Source: Psychromonas aquimarina ATCC BAA-1526 (GTDB lineage: Bacteria; Pseudomonadota; Gammaproteobacteria; Enterobacterales; Psychromonadaceae). Taken from it: DNA of 64,000 bases. The first letter of the stretch is position 1; every line of letters starts with the position of its first letter. Both the position numbers and the translations under genes were made by a program. The notes beneath the pieces were generated by a model that saw only the letters and a program-made list of their open reading frames with translations, had not been told where the DNA came from and made no database searches. Of the stretch, positions 1-64,000 are shown piece after piece. The stretch is taken from the NCBI RefSeq assembly GCF_000428725.1, contig NZ_AUAM01000013.1:62001-126000 (forward strand). The letters run 5' to 3'.

Positions 1-182
1 AGACTTCCGCAGTAGAAAGCATACCAACAGCTCAGGAAACGGTAATTAAAGAAGTGCTGTTCGATCAGAACCGCCGCCTGCGTAGTGAAGAGATACATTA
101 TCTGGATCACCCGTTAATGGGCATGATAGTGCAGATTCGCAAGATCCCTAAAAAAACTCAGTCTGCTGATTCAGCTGAATAG
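1..182 (+). CDS. C-terminal end of a CsiV-like protein (DUF2803), partial
   Basis: The gene enters from the left edge; 59 codons are left before the TAG stop. The tail reads RRLRSEEIHYLDHPLMG, which resembles the conserved C-terminus of CsiV (DUF2803), a periplasmic cell-shape protein of Vibrio and relatives. The family call rests on this short motif only. A bidirectional-looking hairpin follows 10 bases after the stop, and the next gene is convergent. Confidence 0.5.
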   Translation, partial: TSAVESIPTAQETVIKEVLFDQNRRLRSEEIHYLDHPLMGMIVQIRKIPKKTQSADSAE

Positions 183-192
183 TTTTCAAGAT

Positions 193-215
193 AAAGCCCG
201 CCGCAAGCGGGCTTT
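193..215. terminator. Hairpin terminator between convergent genes
   Basis: A 9-bp perfect stem AAAGCCCGC/GCGGGCTTT with a 5-base loop lies between the csiV-like stop and the ybiB stop. Both flanks are AT-rich, so it may serve both strands. Confidence 0.7.
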
Positions 216-227
216 AACCTTACTCAT

Positions 228-1211
228 TTACAAGCTTTTATCCCTTGTTTTCCAATACTGCTCTGCCAGCTGCAGACAATCCTGCTGACTGTCTGTCTCA
301 TTAAACTGCTTCAAAATAACTGCAATGGTAGAGATAACAGCCGCATCACCATATTCATCCTGTGCTTCCCCCGTCCATACTTTTCTTAAATACTCAGCCG
401 AAACCTCACCATGAGCGCCACTGCTCTCTTGTAAATAGGTCGGCCACTGCTCCTCAAAGTAACTGCTGCTGTTATTTATGCTGCGCACACCGCAGACAGT
501 TGTACTTACACGCGGATTAATTTCACTTTCACCGCCCTCGCCCTTAAAAGCAATCATATTAACTTCTTTACTTAATACAGCGGCCTGTGCATGCAGTTTT
601 TCATAACCTTTGTGAAAGACACCGTGAACTGCATAGGGAGCTGCACAGGGATTAAGCGCTCTGGCAACCGTGTTAAGCGGCGTACGTAAACCGACTTGAT
701 CGCGTAATGCTAATAGAGGAATCAGCTTAGGACAGTAAGCAGATAAAGGCAGGTAGCAGATACTGCTCTTATCCAGAAGCTGCTCTGCCTGCTGTGGAGA
801 ATGTGCGATACCGATATTTAAGTCAGGACATGCCTGTTCAACCTGAAATTTAACTGCATCTACAGCATTGTAACCGTGGATAACAATACGTTTGCCCTGC
901 TCTGCTAATACCTTAGCGGCTAATAATAACCACGGCGGCTGGCGTTTTTTCCCGGCAAAGCACGGCCAGTCTAAATCTGCATTTATTGACCGCCATTGCG
1001 GTGAAATCGTCTCACGCAGTGCTTCAATATAACCAGCGGCTTCTTCTGCAGTCTCACAGCGCACCCGCTGCAGCATCAGCAGTACAGCAAGCTGTAATAA
1101 CTGTGCATCACCGTTAAGGTACAAAGTTAATGCATCAAAGGCTTCCTGCTGCGTTAAAGAACGGCGTCCTTTTTCACCCCGGCCGGTTATTTTAATGTAT
1201 TCACTAAACAT
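228..1211 (-). CDS. ybiB: YbiB-family (TrpD2) protein, anthranilate phosphoribosyltransferase-like fold
   Basis: The 327-residue protein has the layout of E. coli YbiB (about 320 aa): an N-terminal helical bundle (about residues 1-75) followed by a glycosyltransferase-3-like domain. Segments such as VIHGYNAVDAVK, YLPLSAYCPKL and FKGEGGESEINPR match the family pattern. It lacks the glycine-rich PRPP-binding motif of true TrpD. Family members are known to bind nucleic acid, and E. coli ybiB belongs to the SOS response; no clear LexA box was seen upstream here. It is followed upstream by a HAD phosphatase gene on the same strand with a 12-base gap, suggesting cotranscription from rluC. Confidence 0.8.
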   Translation of the reverse strand: MFSEYIKITGRGEKGRRSLTQQEAFDALTLYLNGDAQLLQLAVLLMLQRVRCETAEEAAGYIEALRETISPQWRSINADLDWPCFAGKKRQPPWLLLAAKVLAEQGKRIVIHGYNAVDAVKFQVEQACPDLNIGIAHSPQQAEQLLDKSSICYLPLSAYCPKLIPLLALRDQVGLRTPLNTVARALNPCAAPYAVHGVFHKGYEKLHAQAAVLSKEVNMIAFKGEGGESEINPRVSTTVCGVRSINNSSSYFEEQWPTYLQESSGAHGEVSAEYLRKVWTGEAQDEYGDAAVISTIAVILKQFNETDSQQDCLQLAEQYWKTRDKSL

Positions 1212-1223
1212 AATAATCCTTGT

Positions 1224-1868
1224 TTATATATAAGAGCCAAGCTGCGAGGGTAAATCATTTAATATTGCGATCGGTTTAAACTGCGAAAGTATCTGCTGAT
1301 CATGTACTCCGTAGGTAACCCCCACACAGGCGATGTTAGCATTATTTGCCATTTCTAAATCATAACTGGAATCACCAATCATCAGAGCCTGCTCCGCTGT
1401 AATATCTAGTGTTTCTAATATTTTAAACAACATTAACGGATCCGGTTTAGAGCATGTTTCATCGGCGCAGTAGGTCACGCTGAACAGATCCAGCACATCA
1501 TATTTGTCCATCATACGGTTAAGGCCGCGGCGGCCTTTACCCGTTGCCACTGCAAGCAGGTACCCCTGATCCTTTAGTGACTGCAGCCAGGATCTGATGC
1601 CGGGATAAAAAGGCGTTTCCTGCTGATTAATATGCAGATACTGCTGACGATATGCATCGATCATCTCATTATGTTTACTTGTATCCTGTAAAGGAAACAG
1701 AGTCTGCATAGACTTCTCTAAACTCAGTCCGATAATATGGCGGACCTCTGATGCTGATGGAGGAGGCAGTTGACAGGCATCGGCGGCATGCTGCACGCAG
1801 GTGATAATTTTATCGATAGAGTCCATCAATGTGCCGTCCCAGTCGAAAATAATAACCGGATATTTCAT
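1224..1868 (-). CDS. HAD-IA family phosphatase
   Basis: This is a complete 214-residue HAD hydrolase. Motif I is DWDGT (nucleophile Asp9, acid Asp11), motif II is Thr109 in AVATGKG, motif III is Lys141, and motif IV is IGDSSYD (Asp166 and Asp170). The cap between motifs I and II is the helical type found in phosphoglycolate phosphatase relatives. The substrate cannot be read from the sequence. A HAD gene beside rluC is common in Shewanella, Pseudomonas and Vibrio, which supports a conserved neighbourhood and does not identify the reaction. Confidence 0.85.
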   Translation of the reverse strand: MKYPVIIFDWDGTLMDSIDKIITCVQHAADACQLPPPSASEVRHIIGLSLEKSMQTLFPLQDTSKHNEMIDAYRQQYLHINQQETPFYPGIRSWLQSLKDQGYLLAVATGKGRRGLNRMMDKYDVLDLFSVTYCADETCSKPDPLMLFKILETLDITAEQALMIGDSSYDLEMANNANIACVGVTYGVHDQQILSQFKPIAILNDLPSQLGSYI

Positions 1869-2216
1869 TTTACCTCTCTTTATCTATGATTCATTAAAAA
1901 CCAGCATAAGGATATAAAAGGAAAATACAATAATAATACCAATCTGAATAAGCATCTGATTTTTTATGCTGGTTAAAATCAATTCTATCTTCGTTATTAA
2001 TTTCGTAATTAGAATAACTAGTTACATCAATTAATACCTTGCTAGTATCGATTTTTCCTGCGCCTAAACTAACCATTTACTTAATCAGTTTGGTATAAGC
2101 TGCAGTTTTGTTAAATCAGGGCCGGGCAGCAGAGGGGGCTTAAGGAGTAACGGATGCTGAAATAAGCGCATAAACTTTAAGCACTTATTTCAGCTGATTT
2201 AAACTGCGTTTTCAGT
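1869..2216. other. 348-base gap between rluC and the HAD gene
   Basis: The gap holds the structured repeat at 1935-2097 and, nearer rluC, an 11-bp hairpin GCTGAAATAAG/CTTATTTCAGC (2156-2166 with 2184-2194, 17-base loop). The hairpin has no T-run on either strand, so it is not a convincing terminator. I see no gene. Confidence 0.6.
1935..2097. repeat. Structured intergenic repeat, copy 1 (163 bp)
   Basis: The ends are an imperfect inverted repeat, ATACCAATCTGAATAAG against ATACCAAACTGATTAAG on the other strand. Inside are an ATCTTCGTT block, an ATTAAT/ATTAAT inner stem (1996-2001 with 2030-2035), and the loop text TTAGAATAACTAG shared with copy 3. Copies 2 and 3 are at 29783-30047 and 38195-38371. 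A 60-codon reading frame inside it is not considered a gene. Confidence 0.65.
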
Positions 2217-3155
2217 TTAACTGCGCTGCAGTTTTTCCAGCAGAGCTTCAAGCTGCGCGCACAGCGGCGCACTGACTGTCATCTCTTTTTCTAAAACCGG
2301 GTGGAAAAAGGTGATATGTGCGGCATGTAAAAACAGACGGTTAAGCCCAAGCTCCTGCATTTTACTGCTGAAGTTCTCGTCTCCGTAACGTTCATCACAG
2401 GCAATATTATGCCCTTTACAGGCAGTATGCACCCGGATCTGGTGGGTTCGACCTGTTACCGGACTAGCTTCCACTAAAGTACAGCCCTGATAACGCTGCA
2501 GTATTTTAAAACGAGTTTCAGAAGGTTTACCTTCCGGACTGACTTTAACAACTGAGTTCTGCGCATGTTTTAATAACGGCTCGCGAACACTGCGCCATTT
2601 TTTATCCCATGCACCTTTTACCAGCGCCATATACTGTTTGTTCATGGTTTTATTACGCAGTTGTTCATGTAAAGCTCGTAACATGCTGCGTTTTTTGGCA
2701 ATTAATAAACAACCGGATGTTGCTTTGTCAAGGCGGTGTACCAGTTCTAAAAAGCGCGCTTCAGGGCGTAATGCCCGCAGCCCTTCTATCGCGCCGAAAT
2801 CAAGACCGCTGCCGCCGTGTACTGCCAGGCCGGAAGGTTTATTTAAAATGATCAGGCCGTCATCTTCATAAACAATTAAAGATTCTAATTGAGCAATTTT
2901 ATTTAATTTAGGTGAAGGTAAAGAATTTTCTTGCGCAACACGCACCGGCGGAATCCGCACCAGGTCACCTTGCTGAAGTTTATATTCAGGTTTAATACGT
3001 TTTTTATTCACACGTACTTCTCCCTTACGCACGATCCGGTAGATCATACTTTTAGGGACACCTTTTAAATGTAAACGAAGAAAATTATCGATTCGTTGCT
3101 GTGCATTTTCTTGAGTGATCTCAAGTATGCGTACTGAGTGATTTATCTGTTCCAT
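2217..3155 (-). CDS. rluC: 23S rRNA pseudouridine(955/2504/2580) synthase RluC
   Basis: RluC isomerises three uridines of 23S rRNA. The 312-residue protein has an N-terminal S4 RNA-binding domain (about residues 20-70) and a RsuA/RluA catalytic domain with the signature HRLDKATSG; Asp143 is the expected catalytic aspartate. The later RTHQIRVH motif is also present. Length matches E. coli RluC (319 aa). The gene is divergent from rne, as in E. coli and Pseudomonas, which separates it from the paralogues RluA and RluD. Confidence 0.93.
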   Translation of the reverse strand: MEQINHSVRILEITQENAQQRIDNFLRLHLKGVPKSMIYRIVRKGEVRVNKKRIKPEYKLQQGDLVRIPPVRVAQENSLPSPKLNKIAQLESLIVYEDDGLIILNKPSGLAVHGGSGLDFGAIEGLRALRPEARFLELVHRLDKATSGCLLIAKKRSMLRALHEQLRNKTMNKQYMALVKGAWDKKWRSVREPLLKHAQNSVVKVSPEGKPSETRFKILQRYQGCTLVEASPVTGRTHQIRVHTACKGHNIACDERYGDENFSSKMQELGLNRLFLHAAHITFFHPVLEKEMTVSAPLCAQLEALLEKLQRS

Positions 3156-3261
3156 TCGTTAAGTTTATCACGACTTAAACAGATAATATGTAAAAATTTA
3201 TATTGCGGGTAATACCCTATTAATGAGAGAATTGGCTAGTTAACGACTCGTTGATGCAATA

Positions 3262-3291
3262 TTGACTAGAAGTCGAAATAACGAAAATAAT
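3262..3291 (+). promoter_or_regulatory. Candidate sigma-70 promoter of rne
   Basis: TTGACT at 3262-3267 and AATAAT at 3286-3291 are 18 bases apart. Initiation here would give a leader of about 235 bases. A second TATAAT at 3416-3421 lacks a good -35 box. Confidence 0.35.
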
Positions 3292-3438
3292 GAAAACATA
3301 ATGTTGAGCCTTTTTACTCATTAAGAATACCTTGATTAATTTAAATCAACAGGACTGTCGGTTTGCTGTTTTACAAGCTGTACAAGCCTGATTAATGAGA
3401 TTCTTGCTTTCACTTTATAATGCACCTCTGCACATTCC

Positions 3439-3471
3439 CAGTCGAGAGACTGTATAAACAGACCCGAGGTC
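3439..3471 (+). promoter_or_regulatory. Tandem hairpins in the rne leader
   Basis: Two small hairpins follow each other: CAGTC-GAGA-GACTG (3439-3452) and GACC-CGA-GGTC (3461-3471), about 60 bases before the start codon. E. coli rne is autoregulated through hairpins in its leader; a similar role here is an inference. Confidence 0.4.
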
Positions 3472-3532
3472 AAGTGAGCAAATGTATCGCCAACACACTA
3501 AAAAATAACGATAAAATTAAGAGTCATATAAA

Positions 3533-6500
3533 ATGAAAAGAATGTTAATTAATGCAACTCAAGCAGAAGAGCTGCGTGTTGCCCTTGTAGACGGGCAGAA
3601 ACTTTACGACCTGGACATTGAAAGCCCGGGTCATGAACAAAAAAAAGCAAATATCTACAAAGGCAAAATCACCCGTGTTGAACCAAGTTTAGAAGCCGCA
3701 TTTGTTGATTACGGCGCTGAACGTCACGGATTCCTTCCACTTAAAGAGATTGCCCGCACTTACTTCCCTGAAGGTTACTCCTTTAAAGGCCGCCCTAATA
3801 TCAAAGACGTGATTAAAGAAGGCCAGGAAGTTATTATCCAGATTGAAAAAGAGGAGCGCGGTAACAAAGGCGCGGCTTTAACCACCTTTATCAGTCTTGC
3901 CGGCAGCTACTTAGTATTAATGCCTAATAACCCTCGTGCAGGCGGTATCTCCCGTCGTATCGAAGGTGATGAACGTACTCAGTTAAAAGAAGCACTTAGC
4001 CATCTGAAACTGCCTAACGGTATGGGTTTAATTGTACGTACTGCTGGTGTTGGTAAAACACCGGAAGAACTAGAATGGGATCTTAATGTTTTAGTTAATC
4101 ATTGGCAGGCAATTGATGAAGCTTCACGCTCAAAACCGGCGCCCTTCTTAATTCACCGTGAAAGCAACGTTATTGTACGTTCTATCCGTGATTATCTACG
4201 CCGTGATATTGGTGAAATTGTTATCGACCACGCCAAAACATTTGAACTTGCTAAAAACCATATCTCCATGGTTCGCCCTGATTATGTTAACCGTCTTAAA
4301 TTATACCAGGGTGAAATCCCGTTATTCACTCACTACCAGGTAGAAAGCCAGATTGAATCAGCTTTCCAGCGTGAAGTACGTTTACCGTCAGGCGGCTCAA
4401 TTGTTATTGATCCCACTGAAGCGTTAACCTCAATCGATATTAACTCTGCCCGTGCTACACGCGGCGGTGATATCGAAGAAACTGCATTTAATACCAACCT
4501 TGAAGCAGCGGAAGAAATTGCCCGTCAGTTACGCCTGCGTGATTTAGGCGGCCTGGTTGTTATCGACTTTATCGATATGACACCGGCTCGTCACCAGCGT
4601 GAAGTTGAAAACCGCATGCGTGAATCCGTACGTCAGGACAGAGCCCGCATTCAGTTAGGCCGCATCTCTCGTTTCGGTCTGATGGAAATGTCACGCCAGC
4701 GTATTCGTCCTTCTCTAGGTGAATCAGCATCTCGTGTCTGTCCGCGCTGTCATGGCCAGGGTACTATTCGTGATAATGAATCCCTTGCATTAGCCATCCT
4801 GCGTCTGATTGAAGAGGAAGGATTAAAAGAAAATACAGTACAGATTCAAGCAACTGTACCTGTTGCTGTTGCCGCATATCTGCTTAATGAAAAACGTAAA
4901 GCAGTAGCTAAAATCGAAAAACGCCATAGCTGTGAAGTGTATATCATTCCAAATGCTAATCTTCTAACACCGCACTTCGAAATCAAACGTACTCGTAAAG
5001 ACGGTAAAGAAGACATTAACTATGATGCGCTTGAGAAGCAGCATACGGTTTATGTTCCAAATGTCATCAAAGATGAAAATAAAAAAGATTCAGATCCTGT
5101 ATTAACCGGTTTTTCCAGCCCGAAAAAACAGGTAGAGGCTAAAGCGAAGCCGAGCAAAGCCGAAAGCAAACAAGTACAGCAGCCTGAATCGTCATTCGTT
5201 TCTCGTCTGTTCTCTGCTATCTCATCGCTGTTCTCAGATACAAAAGAGGTTCAAGCAGAAGAGAAAAAGCCTGAAGAGAAAAAAGTAGAACGCAGTAAAA
5301 ACACCCAGCGTCAGCGCAGCAGCAGCCGTAACCGCAACCGTAACCGTAATCAGAACCGAGCAGACAAAAACAGCTCTGAAACAAAAGGTAACGAACGTAA
5401 AGCGAATACACGTAAAGACAATGAACGTGTTAAAAAGCAGGATCGCAGTCAGCAGCCGCATAGCAAAAAAGACAACGAAGAAGTAGTTGCAGTTCGTCGT
5501 AAACGCAGAAACATGCGCAAAAAAGTACGTGTGCAGAATACTGAACAAGCGCTAGAAAATGCAGCAGCACCAGTTACTGAACCTGTAGTACAAGCAGTTG
5601 AACAGCCTGTACAAGCTAAGAAAAAAACGCGTAAAGCAGAGCCTAAAGCAGCAGTGAAACAAGCAGCAGCCGCTGCGCAGAAAGCTGAAACAAAAGCAAA
5701 ACAAAGCGAAACTGAACAGGTAGACAGCGAAGCTAAAGTAGCAACTGGTGATGAATATACACCGGTTGCAATTCCAAGCCGCCGTTCTCGCTACCTGCGC
5801 AACAACGGTCAGCGTAAGAAAAAGAACAACGTTTCTGAAGATAATATTGAAAGCACAGTACCGGCTAGTCAGCTGGATCCTGTCTGCAGCCGTTATCCAG
5901 AAACTGAAATTAATGCAGAAGCACCGTTCGAACCCGTTGCAGATCAGGCAATGGCAGAAATGGCTAACGCATTAAATGAAATTGAGCAGAAAACACGCAG
6001 TGAAGCACCTGTTGCCAGTGAAATCAGTACTATTGATAATACAGTTGATACTCACCAGGCTGCGCAGCAGCTTCAGGAAAGTATTTCTGAAGAGGTCATT
6101 GAACAGGCTACACAGATATTACCTGAAACAGCAGCTGAAGCACCTGTTGCTGAAACGCCTGTAGTTGAAACGCCTGTTGCTGAAACGCCTGTAGTTGAAG
6201 CACCTGTTGTTGAAGCACCTGTTGCTGAAACACCAGTAGTTGAAACACCAGTAGTGGAGACGCCTGTTGCTGAAGCACCAGTAGTTGAAGCACCAGTAGT
6301 TGAAACACCAGTAGTTGAAGCACCAGTAGTTGAAGCACCTGTAGTTGAAGCACCTGTAGTTGAAGCACCTGTAGTTGAAGCTGCGGTAGTTGAAGCTGCG
6401 GTAGTTGAAGCTGCGGTAGTTGAAGCTGCGGTAGTTGAAGCTGCGGTAGTTGAAACACCTGTTGTAGAAACAGCGGCGACAGCGAAAAAATTCGGAACAG

Positions 6501-6688
6501 TGAGCGCAGTAACACAGTATGCCGCTTCACCAATGACCAGAACGGTCAGTGATGCGCTGGACCTTAGTGCTGAAATTGTAATTATCGGTGCAACTGAACG
6601 AGCACCTATTACAAAATCAACACAACAGGCCGGCAGCCGTTTTGCCACAAATCACTCCAGCAGTGAAACGGTAAAAGCAGCCTTGTAA
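3533..6688 (+). CDS. rne: Ribonuclease E
   Basis: RNase E is the endonuclease and scaffold of the RNA degradosome. The N-terminal half (about 1-510) follows E. coli closely: S1 domain (about 35-120), the two catalytic aspartates in SIDINSARA (D302) and VIDFIDM, and the Zn-link CPRCHGQG (Cys403, Cys406). An amphipathic stretch, [13 protein letters not shown] (near 553-566), fits the membrane-targeting helix. Arg- and Lys-rich segments (near 600-670) fit the RNA-binding region. Residues 870-979 are 22 pentapeptides of the type APVVE. The extreme C-terminus keeps SPMTR and ATNHSS, resembling the PNPase-binding end. The length of 1051 is close to the E. coli 1061. A strong terminator follows. Confidence 0.98.
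6140..6469 (+). repeat. 15-bp in-frame tandem repeats in rne
   Basis: Twenty-two consecutive 15-base units encode [A/T][P/A]V[V/A]E. Five of them (6380-6454) are identical at every base (gctgcggtagttgaa), which suggests recent slippage or unequal crossing-over. The array also opens long, meaningless frames on the opposite strand. Confidence 0.95.
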
Positions 6689-6726
6689 TGCTGTAATATT
6701 ACTCAATAGCTTTTACCTATTAAATT

Positions 6727-7820
<1,094 letters not shown>

Positions 7821-7840
7821 AATTTTAAACCGTACTAACC

Positions 7841-7870
7841 AAAAAAGGTAACCCGCGGGTTACCTTTTTT
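7841..7870. terminator. Bidirectional terminator trxB/nlpI
   Basis: A perfect 30-base palindrome, AAAAAAGGTAACCCG and its complement, lies between the convergent stops of trxB and nlpI, with T-runs on both strands. Confidence 0.92.
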
Positions 7871-7881
7871 ATTTCCGAAAA

Positions 7882-8811
7882 TTAACGCGGCTGCTGATTA
7901 TTATTTAGTTCAGTCTGCAGCATCTTCTGAATCGCAGCTAATTCTATCAGTGAATACTTGTATTCAATAAAGTCATGCACGTTAGTAGCTGTGCTTAATT
8001 TAAAATAATAAATCGCAGTTTCTAAATCCCCGGATAATTTATGCCAGTGCGCCAGGTAAAAATAAGCTTCACATAAACGCTGTGCCAGCTCTTTATTGCT
8101 CTTAACACCGAATGAAACCCGTTCAAAAAACTCCTTTTCAGTGGTTCGCCCGGCAATAACATCAACCAGCAGCCAGGCATAACGTTTATCTCTATCCTGC
8201 TGCTGGGCATCCTGCAGAGCCTGCTGTGCTTCCTGCGGCGCTGTTTTGCTGTTAATAATAAAACGCCATAAAACCCGGTACGGATCGTTAACATCAAGTT
8301 CATAGAATGTGTCAATATCATCGCTGGCCAGCTCATAACGCTTTACCTGATACAAACCAATTGCACGATGCAGGTAACTGTAGTGCATATTTTCAGACAG
8401 CTCTATTGCAGAATCGAAGTTTTCAAAAGCTTCACTGTAAGACTGCGCTAATAGGAGATACAGACCTAAAGAGTTATAGGCATCAGCAAAAGTCGGATCA
8501 ATATTAATTGCCTGATGGAAGTCATAGCGGCTGTGTGCGCTTAGCCCCATACGATCATAAATAATACCGCGTTCATAAAATAAGACAGCACGCTGTTTCG
8601 GATCCAGCGCTTTCTGCTCGGCAATCAGCTGATTAATACGCAGCAGCTTTACCTCATCCTGGTAATCAATCTGCACCGCAGTGGCAATCGGGAATACAGG
8701 CGATGCAGGAGTGGTTTCAGGTACCGGCTCATCATCAGTCGATACGCTCTGACAGGCAGTCAGCGTTAATAATAGCGGTAAGAAAAGCAGTGCAGACAAA
8801 TGAATTCTCAT
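7882..8811 (-). CDS. nlpI: Lipoprotein NlpI
   Basis: NlpI is an outer-membrane TPR lipoprotein that acts as an adaptor for peptidoglycan hydrolases and the Prc protease. The 309-residue protein has a signal peptide ending in the lipobox LTAC (Cys20). TPR helices follow, with FYERGIIYDRMGLSAHSRYD (about 70-90), DAYNSLGLYL and HYSYLHRAIGLY matching E. coli NlpI (294 aa) in order. The C-terminal VHDFIEYKYSLIELA also matches. It is not beside pnp or deaD in this window, unlike in E. coli. Confidence 0.9.
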   Translation of the reverse strand: MRIHLSALLFLPLLLTLTACQSVSTDDEPVPETTPASPVFPIATAVQIDYQDEVKLLRINQLIAEQKALDPKQRAVLFYERGIIYDRMGLSAHSRYDFHQAINIDPTFADAYNSLGLYLLLAQSYSEAFENFDSAIELSENMHYSYLHRAIGLYQVKRYELASDDIDTFYELDVNDPYRVLWRFIINSKTAPQEAQQALQDAQQQDRDKRYAWLLVDVIAGRTTEKEFFERVSFGVKSNKELAQRLCEAYFYLAHWHKLSGDLETAIYYFKLSTATNVHDFIEYKYSLIELAAIQKMLQTELNNNQQPR

Positions 8812-8985
8812 GAATAAACCCTTGTAGATAAGAGATTTAAGAGTGAACTATAACACAGATAAAGTAAAGGTCGATCTCGGTAAAGCCTCTGCAAAAATAT
8901 GATTTAGTGAGACAAGCTAAAACAGTTATGTATAGATTTAATACCTCTGCAGACAGCGGGGTAATATACTCTTAAAATCAAGGCA

Positions 8986-9014
8986 TAAAAAAAGCACTGC
9001 GGACAGTGCTTTTT
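8986..9014 (-). terminator. secF operon terminator
   Basis: The 11-bp stem AAAAAGCACTG/CAGTGCTTTTT with loop CGGA lies 31 bases past the secF stop, with a T-run on the minus strand. Confidence 0.88.
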
Positions 9015-9044
9015 AGAGAAGAAAAGGAGTTAAAGCAGATTCTG

Positions 9045-9992
9045 TTAAAGAATCGCCTCCTGATCTGCCCCCTCTTTTTCAACAACTTCAGGGATCATAT
9101 GATCACGTGAAATGCCTAATCTAATAGCCGATGAGCTGGCAACATAAATCGAGGAGTAAGTACCTACAAATATACCAATCAGCAGCGCTGTGGCAAAGCC
9201 GTGGATCAACGCGCCGCCGAAGATAAACAGTGACACAAGTACAAAAATGGTTGTACCCGATGTAATTAAAGTACGGCTTAAAGTCTGCGTTAACGAATGA
9301 TCAACAATTTCTTCAGGTGTTAATGTAGCCTGCAGGCGGAAGTTTTCACGTATGCGGTCAAATACAACAATTGTATCATTAAGCGAATAACCTACTACGG
9401 CTAACAGCGCGGCCAAAACCGTTAAATCAAACTCCAGCTGAAACAGAGAGAAAACACCTAAGGTAATGATAATATCGTGAGCAAGAGCAAAAACTGAGCC
9501 CATTGCTAAACGCCATTCGAATCGAGCACTAACGTAGATCAGGATACAGATAAGCGCAATAATAATCGCTAAGCCGCCGTCTTCAGCCAGCTCGTCACCA
9601 ACATTCGGTCCGACAAACTCAATACGGCGCATATCAACCTGACCAAAATCAGCCTGCTGCAGGGCATTAAGCACATTAGTACCAATAACCTCCCCTTTTA
9701 CACCTTCACGAGGGGCCAGACGCACCATCACCTCATGGCTGCTGCCGAAGTGCTGCACAATTGCATCGGGAAAATCAGCTTGTGCAAGTGTCGCACGCAC
9801 ATCTGTTAAATTAGCAGGCTGCTCGAAACCAACTTCAATCAGGGTACCGCCGGTAAAATCAAGCCCCCAGTTTAACCAGTTAATGCTCAGTGTTGCCAGA
9901 GAACCCACAATTAACAATATTGAAAACCAAGAAGCAGGTTTTGAATATTTCATAAAGCGAAGAGTCTGCTTCGCTCTAAATAACTCAAACAT
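9045..9992 (-). CDS. secF: Protein translocase subunit SecF
   Basis: SecF works with SecD in the inner membrane to drive the late steps of Sec export with the proton gradient. The 315-residue protein starts with a membrane helix (about 22-40), has a periplasmic P1-type loop, then five more membrane helices. Conserved family segments include GLDFTGGTLIEV, GYSLNDTIVVFDRIREN and SRTLITSGTT. Length fits E. coli SecF (323 aa). It lies 14 bases downstream of secD and is the last gene of the queA-tgt-yajC-secD-secF cluster. Confidence 0.97.
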   Translation of the reverse strand: MFELFRAKQTLRFMKYSKPASWFSILLIVGSLATLSINWLNWGLDFTGGTLIEVGFEQPANLTDVRATLAQADFPDAIVQHFGSSHEVMVRLAPREGVKGEVIGTNVLNALQQADFGQVDMRRIEFVGPNVGDELAEDGGLAIIIALICILIYVSARFEWRLAMGSVFALAHDIIITLGVFSLFQLEFDLTVLAALLAVVGYSLNDTIVVFDRIRENFRLQATLTPEEIVDHSLTQTLSRTLITSGTTIFVLVSLFIFGGALIHGFATALLIGIFVGTYSSIYVASSSAIRLGISRDHMIPEVVEKEGADQEAIL

Positions 9993-10006
9993 AATTTATC
10001 CTTGCC

Positions 10007-11869
10007 CTAAATTGATAGTTTTTTAATGTTGTTACGACCGCCCCAGACTGCGTTGACAATAGCACGCGTTCCGAAAATTGACGTTAACATTGAAGTTGCA
10101 ATACCAATCGCAAGTGTCACTGCGAAACCTTTAATAGGTCCTGTACCCACAGCAAACAGGATGATTGCAGTTATTAAGGTCGTAATATTTGCATCGGCAA
10201 TGGTGGAGAATGCATTGGCATAACCCTCATGAATCGCTTTCTGCACCGATCTTCCCGCGCGTAACTCTTCACGAATTCGCTCAAATATCAATACATTAGC
10301 ATCAACAGCCATACCTACGGTCAATACAATACCGGCAATACCAGGCAGCGTTAATGTTGCACCTGGAACCATCGACATTACACCGATAATCATCACGATA
10401 TTAAATAACAATGCAGTATTCGCCACTACACCAAACTTACGGTAATAGACAAACATAAACAGAATCACAGCAAGCATACCGTAAGTCATCGCTTTAATAC
10501 CGTTATCGATATTCTGCTCACCTAAGCTCGGACCGATTGTACGCTCTTCAACGATCTGGATTGGAGCGATCAGCGCACCGGCACGTAATAACAGAGCTAA
10601 GTTATGCGCTTCTGCGGCATTATCAAGTCCGGTAATACGGAAACTGCGGCCAAGCTGCGCTTGAATGGTTGCCACATTGGCAATTTCTTCACGCTTTTTG
10701 ATTTCAAGTTTACCGTTGGCTTTTTTCTTGCCGGTCGGTAAATACTCGATAAACAGTGTTGCCATCGGTTTACCAATATTACTTTTGGTAAAGCGGGACA
10801 TTTTACTGCCGCCTTTTGAATCAAGAGAGATATTAACCTGCGGGCGTCCGTATTCATCGGCACTGGACTGTGCATCAACAATATGGTTACCAGTTAAGAT
10901 AATCTTCTTCTTAACCACTACTGGACGTCCGTTACGCTCTTTATAAATAACAGAAGAGGAAGGTAAACGGCCGGCTAATGCATCATTAACATCAGTCACT
11001 GAGTCTACCGGATGGAATTCCAGTGTAGCAGTTGCGCCGAGGATCTCTTTAGCACGGGCAGTATCTTGAATACCGGGTAATTCAACTACAATACGGTCAA
11101 TGCCCTGGCGCTGTACTAACGGCTCAGCTACACCCAGTTCATTAACACGATTACGCAGAATACTTAAGTTCTGCTGCAGAGCATCTTCTTTTATTGCTTT
11201 TAATTTCAACTCTGTCATGGCAATAGACAAGACATACTCGTCATTTTCTACTTTATCAGTAAACTCAAAACCGGCATTTCGAGGTTTTAAGAAATCAACT
11301 GCTTTATCTAATGTATTCTGATCCGTAAATCGTAATAAAACACCAGTGGTACCGGAATCTTTACGGATTCCGCGAAAACGAATTTTTTCTTCACGCAGAT
11401 CCGAACGCAGATCTTGAACCATCTGTTCCTGCGCTTTAACAACCGCTTCATCCATATCCACTTCCATCAGGAAGTGTACGCCGCCGCGCAGATCAAGACC
11501 TAGTTTTAAAGGTCCGCCGCCGATAGCTTCTAACCAGGCAGGTGTAGACGGGGCTAAATTTAATGCAGTTACAAAACCGTCACCAAGTGTGCTGCTGATA
11601 TTCTCACGGGCAACAAGCTGGTCTTCACTGGATTTTAAACGAACTAATATTTGTCCGTCTTCTAAAGCCGCACTTTTAGGGCTGATGCCGGCCTGCTGTA
11701 AAATGCTTTGAACTTTATCTAAAGTAGCAAGTTCGACTTTTGCACCACGAGTAGCTGAAACCTGAATGGCAGGATCTTCCCCGTATAAATTCGGAGCGGC
11801 GTAAAGTAAGCTGATCAGCACAATAAAGCCGAGCAGTACATACTTCCACATTGGGTATTTATTTAACAC
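10007..11869 (-). CDS. secD: Protein translocase subunit SecD
   Basis: SecD is the large partner of SecF. The 620-residue protein begins at GTG ([15 protein letters not shown]), aligned with the E. coli start. It has an N-terminal membrane helix, a large periplasmic region that contains [18 protein letters not shown] (about 122-139), and five C-terminal helices with [17 protein letters not shown] and ADANITTLI. Length matches E. coli (615 aa). A terminator-like hairpin lies in the gap from yajC, which may lower secDF expression relative to the upstream genes. Confidence 0.97.
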
Positions 11870-11893
11870 ATTTCTGTCCTTTGAAGTAGGGAC

Positions 11894-11927
11894 TAAAAAA
11901 AAGCGAAGCAGATAACTGCTTCGCTTT
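11894..11927 (-). terminator. Hairpin with T-run between yajC and secD
   Basis: A 12-bp perfect stem AAAGCGAAGCAG/CTGCTTCGCTTT with loop ATAA is followed on the minus strand by a run of T. It sits inside the operon, so partial termination is likely. Confidence 0.75.
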
Positions 11928-11933
11928 ATTTAC

Positions 11934-12269
11934 TTAGATTGATTTAATAGTGCCTTTCGGTAGAGCGGCACTGATGAAATCTTTTTTAAGAACAATAACG
12001 TTATTTTCATTCAGTTCAATTTGAACATAATCATTTTCGTCACTGATTTTAACAATACGGCCGATTAAACCGCCTTGTGTTAATACTTCATCACCTTTAC
12101 CAAGGTTGTCCATCAGACCTTTATGCTCTTTAGAACGGCGGGCCTGCGGGCGATAAATCATAAAGTAGAAAATCGCAGCAAAGATAACCATCATAAAAAT
12201 AAAAGAAAAACCACCCTGCTCAGGTGCGCCTTCAGCTGCTGCATGTGCTTGTGAAATGAATAGACTCAT
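11934..12269 (-). CDS. yajC: Preprotein translocase subunit YajC
   Basis: YajC is a small inner-membrane protein found with SecDF and with AcrB. The 111-residue protein has one membrane helix (about 22-40, FSFIFMMVIFAAIFYFMIY) followed by the conserved YRPQARRSKEHK segment and a cytoplasmic domain with LGKGDEVLTQGGLIGRI. Length matches E. coli YajC (110 aa). It lies between tgt and secD as expected. Confidence 0.96.
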   Translation of the reverse strand: MSLFISQAHAAAEGAPEQGGFSFIFMMVIFAAIFYFMIYRPQARRSKEHKGLMDNLGKGDEVLTQGGLIGRIVKISDENDYVQIELNENNVIVLKKDFISAALPKGTIKSI

Positions 12270-12321
12270 CTTGTATCCCTTATAAATTGAAAATTAAATA
12301 TTATTGTTGTAATTAATTCTG

Positions 12322-13494
<1,173 letters not shown>

Positions 13495-13504
13495 TTACAG
13501 TTTG

Positions 13505-14545
13505 TTACTTCTTGGTTAAAAACATAGCGTCACCGTAACTGAAAAAACGGTATTTTTCATTAACGGCAACTTTATAGGCATTATCGATATTATCTTTACC
13601 GGCAAAGGCGCTGACTAACATCAATAGTGTTGATTCCGACAAATGGAAATTAGTGACCATTGCATCGATTAACTGAAATTTATAACCCGGATAGATAAAG
13701 ATACTGGTTTCAGCAAAATAAGGCCCCAATTCCACACCGTCTTCAACAGAAGCCTGAGCAGCACTTTCAACGGAGCGGACAGAAGTGGTGCCGACGGCAA
13801 TCACCCGTCCGCCCTTCTTTTTGGCGGCATTAATTTTATCAACCACTTCCTGCGATACCTGTGCATACTCACTGTGCATTTGATGATCGAGTATATTATC
13901 TACTTTAACCGGCTGAAAAGTGCCGGCGCCGACATGCAGAGTAACAAAAGCAAAATCAACACCTTTTGCCTGAAGTTTATCCAGTATTTGCTGATCGAAA
14001 TGCAGGCCGGCAGTGGGAGCGGCAACCGCTCCCGGGTTTTTATTATATACAGTCTGGTAGCGTTCTTTATCGGCATCATCGTCAGGACGGTCAATGTACG
14101 GCGGCAGCGGCATATGACCGATGCTTTCTAATACCTCTAATACACTTTTTTCATTATCGATATGAATTTCAAATAAAGGACCATGGCGTTTGACCATAAG
14201 CGCATCAACACTGTTTTCTAAACGCAGCTTACAGCCGGGTTTGGGGGATTTTGAGCTGCGTACATGAGCCAGAAAACTTGTTTCGTCTAAAACCCGCTCT
14301 ACCAGCACTTCTATTTTACCGCCGGTCTCCTTTTCGCCGAATAAACGCGCAGGAATCACACGTGTATCATTAAAAATAAGCAGATCGTCTTTATTGATAA
14401 GATCACAGATATTACTGAAATTCAGATGTGTTAAAGCACCGCTCTGTCCGTCTAAAGAAAGCAGACGGCTGGAGGAGCGGTCCGGCATAGGGTAACGAGC
14501 TATCAGCTCTTCCGGCAGTTGAAAAGAGAAATCAGAAACTTTCAT
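13505..14545 (-). CDS. queA: S-adenosylmethionine:tRNA ribosyltransferase-isomerase QueA
   Basis: QueA builds the epoxyqueuosine ring on preQ1-modified tRNA. The ATG beginning [19 protein letters not shown] is chosen because it aligns with E. coli QueA; ten further codons are open upstream. The 346-residue protein contains [30 protein letters not shown] and [17 protein letters not shown], all typical of the family. It opens the queA-tgt-yajC-secDF cluster. Confidence 0.97.
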
Positions 14546-14717
14546 ATAAATATATCCGCACAAACAAAGCGACATAGTATACCGCAGCAGTCTGTCTGTG
14601 CAAAGATATAGATAATTGCATCAGCTAAATTTTCATAAAAACTAAAATACAGATAACAGCTTGTTGTAAAAGATAAAAACAAACCAACGCAAAAAATTAT
14701 CAGCTGTTAAACAGCAG

Positions 14718-14749
14718 CTGCAGAGCGTACTGAAAAAATCGCTCTGCAG
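14718..14749 (-). terminator. Hairpin downstream of phoU
   Basis: A 10-bp stem CTGCAGAGCG/CGCTCTGCAG lies 12 bases past the phoU stop, but no T-run follows on the minus strand. It may end the pst operon or protect its 3' end. Confidence 0.35.
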
Positions 14750-14760
14750 TCACGGCCAAA

Positions 14761-15468
14761 TTACTCTGTGAGCAGTGAGTTAATCTCTTCTTCTGTGGCA
14801 TGACGAACATCAACACCTTTTACCAGATAGACAATCTGCTCGCAGATATTCTGGCAGCGGTCACCGATGCGCTCAATACAGCGCGCCGAAGAAAGTACCT
14901 TTAATACAAAAGGAATAGAACGCGGATCTTCCATCATAAAGGTCATCAGCTCACGCAGAATACTTTCGTACTGACGGTTTACTTTTTTATCTTCATTATG
15001 AATTGTCACAGCGGCTTTTAAATCTAAGCGGGTAAAGGCATCCAGTGAATTATGAAGCATCTTCAACACTATCTGTCCCATATTCTCCAGCCCGATAAGC
15101 GAAGGTATTGCTTTACCATGGTTTTCAATCACCATAGAAGCAATGCCGGCAACCCCGTCTCCAACCCGTTCAAGTTCCGTCACTGTTTTCATAATAGTTA
15201 GTATTAAGCGCAGATCACTGGCGGCCGGCTGGCGTTTAGCAATTATTCTCGAACATTCATGGTCAACATTAGATTCAAACTGATTAACTTCTTTATCTTT
15301 CACAATAACCTGGCGCGCCAGTTCAATATCGTTGTCGGCCATCGCAGTCAACGCATCAGAAAACTGCTGCTCAATTAATCCGCCCATCTGCATCACCTGG
15401 TTACGAACACTTTCTAATTCGCTGTTAAACTGTCCCGATATATGGCGATTAAGATTTAAAGATTCCAT
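14761..15468 (-). CDS. phoU: Phosphate-signalling regulator PhoU
   Basis: PhoU links the Pst transporter to the PhoR kinase and keeps the Pho response off when phosphate is ample. The 235-residue protein is two three-helix PhoU repeats; the metal-binding patterns appear in ELERVGDGVAGIA (first repeat) and CIERIGDRCQNICE (second repeat). Length matches E. coli PhoU (241 aa). It is the last gene after pstC-pstA-pstB. Confidence 0.97.
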   Translation of the reverse strand: MESLNLNRHISGQFNSELESVRNQVMQMGGLIEQQFSDALTAMADNDIELARQVIVKDKEVNQFESNVDHECSRIIAKRQPAASDLRLILTIMKTVTELERVGDGVAGIASMVIENHGKAIPSLIGLENMGQIVLKMLHNSLDAFTRLDLKAAVTIHNEDKKVNRQYESILRELMTFMMEDPRSIPFVLKVLSSARCIERIGDRCQNICEQIVYLVKGVDVRHATEEEINSLLTE

Positions 15469-15525
15469 TGTTTGTTCCTTGTAGCTGCTGCATTGTAATT
15501 TGAACGATAATTATAAAAACACCTT

Positions 15526-16338
15526 TTACCCATAACGCCCGGTAATATAGTCTTCGGTCTGCTTCTGCAGCGGCGTAGTAAACAGTGTATTGGTGTCGGA
15601 ATATTCAATCAGCTTACCCATATACATAAATGCAGTCTGATCTGAAACCCGGGCGGCCTGCTGCATATTATGAGTTACAATCGCAACGGTAAATTTCTGT
15701 TTCAGTTCTGAGATAAGTTCTTCAATTGTTAATGTCGAGATCGGATCCAGCGAAGAGGTCGGCTCATCTAATAATAGTACTTCCGGGCCGATAGCAATAG
15801 CGCGGGCAATAACTAAACGCTGCTGCTGACCACCGGACAAGCCGAATGCATTATCGTGCAGGCGGTCTTTTACTTCATTCCATAAGGCGGCTGCGCGCAG
15901 TGAATTCTCAGCAGCTTCATCTAATGTGCGCCTGTCTTTAATGCCCTGTAAGCGTAATCCGTAAACGACATTCTCATAAATCGATTTGGGGAACGGATTC
16001 GGACTCTGGAACACCATGCCGATACGACGGCGCAATGACGCAACATCAACAGACTTATCATAAATATTGATTCCCTGTAATTCGATACTGCCCTCTACGC
16101 GGCAGCTGTCAACCAGGTCATTCATACGGTTGATACAGCGCAGCAGTGTTGATTTACCGCAGCCGGACGGACCGATAAATGCGGTTACTTTTCCTTTAGG
16201 GATCTTCATGGAAACATCATAGAGCGCCTGTTTGTCTGCGTAATATAGATCCAGTTTTTTAATTTCCAGTGCCGTCTGAGCAGCACTTAAACCTGCAAGC
16301 GCCTGTGTGTCTGCTGCTGGTGTTGCTAATGTGATCAT
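15526..16338 (-). CDS. pstB: Phosphate ABC transporter ATP-binding protein PstB (first system)
   Basis: PstB is the ATPase of the high-affinity phosphate importer. The ATG beginning [10 protein letters not shown] is preferred to a TTG four codons earlier because GGA lies 7 bases before it. The 270-residue protein has Walker [10 protein letters not shown], the signature LSGGQQQRL, Walker [13 protein letters not shown] and the H-loop VTHNM. A short extra N-terminus (about 20 residues) precedes the domain. It is clearly a paralogue of the PstB at 62319-63068. Confidence 0.96.
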
Positions 16339-16409
16339 CTGTCTATCCAACTTTGGAGCATTAAACTTGATATGCCCGTTTATATTTGTAATTACACTTA
16401 AAGCGAAAT

Positions 16410-18068
16410 TCAGTGTTCCAGTGCACGGTATTTTTCTCGTAAATTATTACGAATAGCAATGGCGGCCAGGTTAAGCCCGATAATAACCGTTACCAGTAAA
16501 AACGAAGTAGCGTAAACTAAAGGTCTGGCGGCTTCCACATTGGGGCTTTGAAAACCCACATCATAAATATGAAAACCAAGATGCATAAATTTGCGATCCA
16601 GATGTAAAAACGGAAAGTTAGCATCAACCGGCAGTGCCGGCGCCATTTTTACCACCCCCACTAACATCAGCGGTGCAACTTCACCGGCGGCGCGTGCAAC
16701 CGCTAAAATCAGCCCTGTCATAATGGCAGGACTGGCCATGGGCAGAACAATCCGCCATAGGGTTTCAGATTTTGTTGCACCAAGCGCCAGTGAGCCTTCC
16801 CGCAGCGAACTTGGGATGCGGCTTAAGCCCTCTTCGGTTGATACAATCACAACCGGCAGAGTCAAAATAGCCAGAGTTAATGCCGACCATAAAACCCCGG
16901 GGGAGCCGAATGTCGGTACAGGCAGTGCTTCAGGATAGAATAATTGATCAATGCTGCCGCCGACAATATATACAAAGAACCCCAAACCAAATACCCCGTA
17001 AACAATCGACGGCACACCCGCGAGGTTAACAACGGCGATGCGGATAAATTTTGTCAGATTGTTTTTACCAGCATATTCATGCAGATAGACAGCAGCAATA
17101 ACACCAAAGGGGGTCACCATCACAGCCATTAACATAACCATAAAAACAGTACCAAAAATAGCCGGGAAAACACCGCCTTCAGTATTTGCTTCACGCGGAT
17201 CGTCACTAACGAATTTAGCAGCCTGATGCAGCCAGTGCCTGACTTTAGCAGAAAAACTCATATCATTAGGCAGATAAAAGTCTATCACCTCAGACAGCGG
17301 CAGCTGCACTTGACGCCCGCTCATATCCCGTACTGCAACACTGTCGCGCTGCGCCTGTTTACGATAAGAAAACAGCTGTTCTTCCAGCACCTGGTACTTA
17401 GCAGATAATTTTTTACTCTGTACATCAAGCTCGAGAAGCTTCTGCTCAGTTAATAAACCATCCATATCCAGTTTACGTTTTTTTAAACGGATTTTTTCTA
17501 AGGCAAAGTTAATGCTTCCAATCTCACCGTTCACTACTTTTTCCTGCTGAACTTGTAACGCACCGGCACGATCCAGTCTGCTGCGCAGTTCATCGATGAA
17601 CTGTGCCTGTTCAACATCTACGCTTTGCCCGTTCTGCAGAATATCTTCAATATAACCGTAAAAATTGCCGTTTTTACTACGTTCAAATACAACAATATCT
17701 TTTGGTTTACTTCTGTCAGCAATAATTGTTTCTAGTACCCATTGAAAGTCCAGATCAACATATTCACGGTTACCTATTTTTATCAGGTAGCGCTGCAGGG
17801 TCTCTGGCTTATCTTGCAGTCCGCTGATACCGGCGGCAGTAAGCTGTTCAGTTAATACGGTTTCAACATCGTAGATTTCACCGATTAAATTATAATGACC
17901 GCCCTGTTTATCAAGCATATCAAATTCATAAACACTGCTCGGCCAGAAAAAACTCAGTCCGCGCCAGCCGATTAATATAAACAGGCCGATAACTGCAATT
18001 AAACTTAAACTTACCGCGCCGCCGGTCATCCATATCCATGGAGTGCCTGATTTAAACCATTTTCTCAT
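16410..18068 (-). CDS. pstA: Phosphate ABC transporter permease PstA, long form
   Basis: At 552 residues this is nearly twice E. coli PstA (296 aa). After a first membrane helix (about 12-32) there is a long extra region with a predicted coiled coil ([20 protein letters not shown] and following), and only then the permease domain (about 280-545). The permease part has the EAA-type loop [22 protein letters not shown]. Long PstA/PstC pairs occur in Vibrio, Shewanella and Pseudomonas. The ATG at [11 protein letters not shown] is chosen; a TTG seven codons upstream is possible. Confidence 0.92.
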
Positions 18069-18107
18069 AATATAGCCATATTGCCTCAAAGTGCTTTGTC
18101 AGCGGCT

Positions 18108-20333
18108 TTACAGCCTGGAGTATTTTTCACGTAAACGCTGCCGCACAAATTCGGCAGCCGTATTAAAAAAGAAGGTAAAAATGAAAAGTACAAATGCGGC
18201 TAAAAACAGGATCCGGTAATGTGAACTTCCAACCTCAGACTCCGGCATCTCAACCGCGATATTCGCCGATAAAGTGCGCATCCCCTCAAAAATATTCCAG
18301 TCCATAATCGGCGTATTACCCGTTGCCATCAGCACAATCATGGTTTCACCGACAGCGCGCCCGGCTCCCATCATCACGGCGGAGAAAATCCCCGGACTAG
18401 CGGTTAAGATAACGACTTTGATTAAGGTCTGCCAGGGTGTCGCCCCCAATGCTAAGGAGCCCATAGTTAAACTTTTCGGTACACTAAAAACAGCATCTTC
18501 TGCGATGGAGAAAATAGTCGGGATAACCGCAAACCCCATGGCAATACCAACAACCAGTGAATTACGCTGGTCAAAATCAATACCCAGTTCATTGGTCAGG
18601 TACATACGCGTATCCCCGTCAAATAACCATAGTTCCAGACTACCGCTGCAGTGCATGGACAGGTAACCGGCAAGCAGCAGAACCGGGATCAGAATTAACG
18701 GATGATAGCCGTCAGGAAGCGAGTCTTTAACAGGCTTAGGTAAAACAGTGCAGATAAATGCAGCCGCTAATACACTCAGCGGCAGACTAATCAGCAGCAG
18801 AATAATTCCCGGCAGATGATTCTCAACCAGAGGCGCCAGCCACAGACCGGCAAGAAAACCTAAAATAACCGTCGGCAGTGCTTCCATTATTTCAACCGTA
18901 GGTTTGATATAGGAGCGAATTGCCGGAGACATAAAATAAGCAGTATAAACAGCGGCAGAGACAGCAATCGGCACCGCAAACAACATCGCATAAAAAGCCG
19001 CTTTTATTGTTCCAAATGAAATCGGTATCAGGCTCATTTTAGCTTCAAAATCATCACTGGCTGAAGTCGACTGCCAGACATACTGGGGTTCGGGGTAACC
19101 TTCATACCAGACTTTCTGCCAAAGTGCCGACCAGGTAATTTCAGGATGTTCATTATCCAGAGCCAGCAGACGCAGGCTGCTGTTATCAGCAATTAACAGC
19201 GCATCGGCACGCGGAGATACTGCGATCTGCATAGCGCTGCTGTCACTCAGCTTTGTGGTTAACAGACGGGCATCACCTGTGGTGTGAAACAGCGACAGAT
19301 ATCCCAGGCTGTCGGTAGTTAAAAAACCTTTGCGGAAATACTCAGGTGTAATAGCGCTGACATTACCCGGGGCTTTAAAGTCGCGGATAAAAGTAAAGGT
19401 GCGTTTATTATCCTGCAGAACTTCGAACCACTGGCTGATTACACCATTATCATTTGCGACCATTAAAGAACTTGCACCGGTCAGCAGCTGCATATCAGTC
19501 ACATCAGCATCTCGTGCATTAATTGTTAGAGCAGATTTAACGCGAATATTTTTAATATCAGCAACGTCATACACTAATAAATTATTTCCTGAGCGTACAA
19601 ACAGATTGTTGAGATCCGGGCTGAGCAGCATCTGATCCACCCGATGAGGCAGTGAAGGAAGCGCAACAGCCTGTTTTTCCCAGACCAGCTCATCGTTAAA
19701 CATATTTTCTTCGGCAGTTAACAGGTAATAAATGCCGCGCCCGTCAGCGGTCACCACAGCAGCCGCCGCACTTTCTTCTGCAAGCTCAAAGGCAGCACTG
19801 ATGATTTTCTGCTTGTGAACATCTATCTGCATCCAGTCACTGCCGAAAGGGTAATTAATTTCAGGTGTTATCAAACGCACATCATCTGGATAGGAGGTGC
19901 TGAACTTAGGCTGGAATATTTTCACCCGCCCCTGTGCATCAGCAAACAGGTAAGCACCGGCAGAAGCCGATGTTTTAGCAAAAACACTGTGATTGGAGGA
20001 TATTGTTTCTGCCAGCAGCAGCTCCCCCAGGTCAATATCACGTAAAGAGTAGAAAAGCAGTTTACCATCATCAGTAATCTGGTAAGTAATATCATTCTGC
20101 TCATCCAGGCCTAATGCTAATACTTCGGCACTGCTTTGATAAGTGAACTCTTTCTTAGATTCAATGGTGGCGGGAGCGAAAATAGGAGAAACAACATAAA
20201 GCAGATAAGCGAATATCAGCAGCAGTGTCAGCAGCACCAGTGCCCCGCCGCTGCTGATACTGTATTTGACTAGTTTATCCTTGATAACACGTTTCTTATC
20301 GGCCTGTAACGTGTTTGATAAATCACCATGCAT
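18108..20333 (-). CDS. pstC: Phosphate ABC transporter permease PstC, long form
   Basis: The 741-residue protein has one N-terminal membrane helix (about 29-51), a large extracytoplasmic insert of about 350 residues, and a C-terminal permease domain (about 440-735) with the loop [21 protein letters not shown]. coli PstC has only 319 residues. The insert, rich in short repeated beta-like segments, could fold as a propeller, but that is a guess. A Pho box precedes the gene and no pstS is present in this cluster. Confidence 0.92.
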   Translation of the reverse strand: MHGDLSNTLQADKKRVIKDKLVKYSISSGGALVLLTLLLIFAYLLYVVSPIFAPATIESKKEFTYQSSAEVLALGLDEQNDITYQITDDGKLLFYSLRDIDLGELLLAETISSNHSVFAKTSASAGAYLFADAQGRVKIFQPKFSTSYPDDVRLITPEINYPFGSDWMQIDVHKQKIISAAFELAEESAAAAVVTADGRGIYYLLTAEENMFNDELVWEKQAVALPSLPHRVDQMLLSPDLNNLFVRSGNNLLVYDVADIKNIRVKSALTINARDADVTDMQLLTGASSLMVANDNGVISQWFEVLQDNKRTFTFIRDFKAPGNVSAITPEYFRKGFLTTDSLGYLSLFHTTGDARLLTTKLSDSSAMQIAVSPRADALLIADNSSLRLLALDNEHPEITWSALWQKVWYEGYPEPQYVWQSTSASDDFEAKMSLIPISFGTIKAAFYAMLFAVPIAVSAAVYTAYFMSPAIRSYIKPTVEIMEALPTVILGFLAGLWLAPLVENHLPGIILLLISLPLSVLAAAFICTVLPKPVKDSLPDGYHPLILIPVLLLAGYLSMHCSGSLELWLFDGDTRMYLTNELGIDFDQRNSLVVGIAMGFAVIPTIFSIAEDAVFSVPKSLTMGSLALGATPWQTLIKVVILTASPGIFSAVMMGAGRAVGETMIVLMATGNTPIMDWNIFEGMRTLSANIAVEMPESEVGSSHYRILFLAAFVLFIFTFFFNTAAEFVRQRLREKYSRL

Positions 20334-20504
20334 TTATTTACTATCTCCAGCATATTTTCTACAAGTGCGGGTTAATGAACTTTACTGTCTGCAGCAGCCG
20401 GCTTTAAAATAAGTGTTTTGTTTTAGTCACTCATATAAATAATTGAGTTATGGGGCTGCTTCATAAACAGCAGGCGCAAAACTTCAAGCTCTAGTATATT
20501 GCGC

Positions 20505-20526
20505 TTTTATGACAGTTATATTACAA
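20505..20526 (-). promoter_or_regulatory. Pho box upstream of pstC
   Basis: Read on the minus strand, two 11-base half-sites join: TTGTAATATAA and CTGTCATAAAA. A TATACT (20493-20498) lies 6 bases downstream, the usual place for a PhoB-activated -10 box. A further TGTCA-containing half-site lies just upstream (about 20532-20547). Confidence 0.8.
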
Positions 20527-20550
20527 ATGTATAGTTTGTGACATAAAGCA

Positions 20551-20581
20551 GGTATAAAAAAACCAGTCATCAGACTGGTTT
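20551..20581 (-). terminator. Aminotransferase gene terminator
   Basis: The 9-bp stem AAACCAGTC/GACTGGTTT with loop ATCA runs into a T-run on the minus strand, 24 bases past the aminotransferase stop. Confidence 0.88.
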
Positions 20582-20604
20582 CTGCGGCTGCCGGCAGGAT
20601 AGAT

Positions 20605-21786
20605 TTACTTATCCAGCGCCTTATGCAGCACTTTACCTAAGCGCGCTATACCCTGTTCGATAATATCGGGATCAACACTTGAGAAGTTCAGGCGCAGTGT
20701 ATGCAGACCGCGTTTACTAACGTAGAAGGGGTCGCCGGGAACAAAGGCGACTTTTTCTGCAATCGCTTTATCAAAAACCTCCATCGCAGACAGAGATTCG
20801 GGCAGGGTCACCCATAGAAACATGCCGCCTTCCGGATTGATATAGGTTACCTGCTTAGGAAAACAGCGTTTGATGGCATTTTCCATCACTAATTTCTGTT
20901 GACCGTATACCGCAATAATTTTTTCAATATGCGCCGGCAGATCATTATCCTGTAAAAAACGGTGTAATACACGCTGACAGAAATAATTTGAGTGCAGATC
21001 CCCTGCCTGTTTAGCAATAATCAGTTTTTCCATCAGAGGTTTCGGCGCGACAATCCAGCCTAAACGAAACGACGGAACAACTGTTTTTGAAAATGAACCT
21101 AATAAGATAGTCTGCTCCGGCAGAAGTTCTTTGAAGGACTGCTTTTCTTCTCCTGAGAAGCGTAAATCTCCATAGGGGTTATCTTCGATTAACAGAGTGT
21201 TAGTTTTCGACAGACACTGCGCAACTGCACGGCGGTTTTCATTAGTGTATGAAATACCCGACGGATTCTGAAAGTTCGGTACCGTATACATCAGTTTGGC
21301 ATTACTGCTTTGCAGTGTTTCCTGCAGTGCGTTTATGTCCATGCCGTCCTGATTCACAGGTACTGAATTAAATTCTGCAGCATAAACTTCGAATGCCTGA
21401 ATAGCACCTAAGTAACCGGGCTCTTCAATAATAACCTGATCACCTTCGTTTAGTAAGACTTTACCAAGCAGATCCAGCCCCTGTTGAGAGCCGTTGGTGA
21501 TCAGTATTTCATCAATATTTATGTCTAAACCTTTAGCCTTGTAATCGGCAGCAATCATTTCACGCAGCGGCAGATAACCTTCAGTACTACTGTACTGCAG
21601 GATATCCTTACCATCTTCATTAAAGATATCATTAGTTGCTTTCTGAAGCGCATCAACAGGAAACAGATCCCGGTTCGGCAGTCCGCCGGCAAAAGAGATG
21701 ATTGACGGATCAACAGCCACTTTCAAGATTTCGCGAATGAAAGACGGCGGCACACCAGAGATACGGTTTGAAAAAAGCTCGTTCAT
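20605..21786 (-). CDS. PLP-dependent aminotransferase, class I/II (2-aminoadipate/MocR-like group)
   Basis: This is a fold-type I aminotransferase. The PLP lysine is in LLGSFSKTVVPSFRLGW, the NPSGISY motif is present, and the C-terminal GLHTLRLNFSS carries the carboxylate-binding Arg. It resembles 2-aminoadipate/multi-substrate transaminases and lacks the N-terminal HTH of MocR regulators. The start at MNELFSNRISGV is chosen because GGA lies 9 bases upstream; the frame is open 14 more codons to a TTG. With this start, an AATAAC-A-GTTATT inverted repeat falls in the leader. The physiological substrate is unknown. Confidence 0.8.
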   Translation of the reverse strand: MNELFSNRISGVPPSFIREILKVAVDPSIISFAGGLPNRDLFPVDALQKATNDIFNEDGKDILQYSSTEGYLPLREMIAADYKAKGLDINIDEILITNGSQQGLDLLGKVLLNEGDQVIIEEPGYLGAIQAFEVYAAEFNSVPVNQDGMDINALQETLQSSNAKLMYTVPNFQNPSGISYTNENRRAVAQCLSKTNTLLIEDNPYGDLRFSGEEKQSFKELLPEQTILLGSFSKTVVPSFRLGWIVAPKPLMEKLIIAKQAGDLHSNYFCQRVLHRFLQDNDLPAHIEKIIAVYGQQKLVMENAIKRCFPKQVTYINPEGGMFLWVTLPESLSAMEVFDKAIAEKVAFVPGDPFYVSKRGLHTLRLNFSSVDPDIIEQGIARLGKVLHKALDK

Positions 21787-22168
21787 AAAATTATCCATAA
21801 TAACAGTTATTGAATTAGTGTTATTCAATAGGGTAAATGCAGAATAACCTTTTTATGTTATTTAAAAACAAATAACAAGGTTTAGACGTGTGATAAATCG
21901 AATTAATTAACTTTTCTATTATTTGCGGTAATAAAGCAATGCTTTGTTTAGATACACAGCACAGATAAAAGTAACATATTGATTATAATAACTAATTATA
22001 AAATCAATAACAAAACAGCCGTGCCTGTAACTAGATAAATCAGCTGTTCTGCTGTACTTACTTCGAGCAGAAGCTGCAGATAAATTATCCTCGGCATCAA
22101 TTTCAGATTAAAAAAAAGGAGACATAATGTCTCCTTTGGAAAATCTAATTAATCATCAGATAATTTGA
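21787..22168. other. 382-base gap upstream of the aminotransferase gene
   Basis: The gap contains the rplT terminator and the aminotransferase promoter region. The sequence near the gene holds the 13-base inverted repeat AATAAC-A-GTTATT (21799-21811) and further AATAAC words up to about 21880, which could be a regulator site. No gene was seen. Confidence 0.5.
22111..22137 (-). terminator. thrS-infC-rpmI-rplT terminator
   Basis: The 10-bp stem AAAGGAGACA/TGTCTCCTTT with loop TAA is followed on the minus strand by a long T-run. Confidence 0.9.
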
Positions 22169-22525
22169 TTAAGCTAGTGCTTTTTTAGCAACTTCAACTA
22201 AGTGAGCAAATGTTGCTTTATCAAATACTGCGATGTCTGCAAGGATCTTACGATCGATTTCAACAGAAGCCTTTTTAAGACCATTGATGAAACGGCTGTA
22301 AGATAGACCGCTTAGACGAGATGCAGCGTTAATACGTGCAATCCACAGCTGACGGAATTGACGTTTACGCTGACGACGGTCACGGTAAGCGTATTGACCA
22401 GCTTTAGTTACTGCTTGAACCGCTACGCGATAAACACGTGAACGAGCTCCGTAATAACCTTTAGCTTGTTTTAAGACTTTCTTATGACGTGCACGCGCTT
22501 GTACACCACGTTTTACTCTTGGCAT
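22169..22525 (-). CDS. rplT: 50S ribosomal protein L20
   Basis: L20 is needed for early 50S assembly and represses its own operon in E. coli. The 118-residue protein begins [20 protein letters not shown] and contains [13 protein letters not shown] and the C-terminal globular domain with [13 protein letters not shown]. Length equals the E. coli protein. It follows rpmI after 15 bases. Confidence 0.99.
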
Positions 22526-22540
22526 TTTTTAATTCCTTAC

Positions 22541-22738
22541 TTAAGCGAATGGTAACATTCTGTTAATACTTGGTACGTCTACTTTCGCTACCATGCTTTG
22601 AGCACGCAGGTGGCGTTTACGTTTAGTAGACTTCTTAGTAAGGATGTGACGTAAGTGTGATTGCTTACGCTTAAAACCACCAGAAGCAGTCTTTTTAAAG
22701 CGCTTTGCAGCACCTTTGTTAGATTTCATTTTAGGCAT
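22541..22738 (-). CDS. rpmI: 50S ribosomal protein L35
   Basis: L35 is a small, very basic 50S protein. The 65-residue sequence [17 protein letters not shown] and the end INRMLPFA are typical. It lies between infC and rplT in the standard order. In E. coli, L20 represses translation from a structured region just upstream of this gene; the 104-base gap here has alternative stems noted separately. Confidence 0.99.
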
Positions 22739-22796
22739 TGCGAACTCCGCATTGTTCTAAGTTTATATTAAACCAGTAAGGCGAATGACAACACAG

Positions 22797-22829
22797 TTAT
22801 GCATTTATTAATGCACAACTGCATATAAC
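22797..22829 (-). promoter_or_regulatory. Alternative stems in the infC-rpmI gap
   Basis: TGCAT (22800-22804), ATGCA (22811-22815) and TGCAT (22820-22824) alternate, so the middle word can pair with either neighbour. The position is that of the E. coli L20 operator, so a translational switch is possible; the function is inferred. Confidence 0.3.
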
Positions 22830-22842
22830 ATTACTTTATGCC

Positions 22843-23385
22843 TTAGCTAGCACGTTTAGGGCCTAACACCATAACCATCTGACGGCCTTCCATTTTCGGG
22901 AAAGACTCGACAACAGATATCTCAGCTAAATCCGCTTTAATACGGTTTAGAAGATTCAATCCTAATGACTGGTGTGCCATTTCACGACCACGATAACGCA
23001 GTGTTACTTTAGCTTTGTTACCCTCTTCAAGAAAGCGAGTCAGGTTGCGTAGTTTTACCTGATAATCGCCTTCATCAGTCCCAGGACGGAATTTTATTTC
23101 CTTCAACTGAACCTGTTTCTGATTCTTCCGCTGTTCTTTAACGGATTTACTCTTTTCGTACAGAAATTTGCCATAATTCATGATGCGACAAACTGGCGGC
23201 TCAGCATTTGGGCTGATCTCAACTAAGTCTAAATCTGCATCAATTGCCATTTCTTTTGCTTCATCTAGTGAAACAATACCAACTGGTTTGCCTTCCGAAT
23301 CAGAAAGACGAACTTCAGTCCCAGTGATCTCATCATTCAAACGATGTTTATTGCCCTGTTGCGGGGCTTTTCTTGCACCTTTTAT
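22843..23385 (-). CDS. infC: Translation initiation factor IF-3
   Basis: IF-3 binds the 30S subunit and rejects poor start codons. The start is placed at an ATA codon: it lies 8 bases after GGAGG and gives M-K-G-A-R, aligned with the E. coli M-K-G-G-K start at AUU. The resulting 180 residues equal the E. coli length. A TTG five codons upstream overlaps the Shine-Dalgarno sequence and is unlikely. N-domain [20 protein letters not shown] and C-domain [18 protein letters not shown] are diagnostic. Rare start codons let IF-3 limit its own synthesis, a known feature of this gene. Confidence 0.97.
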
Positions 23386-23406
23386 AACAAATTCCTCCAA
23401 ATAGAT

Positions 23407-25314
23407 TTAACGACGTGTAATGATTTCTTCTTTAACATAATTAACAAAGTCTTCGACTTTATATTTTCCTAAATCATCACCTTTACGTGTTCTTACAGCC
23501 ACTTCCCCGGCTTCGACTTCTTTATCACCGATAACAAGTAAATACGGAACACGCTTTAAAGTATGCTCGCGGATTTTAAAGCCTATTTTCTCATTTCTCA
23601 AGTCCGAAATGGCTCTAATTCCCGATTTTTTCAATTTATTTACAACTTCCTGCACAAAATCAGACTGTTTGTCGGTAATGTTCATCACCACAACCTGCTG
23701 CGGTGATAACCACGTCGGGTAAATACCTGCGTACTCTTCAGTTAGAATACCGATAAAGCGTTCTAGTGAGCCTAAAATCGCACGGTGGATCATAACCGGC
23801 GTATGGCGTTCGTTATCTTCACCGACAAATGAAGCATCTAGACGACCCGGCATTGAGAAATCAAGCTGGATAGTACCGCACTGCCATGCACGGCCTAAAC
23901 AGTCATACAGAGTAAATTCAATTTTCGGACCATAGAATGCACCTTCGCCCGGCAGTATATCATACTTAATGTCGTTTTTATCTAAGGCATCGCCTAAAGC
24001 AGCTTCAGCTTTATCCCAGGTTGCATCATCACCTACGCGCTGATCCGGGCGGGTTGATAATTTAACTTCGATATCATCAAAACCAAAGGTTTTGTAACAT
24101 TCAAATACCATTTGAATACATGCAGATACTTCACTAAGAATCTGCTCTTCCGTACAGAAGATATGTGCGTCATCCTGAGTAAAGCTGCGCACGCGCATCA
24201 GACCGTGCAGTGAACCCGATGGTTCATTACGGTGACAAGAACCGAACTCTGCCATACGCAGCGGCAGATCACGGTAAGACTTCAACCCCTGGTTAAAGAT
24301 CTGTACATGGCCCGGACAGTTCATCGGTTTAATCGCGTAATCGCGGTTTTCCGAACAAGTACAGAACATATTGTCTTTGTATTTACCCCAGTGACCAGAT
24401 TTCTCCCAAAGAGAACGATCTAATATCTGTGGTGCTTTTACTTCCTGATAATCATAAGCTTCAGTCTGCTCACGAACATATTTCTCTAATTCGCGGTAAA
24501 TAGTCCAGCCGTTATTATGCCAGAACACCATACCCGGTGCTTCTTCCTGCATATGATAAAGGTCTAACTGTTTACCGATTTTACGGTGGTCACGTTTAGC
24601 CGCTTCTTCAAGACGTTTTAGGTATGCCTTAAGCTGCTTTTTATCAGCCCATGCTGTGCCGTAAATACGCTGCAGCATTTTATTGTCTGAATCACCGCGC
24701 CAGTAAGCACCGGCAACTTTCATCAGTTTAAAATACTGACAGAATTTCATTACCGGTACGTGCGGACCACGACACATATCGATATATTCTTCATGATGGT
24801 ATAAACCTGGACGGTCATCTTTGTGGATGCCTTCAAGAATCTCCAGCTTATACTCTTCACCGCGCTCTTTAAAAACGCTGACAGCTTCATCTACCGATAC
24901 TTTCTTTTTAATCACAGAATAATTGGTTTTAACCAGCTCATTCATGCGTTTTTCAATTTTTGCCAGCTCTTCATCATTGATAGCAACATCTAAGTCGATA
25001 TCGTAATAAAAGCCGTTTTCGATAGTCGGACCGATAGCCATTTTAGCTTTAGGGTAAAGCTGTTTAACTGCGTGACCTAATAAATGCGCGCAGGAGTGAC
25101 GTAATATTTCTAAACCTTCATCATCTTTTGCGGTGATGATAGAGATATTTACATCATCTTCAATGGGATCACAGGCATCAACTAATTGACCGTCTACACG
25201 ACCGGCGATACATGCTTTCGCAAGACCCGGACCGATATCAGCGGCGATTTCCATTATTGATGTAGTATTTTCGAATTGACGTTGATTACCGTCGGGAAGA
25301 GTAATTATTGGCAT
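23407..25314 (-). CDS. thrS: Threonyl-tRNA synthetase
   Basis: ThrS charges tRNA-Thr and edits mischarged serine. The ATG at [11 protein letters not shown] is preceded by GAGGA and matches the E. coli start. The 635-residue protein has a TGS domain (about 1-62), the editing domain with [16 protein letters not shown], the class II core with [20 protein letters not shown] (zinc Cys) and [18 protein letters not shown], and a C-terminal anticodon-binding domain. E. coli has 642 aa. It heads the operon, 21 bases before infC. Confidence 0.98.
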
Positions 25315-25482
25315 GCTATTTTCCTCACAGTGATGCTTCCAACCAAAAAGCATTTGTATTATCTATAAAAACGAAGCGCGCATTTTAAAGCAATATAAGC
25401 CGCATGAAAAGCGGCAATTATCAATCGCTTAAAAGTTAAACATATTTTTAATGGATAATGAGTTAAACAGCCTGAAAGTTAT

Positions 25483-25749
25483 CTATTTTTTGCTTTTTGC
25501 CGGGGTGCTTTCTGGTAAAAAATCATTGCCTTTAAACAGATTTAATACCACCTCCTTGTTACTTGCCAGGTACAGACCGAGCTCCTCTAACTGCTCATCA
25601 TCTAAGGTAACCGAGCTTGCTCCCAAAAATGCCGCCAGCTGATCAGCACTGTCTAACATTTTGTCATAAGCATCAGCTTCTTTTTTGCTGGTAAAGGTCA
25701 TTTTTTCAACACCTTTTCTTTCTACAATGTATTTTATAATTACTGCCAC
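25483..25749 (-). CDS. yebG: DNA damage-inducible protein YebG
   Basis: YebG is a small SOS-induced protein of unknown mechanism. The GTG start gives MAVIIKYIVERKG, aligned with E. coli MAVEVKYVV, and has GAGG 5 bases upstream. The 88-residue protein keeps FTSKKEADAYDKMLD and a central DDEQLEELGLYLA. A LexA box lies 41 bases upstream of the start. The gene is followed by thrS on the same strand. Confidence 0.93.
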   Translation of the reverse strand: MAVIIKYIVERKGVEKMTFTSKKEADAYDKMLDSADQLAAFLGASSVTLDDEQLEELGLYLASNKEVVLNLFKGNDFLPESTPAKSKK

Positions 25750-25790
25750 GGCGGCCTCTTTTATAATTCGATAATGAACAGGTACCACAC

Positions 25791-25806
25791 CTGTTTTTTT
25801 ATACAG
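25791..25806 (-). promoter_or_regulatory. LexA (SOS) box upstream of yebG
   Basis: On the minus strand the 16 bases read CTGTATAAAAAAACAG, matching CTG-N10-CAG with the AT-rich centre of LexA sites. A second inverted repeat, ACAGGT-ACCAC-ACCTGT (25778-25794), overlaps its downstream edge. Confidence 0.85.
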
Positions 25807-25897
25807 TAAAATATTTATATTTAAGATGCAAGCTTTGTTTAAAGATATAAACTTTGCTATCTTCTACTTTACCTATTAAAACATATGAATATAGCCA

Positions 25898-26491
25898 GTG
25901 AAAACAATCATCTGCCACCATTGTGATATGGTTTCAAAAGTACCGAAATTAAAAGCGGGTTACGCGGCAAAATGCATACGCTGCGGGCGGCTGATCGCCA
26001 AAAACAGCTTATGTGACCCTTCCGGTATACTGGCTTTATGCATAGCAGCCCTGATTCTTCTTGTACCTGCCTTCTCTTTTCCGTTAATTTCCATTCATCT
26101 GTTAGGCATTACCGAAGGGGCTAATTTATTACAAGGCGCTTTAATGATGACCGACAACGCGCCGGTTGTCTCATTTGTGGTTCTATTTTGTGCTGTGATT
26201 GCACCTACCCTGTTAATTTTAACCATCACTTTCAGCAGTGCCTGTTTAACATTTAACTATCACCCGCCTTATCTGCCGAAAATTTTTAAAATAACCCGTA
26301 TTCTTATACACTGGTCGATGCTTGAGGTATATATGGTGAGTTTAATGGTTGCCATTTTTAAACTCATGACCTACGCCGATCTGTATTTAGGGTCGGGTTT
26401 TTATTTTTTTGCAGCCCTGTTACTGCTTAATATGACGATTTTAAGTAATTATAATAATCATGATTATTGGGAGCGCTATATACATGGATAA
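25898..26491 (+). CDS. letA: LetA/PqiA-type membrane protein, first half
   Basis: LetA is the inner-membrane partner of the LetB tunnel in lipid transport to the outer membrane. This 197-residue protein starts at GTG, with a CxxC...CxxC zinc ribbon (CHHCD, CIRCG at 6-34) and four membrane helices, the layout of one PqiA domain. E. coli LetA (YebS, 427 aa) carries two such domains in one chain; here the second is a separate overlapping ORF. The overlap of 32 bases suggests translational coupling. Confidence 0.85.
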   Translation: MKTIICHHCDMVSKVPKLKAGYAAKCIRCGRLIAKNSLCDPSGILALCIAALILLVPAFSFPLISIHLLGITEGANLLQGALMMTDNAPVVSFVVLFCAVIAPTLLILTITFSSACLTFNYHPPYLPKIFKITRILIHWSMLEVYMVSLMVAIFKLMTYADLYLGSGFYFFAALLLLNMTILSNYNNHDYWERYIHG

Positions 26492-27113
26492 ACGCGCGAC
26501 AGCAGGAAAAACCGGTATAGAACAAGGACTGCAGCTTTGCAGTATCTGCGGCAATTACTCAAAACAGATTGATAACCCAGAAATCTGCCCGGTATGCTTT
26601 AACGATATCAGCCAGCGCAAAAAAAACAGTTTACAAAAAACCTGGGCATTATTAATTACATCAGTGGTATTCATTATCCCGGCAAATTTGTACCCGATTA
26701 CCTATCTGCTGAAAAATAACACTTTATATCCTGATACTATATTTTCAGGAATTTTAAGTTTAATCAACAGTGATATGCTCGGCATTGCTTTAATCGTATT
26801 TGTTGCGTCAATAGCAGTTCCAATTTTTAAAATCGCCGCATTAGCGGTAATTGCATTATCAGTACAGCTGCATTGGAACTTAAGCCCCAAAAAACAGCTC
26901 TGGGCATTTGGATTCGTTGACTGGATAGGAAAATGGTCGATCCTGGATCTGTTTGTTATATCAATTATGGTTGCCGTTTTCGATAAAGGACACCTTTTGT
27001 CCGTATATCCGGGAATCGCGGCAACTTCTTTTACAGTAGTAGTCATCACCACCTTATTTGCAGCTAACAGCTTCGATACACGTTTAATTTGGGACGCTCA
27101 AACACATGAATGA
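26460..27113 (+). CDS. LetA/PqiA-type membrane protein, second half
   Basis: This 217-residue protein repeats the PqiA layout: zinc ribbon CSICG...CPVCF (about 22-43) and four membrane helices (first near residues 60-80). It corresponds to the C-terminal half of E. coli LetA. It overlaps the first half by 32 bases and the LetB gene by 8 bases, so the three genes form one transcription unit. Together the two proteins total 414 residues, close to intact LetA. Confidence 0.85.
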   Translation: MIIGSAIYMDKRATAGKTGIEQGLQLCSICGNYSKQIDNPEICPVCFNDISQRKKNSLQKTWALLITSVVFIIPANLYPITYLLKNNTLYPDTIFSGILSLINSDMLGIALIVFVASIAVPIFKIAALAVIALSVQLHWNLSPKKQLWAFGFVDWIGKWSILDLFVISIMVAVFDKGHLLSVYPGIAATSFTVVVITTLFAANSFDTRLIWDAQTHE

Positions 27114-29772
27114 ACACTTTTCGGAAAACCAGGCACAGATTGTCAAAACTCGTTCAATTTCTCCTATCTGGTTTTTACCTGTTGTGGCGGCCGTTCTCGG
27201 CCTGTGGATTCTATTTCAGAATATCACCCATGCGAATGTACAGGTTAAAATTCACTTTCAAAAAGCGGACAGCATTATCGTTGATAAAACCAAAATCCGC
27301 TATAAAGGTGTGATTGTCGGTACCGTCAAAAAAATTGAACTGGACAGCGCCAGCGGTGTTAATGTTATTGCAGAAATTGAATCCCACGCCACTTTTATGC
27401 TGCGTGAGCAGACTCAGTTCTGGCTGGTTTCACCAAAAGCCTCACTGACTTCAATTAGCGGTTTAGATACCCTGTTTTCAGGCAGCTATATTAATCTAGA
27501 ACCCGGTGACGGTGAAGAAGCAACAGTTTTTGACGCAATTGATGAAGAACCGATATCCATTCCCGATAATGCTTTATTAGTCAGCCTTAAAAGTGATTCT
27601 GCCGGTTCAGTCAGCGTCGGCACGCCCATTTTCTTTAAAAAAATTAAAGTCGGTGAAATTGTGCAGGTGCGTTTAGATGACAGCGGCCGTCATGTCAATA
27701 TCAAGGCCTTTGTCGAAAGCGATTATAGTCACCTGGTAAAAAGCGCCAGCAAGTTTTGGAATATAAGCGGCTTACGGGCTAATATTTCGCGGGCCGGCAT
27801 CGACGTCAATTTAGACAGTATTACTTCGTTAATCGCCGGAGGTATCACATTCAGCTCTCCACAGAAGAGCACAGCGGCTTCCGCAGAGACTCAGTTTGAA
27901 TTATATGAAAACATTGATAAAAGTGAGGCAGGTCAGACCATCGAGCTGACTGTCAATAATATTAACAACCTGCCTAAAGGTGCCGGTATTTTATTTAAAG
28001 GTCACGGCATCGGCAGAATCACTGATATTGAGTATTCCCTTGAGCAGAAACAGTTTATTGCCCAGGCCACTATCAACCCGCAGTTTAGTGAGATGATCAC
28101 TCAAGGAGCTCAATTCTGGGTTGAAAAAACCGCGCTTTCATTTTCTAAAATTAAAAATCTGGGTAATATTATCACCGGCGACTATGTCGCTTTTGCCCCT
28201 GCAGCAGACGCGGAAGTTGCGCAAAAGGCCTCCAGCTTTGCTCTGCAGCAGTCACGCTTACCTGTCTCTCCTGCGCTTGACTTAATGCTGCTTACGGAAG
28301 ATGCGACAGGTTTAAATGCCGGTGATCCGGTCAGTTACCAGGGGATAAAAATCGGCAGCATCCGCAGCTTAGATTTTGCAGAGAACGGCCGTTTTATCGA
28401 AACCTCGATCAGCATAGACAGCAGCTACCAGTACCTGATTAACAAAAACAGTCAGTTTTATTTATTAAGCGGTGTCAATATGAAAGCTTCTCTGCAGGGC
28501 ATAGAGATGCAGTCGACACCTTTAGAGCACCTTCTTTCCGGCGGTATCGGTTTATATAATGCCGAACCGGTCAAAAAATCTGCTAAAAACACGCTCCTCG
28601 ACAAAAATCTGCGCTTCAGATTATACCCTTCCAGAGCGCTTGCCGAAGTGGGCAAAAATGTCTTTAGTAAGCCCTTAATTCTTTCTGTTTTAAGTAAACA
28701 ATTACCCGCAGTCAGCGAAGGCTCACCGGTTTATTACCATAAACTGCCGATTGGAGAAGTAATCGGATTCTCTATCGACAACTCAGGTTTAATGAAAACC
28801 GAGTTAAGTATTAAAGGACAATATAGACACCTTATTAAAGAGCAGAGTATATTCTGGAATATCAGCGGCTTTAATGTAGATGCAGGACTTGGCGGCATTG
28901 AAATACAGGCAGAGTCATTATTAACCATAGTAAAAGGCGGTATTGCAGTTGATCATGGTAAAAAAGACATAGATAACAAATACGCTAACGGCAGTTATAA
29001 GTTGTTCAGCAGTTATGAAAAAGCAGCTAAACCTCCTACTGTTATCACCCTTCTTTTTGACCAGGCCAATGAACTGCAGGTCGGTAGTAAATTACGTCTG
29101 AAAGGCCTGGTTATCGGCAGAATAACGGAGCTGACACTCAGCAGTAAGGGTAAAGTACAGGCAAAAGTAAATGTCAAAGCTGAATTTGCAGCGCAGACAG
29201 CCCGTAAAGGCAGCCGCTTCTGGGTAGTAAGCAGTGATATTTCATTAGCCGGCGCTAAAAATCTGTCAACATTAGTCAGCGGTGTATTTATCAATGTTGA
29301 ACCGGGTAAAGGCGCCCCCGCGACTGAATTTACCGGTGAAGTCAAGGCGCCTATTATTGAACGCAGTAAAACCGGTCTGCCGTTAATTCTACTGACCGAC
29401 AACGCCGGCTCAACCGATATCAACAGCCCTGTTTATCACCGTCAGATCCAGATTGGTGAAGTGATGAGCAAGCAGCTCAGCAGTGATGCATCGGGTGTTG
29501 AAATCGCGGTGAACATCTATCCTGAATATTCACACCTGATCCGTGAAAACTCAATTTTCTGGCCGGCTTCCGGCTTTAACTTAAATGTAGGCATTACCGG
29601 TGTGGCACTGAAATCAACCTCACTGACCTCTTTAATAAAAGGGGGGATCAGTATGAGCACTCCGGACAATAAACCGCTGCAGGAAATGAGTGACGCTTTT
29701 GCCCGCTTTGAACTGAAAAAAGAGTTCAATGAAAGCTGGCTGAACTGGAAACTGGCCATTCCCAAACCGTAG
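27106..29772 (+). CDS. letB: LetB/YebT, seven-MCE-domain lipid transport protein
   Basis: LetB forms a stack of hexameric MCE rings that bridges the periplasm as a lipid tunnel. The 888-residue protein has an N-terminal membrane helix (about 22-42) and seven MCE domains beginning near residues 45, 154, 277, 389, 522, 643 and 758, each with a core like IRYKGVIVGTVKKI or SPVYYHKLPIGEV. E. coli LetB has 877 residues and seven domains. The letA-letB-rsmF order is as in E. coli. Confidence 0.95.
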   Translation: MNEHFSENQAQIVKTRSISPIWFLPVVAAVLGLWILFQNITHANVQVKIHFQKADSIIVDKTKIRYKGVIVGTVKKIELDSASGVNVIAEIESHATFMLREQTQFWLVSPKASLTSISGLDTLFSGSYINLEPGDGEEATVFDAIDEEPISIPDNALLVSLKSDSAGSVSVGTPIFFKKIKVGEIVQVRLDDSGRHVNIKAFVESDYSHLVKSASKFWNISGLRANISRAGIDVNLDSITSLIAGGITFSSPQKSTAASAETQFELYENIDKSEAGQTIELTVNNINNLPKGAGILFKGHGIGRITDIEYSLEQKQFIAQATINPQFSEMITQGAQFWVEKTALSFSKIKNLGNIITGDYVAFAPAADAEVAQKASSFALQQSRLPVSPALDLMLLTEDATGLNAGDPVSYQGIKIGSIRSLDFAENGRFIETSISIDSSYQYLINKNSQFYLLSGVNMKASLQGIEMQSTPLEHLLSGGIGLYNAEPVKKSAKNTLLDKNLRFRLYPSRALAEVGKNVFSKPLILSVLSKQLPAVSEGSPVYYHKLPIGEVIGFSIDNSGLMKTELSIKGQYRHLIKEQSIFWNISGFNVDAGLGGIEIQAESLLTIVKGGIAVDHGKKDIDNKYANGSYKLFSSYEKAAKPPTVITLLFDQANELQVGSKLRLKGLVIGRITELTLSSKGKVQAKVNVKAEFAAQTARKGSRFWVVSSDISLAGAKNLSTLVSGVFINVEPGKGAPATEFTGEVKAPIIERSKTGLPLILLTDNAGSTDINSPVYHRQIQIGEVMSKQLSSDASGVEIAVNIYPEYSHLIRENSIFWPASGFNLNVGITGVALKSTSLTSLIKGGISMSTPDNKPLQEMSDAFARFELKKEFNESWLNWKLAIPKP

Positions 29773-29782
29773 CATTAACAAA

Positions 29783-30047
29783 TATACCCGTTACCAATCA
29801 AAATGCATTTATCAGTCGCTAGCTCGGACACCAAGACAAGGCGCAACATAATGACAATGGCTAGCCCTTATCGAATGTTGCAACGTAGTATTGGTTTTCG
29901 AGCTAGTGACCCACGGGGCAAGCCGTGATGTAAACATCTTCGTTGTTGTGAAGTCTCGATTTAACCCGTTAGATCTTCATCTTCACGCCTAGAATCTGTT
30001 CACCTCTCGACTTGCTGATTTTTGCATCTTGATTGATAACGGGTATA
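29783..30047. repeat. Structured intergenic repeat, copy 2 (265 bp)
   Basis: The outer arms are TATACCCGTTACCAATCAAA and, on the other strand, TATACCCGTTATCAATCAAG, extending to 23 of 25 matching bases. Inside are GGGGCAAG, ACATCTTCGTTGTT, an inner stem GTGAAG/CTTCAC (29948-29953 with 29981-29986), GCCTAGAATCT and CTTGCTGATT. It carries about 90 bases more on the left side than copy 3. Confidence 0.75.
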
Positions 30048-30058
30048 TAAACATGTAT

Positions 30059-30097
30059 AAAGCGCACTTATGCAGCTGCACAAGTGCGTTTTTTTTA
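30059..30097 (+). terminator. letAB terminator
   Basis: A stem CGCACTT/AAGTGCG with a 12-base loop is followed by eight T residues, just before the rsmF ribosome-binding site. Confidence 0.8.
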
Positions 30098-30107
30098 AGG
30101 ATTAATA

Positions 30108-31553
30108 ATGGACAGCAACACGCTTCTACCACAGCTCTTTATCGATAAGATGGGCAGTATTTTACCAAAACATCTGCAGCTTCAAGACCTAATCGACGCC
30201 TGTCAGCGTCCGCTCCGCCGTGCTGTTAGGGTGAACACATTAAAAATATCCGTAAGCGGTTTTAAAAAACGTGCTGTTGAACAGGGCTGGAACTTAACCG
30301 AAATTCCCTGGTGCAGCGAGGGTTTCTGGATTGAAATTGAAAATGAACAAACGCCTCTGGGCAACAGTGCTGAGCATTTAGCCGGGCTTTGTTATATTCA
30401 GGAAGCAAGTTCAATGATGCCGGTTTCTGCACTGTTTCATTTCTTCGAGCAGACAGATAAATCAATACTGCTGGATGCAGCGGCCGCGCCGGGTTCAAAA
30501 ACCACGCAGATGGCGGCTAAAATGGAAAACCACGGCCTGATCATCGCTAATGAATTCTCCTCAAGCCGCATTAAAATGCTCCATGCTAATGTGCAGCGCT
30601 GCGGCATTAAAAACGTCGCATTAACCCATTTTGATGCACAGGTTTTCGGCACATGGCTGCCCGGTACCTTTGATGCGGTTTTGTTAGATGCCCCCTGCTC
30701 GGGCGAAGGCACAGTACGTAAAGACAGATACGCAATGAATAACTGGAGCCAGTCCTCCATTAATGAAATTGCACAGATGCAGCGGGGGCTTATTTTAAGT
30801 GCTTTTCATGCATTAAAAGAAAACGGTATTTTAATCTATTCGACCTGTACATTAAGCCATGAAGAAAACCAGGATATCTGCCACTTCTTAAAAAATGAAT
30901 TTCCAGATCATGTTGAGTTTTTAGATCTGCGCGATCTGTTCAGCGATGCTCATAAAACAGCAACACAGGAAGGTTTTCTGCATATCTGGCCGCAGGTATA
31001 TGACAGCGAAGGTTTCTTTGTAGCGGCAGTTAGAAAGACCCGAAGCAGCACAGTTGAACCGGCTAAAAAACGTTTAGGAAAATTCCCCTTTATCAGACCT
31101 ACCAGGCAGAAAGAGAAAGAACTGTATGACTACTTTGCAGATCAGTTTGCTGTAACAGATATTGAAGGCATGTTATATCAGCGCGATAACGAGTTCTGGC
31201 TGTTTCCTGAGCCGATCAAAGGACTGATCAATGAGCTGCGCTTTTCCCGTTTAGGTATCAAGATTGCCGAAGAGTTTGGTAAAGGGCGTAAAAGCGGCTT
31301 TAAAACCATGCATGAGTTTGTCAGCAGTTTCGGCGATCAGGCGGGCAGAAATAAAATCGAATTAAATGCTGAGCAGGCCAAAGAGTTCTATCAAGGCCGC
31401 GATATACGCGGAGTAGAAACACAGGACGCCTCAGGTGAGATTTTACTGAGTTACCGCGGCAATGTAATAGGTTTAGGCAAAGCCCTTAATAACCGCATTA
31501 AAAACAGCCTGCCGCGTGAAATGATCCGCGATAATAATTTATTTGAAAAATAA
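30108..31553 (+). CDS. rsmF: 16S rRNA (cytosine1407-C5)-methyltransferase RsmF
   Basis: RsmF methylates C1407 of 16S rRNA in the 30S subunit. The 481-residue protein has PLRRAVRVNTLKISV near its N-terminus, the SAM-binding AAAPGSKTTQMA, and the two catalytic cysteine motifs DAPCSGEG and YSTCTLS. The C-terminal extension with YQGRDIRG is typical of RsmF and separates it from RsmB. E. coli RsmF has 479 residues and also follows letB. Confidence 0.96.
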   Translation: MDSNTLLPQLFIDKMGSILPKHLQLQDLIDACQRPLRRAVRVNTLKISVSGFKKRAVEQGWNLTEIPWCSEGFWIEIENEQTPLGNSAEHLAGLCYIQEASSMMPVSALFHFFEQTDKSILLDAAAAPGSKTTQMAAKMENHGLIIANEFSSSRIKMLHANVQRCGIKNVALTHFDAQVFGTWLPGTFDAVLLDAPCSGEGTVRKDRYAMNNWSQSSINEIAQMQRGLILSAFHALKENGILIYSTCTLSHEENQDICHFLKNEFPDHVEFLDLRDLFSDAHKTATQEGFLHIWPQVYDSEGFFVAAVRKTRSSTVEPAKKRLGKFPFIRPTRQKEKELYDYFADQFAVTDIEGMLYQRDNEFWLFPEPIKGLINELRFSRLGIKIAEEFGKGRKSGFKTMHEFVSSFGDQAGRNKIELNAEQAKEFYQGRDIRGVETQDASGEILLSYRGNVIGLGKALNNRIKNSLPREMIRDNNLFEK

Positions 31554-31676
31554 CAGTTCTGCTGAATAAAGCAGGAGTTTCCCTCAAAAGGCTGCGTTTC
31601 TTATTATTTATTTGAACTGCGTCTTTCATTTTGAAAATAAAATACAGTCAATGATTTGTATATCAGGTGATCTTGA

Positions 31677-31686
31677 CTAGACTCAA
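31677..31686 (+). promoter_or_regulatory. Sigma-S-like -10 element
   Basis: CTAGACTCAA matches 8 of 10 bases of CTATACTTAA, the extended -10 typical of RpoS promoters. TTGACT (31673-31678) overlaps it and has no good -10 at normal spacing. It would drive the candidate small RNA. Confidence 0.45.
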
Positions 31687-31689
31687 AGT

Positions 31690-31767
31690 GTTCAAACAAT
31701 TATTCCTTTAATTAGAAACAACTGTTTCCCAAGCCTAGGTTCCCCCTTTACTCCTAGGCTTTTTTTT
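31690..31767 (+). ncRNA. Candidate SdsR/RyeB-like small RNA
   Basis: Between rsmF and the convergent DUF2835 gene lies a unit of about 78 bases: a sigma-S-like -10 element, a single-stranded-looking stretch with TTTCCCAAG...GGTTCCCCC, and a strong terminator with eight T. E. coli SdsR is RpoS-dependent, has a TCCCAAG...TTTCCC segment, and is encoded a few genes beyond rsmF. The identity is an inference from layout and short motifs. It could also be just the rsmF 3' end and terminator. Confidence 0.45.
31731..31767 (+). terminator. Terminator after rsmF / of the candidate small RNA
   Basis: A 9-bp stem AAGCCTAGG/CCTAGGCTT with a 13-base loop ends in eight T residues. Confidence 0.9.
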
Positions 31768-31769
31768 GT

Positions 31770-31994
31770 TTATTGATTGAGCAGGGTTAATTTCTGGAAT
31801 TTATTGTTGTCATCAAGCAGCAGCTGAAAACGCCCGCGCACTCCCAGCTGCGAAAAGAAAGGCACAAAACGCATCGCCGGTATCTGAATCATCCGCCCTG
31901 CTTCGTCCCGTACCTTAACAATCGTATTAGGTGTATGGTACAGCTGTTCAAAAGCCTGATAGGAGATATTGAGGCGGAAATAATAAGCATTCAC
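31770..31994 (-). CDS. DUF2835 family protein
   Basis: The 74-residue protein (MNAYYFRLNISYQAFEQLY, PAMRFVPFF, GVRGRFQLLLD) fits DUF2835, a small family of unknown function in marine gammaproteobacteria. Its start overlaps the cmoM stop by 4 bases, so the two are translationally coupled. No catalytic motif is visible. Confidence 0.75.
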   Translation of the reverse strand: MNAYYFRLNISYQAFEQLYHTPNTIVKVRDEAGRMIQIPAMRFVPFFSQLGVRGRFQLLLDDNNKFQKLTLLNQ

Positions 31995-32764
31995 GAATTT
32001 TTACCCTTTACAGTTAAATGTGTATATCTGCCCAGCGATGCATAGGGCTCCTGATGACAGTATTGTTTTTCCATCTCTAATAGTTGTGCAAATTTTTCTT
32101 CGCAGTGCGAAGACTCTTTTAAATAGTCATGTAATACACGGACACCGGTTTTCTGCAGGATCTGCATCTCAAACTCATCCAGCCACATTTTAATATCTGT
32201 TTCTAACAAAGGATATGTTGGTGTTAAGCGCACTACCTTTTTACGCACCATACCTTTAGCAACAAAATCAAAATTACCCGAGACTAAATTAAAAAACCGC
32301 TGTGCTTCTTTGTTATAAAACATTAAAGACAACAGACCGTCTGCACAGAGAAAACTTAATAACCCTTGTAATGTCTGTTTAGGATCAGCCAGCCACTCTA
32401 AAACAGCATGGTTTAATATCAGATCAAATTTTCCAGAGCAGTGCTCGGGCAGATTCTGAATTGAACAGTGCAGGATCTCAACATTTTCAGCATAGGCCTG
32501 ACCGTTAAGCTGCTGCTGTGCTTCTTTTAACAGCTCACCGGAAATATCACAAAGCACAACCTGGTGTCCAAGGGCCGCCAGTTTTTGAGTGAAAAAACCA
32601 AAGCCGCCTCCTGCATCAAGAATACGTAACGGCCGCTGCGGCAGTAAAGATAAACAATGTAATAACTCAGACCAGACGATCTCTGAGCGTATTTTACCTT
32701 TAGTAGAGCCGTAAATGTTTTTTACAAATTTCTGTGCGATATTATCAAAATTATGATCAGCCAA
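31991..32764 (-). CDS. cmoM: tRNA 5-carboxymethoxyuridine methyltransferase CmoM
   Basis: CmoM methylates cmo5U34 of tRNA to mcmo5U. The 257-residue protein has the SAM motif ILDAGGGFGFFT, LNHAVLEWLADP, and family-specific LSLMFYNKEA and HDYLKESS...YCHQEPYASLGRY. It starts at TTG (MADHNFDNIAQKF), aligned with E. coli MQDRNFDDIAEKF; no in-frame ATG lies upstream before a stop. elyC is divergent beside it, as in E. coli. Confidence 0.93.
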   Translation of the reverse strand: MADHNFDNIAQKFVKNIYGSTKGKIRSEIVWSELLHCLSLLPQRPLRILDAGGGFGFFTQKLAALGHQVVLCDISGELLKEAQQQLNGQAYAENVEILHCSIQNLPEHCSGKFDLILNHAVLEWLADPKQTLQGLLSFLCADGLLSLMFYNKEAQRFFNLVSGNFDFVAKGMVRKKVVRLTPTYPLLETDIKMWLDEFEMQILQKTGVRVLHDYLKESSHCEEKFAQLLEMEKQYCHQEPYASLGRYTHLTVKGKNS

Positions 32765-32832
32765 TTTATATACCCATTTTAATGCTAGAATTCAATTTTT
32801 ATATTTCATGGAAAATAAAGCGAGTTATCAAT

Positions 32833-33600
32833 ATGTTATTTATGTTAAAAAAATGGATTGGCGGGCTGTTAATGCCGCTTCCGCTGTTACTGATACTCTT
32901 TTTTATCGGGCTTATTTTACTCTTTTTCAGCAGAAAACAAAAAACTGCTAAGACTTTTTTACTGTTTACTTTTATCCTGCTGTTCGCTTTAAGCTCTATG
33001 CCGGTCTCTGAGCGTATTGTTCACTCGGTAGAGCGAAAACATCTGCCGATTATGCAGCCGGCACAAAATTATGAGGTTATACTGCTGCTCGGCTCCGGCG
33101 GTATTGCCGATCCGAGTTTACCTGTCACCGGCCAGCTTTCAGCAACCGCATTAAGCCGCTTTATTGAAGCATTGCGTTTATATAATGCCAATCCCGGGGC
33201 GACTTTAGTGGTTTCCGGCTCCGGTTTTGGAGATGTAAAAACGCATGCGCAGATGATGCAGGAGTTAGCCTTAACCATGAATATTCCGGCTGACAAAATT
33301 ATTCGCCTGGATGATACCTTAGATACTGACGATGAAGCACGTATTATGTCGGAAATGATCCGCGGTAAAAGAGCGGTATTAGTAACCTCAGCCGCGCATA
33401 TGGACCGTTCTCTGCAGCTGTTTTATAAATACGGCGCAGGACCGGAAGCCGCCCCGGCTGATTTTCTAGCCAAGAACCGCATGGGCAAAGTTTCTGCACA
33501 TTATTATATCCCTTCTGCGCGTAATCTTGATAAAACCACAAAAGCCTGGCATGAGTATTTAGGGAAATTTCAGAATCTGATCAAAGAACTGCTGAAATAA
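32833..33600 (+). CDS. elyC: Envelope biogenesis factor ElyC (DUF218)
   Basis: ElyC is an inner-membrane protein tied to peptidoglycan and lipid-carrier metabolism. The ATG at MLFMLKKWIGG matches the E. coli start MLFTLKKVIGN; the longer open frame upstream overlaps the cmoM gene. The 255-residue protein has two membrane helices (about 12-33 and 38-58) and a DUF218 domain with VILLLGSGG, RFIEALRLY, LVVSGSG and LVTSAAHMDRS. E. coli has 259 residues. Confidence 0.92.
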   Translation: MLFMLKKWIGGLLMPLPLLLILFFIGLILLFFSRKQKTAKTFLLFTFILLFALSSMPVSERIVHSVERKHLPIMQPAQNYEVILLLGSGGIADPSLPVTGQLSATALSRFIEALRLYNANPGATLVVSGSGFGDVKTHAQMMQELALTMNIPADKIIRLDDTLDTDDEARIMSEMIRGKRAVLVTSAAHMDRSLQLFYKYGAGPEAAPADFLAKNRMGKVSAHYYIPSARNLDKTTKAWHEYLGKFQNLIKELLK

Positions 33601-33605
33601 AGATA

Positions 33606-33635
33606 AAAAAAGGCGAAGAAATTTCTTCGCCTTTT
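33606..33635. terminator. Bidirectional terminator elyC/DUF1737
   Basis: A 13-bp perfect stem AAAAGGCGAAGAA/TTCTTCGCCTTTT with a 2-base loop separates two convergent genes. Confidence 0.88.
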
Positions 33636-33656
33636 CGACTGCTTATAACAGAGAAA

Positions 33657-33839
33657 TTAAACCAGCTGCGGGCCTGCTTTAATCACTGCCTGTGCGACAA
33701 CGATATGCTCGCCGTTAAACGACATTGCCGGCGAACCGTATAACTCATAACCCTCTGCGAGCAGCTTGGTTATACGGGCACAAAATTCTGCATCATCTCT
33801 ACCTGTGATCAGTTTGTATGTTTCTTTTACTTGAGGCAT
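33657..33839 (-). CDS. DUF1737 domain protein
   Basis: The 60-residue protein contains LLAEGYELYGSPAMSFNG and VVAQAVIK, matching the DUF1737 pattern. These proteins are small, soluble and of unknown function. The gene stands alone between two terminators. Confidence 0.75.
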   Translation of the reverse strand: MPQVKETYKLITGRDDAEFCARITKLLAEGYELYGSPAMSFNGEHIVVAQAVIKAGPQLV

Positions 33840-33941
33840 TTAAGTTTCCTTCTTGTTAGCATCTATAACCGTCAGCATACGACAATAATTTAAAAGAAAA
33901 AATCAAACGCAGTAAAACTGTGAAAGCACAACTGAGATGGA

Positions 33942-33971
33942 TAAAAAAACGGCACTTTAAGTGCCGTTTTT
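33942..33971 (-). terminator. thiI terminator
   Basis: The stem AAAAACGGCACTT/AAGTGCCGTTTTT, with a 1-base centre, lies about 40 bases past the thiI stop and has a T-run on the minus strand. Confidence 0.88.
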
Positions 33972-34009
33972 GTGAGGGATAACGCTTGCAGCTAAAAGGA
34001 CTGTCTTAC

Positions 34010-35464
34010 CTACGGGCGGTAAACTTTAACGTTTTCAAAGCCGGCTTCTTTTAAATATAAAGCCTGCAGCTGACTCATCACACCGCGCTCGCAGTATAGA
34101 AGGTAGGTTTTATCCTGCGGCAGTTTTTCAAACTGACTGGCTAATTTAAAGAAAGGCAGATGTTCAATGCTTACCCCTTCAATCTGCAGCGGAGCTTCTT
34201 CCTCTTCATCAGCTGAGCGGATATCTAACACTACTTCATCAGCTGCAAAATCAGAAACAGATTCAACTTCAGCCACTTCTTCATGAGCTTGTTTTTCTAT
34301 ATCACGGATATCTAATACATCAGCTTCTGTTACCACCTGCTCGATTAGAGAAAGATCAAACTTGGCTTCCTCTTTATCAATTTTTTTCATTACCGCTTTA
34401 ACTGTCGGACGCTGTGAAATAACGCCGCAGTATTCAGGAATAGTTTCAGAAAGCTCTGCAGTACCGATTTCACGGGCACAATCGATAATATCCTGCTTAT
34501 CGGTAGCAATAAGAGGACGCAGAATAAGCATATCAGTTACCTGATCAATCACAGAAAGGTTACGCAGTGTCTGACTGGAGACCTGTCCAAGCGCTTCACC
34601 TGTTACTAATGCTTCAATATCTAAACGTTCAGCGGCTATCGCTGCGGCGCGCATCATCATACGTTTTAATATAACGCCCATCTGCCCGTTATCGACTTTC
34701 TCTAAAATTTCAGCAACAACCGGCTCAAAAGGAATCGAGATAAATTTAACCCGGTGCGATGCACCGAAACGGTTCCAAAGCTGATAAGCAACCTGCTTAA
34801 CACCGATCTCATGGGCAGCACCGCCTAAATTAAAGAAACAGTAATGAACACGTGAGCCGCGTTTAAGCAGCTGATAGCTGGATACACCGGAATCAAATCC
34901 GCCGGAGATAAGTGATAAAACCGATTCCTGCGTACCTAGAGGGAATCCGCCAAGACCCTTATGACGTTTATCGATGAAAAACAGCTTGTCGTTATTAATT
35001 TCAAGGTGAACAGTAATATCCGAACCTTTTAATTTAACACCGGCAGCATCGGTATGCTGATTTAAACCGCCGCCGACATAACGCTCTGCTTCGATAGATG
35101 AGAAGTCATGTTTACCGATACGTTTAACACGCACGCAGAAGGTTTTACCGTTTAATGTGCTGCCGACATTTTCTTTAGTCTGCTCATAAATATTATGCAG
35201 ATCAGTAAACTGTGTTTCTTTAACTTCTAGAAAATGCGCAATACCCGGTGTGCTTTTCAGCACATGAATCAAAGTTTCTCTGTTTTCAGGTGTTTCATCT
35301 GCCGTGCGGACAATGATTTTATCCCACTCTAAAATTACTTTAACCTGTTCATCATGGCGTGATAAAACATTACGGATATTACCCTGTAACATTTTGCTGA
35401 AACGTTTACGAACGGGTTTACTTTTCATCATGATTTCAGGGAAAAGTTTTACGATAAATTTCAT
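34010..35464 (-). CDS. thiI: tRNA 4-thiouridine synthase / thiamine sulfurtransferase ThiI
   Basis: ThiI makes s4U8 in tRNA and supplies sulfur for the thiamine thiazole. The 484-residue protein has a ferredoxin-like plus THUMP region (about 1-165), the PP-loop [12 protein letters not shown], the conserved Cys of YCGVISQRP (disulfide partner), and a C-terminal rhodanese domain with the persulfide Cys in [12 protein letters not shown]. coli ThiI has 482 residues with the same architecture. Confidence 0.97.
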
Positions 35465-35544
35465 TGTGTGATCACTGTGCTAGTTAAAATAAGGTGGCGG
35501 ATTATACCCTTTGCGCTCAGTGAGGCAAAGAGGATAGTTAATTT

Positions 35545-36084
35545 TTATTGCTGATTCTGCAATGCACTACAGGTCACTTCGCATTCACCAAGCTCGGCAG
35601 CGGCATATAACGAATCACCACTGATAGTAAGCGACAGATCCATACTGCGTTTAAGCAGCTTAGCTAAAGCTTGAATCTGTTCAAATTGAAACTGATAAAC
35701 TTCAACATCAACAGCTGCAAAATCAGCTTGTGACTGCTTCCACCACACGGCAGATTTAGTGTTAAAGCTGTACACTTTTACCGCCTGTGCCTGACGGCGG
35801 GCTTTTTTAATACGCTCAAACGCCGGTTCACCGACATCAATCCATAATAAAAATTCATCGGCTAAACTTTTTGCCCAGATATCCGGATCATCAGCAACGG
35901 ATAAACCTTTGGTAAAGGTTAAAAATTCTTGAGCATTAAGGCAGAATGCCATTACACGCGCCGTCATTCGCTCCAGTGTTTCAGAGGGATGCTGGGCAAC
36001 GGTTAAATTCAGCGTGTCATAAACATCATTATTAAGATCCGAGAGGTTAATGTTCATTTTATAAATGGTCGGTTTAAGTGCCAT
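35545..36084 (-). CDS. yaeQ: YaeQ family protein
   Basis: YaeQ is a conserved protein with a PD-(D/E)XK nuclease-like fold and no firm function. The ATG at MALKPTIYKMNINLSDL is chosen from alignment with E. coli YaeQ; the frame remains open upstream into the neighbouring gene. The 179-residue protein has LWIDVGEPAFERIKKA and YSFNTKSAVWW, typical of the family. E. coli has 181 residues. Its partner yaeP is also in this window but 7.5 kb away. Confidence 0.9.
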   Translation of the reverse strand: MALKPTIYKMNINLSDLNNDVYDTLNLTVAQHPSETLERMTARVMAFCLNAQEFLTFTKGLSVADDPDIWAKSLADEFLLWIDVGEPAFERIKKARRQAQAVKVYSFNTKSAVWWKQSQADFAAVDVEVYQFQFEQIQALAKLLKRSMDLSLTISGDSLYAAAELGECEVTCSALQNQQ

Positions 36085-36111
36085 GTTTTTTCCATTATTT
36101 AAGGGCAACAA

Positions 36112-36134
36112 AAAGCCGCGGACAACGCGGCTTT
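36112..36134 (-). terminator. Hairpin after the LeuB-like gene
   Basis: The 9-bp stem AAAGCCGCG/CGCGGCTTT with a 5-base loop separates the LeuB-like gene from yaeQ; the following T-run is short. Confidence 0.7.
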
Positions 36135-36166
36135 GAAATTTATAGTTGGTAATTTTTGTGAGCGGT

Positions 36167-37273
36167 TTATGCCGTAGGCATTTTAGCCAGCTCAACACAT
36201 ACTAAGTCGCCGAACTCTTCAGTACTAACAAGGTTAGCTTCAGTCGCTTTAGACAGATCTGATGTTGAATAACCTTTAGCAAATACGCTCTGCATGGCAG
36301 CCCAAAGGTTCTTCGCTTCTTTCTCCATACCAAAGCTCATCTCCAGCATTAATGCAACAGAGCCGATCATTGAATACGGATTTGCGATACCTTTACCGGC
36401 AATGTCCGGCGCACTGCCGTGTGACGGTTCGTAGTATGATTTTTCAGGACCTTTGCAGGCAGAAGGCATCAGGCCTAAAGAGCCTAAAATACCGCCGCCC
36501 TGGTCACTTAAGATATCACCAAACATGTTTTCCATTACCATTACATCAAACATGGCAGGATTTAAACAAAGGTAAGTAGCAGCCGCATCAACCAGAATAT
36601 TTTTAACTTCTACTTCCGGGTAGTTTTTACTTTCTTCTTCAACAATTTCATTCCACAGCACGCTTGATTTTAAAACATTTGATTTGTGGATATTATGAAG
36701 CACTTTTTTGCGCGTCATAGAAACATCGAAAGCAACTCGGATAATCTGGCGGATCTGATCTTCATCATATTCAAGTACTTCACGGACAAAACGTTTACCA
36801 TTTTCATCAACGCCGTTTTCTTTCTCACCGAAGTATAAACCGCCCACTAATTCACGGATAATCATAATATCGATACCTTCACCGATAACTGATTCTTTTA
36901 ACGGAGAAAAGTGTGCAAGACCTTTAGGCAGGTAAACCGGACGGAAGTTAGCGTAAGTATTGTAGCGGCGGCGAAGCGGTAATAAAGCACCACGCTCAGG
37001 CTGTTCATCAACAGGGATTTTTTTAGAATCTTCATGATTCAGACCGATTGTACCTTTAAGAATTGCATCGGCTTTATCACAAGCTGCTTTCGTTTCTTCA
37101 GGGAAAGCGCTGCCCGTTGCAAAATATGCCGCAGCACCAAATAACACGTCGTTAAGTTCAAAGTTAACTTCCGGGTTACGCTGTTCAACAAGGTTTAATA
37201 CTTTAACCGCTTCTTTCATTACTTCAGGACCGATACCGTCACCTGCAAGTAAAGCAATGTTATATGTAGTCAT
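36167..37273 (-). CDS. 3-isopropylmalate dehydrogenase-like (beta-decarboxylating) dehydrogenase
   Basis: The 368-residue protein belongs to the isocitrate/isopropylmalate dehydrogenase family. It keeps LLAGDGIGPEV, the LeuB-type ERGALLPLRRRYNTYANFRP loop, the catalytic Tyr in GGLYFGE, the Lys in HKSNVL, and the Asp pair in MFGDILSDQ. The neighbours are not leuA, leuC or leuD. It could be the genuine LeuB displaced from its operon or a paralogue for a related hydroxy acid; sequence alone does not settle this. Confidence 0.8.
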   Translation of the reverse strand: MTTYNIALLAGDGIGPEVMKEAVKVLNLVEQRNPEVNFELNDVLFGAAAYFATGSAFPEETKAACDKADAILKGTIGLNHEDSKKIPVDEQPERGALLPLRRRYNTYANFRPVYLPKGLAHFSPLKESVIGEGIDIMIIRELVGGLYFGEKENGVDENGKRFVREVLEYDEDQIRQIIRVAFDVSMTRKKVLHNIHKSNVLKSSVLWNEIVEEESKNYPEVEVKNILVDAAATYLCLNPAMFDVMVMENMFGDILSDQGGGILGSLGLMPSACKGPEKSYYEPSHGSAPDIAGKGIANPYSMIGSVALMLEMSFGMEKEAKNLWAAMQSVFAKGYSTSDLSKATEANLVSTEEFGDLVCVELAKMPTA

Positions 37274-37412
37274 TATAATTCCCTAAATGATGGTTATGTT
37301 TTTAGATCTTCTTAATTTTGTGTAAAACACTATAAGGAAAAGCAGAGGCAGTTTCAAACCTCCTGTGACTATTTCCCGGTAAAAATGTTTATTTAAGCAG
37401 AATATATGAATA

Positions 37413-38168
37413 TTAAACCGGATTATCGATATCGATATAGGTTACATCCAGCTCAAGTTCGTCATTAATCCATTGCCCAAGCGCCTGTACTCCATAACGT
37501 TCGCTGGCATGGTGACCGGCTGCAAAATAATGAATGCCCATTTCCCGGGCAATATGTACGGTGCGCTCGGATATTTCACCACTAATAAAAGCATCAATGC
37601 CCTGCTCAGCGGCAATATTGATATAATCCTGTCCGCCGCCGGTACACCAGGCGACACTTTTAATCTCTTTTTTACCGCCGTTTATATGCAGCGGCTTACG
37701 TGATAAAGCAGATTCAATACGCTCACTCAGCTGCTGCGCGCTGAGCGCCTGTTCAAATTTACCAACCCGGCCGACACTGCGTTTATCCCAGGGCTCTAAG
37801 GGACGACGATCGGTAATCCCTAATAATTTCGCCAGCTGCGCATTATTTCCCAGCTCAGGGTGCACATCTAAGGGCAGATGATAGGCATAAAGGTTAATGC
37901 CGTTTTCAATCAAGGTTTTAATACGATTGTATTTCATACCGACAATCGCTTGATCTTCACCCTTCCAGAAAAAACCATGGTGCACTAAAACTGCATCGGC
38001 CTGTTGTTCAACCGCAATATCAATCAAAGCCTGACAAGCAGTGACCCCGGTAATAATTTTCTGTACCTGCTCCACACCTTCAACCTGCAGACCGTTCGGG
38101 CAGTAATCTTTAAACTGATGTATTTCTAAAAACTGGTCTAATTTATTGGCGAGTTTTTTATTTTTCAT
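37413..38168 (-). CDS. ybgI: Nif3-like dinuclear metal centre protein (YbgI family)
   Basis: The protein family forms hexameric toroids with a two-metal site; the reaction is unsettled, with GTP cyclohydrolase activity proposed for a few relatives. The ATG at MKNKKLANKLDQFLE is chosen because GGGA precedes it and homologues begin there. The 251-residue protein has YCPNGLQVEG, VLVHHGFFW, AYHLPLDVH and the C-terminal AAGHHASERYG, containing the expected metal ligands. Confidence 0.9.
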   Translation of the reverse strand: MKNKKLANKLDQFLEIHQFKDYCPNGLQVEGVEQVQKIITGVTACQALIDIAVEQQADAVLVHHGFFWKGEDQAIVGMKYNRIKTLIENGINLYAYHLPLDVHPELGNNAQLAKLLGITDRRPLEPWDKRSVGRVGKFEQALSAQQLSERIESALSRKPLHINGGKKEIKSVAWCTGGGQDYINIAAEQGIDAFISGEISERTVHIAREMGIHYFAAGHHASERYGVQALGQWINDELELDVTYIDIDNPV

Positions 38169-38194
38169 ATTATTTCCCATCGAATAAAAGCAAG

Positions 38195-38371
38195 TATACC
38201 CAAACCACCTCAAAATACAGATTCAGAGCTTCTCCCATAGGGCAAGACGATAAACGATAATCTTCGTTGTTAAAAGGTTTTGATTTAGAATAACTAGATC
38301 ATCAACCTTCTGCCTAGAATCTCATCATTTACCGGCTTGCTGATTCCTGCACTTTGAGGTGGCTTGGGTAT
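38195..38371. repeat. Structured intergenic repeat, copy 3 (177 bp)
   Basis: The outer arms are TATACCCAAACCACCTCAAA and, on the other strand, ATACCCAAGCCACCTCAAAG. Inside are GGGCAAG, ATAATCTTCGTTGTT, an inner stem AAGGTT/AACCTT (38274-38279 with 38304-38309), GCCTAGAATCT and CTTGCTGATT. The core words are shared with copy 2, but the arm sequences are different. Confidence 0.75.
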
Positions 38372-38446
38372 CATATTGTAGCGGATAGCTTCTCTATTCG
38401 ATACAAACTAAAGAAACTAAAAAATATAGGAATAAACGGTATTCAT

Positions 38447-39736
38447 TTAAGCCAGGTAATTCTGCGGTATGACAAAAAAGAAGCGGCTGCCCTCACCTAA
38501 AGTACTTTCAATATTTAATTCACTGTCATAATGGGTTAATGCATGCTTTACAATTGACAAGCCTAGTCCTGAACCGCCGGTATCACGAGAGCGGGAAGTA
38601 TCAACACGATAAAAACGTTCCGTAAGATGCAGAATATGCTCCGGTGCAATACCATCACCGTTATCCGTTACGCAGAAATAAGCGCCCTGTGCACTGGAGC
38701 GCCAGACAACTTTAACCGAGCCCTTCGCAGGAGTATAGTTAATTGCATTGTAAACCAGATTAGCCATCACACTGCGCAGCTGCATCTGATCACCAAGCAG
38801 CAGCAGGTCATCCTGAATTTCAAACTCAACAGACATCACTTTCTTGTCACCTAAAGCAACGGCTTCATTTTTAATCTGAGTAAGCAGTGCAGGCACATCC
38901 ACATGCTGATCCAGGTCAATACTCGGTGCACCTTCAATTTTCGACAGGGTCATCAGCTGTTCAACTAAGGAACACATACGAGTTGTCTGCTGATCCAGCA
39001 CAGTAACCGCTTTGCTCTGGTAGGAGTTTTCTTCAGTCTGCATTTCTAAAATTTCAATATACCCCTGCAGCACAGTTAACGGTGTTCGCAGTTCATGGGA
39101 AACATTAGCGACAAACTGGCGGCGCATTTCATCCATCTGCCGATAGCTTGTAACATCTCTAACAATCAGCAGGCGCTGATGCTTTGCATAGGGCATAACC
39201 CGGAACTCTAATATTTTGTCCGGATTAATCGGCGACGTTAAATCAAGCGGTTCATGAAAATTATCCGCTTTAAGGTAACCGACAAAATCCGGGTGACGGA
39301 TCAAATTGGTGATATTTTCACCGCTGTCTTCCGGCCACTTAAAACCCAGCTGAAACTGCGCTAAACGATTACACCAGATAATCTGACCTTCCTTGCGAAA
39401 TACCACCACCGCATCGGGCAGTGCTTCAGAGCCTTCGCGAAAGCGGCTGATTACGTCGGCTAATTTATTACGCCGTTTGCGGTGACGCTGCTGCATATTA
39501 TGAATACCGGTAAAAGCATGTTCCCACTCGGATCTGCCCTGCGGCAGCACTGTACTTTTACTCAACCATAACCAGTCATTGAGTTTTTTAAGGTAATAAT
39601 AATGCCAGATAATATGTGCGGAAAATGCAGCTAAGAGCAGCTCAGTCAGACAGTTAAATAATATACCGATAATCAGCAGCGGCAGGTATACAATTACCAG
39701 CGCCCATATTAACTGCTTCCATGAATAGATTTTCAA
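38447..39736 (-). CDS. phoR: Phosphate regulon sensor kinase PhoR
   Basis: PhoR phosphorylates PhoB when phosphate is scarce. The 429-residue protein starts at TTG and has two close membrane helices (about 9-45), a PAS domain (about 100-195), the HisKA motif VSHELRTPL (His214), and an ATPase domain with VMANLVYNAINYTP, DNGDGIAPEH and GGSGLGLSIV. Length matches E. coli PhoR (431 aa). It lies 32 bases after phoB. Confidence 0.96.
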   Translation of the reverse strand: MKIYSWKQLIWALVIVYLPLLIIGILFNCLTELLLAAFSAHIIWHYYYLKKLNDWLWLSKSTVLPQGRSEWEHAFTGIHNMQQRHRKRRNKLADVISRFREGSEALPDAVVVFRKEGQIIWCNRLAQFQLGFKWPEDSGENITNLIRHPDFVGYLKADNFHEPLDLTSPINPDKILEFRVMPYAKHQRLLIVRDVTSYRQMDEMRRQFVANVSHELRTPLTVLQGYIEILEMQTEENSYQSKAVTVLDQQTTRMCSLVEQLMTLSKIEGAPSIDLDQHVDVPALLTQIKNEAVALGDKKVMSVEFEIQDDLLLLGDQMQLRSVMANLVYNAINYTPAKGSVKVVWRSSAQGAYFCVTDNGDGIAPEHILHLTERFYRVDTSRSRDTGGSGLGLSIVKHALTHYDSELNIESTLGEGSRFFFVIPQNYLA

Positions 39737-39768
39737 ATTAGTTACTCTTGCTTGCAGTCATAAAACAG

Positions 39769-40452
39769 CTAAGATTTAGTCGAAAAACGATAACCGGCGC
39801 CGCGGACAGTCTGTACCAGGTGATCGTGATCGCCGAGTGCTTTACGCAGACGTCGAATATGCACGTCAACGGTACGGTCTTCAACATAAACATTGGTTCC
39901 CCAGACGTTATTCAGCAGCTGTTCTCGACTGTAAACCCGCTCCGGGTGGGTCATAAAAAAGTGCAGCAGTTTAAATTCCGTCGGTCCCATATCCAGCGGC
40001 GTTTCAGCAAGCGAGGCTCGGTGTGAAACCGGATCTAACTTTAATTTCCCCACTTCCAGAGTATCGTCCAGGGAAGTCGGATTAACCCGGCGCATCACTG
40101 ATTTTAAACGGGCCATCAGCTCTTTTGGTGAAAAAGGCTTAGTTACATAATCATCGGCGCCGTTTTCCAGACCGCGTACTTTATCTTCCTCTTCACCGCG
40201 GGCAGTGAGCATTACCACCGGTATCTGGCGCAGTATGTCATCCTGCTTAAGGTGTTTTAATAATTTAATGCCGCTGCCGCCGGGAAACATCCAGTCTAGT
40301 AAAATAAGATCCGGATAGGGTTCAGCTAACTTGTCTAGTGAACTTTGATAATTATCAGCTTCAATACATTCATAACCATGCTGATCTAATACAAAACACA
40401 ACATCTCGCGAATTGCCTGTTCATCTTCTACAACTAAAATACGGCTTGCCAT
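39769..40452 (-). CDS. phoB: Phosphate regulon response regulator PhoB
   Basis: PhoB is an OmpR-type activator. The 227-residue protein has the receiver domain with Asp53 in [10 protein letters not shown], the acidic pair near position 10, and Lys in [11 protein letters not shown]; the winged-helix domain ends [14 protein letters not shown] and [12 protein letters not shown]. It lies upstream of phoR and carries a Pho box before it, so autoregulation is likely. The two pst systems in this window are its expected targets. Confidence 0.97.
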
Positions 40453-40502
40453 TAAATTTTACCTGTTTGTTGTCAATTTTAAGTGCGCTTATTATTGCCA
40501 TG

Positions 40503-40524
40503 CATTATGACACTTATATTACAA
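40503..40524 (-). promoter_or_regulatory. Pho box upstream of phoB
   Basis: On the minus strand the half-sites TTGTAATATAA and GTGTCATAATG are adjacent; the first is identical to that before pstC. AATAAT follows 6 bases downstream as a possible -10 box. Confidence 0.8.
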
Positions 40525-40657
40525 TGAATCATAAACTGTCATCAAACTTGCAGAAAACAGCATTTATTAAAAAAACTGATCAACTTTTGCCGATTTTCCT
40601 AAAAATCATTTACACTCTGTTCCTATTTTTTGTTTCTCATTAATTAAGGTGCATTCC

Positions 40658-41566
40658 ATGTTTTTCAAAAACCTGCAAGTTTATCGTTTTACTCGTCCGT
40701 TAGAGCAGGACGCAGATGCTTTAGAAAGAAATCTTGAAGAGTTTAAGTTTAAAGCCTGCGGCAGTCAGGATGTTTCTAAACTTGGCTGGGTATTTCCAAT
40801 GGGAAAATCAGGCTCCATGTATACTCACCTGGCCAGTAAACAGATTCTAATCTGCCTGAAAAAAGAGGAAAAAATGTTACCTGCCGGTGTTATTAAGGAT
40901 CAGGTTAATGAACGTGCAGAAGCCATTGAGCTTGAGCAGGGGCGTGCACTGAAGAAAAAAGAGAAAGACAGCCTTAAAGAAGAAATTATTATGCAGCTGC
41001 TGCCCCGTGCATTCAGCCGTACTTCACAAACTTTCGCCTGGATTGATCCGGAATCAGACATGTTATATGTTGACGCCTCAAGCAGCCGTAAAGCAGAAGA
41101 GTTAATTTCACTGCTTCGTAAAACTTTAGGCAGTTTACCGGTTGTGCCGGTGCAGCTGAAAAACCAGGCTGATGTAGTTATGACCGACTGGCTGGCTGAA
41201 GGTAATATCCCGGCTAACTTTAAATTAGAAGATGAAGCTGAATTATGCTCGGCGTTAGAAGGCGGCGGTATTATCCGCTGTAAACAGCAGGATCTGCTTT
41301 CAGAAGAGATTAAAAACCACCTGTCTGCAGATAAATTTGTCACTAAATTAGCACTTAACTGGGCTGACAGCATCTCATTTATTATTGGTGAAGAGTTTGC
41401 ATTCAAACGCATTAAGTTTGCCGATGTACTGCAGGAGCAGAACGAAGATATCGATAAAGATGATTTTGCAGCCCGCTTTGATGCTGATTTTGCTTTAATG
41501 ACCGGCGAAATTAAACAGCTGGTTCCCGCAGTGATTGAAGCATTCGGCGGCGAACAAGCTTTGTAA
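40658..41566 (+). CDS. rdgC: Recombination-associated protein RdgC
   Basis: RdgC is a ring-shaped DNA-binding protein that modulates RecA. The ATG at MFFKNLQVYRFT is chosen, with AAGG 8 bases upstream; a GTG three codons earlier is less likely. The 302-residue protein has FKACGSQDVSKLGWVFP, FAWIDPESDMLYVDASS and the C-terminal acidic DKDDFAARFDADFALMTGE. E. coli RdgC has 303 residues. Confidence 0.96.
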   Translation: MFFKNLQVYRFTRPLEQDADALERNLEEFKFKACGSQDVSKLGWVFPMGKSGSMYTHLASKQILICLKKEEKMLPAGVIKDQVNERAEAIELEQGRALKKKEKDSLKEEIIMQLLPRAFSRTSQTFAWIDPESDMLYVDASSSRKAEELISLLRKTLGSLPVVPVQLKNQADVVMTDWLAEGNIPANFKLEDEAELCSALEGGGIIRCKQQDLLSEEIKNHLSADKFVTKLALNWADSISFIIGEEFAFKRIKFADVLQEQNEDIDKDDFAARFDADFALMTGEIKQLVPAVIEAFGGEQAL

Positions 41567-41580
41567 TTTAACAACCAGAC

Positions 41581-41617
41581 AAAAACCTCTGTGATTACTC
41601 GATTACAGAGGTTTTTT
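41581..41617 (+). terminator. rdgC terminator
   Basis: A 12-bp perfect stem AAAAACCTCTGT/ACAGAGGTTTTT with a 12-base loop ends in T residues. Confidence 0.9.
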
Positions 41618-41716
41618 ATTGTCTAAATTTTATATTTTACTGCAGCTAATCCGCACCGTTTCCTGCTATTATGCACCGCTAATAATCCCCATTAATTACA
41701 CAATGAGTTGAATATT

Positions 41717-42907
41717 ATGAGTCTTTCTATTTTTGGCAGTGCGACAGCAGAGAGTGCAACAAAAGCCCTTTTATTAGGTTCAGGAGAATTAGGTAAAGAG
41801 GTTGCCATTGAACTGCAGCGTTTTGGTATTGAGGTCATAGCGGCAGACAGTTATGAAAATGCCCCGGCGATGCAGATTGCACACAGCTCACATGTTGTCA
41901 GCATGCTTGACGGTGAAAAATTAGAGCAGATTATCCGCGCTGAAAAGCCTGATTATATCATTCCGGAAGTTGAAGCTATTGCAACCGAGACCTTAGTAGC
42001 ATTAGAAGCTGACGGTTTCAATATTGTTCCCAGTGCACGCGCTACAAAATTAACCATGGACAGAGAAGGTATCCGCCGTCTCACAGCAGAAACACTGGGC
42101 GTTAAAACATCTCCTTACATATTTACAGACTCAAAAGAAGAATACCTGCAGGCAGTTAAAACTGTCGGCATTCCCTGCGTAGTTAAACCGGTAATGAGCA
42201 GCTCAGGTAAAGGGCAGAGTATTATTAAATCGCAAGATGATTTACAAGCAGCCTGGACTTACTCGCAGGAAGGCGGCCGCAGCGGCGCCGGACGGGTCAT
42301 TATTGAAGGTTTTGTTCCCTTTGATTATGAAATTACCCTGCTGACGGTCAGCGCTGTTGACGGAGTGCACTTTTGTGCGCCAATCGGGCATCGTCAGGAA
42401 AATGGCGATTACCGCGAATCCTGGCAGCCGCAGCAGATGTCAGAAGAGGCTCTGAGCAAAGCACAGAATATTGCAGAAAAAGTCGTTAAAGAACTTGGCG
42501 GTTACGGCCTGTTCGGTATGGAGTTTTTTGTTAAAGACAATGAAGTCTACTTCAATGAAGTATCGCCACGCCCGCATGATACCGGATTAGTGACCCTGCT
42601 TTCTCAGGATGCTTCAGAGTTCGCTCTGCATGTACGCGCTGTTTTAGGCCTGCCGATCGGCGGTATCACTCAGTATGGTCCGACTGCATCCAGTGTAATT
42701 TTAGGTAACGGCAGTTCACAGGATATTAAGTTTGCCAATATCAGCCAGGCATTAGGCGCAGTACCGGGTTCACAGATGCGTTTATTTGCTAAACCGGATA
42801 TTAATGGTTCGCGGCGCTTAGGTGTCGCAATTGCACGCGGTAAAAATACCAGCCAGGCAGTTGAAAATGCCAGAAACGTTTCATCGAAAGTTGAAGTGAT
42901 TTATTAA
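41717..42907 (+). CDS. purT: Formate-dependent phosphoribosylglycinamide formyltransferase PurT
   Basis: PurT formylates GAR with formate and ATP in purine synthesis. The ATG at [13 protein letters not shown] is chosen over a TTG three codons upstream. The 396-residue ATP-grasp protein has [53 protein letters not shown] and [15 protein letters not shown]. Length fits E. coli (392 aa). Confidence 0.97.
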
Positions 42908-42930
42908 CTTAATCTACGGCAGATAAATGC

Positions 42931-42956
42931 AAAGGCAGCTTCGGCTGCCTTTTTTT
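42931..42956 (+). terminator. purT terminator with UUCG loop
   Basis: A 9-bp stem AAAGGCAGC/GCTGCCTTT is closed by a TTCG tetraloop and followed by T residues. Confidence 0.92.
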
Positions 42957-43045
42957 ATGCCAGAAAATAGGGTTAAAGATCAATTTTTATTAATAATCAT
43001 GCACAAACAGCAAATAACGCTTGAAATATAAACACAAAACAACTA

Positions 43046-43061
43046 CTGTCTAGTTATACAG
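43046..43061 (+). promoter_or_regulatory. LexA (SOS) box upstream of the SulA-like gene
   Basis: The 16 bases CTGTCTAGTTATACAG match CTG-N10-CAG with the CTGT/ACAG ends of strong LexA sites. The site is 24 bases before the start codon. Confidence 0.88.
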
Positions 43062-43085
43062 TGTTTTTACATACAGGTGTTTATT

Positions 43086-43496
43086 ATGTTAGCAAATTAT
43101 GTACAGATCAAAAACTCAACTTCCTCTTTAACTGAACTTTATGCAAAAGCAATTAATAAACAGTTCATTAACGTAAGTTACGAGCAGCAGAACTTCCATG
43201 ATTTATTAAGCCATCTAAATGAAGATAGTGATCCGCGCTGGATACTGTTTATTGCACCTCCCGGCAGACCTAATTTCAAGTTTCTACAGCAGGCCGGCAT
43301 TGATAAAAGCCGCGTTATCACCCTTGATGCCGACAAAGTAAAAGATGCGCTAGAGATGCTTAAAAGCACATTAAAAAGTAATAACTACGCAACGGTTGTT
43401 TCCTGGTTAAACAATGTGGATAACGATTTAAAGGCTGAACTGGAAACATACTGCAAAGCATCTGAAACAGACTGTTTTGTTTACTGTAAACAATAG
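43086..43496 (+). CDS. SulA-like SOS cell division inhibitor
   Basis: The 136-residue protein resembles SulA in its middle and end: DPRWILFIAPPGRPNFKFLQQAGIDKSRV aligns with the E. coli SRWQLWLTPQQ...QASGLPLTKV region, and SNNYATVVSWLNN with TGNYSVVIGWLAD. SulA binds FtsZ and halts division after DNA damage. The ATG has AGG 8 bases upstream. The LexA box directly before it strongly supports an SOS role. Sequence similarity is weak, so FtsZ binding is inferred. Confidence 0.75.
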   Translation: MLANYVQIKNSTSSLTELYAKAINKQFINVSYEQQNFHDLLSHLNEDSDPRWILFIAPPGRPNFKFLQQAGIDKSRVITLDADKVKDALEMLKSTLKSNNYATVVSWLNNVDNDLKAELETYCKASETDCFVYCKQ

Positions 43497-43559
43497 CGCC
43501 GCTGAATGAAAAAATTGGGTATAATAGGCAAAATTTATTAACAAGCAGGCCATTAAATA

Positions 43560-43763
43560 ATGTTTCAATACAGCGACAAAACCAAAAACTTAATCAATCT
43601 TATCGGCAGCGGTGATGCGGCTTACGTACCTAAAGCAATTACCTGTGCTATTAATACACTGGATGCAATTGCCGCTGATGAAAGTTTATCTGATAAGACC
43701 CGTGAAAATGCGGCCTTTGCCGCCGCTAATCTGGTATTAAGTGATTACAACGATAACGATTAG
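43560..43763 (+). CDS. yaeP: UPF0253 family protein YaeP
   Basis: The 67-residue protein matches E. coli YaeP in SGDAAYVPKAITC, LDAIAADESLSDKTRE and AAFAAANLVLSDY. It is acidic and has no known function. E. coli carries yaeP close to yaeQ; here yaeQ is 7.5 kb away. A bidirectional terminator follows. Confidence 0.88.
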   Translation: MFQYSDKTKNLINLIGSGDAAYVPKAITCAINTLDAIAADESLSDKTRENAAFAAANLVLSDYNDND

Positions 43764-43786
43764 TATCTCGAAGCTAATCTCAAAAA

Positions 43787-43817
43787 CAAAAAAGGAGCCG
43801 GCAGGCTCCTTTTTTTA
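43787..43817. terminator. Bidirectional terminator yaeP/serS
   Basis: The stem AAAGGAGCC/GGCTCCTTT with loop GGCA has A-rich and T-rich flanks and separates convergent genes. Confidence 0.9.
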
Positions 43818-43840
43818 TGGATGTTTGTTACAACAACTAT

Positions 43841-45136
<1,296 letters not shown>

Positions 45137-45523
45137 CTAACTCTTTAAAACTAATAAAGTGCCTACATATGCGGCTAAAATACAGACAACAACATTCAAT
45201 GCGACATTGAGCATCGCTTTGACTAATTCACCCTGCTGTAAAAGCAGTAAATTATCCATGGAGAATGTTGAAAATGTTGTTAATGCACCTAAAAACCCGA
45301 CACCGATTAACGGCCACCAGGGTGATGCGGTAATTGTTTCCTGCTGGACCAGCTGAAAAATGTAACCCATTATCAGCGAGCCTAAAATATTGACCGTAAG
45401 TGTAGCAAATGGAAAACCTTTTCCAAAGAGGCTTATCATGCCAATACCAATTAAATAGCGTAATGTCGCACCAAAAGCGCCGCCGCAGGCCACTAAAGCT
45501 ATATTTGTTATTATATTATTCAT
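45137..45523 (-). CDS. crcB: Fluoride channel CrcB/Fluc
   Basis: CrcB dimers export fluoride. The 128-residue protein has four membrane helices and the conserved GGAFGATLRYLIG, PFATLTVNILGSLIMG and GFLGALTTFSTFS segments, which include the channel Asn and Phe residues. No fluoride riboswitch was recognised in the 98 bases upstream. Its first codons lie in one copy of a 47-bp direct repeat. Confidence 0.94.
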   Translation of the reverse strand: MNNIITNIALVACGGAFGATLRYLIGIGMISLFGKGFPFATLTVNILGSLIMGYIFQLVQQETITASPWWPLIGVGFLGALTTFSTFSMDNLLLLQQGELVKAMLNVALNVVVCILAAYVGTLLVLKS

Positions 45524-45544
45524 AGAATTTGCTGCTGCCTTGTA
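45498..45544. repeat. 47-bp direct repeat, copy A (crcB start)
   Basis: This segment spans the first codons of crcB and its upstream edge and matches 39 of 47 bases of 45604-45650. Confidence 0.8.
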
Positions 45545-45603
45545 ACTTTTCTAAATCAGAAGTGAACGGAGCATAAAACAAACGCCCCGTATCAGCTGCT
45601 TAA

Positions 45604-45650
45604 GCGATATTTGTTATCATATTATTGATAGCGTTTGTTGCTGCTTTGCA
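45604..45650. repeat. 47-bp direct repeat, copy B (rarA end)
   Basis: This second copy lies across the last codons of rarA and beyond, in the same orientation, 106 bases from copy A. On the minus strand it could encode a crcB-like start (NNMITNIA) that stops at once. Confidence 0.8.
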
Positions 45651-46953
45651 GATTGAGCTGCTGCAGGTAATTGAGTTTATCTGAAATCTGTTTCTCAAAA
45701 CCGCGATCGCTGGCCTGATAAAACTGAGTGCCCTGCAGCTCTTGCGGCAGATATACTTCACCAGCGGCAAATGCACCGTCTTCATCGTGGGCATAACGGT
45801 AACCAAGGCCGTGATTAAGTTCAGCCATCAGTTTTGTTGGTGCATTACGAAGATGCAGCGGCACCTCAAACTCCGGCAGTTCCTTAACAGCCTGCTTAGC
45901 CTTAGCGAATGCGACATACACGGCATTACTTTTTGGCGCTGATGCACAGTAAACAATCGCCTGCGCAATAGCACGTTCACCTTCATAGGGGCCGACACGG
46001 GCAAAACAGTCCCAGGCATTAATAGCAATCTGCATGGCGCGCGGATCTGCATTACCAATATCTTCAGAGGCAATGGCTAACAAACGCCGCGCCACATACA
46101 GGGGATCACATCCGCCGGCTAACATACGTGCAAACCAGTAAAGAGCCGCATCGGGATCCGAACCGCGTACAGATTTATGAAAAGCAGAAATAAGATCGTA
46201 AAACAGATCCCCCTGCTTATCAAAACTGACGCCTTCCCGACCGGCAATTTCCATCAGCAGATCTAAACCTATGGTCAGATGCCCGCCACTGTCATCAGCC
46301 ATATCCGCCAGCAGTTCTAAATAATTAAGTACTTTTCGAGCATCACCCTGCACCAGCTGTGCAAGCTTATCTTTAACACCGTCGTCAAAGCGAATATGCT
46401 TTTCAGCTAAGCCGCGAGTTGAAGAGCAGGCCTGATCAATCACTGCACTTATTTCATCATCGCTTAGTTTTTTTAACAGATAAACACGCGCCCGCGAGAG
46501 CAGTGCGTTATTCAGTTCAAAAGAAGGGTTTTCTGTCGTCGCACCGACAAATAAAATAGTGCCGTCTTCAATATAGGGTAAAAAAGCATCCTGCTGACTT
46601 TTATTAAAACGATGTACTTCATCAACAAACAGCAGGGTTCTGACACCCGATGCCTGGTTCTGCTGCGCAATTTCAATGGCGGCGCGGATCTCTTTAATAC
46701 CGGAGGTTACCGCTGAAAGCCGCTCAACATGCGCCTGGCAGTAGGCCGCAATCAGCTCGGCTAATGTGGTTTTTCCGATGCCCGGTGGTCCCCATAAAAT
46801 CATGGAATGGGCGGCACCGCTTTCAAGCGCTTTACGCAGCGGTTTACCGACACCAACAATATGAGACTGACCGATATAATCAGCAAAACCTCTAGGACGC
46901 ATACGCGCGGCTAAAGGCTGAAAATCATTATTAAATTCGAATAGATCTCTCAT
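45622..46953 (-). CDS. rarA: Replication-associated recombination protein RarA (MgsA)
   Basis: RarA is an AAA+ ATPase of the clamp-loader group acting at stalled forks. The 443-residue protein has [17 protein letters not shown], Walker [11 protein letters not shown], Walker [16 protein letters not shown], the sensor 1 [10 protein letters not shown], and the C-terminal tetramerisation region with [15 protein letters not shown]. Its start overlaps the lolA stop by one base. The last residues fall in the duplicated 47-bp segment. Confidence 0.97.
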
Positions 46954-47564
46954 TAACGCTGATCATCAATTTCAACACCATCGGGAATGGTAAATTTAAA
47001 ATAACCCGTTTCTAATTTTTTATTCAGCGGCTTCTGTGTTAATTCAAACTCACTGCGCTGCCCCTGCGCTTCGATAACCACAAATTTACTAACATTATCA
47101 GCGTCGTTGAATTCAAAAACAAATGTGGTTTCCTGCTCCTGCTGTTTATTGTCTTTTACGGTAAACTGATTTTTATCTTTTTTAACCGAATAATCCGCCC
47201 ACTGCTGTTTATTCGCCCCGGACAATAAAACAAACGGCGTGCCCTCTATAGCATCACTTAAATTAATAATGCTGACCTGCTCAACAAACGGCGTGTAATA
47301 CCACATAGTTTTGCCGTCAGAAACAATCAGCTCTTCTTCTGGTGTCTGTACCTGCCAGCGGAATTTACCCGGGCGGGAAATGGTTAACTGCCCTTTGCTT
47401 TCATTTAATAATTTACCTTCCGGGCTGATGATTTTCTGTGAAAACAAAGCGTTAACCACGGAAAACTTTGCTAACTTTTCTTTCAGCAGCTGCGCATCAC
47501 TAGAAGCTGAAGCGGTCTGCGGCAGCGTTAATAAAACAAATAACAGAGAGATGATTTTTTTCAT
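46953..47564 (-). CDS. lolA: Outer-membrane lipoprotein carrier LolA
   Basis: LolA ferries lipoproteins from LolCDE across the periplasm to LolB. The 203-residue protein has a signal peptide (cleavage near TASA, residue 20) and the conserved beta-barrel with [34 protein letters not shown] and [12 protein letters not shown]. coli LolA precursor has 203 residues. It lies between ftsK and rarA, 3 bases after ftsK. Confidence 0.96.
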
Positions 47565-47567
47565 GAA

Positions 47568-50072
47568 TTAATCCTTCACTGGGGGTGGAGTAAGTACGTC
47601 ACGGCTGCTGTTTGCACCAGAGGGTGCGCTGACAACGCCCTGCGCCTGAAGCTGATCAACAAGGCGTGCAGAGCGGTTATAACCGATTCTGAATTTACGC
47701 TGAATGCTGGAGATTGATACTTTACGGGTTTCAGTTATAAATGCCACTACTTCGTCAAACAAGGAGTCAATCTCGCTTTCAGATTCCGCTTCTTCGCCCG
47801 GTAATAAAGTGTCTAATGAAGCATCGCCGTCAATAATCTCCTGGATATAATTCGGCTCGCCGCGTTTCTTCCAGTCGGCAACCACTTTATGTACCTCATG
47901 ATCATCAACAAATGCACCGTGAACACGGGTAGGAACACCAACGCCCGGCGGCATATATAACATATCACCATGACCTAATAATGTTTCAGCCCCCTGCATG
48001 CCTAAAATCGTGCGCGAATCAATTTTGCTCGATACCTGGAAAGCAATTCGAGTTGGAATATTGGCTTTAATCAAACCGGTAATAACATCTACCGACGGAC
48101 GCTGCGTTGCTAAAATAAGATGAATACCGGCAGCACGTGCTTTTTGTGCAATACGCGTGATCAGTTCTTCACATTTTTTACCAACAATCATCATCATATC
48201 GGCAAATTCATCAACCACCACCACGATATTCGGTAATTTAGTCAGCTCAGGTGCGCTGACATCCATGCTGTCACCCGGTTTCCAAAGCGGATCCGTTAAC
48301 GGTTCACCGGCATCTACTGCTTCCTGTACACGGCTGTTATAACCGGCAAGAGTTCGTACTCCGATTTCAGAGAGCAGTTTATAGCGGCGTTCCATTTCAC
48401 CAACACACCAGCGCAGTGCATTAGCAGCATCTTTCATATCTGTTACCACTTCAGATAAAAGATGTGGAATACCTTCATAGACACTTAACTCCAGCATCTT
48501 AGGATCGATTAAAATCAGGCGCACATCTTCAGGTGATGATTTATATAAAAGACTGACCAGCATACAGTTCACACCAACAGACTTACCTGAGCCCGTTGTA
48601 CCAGCGACTAACAGATGAGGCATTCTGGCTAAATCCACCACCACCGGCTCTCCGGAAATATCAGCACCAAGCACCATGCTCAGCGGTGATTTAGCTTCAG
48701 TGAACTCTTTACTGCCTAATACAGTCGATGAATAGACGGTTTCACGATATTTATTAGGCAGTTCTAAAGCAATCACAGATTTACCAGGTATCTGATCAAC
48801 CACCCGCACACTCATTGCAGACAGTGCACGCGCCAGATCTTTTTCCAAACTTGAAACTGTGCTTACCTTCATACCCGGCGATAATGCTAATTCAAAACGG
48901 GTAATAACCGGACCGGGCAGAACATTCACCACATCGGCTTTTATTTTAAATTCTAATAACTTAGCTTCCACTAAACGGGCGGCACTATCGAGCTCCTCCT
49001 GAGAAACTGGATGCGCTTTTTTATTCGGTCTGTCTAACAGATCAATGCTTGGAAACGGCGCTAAATCTGTATCGATTTTACGTTTAATAACCGGTTTAGC
49101 GTGTTCCGGAAGATGCGAGAAATCAGTCTTGGCTGGAACGGCCGGTTTCTCTGCAGCAGCCGCCTTTTCAGGAGCCTGATAAGGCGGTTCATCAAAGATA
49201 ATATCTTCTATATCAGGGATTTCATTATCTATTTGAAACGGCGCTTCAAGATAGTCTTGGTCACTATCGCGATGGTCAAAATCAAATGTCACCTCTTCTT
49301 GCGGTGCATCTGCCTGCTCCTGCTCAACAATACTCAAAGGTACAGGCTCTGCGGCAGCTTTGGCGGCACGCTTAGCGGGCTTCCTGGATTTTTTCGGTGC
49401 AGGACTATTGAGCGCTTCTTCAGCAGCCTGCTGCTTTAGACTTCGGCGCTGTTCGTTCCAGCGGCTGATGTGTGACGGTAACTGATAGAGCCAGGTAACG
49501 CCGGCAATTACAGCAGCACCTAGACCATCAATCAGGCGCAGCCAGGAAAAACCCAGCAGCAGTGTTGTGCCGGAAATCAGCAGAGTCAATAAAATAAGAT
49601 TAGCAGCTAACAGACTGAAAAAGCCCAGCATACTCTGGGAAATAATATCTCCAACCAGACCGCCGGAGGGGTAATAATGAAAGTCATTAAAATTCAATGA
49701 CGCTAAAGCCGAAGTGCTGAATACAGTAAAAATAAAACCAACAATACGAAGGCCCAGATTTAGAAAATCAATATCTAAACGAAACTGCGGTTTCCAGAAA
49801 AGAACCCAGGCAAAAGCGGCAATAACAACAGGAATAAAATACGCCAGCAGACCAAAAGCATAAAAAAGAATATCTGCTGTCCATGCGCCGACTCTGCCGC
49901 CGGCATTCTCAATTTCAGCAACCCACTGCTGCTGCGACCAGCTTGGATCTACCGGAGAAAATGAAAAAAGTGAAATTGAAACAAAAATAGCCGCAAAAAT
50001 ACTGATGATAATGCCGACTTCAAACAACTTTTGAACACCTGAGAGGTGATTAATCATATTAGTTTTCGTCAA
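47568..50072 (-). CDS. ftsK: DNA translocase FtsK
   Basis: FtsK moves chromosome ends through the septum and activates XerCD at dif. The 834-residue protein has about four to five N-terminal membrane helices (about 18-185), a short Pro/Ala/Glu-rich linker (about 215-340), the motor with Walker [14 protein letters not shown] and Walker [14 protein letters not shown], and the C-terminal gamma winged helix ([21 protein letters not shown]). E. coli FtsK is much longer (1329 aa) because of its linker. The start shown is TTG with AAGG 8 bases upstream; ATG at 50057 is the alternative. Confidence 0.96.
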
Positions 50073-50138
50073 AAGGTTAACCTTGTAATAAATATTTAAC
50101 TGGAAATACTACACCCAAATATTTTCGGTGCAAAATAC

Positions 50139-50849
50139 TTAATCTAAAAAATCATCGGGTAACTGGTCACGCAGGCGCAGCCATATTTTACCGCTGGCAA
50201 AGGCTGAATCTCTGACCACCTGCATTATCTGCTGCGAGTCGCCCTGCTCTATCGCCTGTTTAACCTGAGAATAAAAATCCAGCGCTATTGATTTAGCCTC
50301 AGTATTAGAAAAATAAAAAGTACCGACTTTACGATAAAGATCCTGCAGGCCGTTTAAAATTAAAACATAAATCATATTGTTAGAAGAAACAGCAACCTGA
50401 TGATAAAAGCGGTAGTCAAACTCAGTAAAGACTTCACTGCTGGCTTCAATGGGAGGGACATCCTCTAAAAATGACAGCACCGTTTCACGATTGTGTTTAG
50501 CAGCCATGCGCAGGATGATGGTACTGACATTAGTTCGCACCGACATTAACTGATCAATAAAATCAGCACGCCGGTCCACATCAAGACGAGTTAGCGTGCT
50601 TAAAATGTTAAGACCAGAGCTTTCCCAGAAGTCGTTCACCTTGGTCGCTTTACCATGACGTATGGTGATCCAGCCGTCTTTAGACAGGCGCTGCAGTACT
50701 TCACGCAGAGTAGTACGCGTAACGCCGATTTTATCAGCAAGCAGACGTTCAGCAGGTAAGTCTGAGTGAATTGGAATCGATCCGTTCCAGATGGATTCAA
50801 TCAGATACTGCTCGGCAACATCTGCAGGACCCTTTGCTTTCATAATCAT
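50139..50849 (-). CDS. fadR: Fatty acid metabolism regulator FadR
   Basis: FadR is a GntR-family regulator that represses fatty acid degradation genes and activates fabA/fabB, released by acyl-CoA. The 236-residue protein has the winged helix (about 9-75) with GVTRTTLREVLQRLSKDGW and IRHGKATKVNDFWESSGLNIL, and an acyl-CoA-binding domain with RFYHQVAVSSNNMIYVLILNG. E. coli FadR has 239 residues. It is divergent from dsbB. Confidence 0.95.
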   Translation of the reverse strand: MIMKAKGPADVAEQYLIESIWNGSIPIHSDLPAERLLADKIGVTRTTLREVLQRLSKDGWITIRHGKATKVNDFWESSGLNILSTLTRLDVDRRADFIDQLMSVRTNVSTIILRMAAKHNRETVLSFLEDVPPIEASSEVFTEFDYRFYHQVAVSSNNMIYVLILNGLQDLYRKVGTFYFSNTEAKSIALDFYSQVKQAIEQGDSQQIMQVVRDSAFASGKIWLRLRDQLPDDFLD

Positions 50850-51072
50850 TAATTTCTACCGCCCGTTTCTTATTATTTTTTTATAATACCACAGACATTA
50901 TTAAGCAGGAAAAATCGTTTACTTATATAGACCTAGAAGAAACAAACAATTGTGCTTATGTTATAAACAATTACAGCAAATAATCACCTTATTATATTGA
51001 AGTTCATTTATTTACAGCCGCCGCGGTGGTAATGTTAGAAAGTTAATTTATCTTATTATCTAGGAGTCAACA

Positions 51073-51588
51073 GTGTTATCAACATTAAAAAATCTCAGCA
51101 GACAGCGCTGGGCGTGGCTGCTGCTGGCCGCCAGTGCTTTCACCCTTGAACTGTGCGCACTCTATTTTCAGCATATTATGAAACTCGAACCCTGTGTAAT
51201 GTGCGTATATGAACGGGTAACCATGATAGGCATTGTATTTGCTGGGTTAATCGGCGCAGCGGCACCGCAGAATATGCTGATCAGACTGTCAGGGTTCTTA
51301 GTATGGGCAGTCAGTGCCGTGTGGGGGTTGTTATTAGCGATTGAACATACTGACTACCAGATGAACCCGTCACCTTTTGCCACTTGTGATTTTTTACCTA
51401 ACTTTCCAAGCTGGGCACCTCTGCACGAATGGCTGCCGTGGTTATTTAACCCGACCGGTGACTGCGCAGATATCGTCTGGCAGTTTCTAGGTTACTCAAT
51501 GCCGCAGTGGTTAATTGTCAGCTTCGGCATTTACTGCGCACTCTTCCTGTTTGTTGCGCTTACAGCATTATTACCAGACAGAAAATAA
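51073..51588 (+). CDS. dsbB: Disulfide bond formation protein DsbB
   Basis: DsbB reoxidises DsbA and passes electrons to quinones. The 171-residue protein begins at GTG with TAGGAG 7 bases upstream. It has four membrane helices and the two redox pairs: PCVMCVYER (Cys41, Cys44) and Cys105/Cys131 in the second periplasmic loop. Length fits E. coli (176 aa). Confidence 0.95.
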   Translation: MLSTLKNLSRQRWAWLLLAASAFTLELCALYFQHIMKLEPCVMCVYERVTMIGIVFAGLIGAAAPQNMLIRLSGFLVWAVSAVWGLLLAIEHTDYQMNPSPFATCDFLPNFPSWAPLHEWLPWLFNPTGDCADIVWQFLGYSMPQWLIVSFGIYCALFLFVALTALLPDRK

Positions 51589-51605
51589 TTTAATCTATCT
51601 GCATC

Positions 51606-51632
51606 AGCCCGGCATCTGTCCGGGTTTTCTTT
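51606..51632 (+). terminator. dsbB terminator
   Basis: A short stem CCCGG/CCGGG with a 7-base loop is followed by TTTTCTTTATA. Confidence 0.7.
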
Positions 51633-51691
51633 ATATCAAGCTCCTCATCCTTAACAGTTCTAGCATTCCAGCTCAGTATGATTTTATAGTA

Positions 51692-52648
51692 TTACCTAGC
51701 CTGCTCTAATAACTGCGGGTATTTTAAAAATACCTGCAGGCGCTTAATTTCATTAGCAGTAAAGTGATCCTGGCGGTAGGAAAGCAGAATATCTCTGCGC
51801 TCCTGCTCGGTTAGATTGTGATTTTCAGATATAACTTTCTGATATGCATTAACTTTTTGTAACCACTGGCGGCTGCTTTTTCGGGTCTGCTCAATCCTGC
51901 CTTGTATTTCCGGGTTGAATTGATGAATATCTTCATTTGCCGAGATTAACTGCGACAGTACTTTTTCTGCGTTTATCGTCGGCTGCAGTGCACTTGATTC
52001 CTGCGCACTAAGCTGGCTGATCTGGTATTCAATCAGTTGTTTCTTGTGCTTATCAGTCAGGCTTGGATCCTGCCTGATTTCTAGTCGTGCTAATGCCTGA
52101 TCCAAGTAACGTATCTCTGCGCTGAAAAAGGCTTCAATTTCGGCTGCAGAAAAATACTGAAATTGTAAATTGTAAATCTGCTGCAGAAATAGCTTACTCT
52201 CTGCTATATCAATAAAATCATCTCGTTGCGGTGCATCTTTTTTTATAAAAAATACGGTCTTCAAATAATTCTGATATCGAAAAAACAGCTCAATTAAATT
52301 GTCTGCCGCCTGTTGGTTTAAATTAAGTTCAGCACCTAATGCAGCCAGTAAGAGTTCAAGACTTAAGCCTTTTTCCTGATGTTGAAAAATTAAATGATCA
52401 AACTGCCGGCGCAGCTTTAAATCGACTGTCAACTCAACTTTTAAAGGCCGTTTTTTGCTGCTGATGAGCCACGGGGGCTGTTTCTGCTGCGTTTTTATTT
52501 CTATATTCTGCCCGCCAGCCTGCTGATGATTTGACTGCGGCTGAATCTGCACTTCAGGCTGTGTTTTTTCGTTCAGATAACCTGAAGCGGTAAAAAACAG
52601 TATCGACAGCAGTGATATCGCGGCACTCACCGCGATAACTTTGCGCAT
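51692..52648 (-). CDS. lifO: Lipase-specific foldase (lipase chaperone)
   Basis: The protein is the membrane-anchored steric chaperone required to fold family I lipases. The 318-residue protein has one N-terminal anchor (about 5-23), a Gln-rich variable linker, and the helical foldase domain. RRQFDHLIFQ corresponds to the family RxxFDY motif, and a charged helical C-terminus ends in QDHFTANEIKRLQVFLKYPQ. It begins 2 bases after the lipase stop, the usual order. Confidence 0.88.
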   Translation of the reverse strand: MRKVIAVSAAISLLSILFFTASGYLNEKTQPEVQIQPQSNHQQAGGQNIEIKTQQKQPPWLISSKKRPLKVELTVDLKLRRQFDHLIFQHQEKGLSLELLLAALGAELNLNQQAADNLIELFFRYQNYLKTVFFIKKDAPQRDDFIDIAESKLFLQQIYNLQFQYFSAAEIEAFFSAEIRYLDQALARLEIRQDPSLTDKHKKQLIEYQISQLSAQESSALQPTINAEKVLSQLISANEDIHQFNPEIQGRIEQTRKSSRQWLQKVNAYQKVISENHNLTEQERRDILLSYRQDHFTANEIKRLQVFLKYPQLLEQAR

Positions 52649-52650
52649 AA

Positions 52651-53577
52651 CTATAAGCCCTTCAGCTTTAAACGCTGCACATGCTGGCGGTATAAAGTAA
52701 CCGGATTTGTTTCAAACCAGCTGACCAGCCCGAAACTCTGATTTACTTCATCCATATGATTCATTTTATAATCATCCTTAATAACCCGGCCTAAATGAGC
52801 ACTGCATGAAGCAACAACCCCATCATTTAATTCTCCGTCATCAAAAGAATAACTGGTTAATTTTAAGGGATAATCAACTGCATCTGCCACATGGGTAAGC
52901 GGCTGTGCTCCCGACCAGGAATAATAATAAACGCCGTTACTAGCTAGCTCCTGACCTTGGCCGCAGTATGAAGACGGCATTCCTTCAGGGTATTTTTTAT
53001 TGAATATCAGTGAACCAGGAGTGGTTAATGCATCGGTCATTGCCAGACTGTCTTCAGGTAATAACTCCCCTTCGCTGATGCCGGTAACAGCATGAGCTAA
53101 AAGATCCAGGCCTTGTTTGATTAAAGCCTCTGTTACCGAGTCTTTAGTAACGATACCGCGCATCAGATCGGCAAATTTGCTTCCCCAGTTAACGCCGCCG
53201 ATTGAGGTAACTGATGCGACCATCTCCGGACTAACGCTGGCAACATAACGTGCTGTTGGTCCTCCATGACTGTGGCCTATAATATTAACTTTTTCAGCCC
53301 CGCTTTCTGCCAGCACCGCTTGTATATAGGTCCGCAGCTGCTCTCCTCTTAATTCAGTTGAATTGGCAGGTGAAAGGCTCGCTAAATAAACCGCAGCTCC
53401 CTCATCACGAAGCGCCTGAGGAATACCGTAAAAATAATCAATTCCCCATATATCATTAAAACCAAAAATACCGTGAACAAAAACTAACGGGTATTTAGTG
53501 GCGGCGCTGTTACCTGCATGCGCAGAGTTTACAAAGACTAACAAAGAAATAATAAATATCATCAAGTTCTTTTTCAT
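52651..53577 (-). CDS. lipA: Secreted triacylglycerol lipase, family I
   Basis: The 308-residue protein has a signal peptide (cleavage after AHA, residue 21), the oxyanion region FVHGIFGF, the nucleophile Ser103 in GHSHGG, a catalytic Asp in LNDGVV and His in NHMDEVNQ. Two Cys residues flank the Asp region (SYCGQ, VASCSAH) and may form the usual disulfide. It resembles Pseudomonas/Vibrio foldase-dependent lipases. GGGAG precedes the start. An inverted repeat lies 31 bases upstream. Confidence 0.93.
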   Translation of the reverse strand: MKKNLMIFIISLLVFVNSAHAGNSAATKYPLVFVHGIFGFNDIWGIDYFYGIPQALRDEGAAVYLASLSPANSTELRGEQLRTYIQAVLAESGAEKVNIIGHSHGGPTARYVASVSPEMVASVTSIGGVNWGSKFADLMRGIVTKDSVTEALIKQGLDLLAHAVTGISEGELLPEDSLAMTDALTTPGSLIFNKKYPEGMPSSYCGQGQELASNGVYYYSWSGAQPLTHVADAVDYPLKLTSYSFDDGELNDGVVASCSAHLGRVIKDDYKMNHMDEVNQSFGLVSWFETNPVTLYRQHVQRLKLKGL

Positions 53578-53597
53578 ACTCTCTCCCTGGATAAAAT

Positions 53598-53724
53598 CCG
53601 ATCTAATTTCAAGCAGTCTGCTTGAATATTGTGCAATTAGAGAGTTATCTGCCTAGTGAGTCAACACTTCAAAGTGGTTTTTATTTTATATTTTGATCAC
53701 CATCAAAAATAAAGCAAGACAGAC
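53598..53724. repeat. Imperfect direct repeat, copy A (lipA promoter side)
   Basis: About 125 bases are alignable to 56775-56898: shared words include TGCTTGAAT, GTTATC, TTTTTATTTTA, ATCACC and AAAATAAAGCA. It also holds a second dyad, TTTTGAT-CACC-ATCAAAA (53691-53708). Confidence 0.65.
53608..53626 (-). promoter_or_regulatory. Perfect inverted repeat upstream of lipA
   Basis: TTCAAGCA-GTC-TGCTTGAA is an 8-bp perfect dyad 31 bases before the lipA start, placed where a regulator could control the promoter. A one-mismatch copy exists near 56785-56803. Confidence 0.55.
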
Positions 53725-53768
53725 GGTGTGCATCATTGTTTTTCGGGGTATTACAGCGAGCCTATCTG

Positions 53769-53816
53769 CAGCAGCTGAGGTTTATATGGAGGGATATTAA
53801 AGCAGATCAGCTGCTG
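53769..53816. other. Long hairpin downstream of the CheC-cluster genes
   Basis: A 10-bp perfect stem CAGCAGCTGA/TCAGCTGCTG encloses a 28-base loop that contains GGAGGG. No T-run follows on the strand of the upstream operon, so it is not a typical terminator. Confidence 0.4.
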
Positions 53817-53869
53817 ACAAAAAAATATTCAGTTCATTGTCCGCAGCAGTTTAAAGACGTTTACAGCAC

Positions 53870-54829
53870 TTATTCAGCCTGATGTTGTTCTACACGGTTT
53901 CTGCCGTTATGTTTGGCTAAGTAAAGCGCGGCATCTGCCTCTGAAATTATCTCTTCTAAGGATTTGTTTCTGCTTAAAAAAGAAATTCCAATACTGACAG
54001 TAACCGGAATTTCACGCCCTGCAGAAATAATCGGCGCCTTATCAACACACTCGCGCAGACGTTCACATACCTGCCGCGTCTGCTGCTCAGTGGTATTAGG
54101 CAGGATCAGTGCAAATTCTTCACCACCGTAGCGGCATAAGCTGTCAAATGTGCGCAGCGTAGCCTGCAGACGTTCGGCCAGTTCTTTTAAAACATCATCA
54201 CCTGTCTGATGGCCGTAGGTATCGTTAATTGATTTAAAGTGATCGGCATCAATCATTGCAATACCCAGCCCCCAGTTTAAACGCCGGCAGCGGGAAGCAT
54301 CCTGTACTAACTGATCCAGGAAAAACTTGCGGTTAAACAGCCCGGTTAAATGATCATGCGTGCTGATCTCCTGCAGATCTAAAGCCTGTTCAGTGACATT
54401 TTCAAGGAGTTTTTGACTGACCGCTATTTCCGTTACATCGTAAATAGCAATGCCGACAGCAATGGTCGAATTATCGCTGTCTTTAACAGGAAAATATGAA
54501 CAGTTCTGATACATAAAATCAACATCGTCGATTGAATATTGAGTACTGGGCAGTTTCAGCAGGTAAGGTCTATGCTCCCAGGAGGTAACAGCCTGGTTAT
54601 TCAGCACTAAGGTTGATCTTATTTTTTTATTCAGCCAGGCTTCATTGACATCAGGAAAAAAACTGGTCAGCTTGCGGCTGAGAATTTCCTCGGATTTTAT
54701 ATGGCTGTGAAGCTCCATAAAGCGGTTCCAGAATATAACATTCATACGCCTGTCCAGGATAATAAAACCGATACTTGACAGCTCTTGAAGAAGCTTGGAG
54801 AACTCGGTGAACTGCTCTTCATTTACCAT
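53870..54829 (-). CDS. PAS-domain diguanylate cyclase
   Basis: The protein should make cyclic di-GMP. The 319-residue chain has an N-terminal PAS domain (about 10-135) with a short helical linker, then a GGDEF domain with LTGLFNRKFF, the metal-binding IDADHFKSINDTYGH and the catalytic RYGGEEF. RTFD, five positions before GGEEF, is an intact inhibitory I-site. The start codon overlaps the stop of the CheC-like gene (TGATG), so output is probably tied to the CheY/CheC proteins upstream. Confidence 0.93.
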   Translation of the reverse strand: MVNEEQFTEFSKLLQELSSIGFIILDRRMNVIFWNRFMELHSHIKSEEILSRKLTSFFPDVNEAWLNKKIRSTLVLNNQAVTSWEHRPYLLKLPSTQYSIDDVDFMYQNCSYFPVKDSDNSTIAVGIAIYDVTEIAVSQKLLENVTEQALDLQEISTHDHLTGLFNRKFFLDQLVQDASRCRRLNWGLGIAMIDADHFKSINDTYGHQTGDDVLKELAERLQATLRTFDSLCRYGGEEFALILPNTTEQQTRQVCERLRECVDKAPIISAGREIPVTVSIGISFLSRNKSLEEIISEADAALYLAKHNGRNRVEQHQAE

Positions 54830-55455
54830 CAAAGCAGCCTTTCTAACGCATTGCGTAAGTTTTCTAAACTGCTTATTTTAAGAGAGATAATATTGTCACA
54901 ATACAAATTAATATCTTTAATAAAAAACTTAATTTCAAATAATAATGTCTGATGTGTCTCTTGATGTTTTTGTTTAAAGAAGAAATCTTTTAATGCTGAG
55001 TTAGGCGTATTGAAAGCGGCAATTGAAGGATTGGTCAGTTCAATATCTAACTCAAGCTGTTCCGCTAACCCGGACAGACAGGCGCTGTTTACTGCATTTG
55101 AGATATCCATCAGCATCTCCTTCTGATGTCCTTCATCAATAGCATCATACTCCTCATACCCGAGAATATTGACTAAATCGGCAAAGTTATGACCGCCGAT
55201 AATAAATGCTGAACGCCCTTCAATTTCGCCGATAAAGGACTGCTGGATAATATTGACAATGGGACTGCCGGTTTCAAATTTTAAAGCTAAGGAGTTGAAT
55301 TTATCTTCATCCACCATCGCCACATTAGGTACATTCAGCGTAACCCGGTGTTCAAATACCTGTGATAACTTGGCCCCTGCTCTGCCCATGCCGATATTAG
55401 CAAGTTCTTTCAGCGCATCAATCTGATAATCAGTAAATTCTTGTTGAGTTGTCAT
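54829..55455 (-). CDS. CheC-family phosphatase-like protein
   Basis: The 208-residue protein has the first CheC helix motif DALKELANIGMGRAGAKLS and a second one, MDISNAVNSACLSGLAEQL, which in CheC-type proteins position Glu and Asn to dephosphorylate CheY-P. It lies directly between a CheY-like receiver and a diguanylate cyclase, with one-base stop/start overlaps on both sides. Likely role: resetting the partner receiver or controlling the cyclase. Confidence 0.85.
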   Translation of the reverse strand: MTTQQEFTDYQIDALKELANIGMGRAGAKLSQVFEHRVTLNVPNVAMVDEDKFNSLALKFETGSPIVNIIQQSFIGEIEGRSAFIIGGHNFADLVNILGYEEYDAIDEGHQKEMLMDISNAVNSACLSGLAEQLELDIELTNPSIAAFNTPNSALKDFFFKQKHQETHQTLLFEIKFFIKDINLYCDNIISLKISSLENLRNALERLL

Positions 55456-55820
55456 CAAACCACCTCATGTTGCTGCAGCATAGCAAGCAAAGTATCGGTT
55501 TTAATTGGTTTTGGGAAAAAATCTAACGCTCCGCGCTCTTTCGCTATCTGCTTTGAGCTCTCTTGAATATCAGCCGAGATAATAAATACTCGCGAATGAT
55601 AATTGCGTTTATTGAGTTCTAATAAAACATCAAGTCCGTCAATGTCGGGCATGGTAAGATCTAAAAAAATAACATCAAACTGTTTAAGCTCACAAACTTC
55701 CAGCGCTTCCTCACCGCAAATTACTTCAGTAACATCAACGTCCCAGTCACTGGGCAGCACTCGTTTAATCATATTTCGGGAAAAAGTTGAGTCATCAACA
55801 ATTAACAAAGATGTGGTCAT
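55455..55820 (-). CDS. Stand-alone CheY-like response regulator
   Basis: The 121-residue protein is a single receiver domain with the acidic pair in LIVDDSTFSRNMIKRVL, the phosphorylated Asp in VIFLDLTMPDIDG (about residue 54) and Lys in FPKPIKTDTL. There is no output domain. It is the first gene of a three-gene operon with a CheC-like protein and a diguanylate cyclase. The cognate kinase is not in the window. Confidence 0.93.
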   Translation of the reverse strand: MTTSLLIVDDSTFSRNMIKRVLPSDWDVDVTEVICGEEALEVCELKQFDVIFLDLTMPDIDGLDVLLELNKRNYHSRVFIISADIQESSKQIAKERGALDFFPKPIKTDTLLAMLQQHEVV

Positions 55821-56176
55821 TATATTCCTCTTATCTAGTCGTATTTACGCCTGTCTGCTGTCCCTGGCTAATTAATTTGAGCTCAGCTGTGACTTCACTG
55901 CTGCATAAATCATGCATATTTACACTGCAGCTGTTCGATTTTTATATTTATTGATACAGCACTGACAAATCAAAGCGAAAATATATAGGCTATGTGTTTA
56001 TTGGTCAATAATTTGCGTAATTCAATATGACCCAGGTCATGAGAGAAGCTCAGTAAATTAATAATATGCAGATAAACAGGTAAATAAGTGAAATTCAAAT
56101 CCTGCTCAGCGGCCTAAAAGCACTTCATTGCATTAGTTTTACCTTTGATATATAAATATCGATATCGGAGGGATAT
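55821..56176. other. 356-base divergent gap with a small palindrome
   Basis: The gap separates the CheY-like gene from the 163-residue exported protein. It includes ATGACC-CA-GGTCAT (56027-56040), a possible regulator site, and a strong GGAGGG ribosome-binding site at its right end. No gene was seen. Confidence 0.5.
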
Positions 56177-56668
56177 ATGAAAAAACTTACTATTTTACTT
56201 TCTTTAATTGTACTTACTTTAAGCCCGGCTGCCTACGCAGACGGATGTGCTGAACTCAAGGTGGCGGGCGATACCTATAATAACCTTAATAAGATGCTTA
56301 GCCTGCAGGTTAAAATTTATAATTTTAATGTTTCAAGAGTACAAGAAGATATTCAAAGCCTGTTTACCCGCGTTAATGAAAATGACGATGTTAAAGCAGC
56401 CCGCAAGCTGAACAGCATACTTGAAAACTTTATTAAAGAGCTGCGCACAGAGCTCGAAGGCGTAGAAGAGACCTACATGGACCTGGATCTTCTTGGGTTT
56501 GCACGCGATAATATTGCAGGAAAGTGCCGCGCGAAAGCAGTAACCTTAAGCGATGACTTTATTGACCCAGTGGCCGAAGAAGCAGCCCTATTAATGGTTA
56601 AGTACGATGACCTGATTAAGGAACTCGAACGAGTTAACACCCGTAGCAGGAAATTACTCACTAAATAA
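56177..56668 (+). CDS. Exported helical protein of unknown function
   Basis: The family is not recognised. The 163-residue protein has a clear signal peptide (MKKLTILLSLIVLTLSPAAYA, cleavage near residue 21) and a mature part that is mostly helical with many charged residues. Two Cys residues (near 24 and 115) could form a disulfide in the periplasm. A strong GGAGGG site precedes the start. It stands alone, 356 bases from a c-di-GMP operon and about 600 from another diguanylate cyclase. Confidence 0.8.
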   Translation: MKKLTILLSLIVLTLSPAAYADGCAELKVAGDTYNNLNKMLSLQVKIYNFNVSRVQEDIQSLFTRVNENDDVKAARKLNSILENFIKELRTELEGVEETYMDLDLLGFARDNIAGKCRAKAVTLSDDFIDPVAEEAALLMVKYDDLIKELERVNTRSRKLLTK

Positions 56669-57263
56669 GCCTGCAGCTGCCCGGCCGTTCTGCCAGGAAG
56701 GCTTTGCGAAATAAAACACAGCTCCTTTATCACCTGATAAAGGAGCCTAAAAACAATCAACACCAATATAGAATTCGATTCAGTTTCAAACACTTTGCTT
56801 GAATTTCATTCAAAAATAACGTTATCCGTCTATTAAGCAGAAACTGCAGCTGCTTTTTATTTTACATTTTAATCACCTGAAAAATAAAGCAGAACAGAGT
56901 ATGAATAAAAAACTGCTTTTGCTGTTACTGCACAAACAAGTTTAAAAGAGCGCAGATGTTATTACGACTTAAAAAACAAACTCTTCTTAACACCATGATT
57001 TTAAGCAATTTAATGAAACACAGCAGTTTTTGTTTTTATGCAGCTATGCATTATGATCTGCTATAAGCAGTTTTTAATTAACTCTATAAATTGATCTTTT
57101 AATATTAAATATCTTTTCGTTATCTACTCTGCAAACAGCAGACTCAGCCCCTGACTGCCAGTCATTAATAAATGATGATATTTATATAAATTTTAATGGG
57201 AAAATTATTATTTCAACTGTAAATCCTGTAGATTTTAAGACTAGTCAGATTCAAGGTTGTAGT
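56669..57263. other. 595-base gap with repeat copy B and a hairpin
   Basis: The gap holds a 12-bp hairpin GCTCCTTTATCA/TGATAAAGGAGC (56721-56746) and the imperfect repeat 56775-56898. A 14-codon frame after it (MNKKLLLLLLHKQV) resembles the start of a signal peptide but stops at once. The remaining 300 bases are AT-rich and probably carry the promoter of the diguanylate cyclase gene. Confidence 0.5.
56775..56898. repeat. Imperfect direct repeat, copy B
   Basis: This matches the lipA promoter region at 53598-53724 in order and orientation, including TTTCAAACACTTTGCTTGAA, a slightly decayed copy of the lipA dyad. Confidence 0.65.
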
Positions 57264-58082
57264 ATGGAAGTTTTAAATCGTCAAGGAAGCAGAATTGAAC
57301 TAGATAGAGGTTTTAGATTCGGACATGATTTTTTTAAATTACTGAACTTTGTTAAATCTCCAGATCATAAAGATTTAGACAGGCACTCTATTGAAGATCA
57401 ATGCGATATTTTTTATCGCGATATTATGAATTATGGTTTTGCTGAGTCTCACAACCAGCATTTACGTGACGGTAGATATGATTTAGCGGCTAAAAATTTA
57501 AATGAAATTAATGACTTATCTTTAGATCCGTTAACCGGTTTAAGAAAAAAGGAATTTTTAAACAGAAAAATCGCCAGCTTAGAAAGTGATATTTATCTTG
57601 ACAGCATTTCTGACTTCTCTTTAATTATGTGTGACTTGGATAAATTTAAAGAGATTAATGATTCTTTCGGCCACTCTGTTGGTGATGATACTTTAGATTT
57701 ATTCGGCAAACTTGTTTTAGAAAGTTTAAGGCCTTGTGATTTCGCCTACCGCTACGGCGGAGAAGAGTTTTTAGTGCTGCTGCCTGAAACTAGTTTGTCT
57801 GATTCGGTTACGGTTGCGGAAAGAATCAGAACCGCTATTGAACAAAGACTGCTGATTGGACACTACGGCTTAAACCAGATCACTGCGCATGATTTATGCA
57901 AATCTTTAATTGAACCCGCTGATGATGAAAACGATGCTTTCTTCTTATCTAAAGATATAACCTGCAGCTTCGGCGTAGCAAATTATCTGGACTGCTCTCA
58001 GTCTGGTGACGATCTGTTTTCCAGGGCCGATGAAAATCTCTATGTCGCCAAAGAGGAAGGCAGAAATAAAGTTATATATTAA
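57264..58082 (+). CDS. Diguanylate cyclase with an unrecognised N-terminus
   Basis: The 272-residue protein has about 85 N-terminal residues of no recognised family and a GGDEF domain with LTGLRKKEFL, CDLDKFKEINDSFGH and RYGGEEFLVLLPE (about 163-175). RPCD before the GGEEF motif is an I-site. A 20-25-residue insertion (about 205-232, HYGLNQITAHDLCKSLIEPA) lies before CSFGVA. No membrane helix or signal peptide is seen. It ends in a 4-base overlap with a convergent lipoprotein gene. Confidence 0.88.
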   Translation: MEVLNRQGSRIELDRGFRFGHDFFKLLNFVKSPDHKDLDRHSIEDQCDIFYRDIMNYGFAESHNQHLRDGRYDLAAKNLNEINDLSLDPLTGLRKKEFLNRKIASLESDIYLDSISDFSLIMCDLDKFKEINDSFGHSVGDDTLDLFGKLVLESLRPCDFAYRYGGEEFLVLLPETSLSDSVTVAERIRTAIEQRLLIGHYGLNQITAHDLCKSLIEPADDENDAFFLSKDITCSFGVANYLDCSQSGDDLFSRADENLYVAKEEGRNKVIY

Positions 58083-58570
58083 TCCCCCTGAGGCTGGTTA
58101 AAATCAGCCCGCCATTTTTTCAGCTTACTCTTTTGCTCCGCAGTTATTTTCGGCCTGGTGGAATTAAGAGCCGGCGGATAGTGCCCTTTTTGAAAACCAA
58201 TAATTAAAAAAGCGGCTTCATCTCCAACCGTTGAACCACCAAACTCGATATAAGAAGAGATCGATCTTGCCACTGCAGCACAGGGCTCAGTTGAGTCCAG
58301 CAGCTTAATCAGCTGCGTTATATCAGAGTCTTTAATCCAGTTTTTATGCAGTCCCTGCACGGTATAATATTCTTCAGGGCCTATGCTCTGGAGCATATCT
58401 AAAAAATCAGCCGGTGTTTTTTCCTGCCAGTTAAAGGTATCGCCATACTCCGCCGCACTATTACCTGACGGCAAAGAATATATCACCTGATGATATCGAA
58501 GCTCTGCCGTTAAAGGAGTGCAGGCGGCTGTGAAACAAACTATCATCAGCGGCACAAAAATTATTTTCAT
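58079..58570 (-). CDS. Putative lipoprotein of unknown function
   Basis: No family is recognised. The 163-residue protein has a hydrophobic N-terminus and a lipobox-like TAAC (Cys17), although the -3 residue is Thr, not Leu. Further Cys at about 97. The body has no catalytic motif I can name. The gene converges on the diguanylate cyclase and lies 250 bases from the second pst operon on the opposite strand. Confidence 0.7.
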   Translation of the reverse strand: MKIIFVPLMIVCFTAACTPLTAELRYHQVIYSLPSGNSAAEYGDTFNWQEKTPADFLDMLQSIGPEEYYTVQGLHKNWIKDSDITQLIKLLDSTEPCAAVARSISSYIEFGGSTVGDEAAFLIIGFQKGHYPPALNSTRPKITAEQKSKLKKWRADFNQPQGD

Positions 58571-58699
58571 CTCCCCTCCTTGGTAATGTGCGTTTATTTG
58601 ACATTAAATATAAATTTCCGACAAACAGAGCAGGTAACTGCGCCGGATAACGTACTTTTCGCAAAGCCCTTAGTGCTGACTAAAACAGATAAATATCAC

Positions 58700-58743
58700 T
58701 TGTCATAAAAATGTAATCTAAATGCAACCCGGCTGTCATATTC
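58700..58743 (+). promoter_or_regulatory. Double Pho box upstream of the second pst operon
   Basis: Four contiguous 11-base half-sites are TTGTCATAAAA, ATGTAATCTAA, ATGCAACCCGG and CTGTCATATTC, the first and last near the consensus CTGTCATAAA. AATACACT follows about 10 bases later as a possible -10 region. Confidence 0.8.
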
Positions 58744-58822
58744 AATTGTTTCAATACACTCGCTTCCACAGAGGAAGACCGAGTTAATTTGTAATACTAC
58801 TTTAATAATAGAGTGACTAAAA

Positions 58823-59635
58823 ATGAAAAAAGTAATTGGTTTAGCAGCAGCTATTGGTTTAATGACAACTCCCCTTGTCCAGGCAGACTCTACCATTACC
58901 GTATCTGGTTCGACATCAGTTACCAACGTAATGGAAGTGTTGAGTGAAAATTACAAACAGACAACAAATAAAACTGTTGAAGTACAGGGAACAGGATCTT
59001 CAGCAGGTATTCGCGCAGCTAAAGACGGCACAAGCATGATCGGCATGTCTTCGCGTGAAGTAAAAAAAGATGAAATGACAACAGATACAAAAGGCACTGT
59101 GATAGCACGTGACGGAATCGCAGTCGCCGTTAATAACAACAACCCGGTTAAAAACCTCACTAAAGAACAAATCACTAGAATTTACCGCGGTGAAGTTAAA
59201 AACTGGAAAGAAGTTGGCGGTGAAAACAAACCTATCGTTGTAGTTACCCGTGATACCGCATCCGGTACGCGCGGCGCATTTGAAGATATCTTAAAACTTA
59301 AGCGTAAAATAAACGGTATGAAAGTATCGGCGATTACAGCAACTGCACAAGTGGGCAACGGTAACGGCATGGTTAAAACAATCGTTGCTAACAACCCCTT
59401 TGCCATCGGTTATATCTCTTTAGGCTCGGTGGACAGTTCATTAAAAGCCGTAGCGGTTGACGGTTATAAAGCCAGTGACAGTAACATTGCTGCCGGCGAC
59501 TATACCATTGCACGCCCGTTTGTTTTATTAATGAAAGAAAACGTCAATAAAGAAGCACGAGAATTTGTTAACTATATCCTCTCTGATGCAGGTCAGAAGA
59601 TCATCGTAGATGAAGGTTACATCCGCGTAAATTAA
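58823..59635 (+). CDS. pstS: Phosphate-binding protein PstS, first of two (second system)
   Basis: The 270-residue protein has a signal peptide (cleavage after VQA, residue 21) and phosphate-binding loops VSGSTSVTNVMEVL, GTGSSAGIRAA, GMSSREV and VTRDTASGTRGAFE. It is a short PstS of the Vibrio/Clostridium type, smaller than E. coli PstS (346 aa). A close paralogue follows 78 bases later. The double Pho box is about 80 bases upstream. Confidence 0.93.
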   Translation: MKKVIGLAAAIGLMTTPLVQADSTITVSGSTSVTNVMEVLSENYKQTTNKTVEVQGTGSSAGIRAAKDGTSMIGMSSREVKKDEMTTDTKGTVIARDGIAVAVNNNNPVKNLTKEQITRIYRGEVKNWKEVGGENKPIVVVTRDTASGTRGAFEDILKLKRKINGMKVSAITATAQVGNGNGMVKTIVANNPFAIGYISLGSVDSSLKAVAVDGYKASDSNIAAGDYTIARPFVLLMKENVNKEAREFVNYILSDAGQKIIVDEGYIRVN

Positions 59636-59713
59636 TCAAGCCCCTGCTGATCAGGAATACCTGTTCCTTATCAGCAGCACGCTCTTCTTATCGCGAATCT
59701 TATGGATTAAATA

Positions 59714-60529
59714 ATGAAAAATATTCTAAGCTTAGCTGCCGCTTTCACTCTGTTAACAGCTCCCCTTTATCATGCCAATGCCGCCGTCAGCGTATCCGGC
59801 TCTACATCGGTATCCAACGTGGTTGAAGTGCTGGCTGAAACTTACCAGAAGAGCAGCGGCCGTCATGTTGACGTACAGGGAACCGGCTCTTCTTCGGGCA
59901 TTGTGGCGGCAAAAAACGGCACCAGTATGATAGGCATGTCGTCACGAGAACTAAAAGCAGGTGAAGCGGCGGCAGATATACAGCAGCTGGTTATTGCCCG
60001 CGACGGTATTGCCGTGATAGTCAATAACAACAATCCGGTAGAAAACCTAACCCGAAAGCAGATAAAAAGTATTTACCGTAATGAAATAACTAACTGGAAG
60101 CAGGTTGGCGGAGAGGATAAAGCAATCGTAGTGGTGACCCGTGACGCTTCTTCCGGTACTCGAGAGGCTTTTGAAAAAATTCTAGGTTTAAAACGTCAGG
60201 TGAACGGTATACCGGTAACCAGTATTTCAGCAGGTGCACAGGTTGCTAATGGTAACGGCATGGTTAAAACACTGGTCGCAAATAATGATTATGCAGTCTC
60301 ATATATTTCGCTGGGCTCCGTTGATAATAACCTGCTCAAAGCATTAAAAGTAGACGGCATTACAGCCAGCGACGAAAATATACTTTCCGGTCAATACAGC
60401 ATAACCCGCCCTTTTATCCTGTTATTTAAAAATGAAACGGATCCGAGAGCGGCTGACTTTATTCGTTACATTTTATCAGACAAAGGCCAGAGCATAGTCG
60501 CAGAACAAGGTTATATCCGTGTTAAATAA
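59714..60529 (+). CDS. Phosphate-binding protein PstS-like, second of two
   Basis: The 271-residue protein is a tandem paralogue of the preceding one, with the same loops (VSGSTSVSNVVEVLAETY, GTGSSSGIVAAKNG, VTRDASSGTREAFEKILG) and a signal peptide ending ANA (residue 23). Differences cluster in the surface helices. Its 3' end overlaps a possible early start of pstC. Why two binding proteins are kept is unknown; different affinity or expression is one possibility. Confidence 0.92.
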   Translation: MKNILSLAAAFTLLTAPLYHANAAVSVSGSTSVSNVVEVLAETYQKSSGRHVDVQGTGSSSGIVAAKNGTSMIGMSSRELKAGEAAADIQQLVIARDGIAVIVNNNNPVENLTRKQIKSIYRNEITNWKQVGGEDKAIVVVTRDASSGTREAFEKILGLKRQVNGIPVTSISAGAQVANGNGMVKTLVANNDYAVSYISLGSVDNNLLKALKVDGITASDENILSGQYSITRPFILLFKNETDPRAADFIRYILSDKGQSIVAEQGYIRVK

Positions 60530-60557
60530 CATTCCACCAGCAGCTCAAGGCGAAGTT

Positions 60558-61463
60558 ATGAATACTTGTACTAAAACAAACGACAGCGGCATCTCTCACC
60601 GCCATACCCCCAAGCCTGACCGGCTGGGCACTTTCTTCCACCTTGTGTTTATCTGTTGTGCAATGGTGGGCGTTGTTTCACTGGCAACTATTGCCTGGTT
60701 CCTTTTTTCTGAAGGTTTAGCGGCCTTTCGTCAGGCCGGTGTTATCGAATTAGTGTTCGGCAGTGAATGGCTGCCGCCGGCTTTGTTCGGTATCTTCCCG
60801 ATGATTGCTGCCTCATTGATTTCAACACTAGGTGCAGTATTAACCGGTGTTCCGGTTGCCGTCTTAACCGCAGTTTTCCTTGCTGAACTTGCTCCAAAAT
60901 GGCTGGCTGACATTGTCCGCCCAGCCGTGGAACTGCTAGCCGGTATCCCGTCGGTTGTTTACGGTTTTTTTGGTCTGGTGGTTATCGTACCGGCAATTGA
61001 AGTACTGTTTAATATCCCGGCGGGTAATACCCTGCTGGCCGGAATTATTGTCCTGGCGATTATGATCCTGCCGACGGTTATCACCATTTCAGAGACCTCG
61101 ATCCGCGCTCTGCCGCCGGTATACAAGGAAGGCGCATTAGCCTTAGGCGCATCGCATATTTACAGTATTTTTAAAGTGCTTATCCCGGCTGCTCGCAGCG
61201 GTATTTTAACCGGTGTAGCTTTAGGTGTTGCCCGGGCAATCGGTGAAACCATGGCAATTATTATGGTGATGGGTAATGCCCCCGCCATGCCCGGTTCAAT
61301 ACTGGAGCCGGCGAGAACATTAACAGCTAATATCGCCATGGAAATGTCCTATGCAACGGGTATCCATGCCAGTGCGCTTTATTCAACCGGCATAGTATTA
61401 CTGATATTTATTGTATTACTCAATACAGGCCTGCTGTACATTAACAAAAAGAGAGTTCACTAA
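60558..61463 (+). CDS. pstC: Phosphate ABC transporter permease PstC (second system)
   Basis: The 301-residue protein is a standard-length PstC with six membrane helices and the cytoplasmic loop KEGALALGASHIYSIFKVLIP. The ATG at MNTCTKTNDSG has AAGG 7 bases upstream; a GTG 13 codons earlier overlaps the upstream gene. It lacks the large insert seen in the PstC at 18108-20333. Its stop overlaps the pstA start by one base. Confidence 0.93.
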   Translation: MNTCTKTNDSGISHRHTPKPDRLGTFFHLVFICCAMVGVVSLATIAWFLFSEGLAAFRQAGVIELVFGSEWLPPALFGIFPMIAASLISTLGAVLTGVPVAVLTAVFLAELAPKWLADIVRPAVELLAGIPSVVYGFFGLVVIVPAIEVLFNIPAGNTLLAGIIVLAIMILPTVITISETSIRALPPVYKEGALALGASHIYSIFKVLIPAARSGILTGVALGVARAIGETMAIIMVMGNAPAMPGSILEPARTLTANIAMEMSYATGIHASALYSTGIVLLIFIVLLNTGLLYINKKRVH

Positions 61464-62308
61464 TGTTAAAACGCGAAACTCAAGATAAGCTTTTGTTTGC
61501 CTCAACCTGGGCAGCCGCTTCAATTACCATTTTGTTTCTATTATGGGTGGTATGGCACATTCTCAGCAACGGTCTTTCCCACGTCAGCTGGGAGTTTGTC
61601 AGCAGCGCTTATACCCGTATCGGTGAAAGTTCGGGTATCTGGTCAATGATTGTCTCAACCGTTTATATGGTTGCTCTGACATTAGCCATTGCAGCCCCGG
61701 TCGGCATTATGACGGCAATCTACTTAACTGAATACGCCAAAGCCGGCAGTAGAATAGTACAGGTACTGCGCTTCTGCATCGAATCTTTAGCCGGTATTCC
61801 GTCTATTGTATACGGCCTGTTCGGTATGACCTTTTTTGTTACTACTCTGGGGCTGGGTTTCTCAATTTTAGCCGGTGCATTAACATTATCTGTTCTGATC
61901 CTGCCGGTTATTATCCGTACTACCGAAGAGGCATTAATGGCCGTGCCCATGAGCTACCGCGAAGGCGGCTATGCATTAGGCAGCTCTAAAATTTATACCA
62001 TCTGGCGTCTGATTTTACCCAGCGCCATGCCGGGTATTGTCACCTCAGTTATTTTAAGTATCGGCCGTGTTATTGGTGAATCAGCACCGGTATTTTTAAC
62101 CGCCGGTATGGTGACAAAAATTCCAGAGTCCGTGTTTGATTCCGGACGTACCCTGACCGTACATTTATATAAATTAACCCAGGAACTCTTTACCCAGCAT
62201 GAATGGGATCAAGCCTATGCAACCGCAACCATCTTGATAGTTTTAGTGCTTGTCTTAAATTTAATGACAAAAATTATTGCAGCCCGCTACAACAAAGCAT
62301 CACATTAA
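61463..62308 (+). CDS. pstA: Phosphate ABC transporter permease PstA (second system)
   Basis: The 281-residue protein has six membrane helices and the EAA loop [22 protein letters not shown]. Length is normal for PstA. It overlaps pstC by one base (TAATG) and is followed by pstB. Compare the 552-residue PstA in the first system. Confidence 0.94.
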
Positions 62309-62318
62309 GGTCGATATT

Positions 62319-63068
62319 ATGAATAAGCTTGAAGTTAATAACCTGAATCTTTTTTACGGCGAAAACCATGCGCTGAAAGATATCTCAATAAAAATACCCA
62401 ATCGTCAGGTAACTGCATTAATCGGTCCCTCCGGCTGCGGTAAATCAACCCTGCTGAGAACCTTAAACCGTATGAATGATCTGGTGCCCAGTGTCAAAAT
62501 CAGCGGTGAAGTGAAATTTGAAGATCAGGATATCTATGCGGGTCATGATGTGCAGCAGCTGCGCATGCGTGTCGGTATGGTTTTTCAAAAAGCCAACCCT
62601 TTTCCCATGAGTATTTATGAAAATGTTGCTTTCGGTCTTAAAGCACAGGGGATGCGCGATAAGAAGCAGCTGGATAAAATCGTTGAGGAGTCACTGCGCA
62701 GCGCGGCGCTTTGGGATGAAGTGCAGGATCGTCTTGATACTTCTGCGCTCGGCCTGTCAGGCGGACAGCAGCAGCGTTTATGCATTGCCCGTACGATTGC
62801 CATGGAGCCTGAAGTGATTCTAATGGATGAACCCACCAGCGCTTTAGATCCCATCGCCACACATAAAATTGAAGAGCTGATGGATGAGCTGCGTAAAAAA
62901 TTCACCATTGTGATTGTCACCCACTCCATGAATCAGGCGAAACGTATCTCAGATAAAACAGCCTTTTTCTGGATGGGCGAATTAGTTGAACACGGTGATA
63001 CCCATCAGGTATTTAATCAGCCGCAGGATCAACGCACCCAGGGGTATGTCAGCGGTGAGTTCGGTTAA
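62319..63068 (+). CDS. pstB: Phosphate ABC transporter ATP-binding protein PstB (second system)
   Basis: The 249-residue ATPase has Walker [11 protein letters not shown]-loop [23 protein letters not shown], Walker [13 protein letters not shown] and the H-loop VTHSM. The ATG at [14 protein letters not shown] is chosen, with AAGG 8 bases upstream; an earlier frame overlaps pstA. No phoU follows in this operon; the only phoU in the window belongs to the first cluster. Confidence 0.96.
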
Positions 63069-63144
63069 TAAATCATGAAAAAAACTCAATACCTGAAAGC
63101 ACTAGGTTTTTAGCTGCAGGAAAATTTACAGTCCTAAATACAAT

Positions 63145-63176
63145 AAAAGCGCACTCAGTCGGCTGAGTGCGCTTAA
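63145..63176 (-). terminator. Terminator of the chitinase gene
   Basis: A 12-bp perfect stem AAGCGCACTCAG/CTGAGTGCGCTT with loop TCGG has a TTTTATT on the minus strand. It lies 51 bases past the chitinase stop and may also stop the convergent pst transcripts. Confidence 0.75.
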
Positions 63177-63226
63177 TAATCACAAGGTAAAACAGTAATT
63201 GGCTCGGTTAAATATCCTAAAGAGCT

Positions 63227-64000
63227 CTACTGATTAACATCATCCATCTCATTAAAGTATTCAACCTGCTCTCCAAGAGGCATCGCCTGATTATTCGAGC
63301 CCAGTGTCCACATAAAGAAGCCGCCGTAGCCTTCTTCATGCTGCCACTGAGTACGATATATATTATTTTCTCTTGTTTCAACAAAAGCACCGTTTGGTCC
63401 CCATTGACTGTTAATGGTATTACCTAGAACCACTTTATCTTTATCCACATACTGGGCGTAGTTGTTCATTGCAACTTTATACAGGAAGTTCTCTCCTGCG
63501 TCGTAGGCCATCACATTAAAGAAGTCAAACTTGTCACTTGCCGACTGCAGTAATGAAATCACCTCACCATGATGGCTAGAGCGGGCAGGTTCAACATAGG
63601 AACAGTTTTCAGTCACCGACGGCTGCTCACAATTCACCGGATCTGCACCGACATGGTAAGTTGTCAAAGAGAGCAGTGTATCGTGACCGACCTCTTCATC
63701 TGCACGTATCAAGTCGATTAACGCTTCCAGGTTTTCATTCTCCTGATCAGTGATTCGAGCCGCTTTTTCAAAATCAAAATCTAAACCGTCAAGAGTGATA
63801 TAATCAGCAATTTGATATGCTTCAAAGTTACATTCTTCCATCTCTACCGGCTCACCACTGCTGCCTAAACATTGACCATTGTGTATTTCATCTGCAGTCA
63901 GCCCTTTTTTATACACAGGGTACGGGGTTTTCAGCAGTTCAATTAAACCTTCCGCAATTTCTTCACGACTTTCAGGCGTATTTAAATACCCCCAGATACT
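63227..64000 (-). CDS. GH18 chitinase, partial (5' end off the window)
   Basis: The visible 257 residues are the C-terminal part of a family 18 glycoside hydrolase; the frame stays open to the right edge. The catalytic signature is LDGLDFDFE, with the final Glu as proton donor, followed by FDFFNVMAYDAGENF, which holds the conserved Tyr, and a final barrel strand GYGGFFMWTLGSNNQ with the conserved Trp. A Cys-rich insertion (QCLGSSGEPVEMEEC) precedes the catalytic strand. Presumably it degrades chitin outside the cell. Confidence 0.85.
   Translation of the reverse strand, partial: SIWGYLNTPESREEIAEGLIELLKTPYPVYKKGLTADEIHNGQCLGSSGEPVEMEECNFEAYQIADYITLDGLDFDFEKAARITDQENENLEALIDLIRADEEVGHDTLLSLTTYHVGADPVNCEQPSVTENCSYVEPARSSHHGEVISLLQSASDKFDFFNVMAYDAGENFLYKVAMNNYAQYVDKDKVVLGNTINSQWGPNGAFVETRENNIYRTQWQHEEGYGGFFMWTLGSNNQAMPLGEQVEYFNEMDDVNQ

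Follow-up and report, generated by a model that had tools for sequence, protein, structure and literature searches.

The 64,000-nucleotide stretch of DNA analysed here (the window), which lies on contig C10 of a 5.53 Mb genome assembled in 141 contigs, carries three intergenic copies of a structured repeat. Copy 1 is located between a HAD-type hydrolase gene and rluC, copy 2, with which this study is mainly concerned, is placed directly behind pqiB, and the positions of the three copies and of their parts are collected in Table 1. An earlier note on this DNA had described copy 2 as a structured element whose arms pair within the copy yet differ from those of other copies, and both statements are borne out: the copy 2 arms are 34 nt long and 85% complementary, the whole element has a calculated fold of −103.1 kcal/mol against −60.5 ± 4.6 kcal/mol for its shuffled versions (z −9.2), and copy 3 also folds better than its shuffles (z −6.2). 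The inner stems listed in that note, GTGAAG/CTTCAC in copy 2, AAGGTT/AACCTT in copy 3 and ATTAAT/ATTAAT in copy 1, are present in the sequence as described, as are the core words that it saw kept between copies 2 and 3. Elsewhere in the window, a 15-nt tandem repeat of 20 overlapping steps occupies positions 6054–6518 within an open reading frame of 1051 aa (3533–6688).

Table 1. Positions in the window of the three copies and their parts; bit scores are those of the core covariance model R1
Feature	Coordinates	Strand	Description
Copy 1	1937..2095	+	159 nt, TACCAATCTG...CAGTTTGGTA; 3-bp flank TAA on both sides (IS630 type, TNA target duplication)
Copy 1 core hairpin	1981..2049	+	R1 66.0 bits
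Copy 2	29785..30045	+	261-nt element TACCCG...CGGGTA with TA flank on each side; two inner hairpins; pqiB/rsmF gap
Copy 2 left outer arm including flank	29782..29815	+	From 29783, 20 of 26 identities with an IS630 left end (L473, congener G009)
Copy 2 hairpin A	29815..29910	-	Inverted core copy, diverged; read by eye
Copy 2 hairpin B (core hairpin)	29933..30000	+	R1 54.1 bits
Copy 2 right outer arm including flank	30015..30048	+	Reverse complement from 30047, 23 of 26 identities with the same IS630 end (L473, G009)
Copy 3	38197..38370	+	174 nt, one hairpin, TACCCA...TGGGTA; flanks TA and TC; gap between phoR and a Nif3-like gene
Copy 3 core hairpin	38257..38325	+	R1 72.0 bits

The covariance model of the core hairpin used throughout (R1, 25 rows) matches the three copies in a scan of the window with E values of 1.2e-21, 1.3e-19 and 1.3e-15 and gives one additional match at chance level (E 0.67); all three window copies are among the 25 rows on which R1 was trained. 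Hairpin A of copy 2 itself gives no match to R1, but R1 does match hairpin A in relatives of this element (e.g., L316, L417, L362 and L375).

The family to which these copies belong fits the description of MITEs (short transposons without a transposase), being made up of small non-coding mobile elements of marine bacteria. Its members have inverted ends and no transposase gene, are present in many copies, and are mostly 159–283 nt long, with shorter derivatives in addition. About a hundred elements beyond the three in the window were found in the same genome. Blast gives 93 rows there with copy 2 as the query, 45 with copy 3 and 42 with copy 1, where one element often corresponds to several rows and some rows are pieces or arms that match the opposite strand, and a genome-wide search with a covariance model, which the earlier note had suggested as a check, likewise found many copies, with at least 115 R1 matches at E ≤ 1 (150 of 2484 candidates scored). 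The arm types within this one genome include TACCCGTTA, TACCCAAACC, TACCCATG, TACCAAATCC, GGGCCTG, GGGGCTG and GTACCTTG, and very similar elements of the copy 1 type are present in P. ossibalaenae.

Empty sites and flanking duplications can be observed directly. Congener G006 lacks an element at the copy 2 site, with flanks consistent with TACCC..GGGTA having been inserted and TA duplicated, and in G018 the same gap is occupied by another element that has different arms and the same core. The copy 3 gap is empty in both G006 and G018, but there the flanks have diverged too far for the duplication to be established. Among F1 copies (the copy 1 type, from several species) 57 of 87 have equal 3-bp flanks, mostly TTA and TAA, compared with 22.7 expected by shuffling; the F2/F3 and GGG types mostly have TA on both sides, a case in which the shuffles do not distinguish duplication of TA from end letters that are simply fixed. 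According to the earlier note, the genes on the two sides of every copy are read in the same direction, which is true of the three window copies but is not general: of 40 scored copies, 25 have such neighbours, 8 are in convergent and 7 in divergent gaps. The 40 were drawn from 90 loci; 7 others lacked two usable flanks, and the remainder duplicated a place already counted or showed no core to the search pattern.

Several members of the family are altered in structure. Elements of about 84 nt (L026, L027 and L030, on contigs C13, C2 and C2 of G000, and similar ones) are F2 derivatives that by eye have the internal CCCGTTA as one end, and each may be half an element that moved with an 11-bp end. 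Insertions of 64–65 nt are present in F2 copies at C39:10513-10576 (L015), C24:29088-29151 (L017) and C1:10051-10115 (L019/L021) of G000; those in L015 and L017 lie at the same place in hairpin A and have similar letters, and that in L019/L021 lies in the second half. L496 (G000 C2:189741-189796) is a 56-nt element that consists of GGGCCTG arms only, without the core, and L357 (G018 C68) is a chimera with a CATG-subfamily left arm and an F2 right arm, which no longer match one another.

By sequence comparison the arms are transposon ends, a possibility absent from the earlier note; matching ends accompany DDE transposases of the IS630, IS5 and IS982 groups. The IS630 elements of the genus have ends TATACCCGTCATC.. 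or TATACCCATCATA.. and are of two types. Type 1 elements are about 1090–1110 bp long with TACCAATTCCGATAA-type ends, and of the nine whose flanks are both readable six have equal TNA flanks (L433, L435, L438, L451, L452 and L454) and three do not (L436, L453 and L456). Type 2 is represented by L462 and L473, whose left ends are TATACCCATCATACTTCAAGATG and TATACCCGTCATCATTCAAGATG and whose transposases of 341 and 347 aa match NF033545 with E values of 2.8e-65 and 1.1e-66. IS630 elements with intact transposases and ends that match those of the MITEs are thus directly observed in both types (L433, L435 and L475 of type 1, with two overlapping frames, and L462 and L473 of type 2, with one frame), all of them in other genomes of the genus. 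A whole active IS630 donor was not seen in the genome of the window, where each of the three matches is either truncated by the end of a contig or a remnant; two contigs of this genome begin with pieces of an IS630 transposase that run into an F1 right arm.

That the arms match IS630 ends (for copy 2, see Table 1) identifies the covarying arms as transposon ends. The CATG arm has 25 of 28 identities with the L462 end, and the fit is poorer for the left arm of copy 3 with L462 (17 of 26) and for the copy 1 arms with the type 1 end (16 of 24 and 13 of 24). The ends of L462 and L473 differ from each other in the same stretch of the arm in which the MITE subfamilies differ. The right ends of the type 2 IS630 elements are unlike either MITE arm, and the MITEs are therefore not plain internal deletions. 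The transposons' own ends covary too: in L456 (G017 C45) they have changed together to TACCAAAGGAATTTAATT, with its near-complement at the other end, where relatives have TACCAATTCC. In L446 (G010 C11) an F1-type MITE is nested in the transposase gene of an IS630 remnant.

MITEs with other arms correspond to other insertion sequences. The GGG arms match the ends of an IS5 element (L500, which matches NF033580 with an E value of 1.3e-78 and has ends GGGCGTGTTGATCTTT and GGACGTGTTGATCTTT), and in the genome of the window an IS5-like C-terminus (L492) runs, by eye, into GGGGCTGTTGATCTTT. The ACCTGA arms match an IS982 element in both ends and flank type (L427; NF033520, E 2e-71; ends ACCTGAGATCGG and ACCTCAGCTCGGG): Paraglaciecola MITEs L112, L122 and L183 have ACCTGA arms like those of L427, and by eye 6-bp TANNTA flanks are present in MITEs and IS alike, in a comparison that involves a single IS982 element and an IS and MITEs from different genera. 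The transposases of IS5 and IS982 are themselves distantly related (each matches the other's model at 1e-13 to 1e-14), so that the one deep divide runs between IS630 and the other two. No IS with ends that match the GGGAACC or GTACC arms was found.

What MITEs with the ends of IS630 (both types), IS5 and IS982 have in common is the core, which reads CNNNGTT, stem, TAGAAYNACTA, stem', GCCTNG, and in which the loop AAYNA and an internal loop are conserved. A second model (R2), built from 14 cores with TATACC arms only, recovers, at E ≤ 0.01, the core of 41 of the 42 loci that were treated as other types (the exception is L328); these 42 had been fetched by the core pattern or by R1 and include some without an assigned arm type (L483, L490, L509 and others), so this is a test of likeness and not of frequency. 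By our estimate the core pattern alone should give far fewer than one chance match in the collection, and the second, inverted core, which the pattern did not demand, was then found by R1; the pattern applied to genome contigs required core letters, and conservation of these letters in L107–L202 thus partly reflects how the loci were chosen. Long elements contain two inverted cores whose start-to-start distance falls between 102 and 107 nt for 46 of the 49 distinct pairs counted (the three exceptions measure 94 and 99, both from shortened minus-strand matches, and 114), and the gap between the two core matches is 33–39 nt in 48 of the 49. These values exclude L488, which is a partial match, L146, whose two cores are 160 nt apart, and L144, a neighbour in plus-then-minus order. 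In B-DNA, about 105 nt corresponds to ten helical turns.

The core was not seen inside any IS. Thirty loci from the IS630 search gave four core matches, three of which lie outside the IS by their coordinates and one in the nested F1 MITE of L446 (above), 18 further loci gave two, in an F2 element (L426) and outside the IS of its locus (L476), and there is no match to the core model in L427, L492 or L500. A scan of a subset of the loci for matching ends 500–3000 bases apart, as an autonomous element with the core would have, gave L449, an IS630 that has no core match.

Covariation within the core is seen directly when many copies are compared. The alignment of 139 distinct cores, which was fitted to the model, has a covariation score of 0.570 compared with a shuffled mean of 0.154 (0 of 500 shuffles reach 0.570) and with at most 0.157 for slid versions, 88.0% of its cells are paired compared with 62.5% when shuffled, and it has 638 double-changed cells compared with 230.6. 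Two other measures are near the shuffled values, namely pairs with a double change (14 versus 12.9; 23 of 500) and further pair types (52 versus 52.2; 315 of 500); in the other three of the five the cores lie well above both kinds of control. In a 25-row MAFFT alignment that was not fitted to the model, double changes are present in 12 of 18 pairs.

Why has the pairing persisted? The earlier note had offered two answers, selection for a fold or a copying mechanism that renews one arm from the other. A constraint on pairing is supported by the covariation across genera and by more matched double changes per branch than slid partners have, but routine renewal of one arm from the other is not, given fixed left/right mismatches and one-sided departures. 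Renewal would mean that template switching or gene conversion copies arm onto arm within a copy, without any selection, and template switching is a documented route to matched arm changes (PMC8794818). In order to count changes by branch we used a tree of F2/F3 elements, for which 152 loci matched copy 2, 95 of them with both ends and 80 distinct; after removal of L001, which duplicates the reference, and of the chimera L357, 79 rows were left. Double Watson-Crick changes on the same branch number 11 in the outer arms, 44 in hairpin A and 24 in hairpin B, as opposed to 0–2 per category for slid partners, which begin with fewer Watson-Crick cells. This is what renewal would give, as is the finding that both arms depart together more often than the expected doubles in the mixed families F1 (112 versus 68), F3 (30 versus 11), GGGCC (20 versus 4.5) and GGGGC (13 versus 4.4), although that excess arises because mixed subfamilies differ on both arms. 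Six of the 28 positions of the F2 arms, however, keep a left/right mismatch in 21–25 of 25 copies, which indicates that renewal of one arm from its partner is not routine. Departures from the consensus of the F2 arms number 14, and 12 of them affect a single arm whereas 2 are matched; the chimera L357 keeps its unmatched arms; and on terminal branches shorter than 0.02 there are 26 broken stem pairs and 0 compensated ones. Copying of arm onto arm is thus very unlikely to be what keeps the arms matched.

The same tree contains information on the fate of inserted copies. Terminal branches have 42 cases in which both sides of a pair underwent Watson-Crick changes on the same branch and 314 broken pairs, and internal branches have 37 and 111, respectively (Fisher p 0.0004); among terminal branches those longer than 0.02 have 302 broken and 43 compensated pairs (Fisher p 0.057 against the shorter ones above), with 11 compensated versus 120 broken at lengths of 0.02–0.08. 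These counts are suggestive of largely neutral decay of inserted copies, with selection acting on lineages that are still moving; a version of this idea with neutral decay alone fits poorly with the compensated pairs that moderately short branches also have (L301, L349, L351, L418 and others).

Selection on a fold could act on RNA or on DNA. The core could be a functional RNA (a regulator, terminator or processing hairpin) that is carried on MITEs and kept for host use in transcripts, and the strong covariation, the conserved AAYNA loop and internal loop, and the position of copy 2 directly behind pqiB are all in keeping with this. So is a bias among stem changes in the tree, where on the CNAGGC strand of both hairpins G.T is favoured over A.C at paired sites (236 versus 127) and not at unpaired sites (103 versus 118); these are raw counts, and as rates the values are 1.66 and 1.59 for paired and 1.20 and 0.82 for unpaired sites, between which base composition differs. 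The CNAGGC strand is not the same strand in the two hairpins, however, and the bias therefore fits folding of either single strand and not of one transcript; the two cores of a long element are on opposite strands, so no one transcript reads both in one sense. In the core alignment two columns have T.G in the core strand (in 137 of 139 cores and in 56), which is A.C on the other strand, and in the remaining columns, with 1835 Watson-Crick cells, G.T does not outnumber A.C (37 versus 57). The orientation of the core is independent of the flanking genes (12 same, 13 opposite), broken pairs accumulate on young branches, and Rfam has no family at its gathering score in the window and no relevant match at E ≤ 1 in a set of nine loci, one of which (L134) has two microRNA-model matches far below gathering. 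We consider a host RNA quite unlikely; since orientation is unrelated to genes and the exchanges are mostly Watson-Crick, single-stranded or cruciform DNA is favoured, and we have moderate confidence that the core fold would be needed in such a form during transposition.

A further explanation gives the core no function: one ancient MITE lineage could have had its ends replaced repeatedly by recombination with local MITEs, and the core would simply have been carried along. Chimera L357 exists, and the architecture is inherited as a block, as the narrow start-to-start distances (above) indicate. A passive sequence should nonetheless lose its pairing and spacing, and the stems of the core change base by base yet remain paired in a core that is found in at least 76 genera, which makes a functionless core unlikely.

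Our preferred reading, to which we give a probability of roughly three in four, is that copy 2 is one of a family of MITEs that are mobilised in trans by transposases encoded elsewhere and that have a conserved core hairpin. Copies 2 and 3 would use the ends of a TATACCC-type IS630 with a TA target and copy 1 those of the second IS630 type with a TNA target, and IS elements with matching ends would move the MITEs in trans. The outer arms would covary because both ends must match a transposase whose own ends diversify. The inside of these elements is not simply a remnant of one IS, as the core hairpin, which may be present once or twice in inverted order at a distance of about 105 nt, is common to IS5- and IS982-ended MITEs as well. 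The fold of the core would act on DNA in transposition, where the hairpin may aid pick-up of the element, pairing of its ends or copying, inserted copies would decay largely neutrally, and recombination would pass the core between end types. More tentatively, and with considerable doubt on our part, the core may be a portable, structure-recognised DNA module that is older than the ends that surround it and gives MITEs of the IS630, IS5 and IS982 types a shared advantage, for example by folding on the lagging strand or on an excised strand so that the ends meet or a host factor is recruited.

R1 at E ≤ 1e-5 matches at least 94 of 369 genomes sampled from the class (76 of 272 genera) and, in a draw from the phylum, at least 90 of 398 genomes, of which 50 are outside the class and 45 of these 50 are in one family; at most 13 candidates were scored per genome, and several single matches near the threshold are possibly due to chance. 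L509 (G519 C88:4500-4568), which is outside the class, has its core in a stretch of 70% G+C. Viral carriage was considered with a single exact core pattern, which matched 16 viral contigs, but the stretches printed held no element and all 16 matches were taken as chance. We found no description of the core in topical searches of open-access papers, in the text of which five core strings did not occur, and neither passages of the MITE review PMC10969869 nor those of the Thiomargarita paper PMC4853749 mention it.

The elements described here are like the bacterial MITEs of the IS630 family (Tc1/mariner-like) in being short and intergenic, in lacking a transposase, in having IS630-like inverted ends and a TA or TNA target, and in being present in many copies; they differ from them in that the core hairpin is also found in MITEs with IS5 and IS982 ends. 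MITEs are usually explained as leftovers of a single parent transposon, and their interior is usually thought to be common only to their own parent or family. In the present case a single folded core is retained by elements whose ends are borrowed from three transposase families, and it is present in roughly one in four of the genomes sampled from the class (94 of 369). REP/BIME, ERIC, RUP, BOX and Correia elements are also small palindromic intergenic repeats of bacteria, and by their usual descriptions they are set apart by different sequence and size. Integron attC sites and the ends of IS200/IS605 elements are mobile DNA in which the single-strand fold matters more than the letters; the present elements would resemble these, as generally described, in the precedence of fold over letters, whereas they have the ends and flanks of DDE transposons. 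A role for the fold, if there is one, would open a new way to study how non-autonomous elements spread and how they come to switch transposase, and the core family supplies many natural variants with which DNA-level and RNA-level constraints on pairing can be tested. In the CORE-SINEs of eukaryotes a conserved central domain persists and the parts that are tied to the mobilising machinery get exchanged; the elements analysed here are alike in their kept centre and exchanged ends, but they are bacterial DNA transposons and their core is a covarying hairpin. Were the core indeed portable, bacteria would have their own equivalent of the CORE-SINE domain, in the form of a selfish core that switches from one transposase to another in the course of time.
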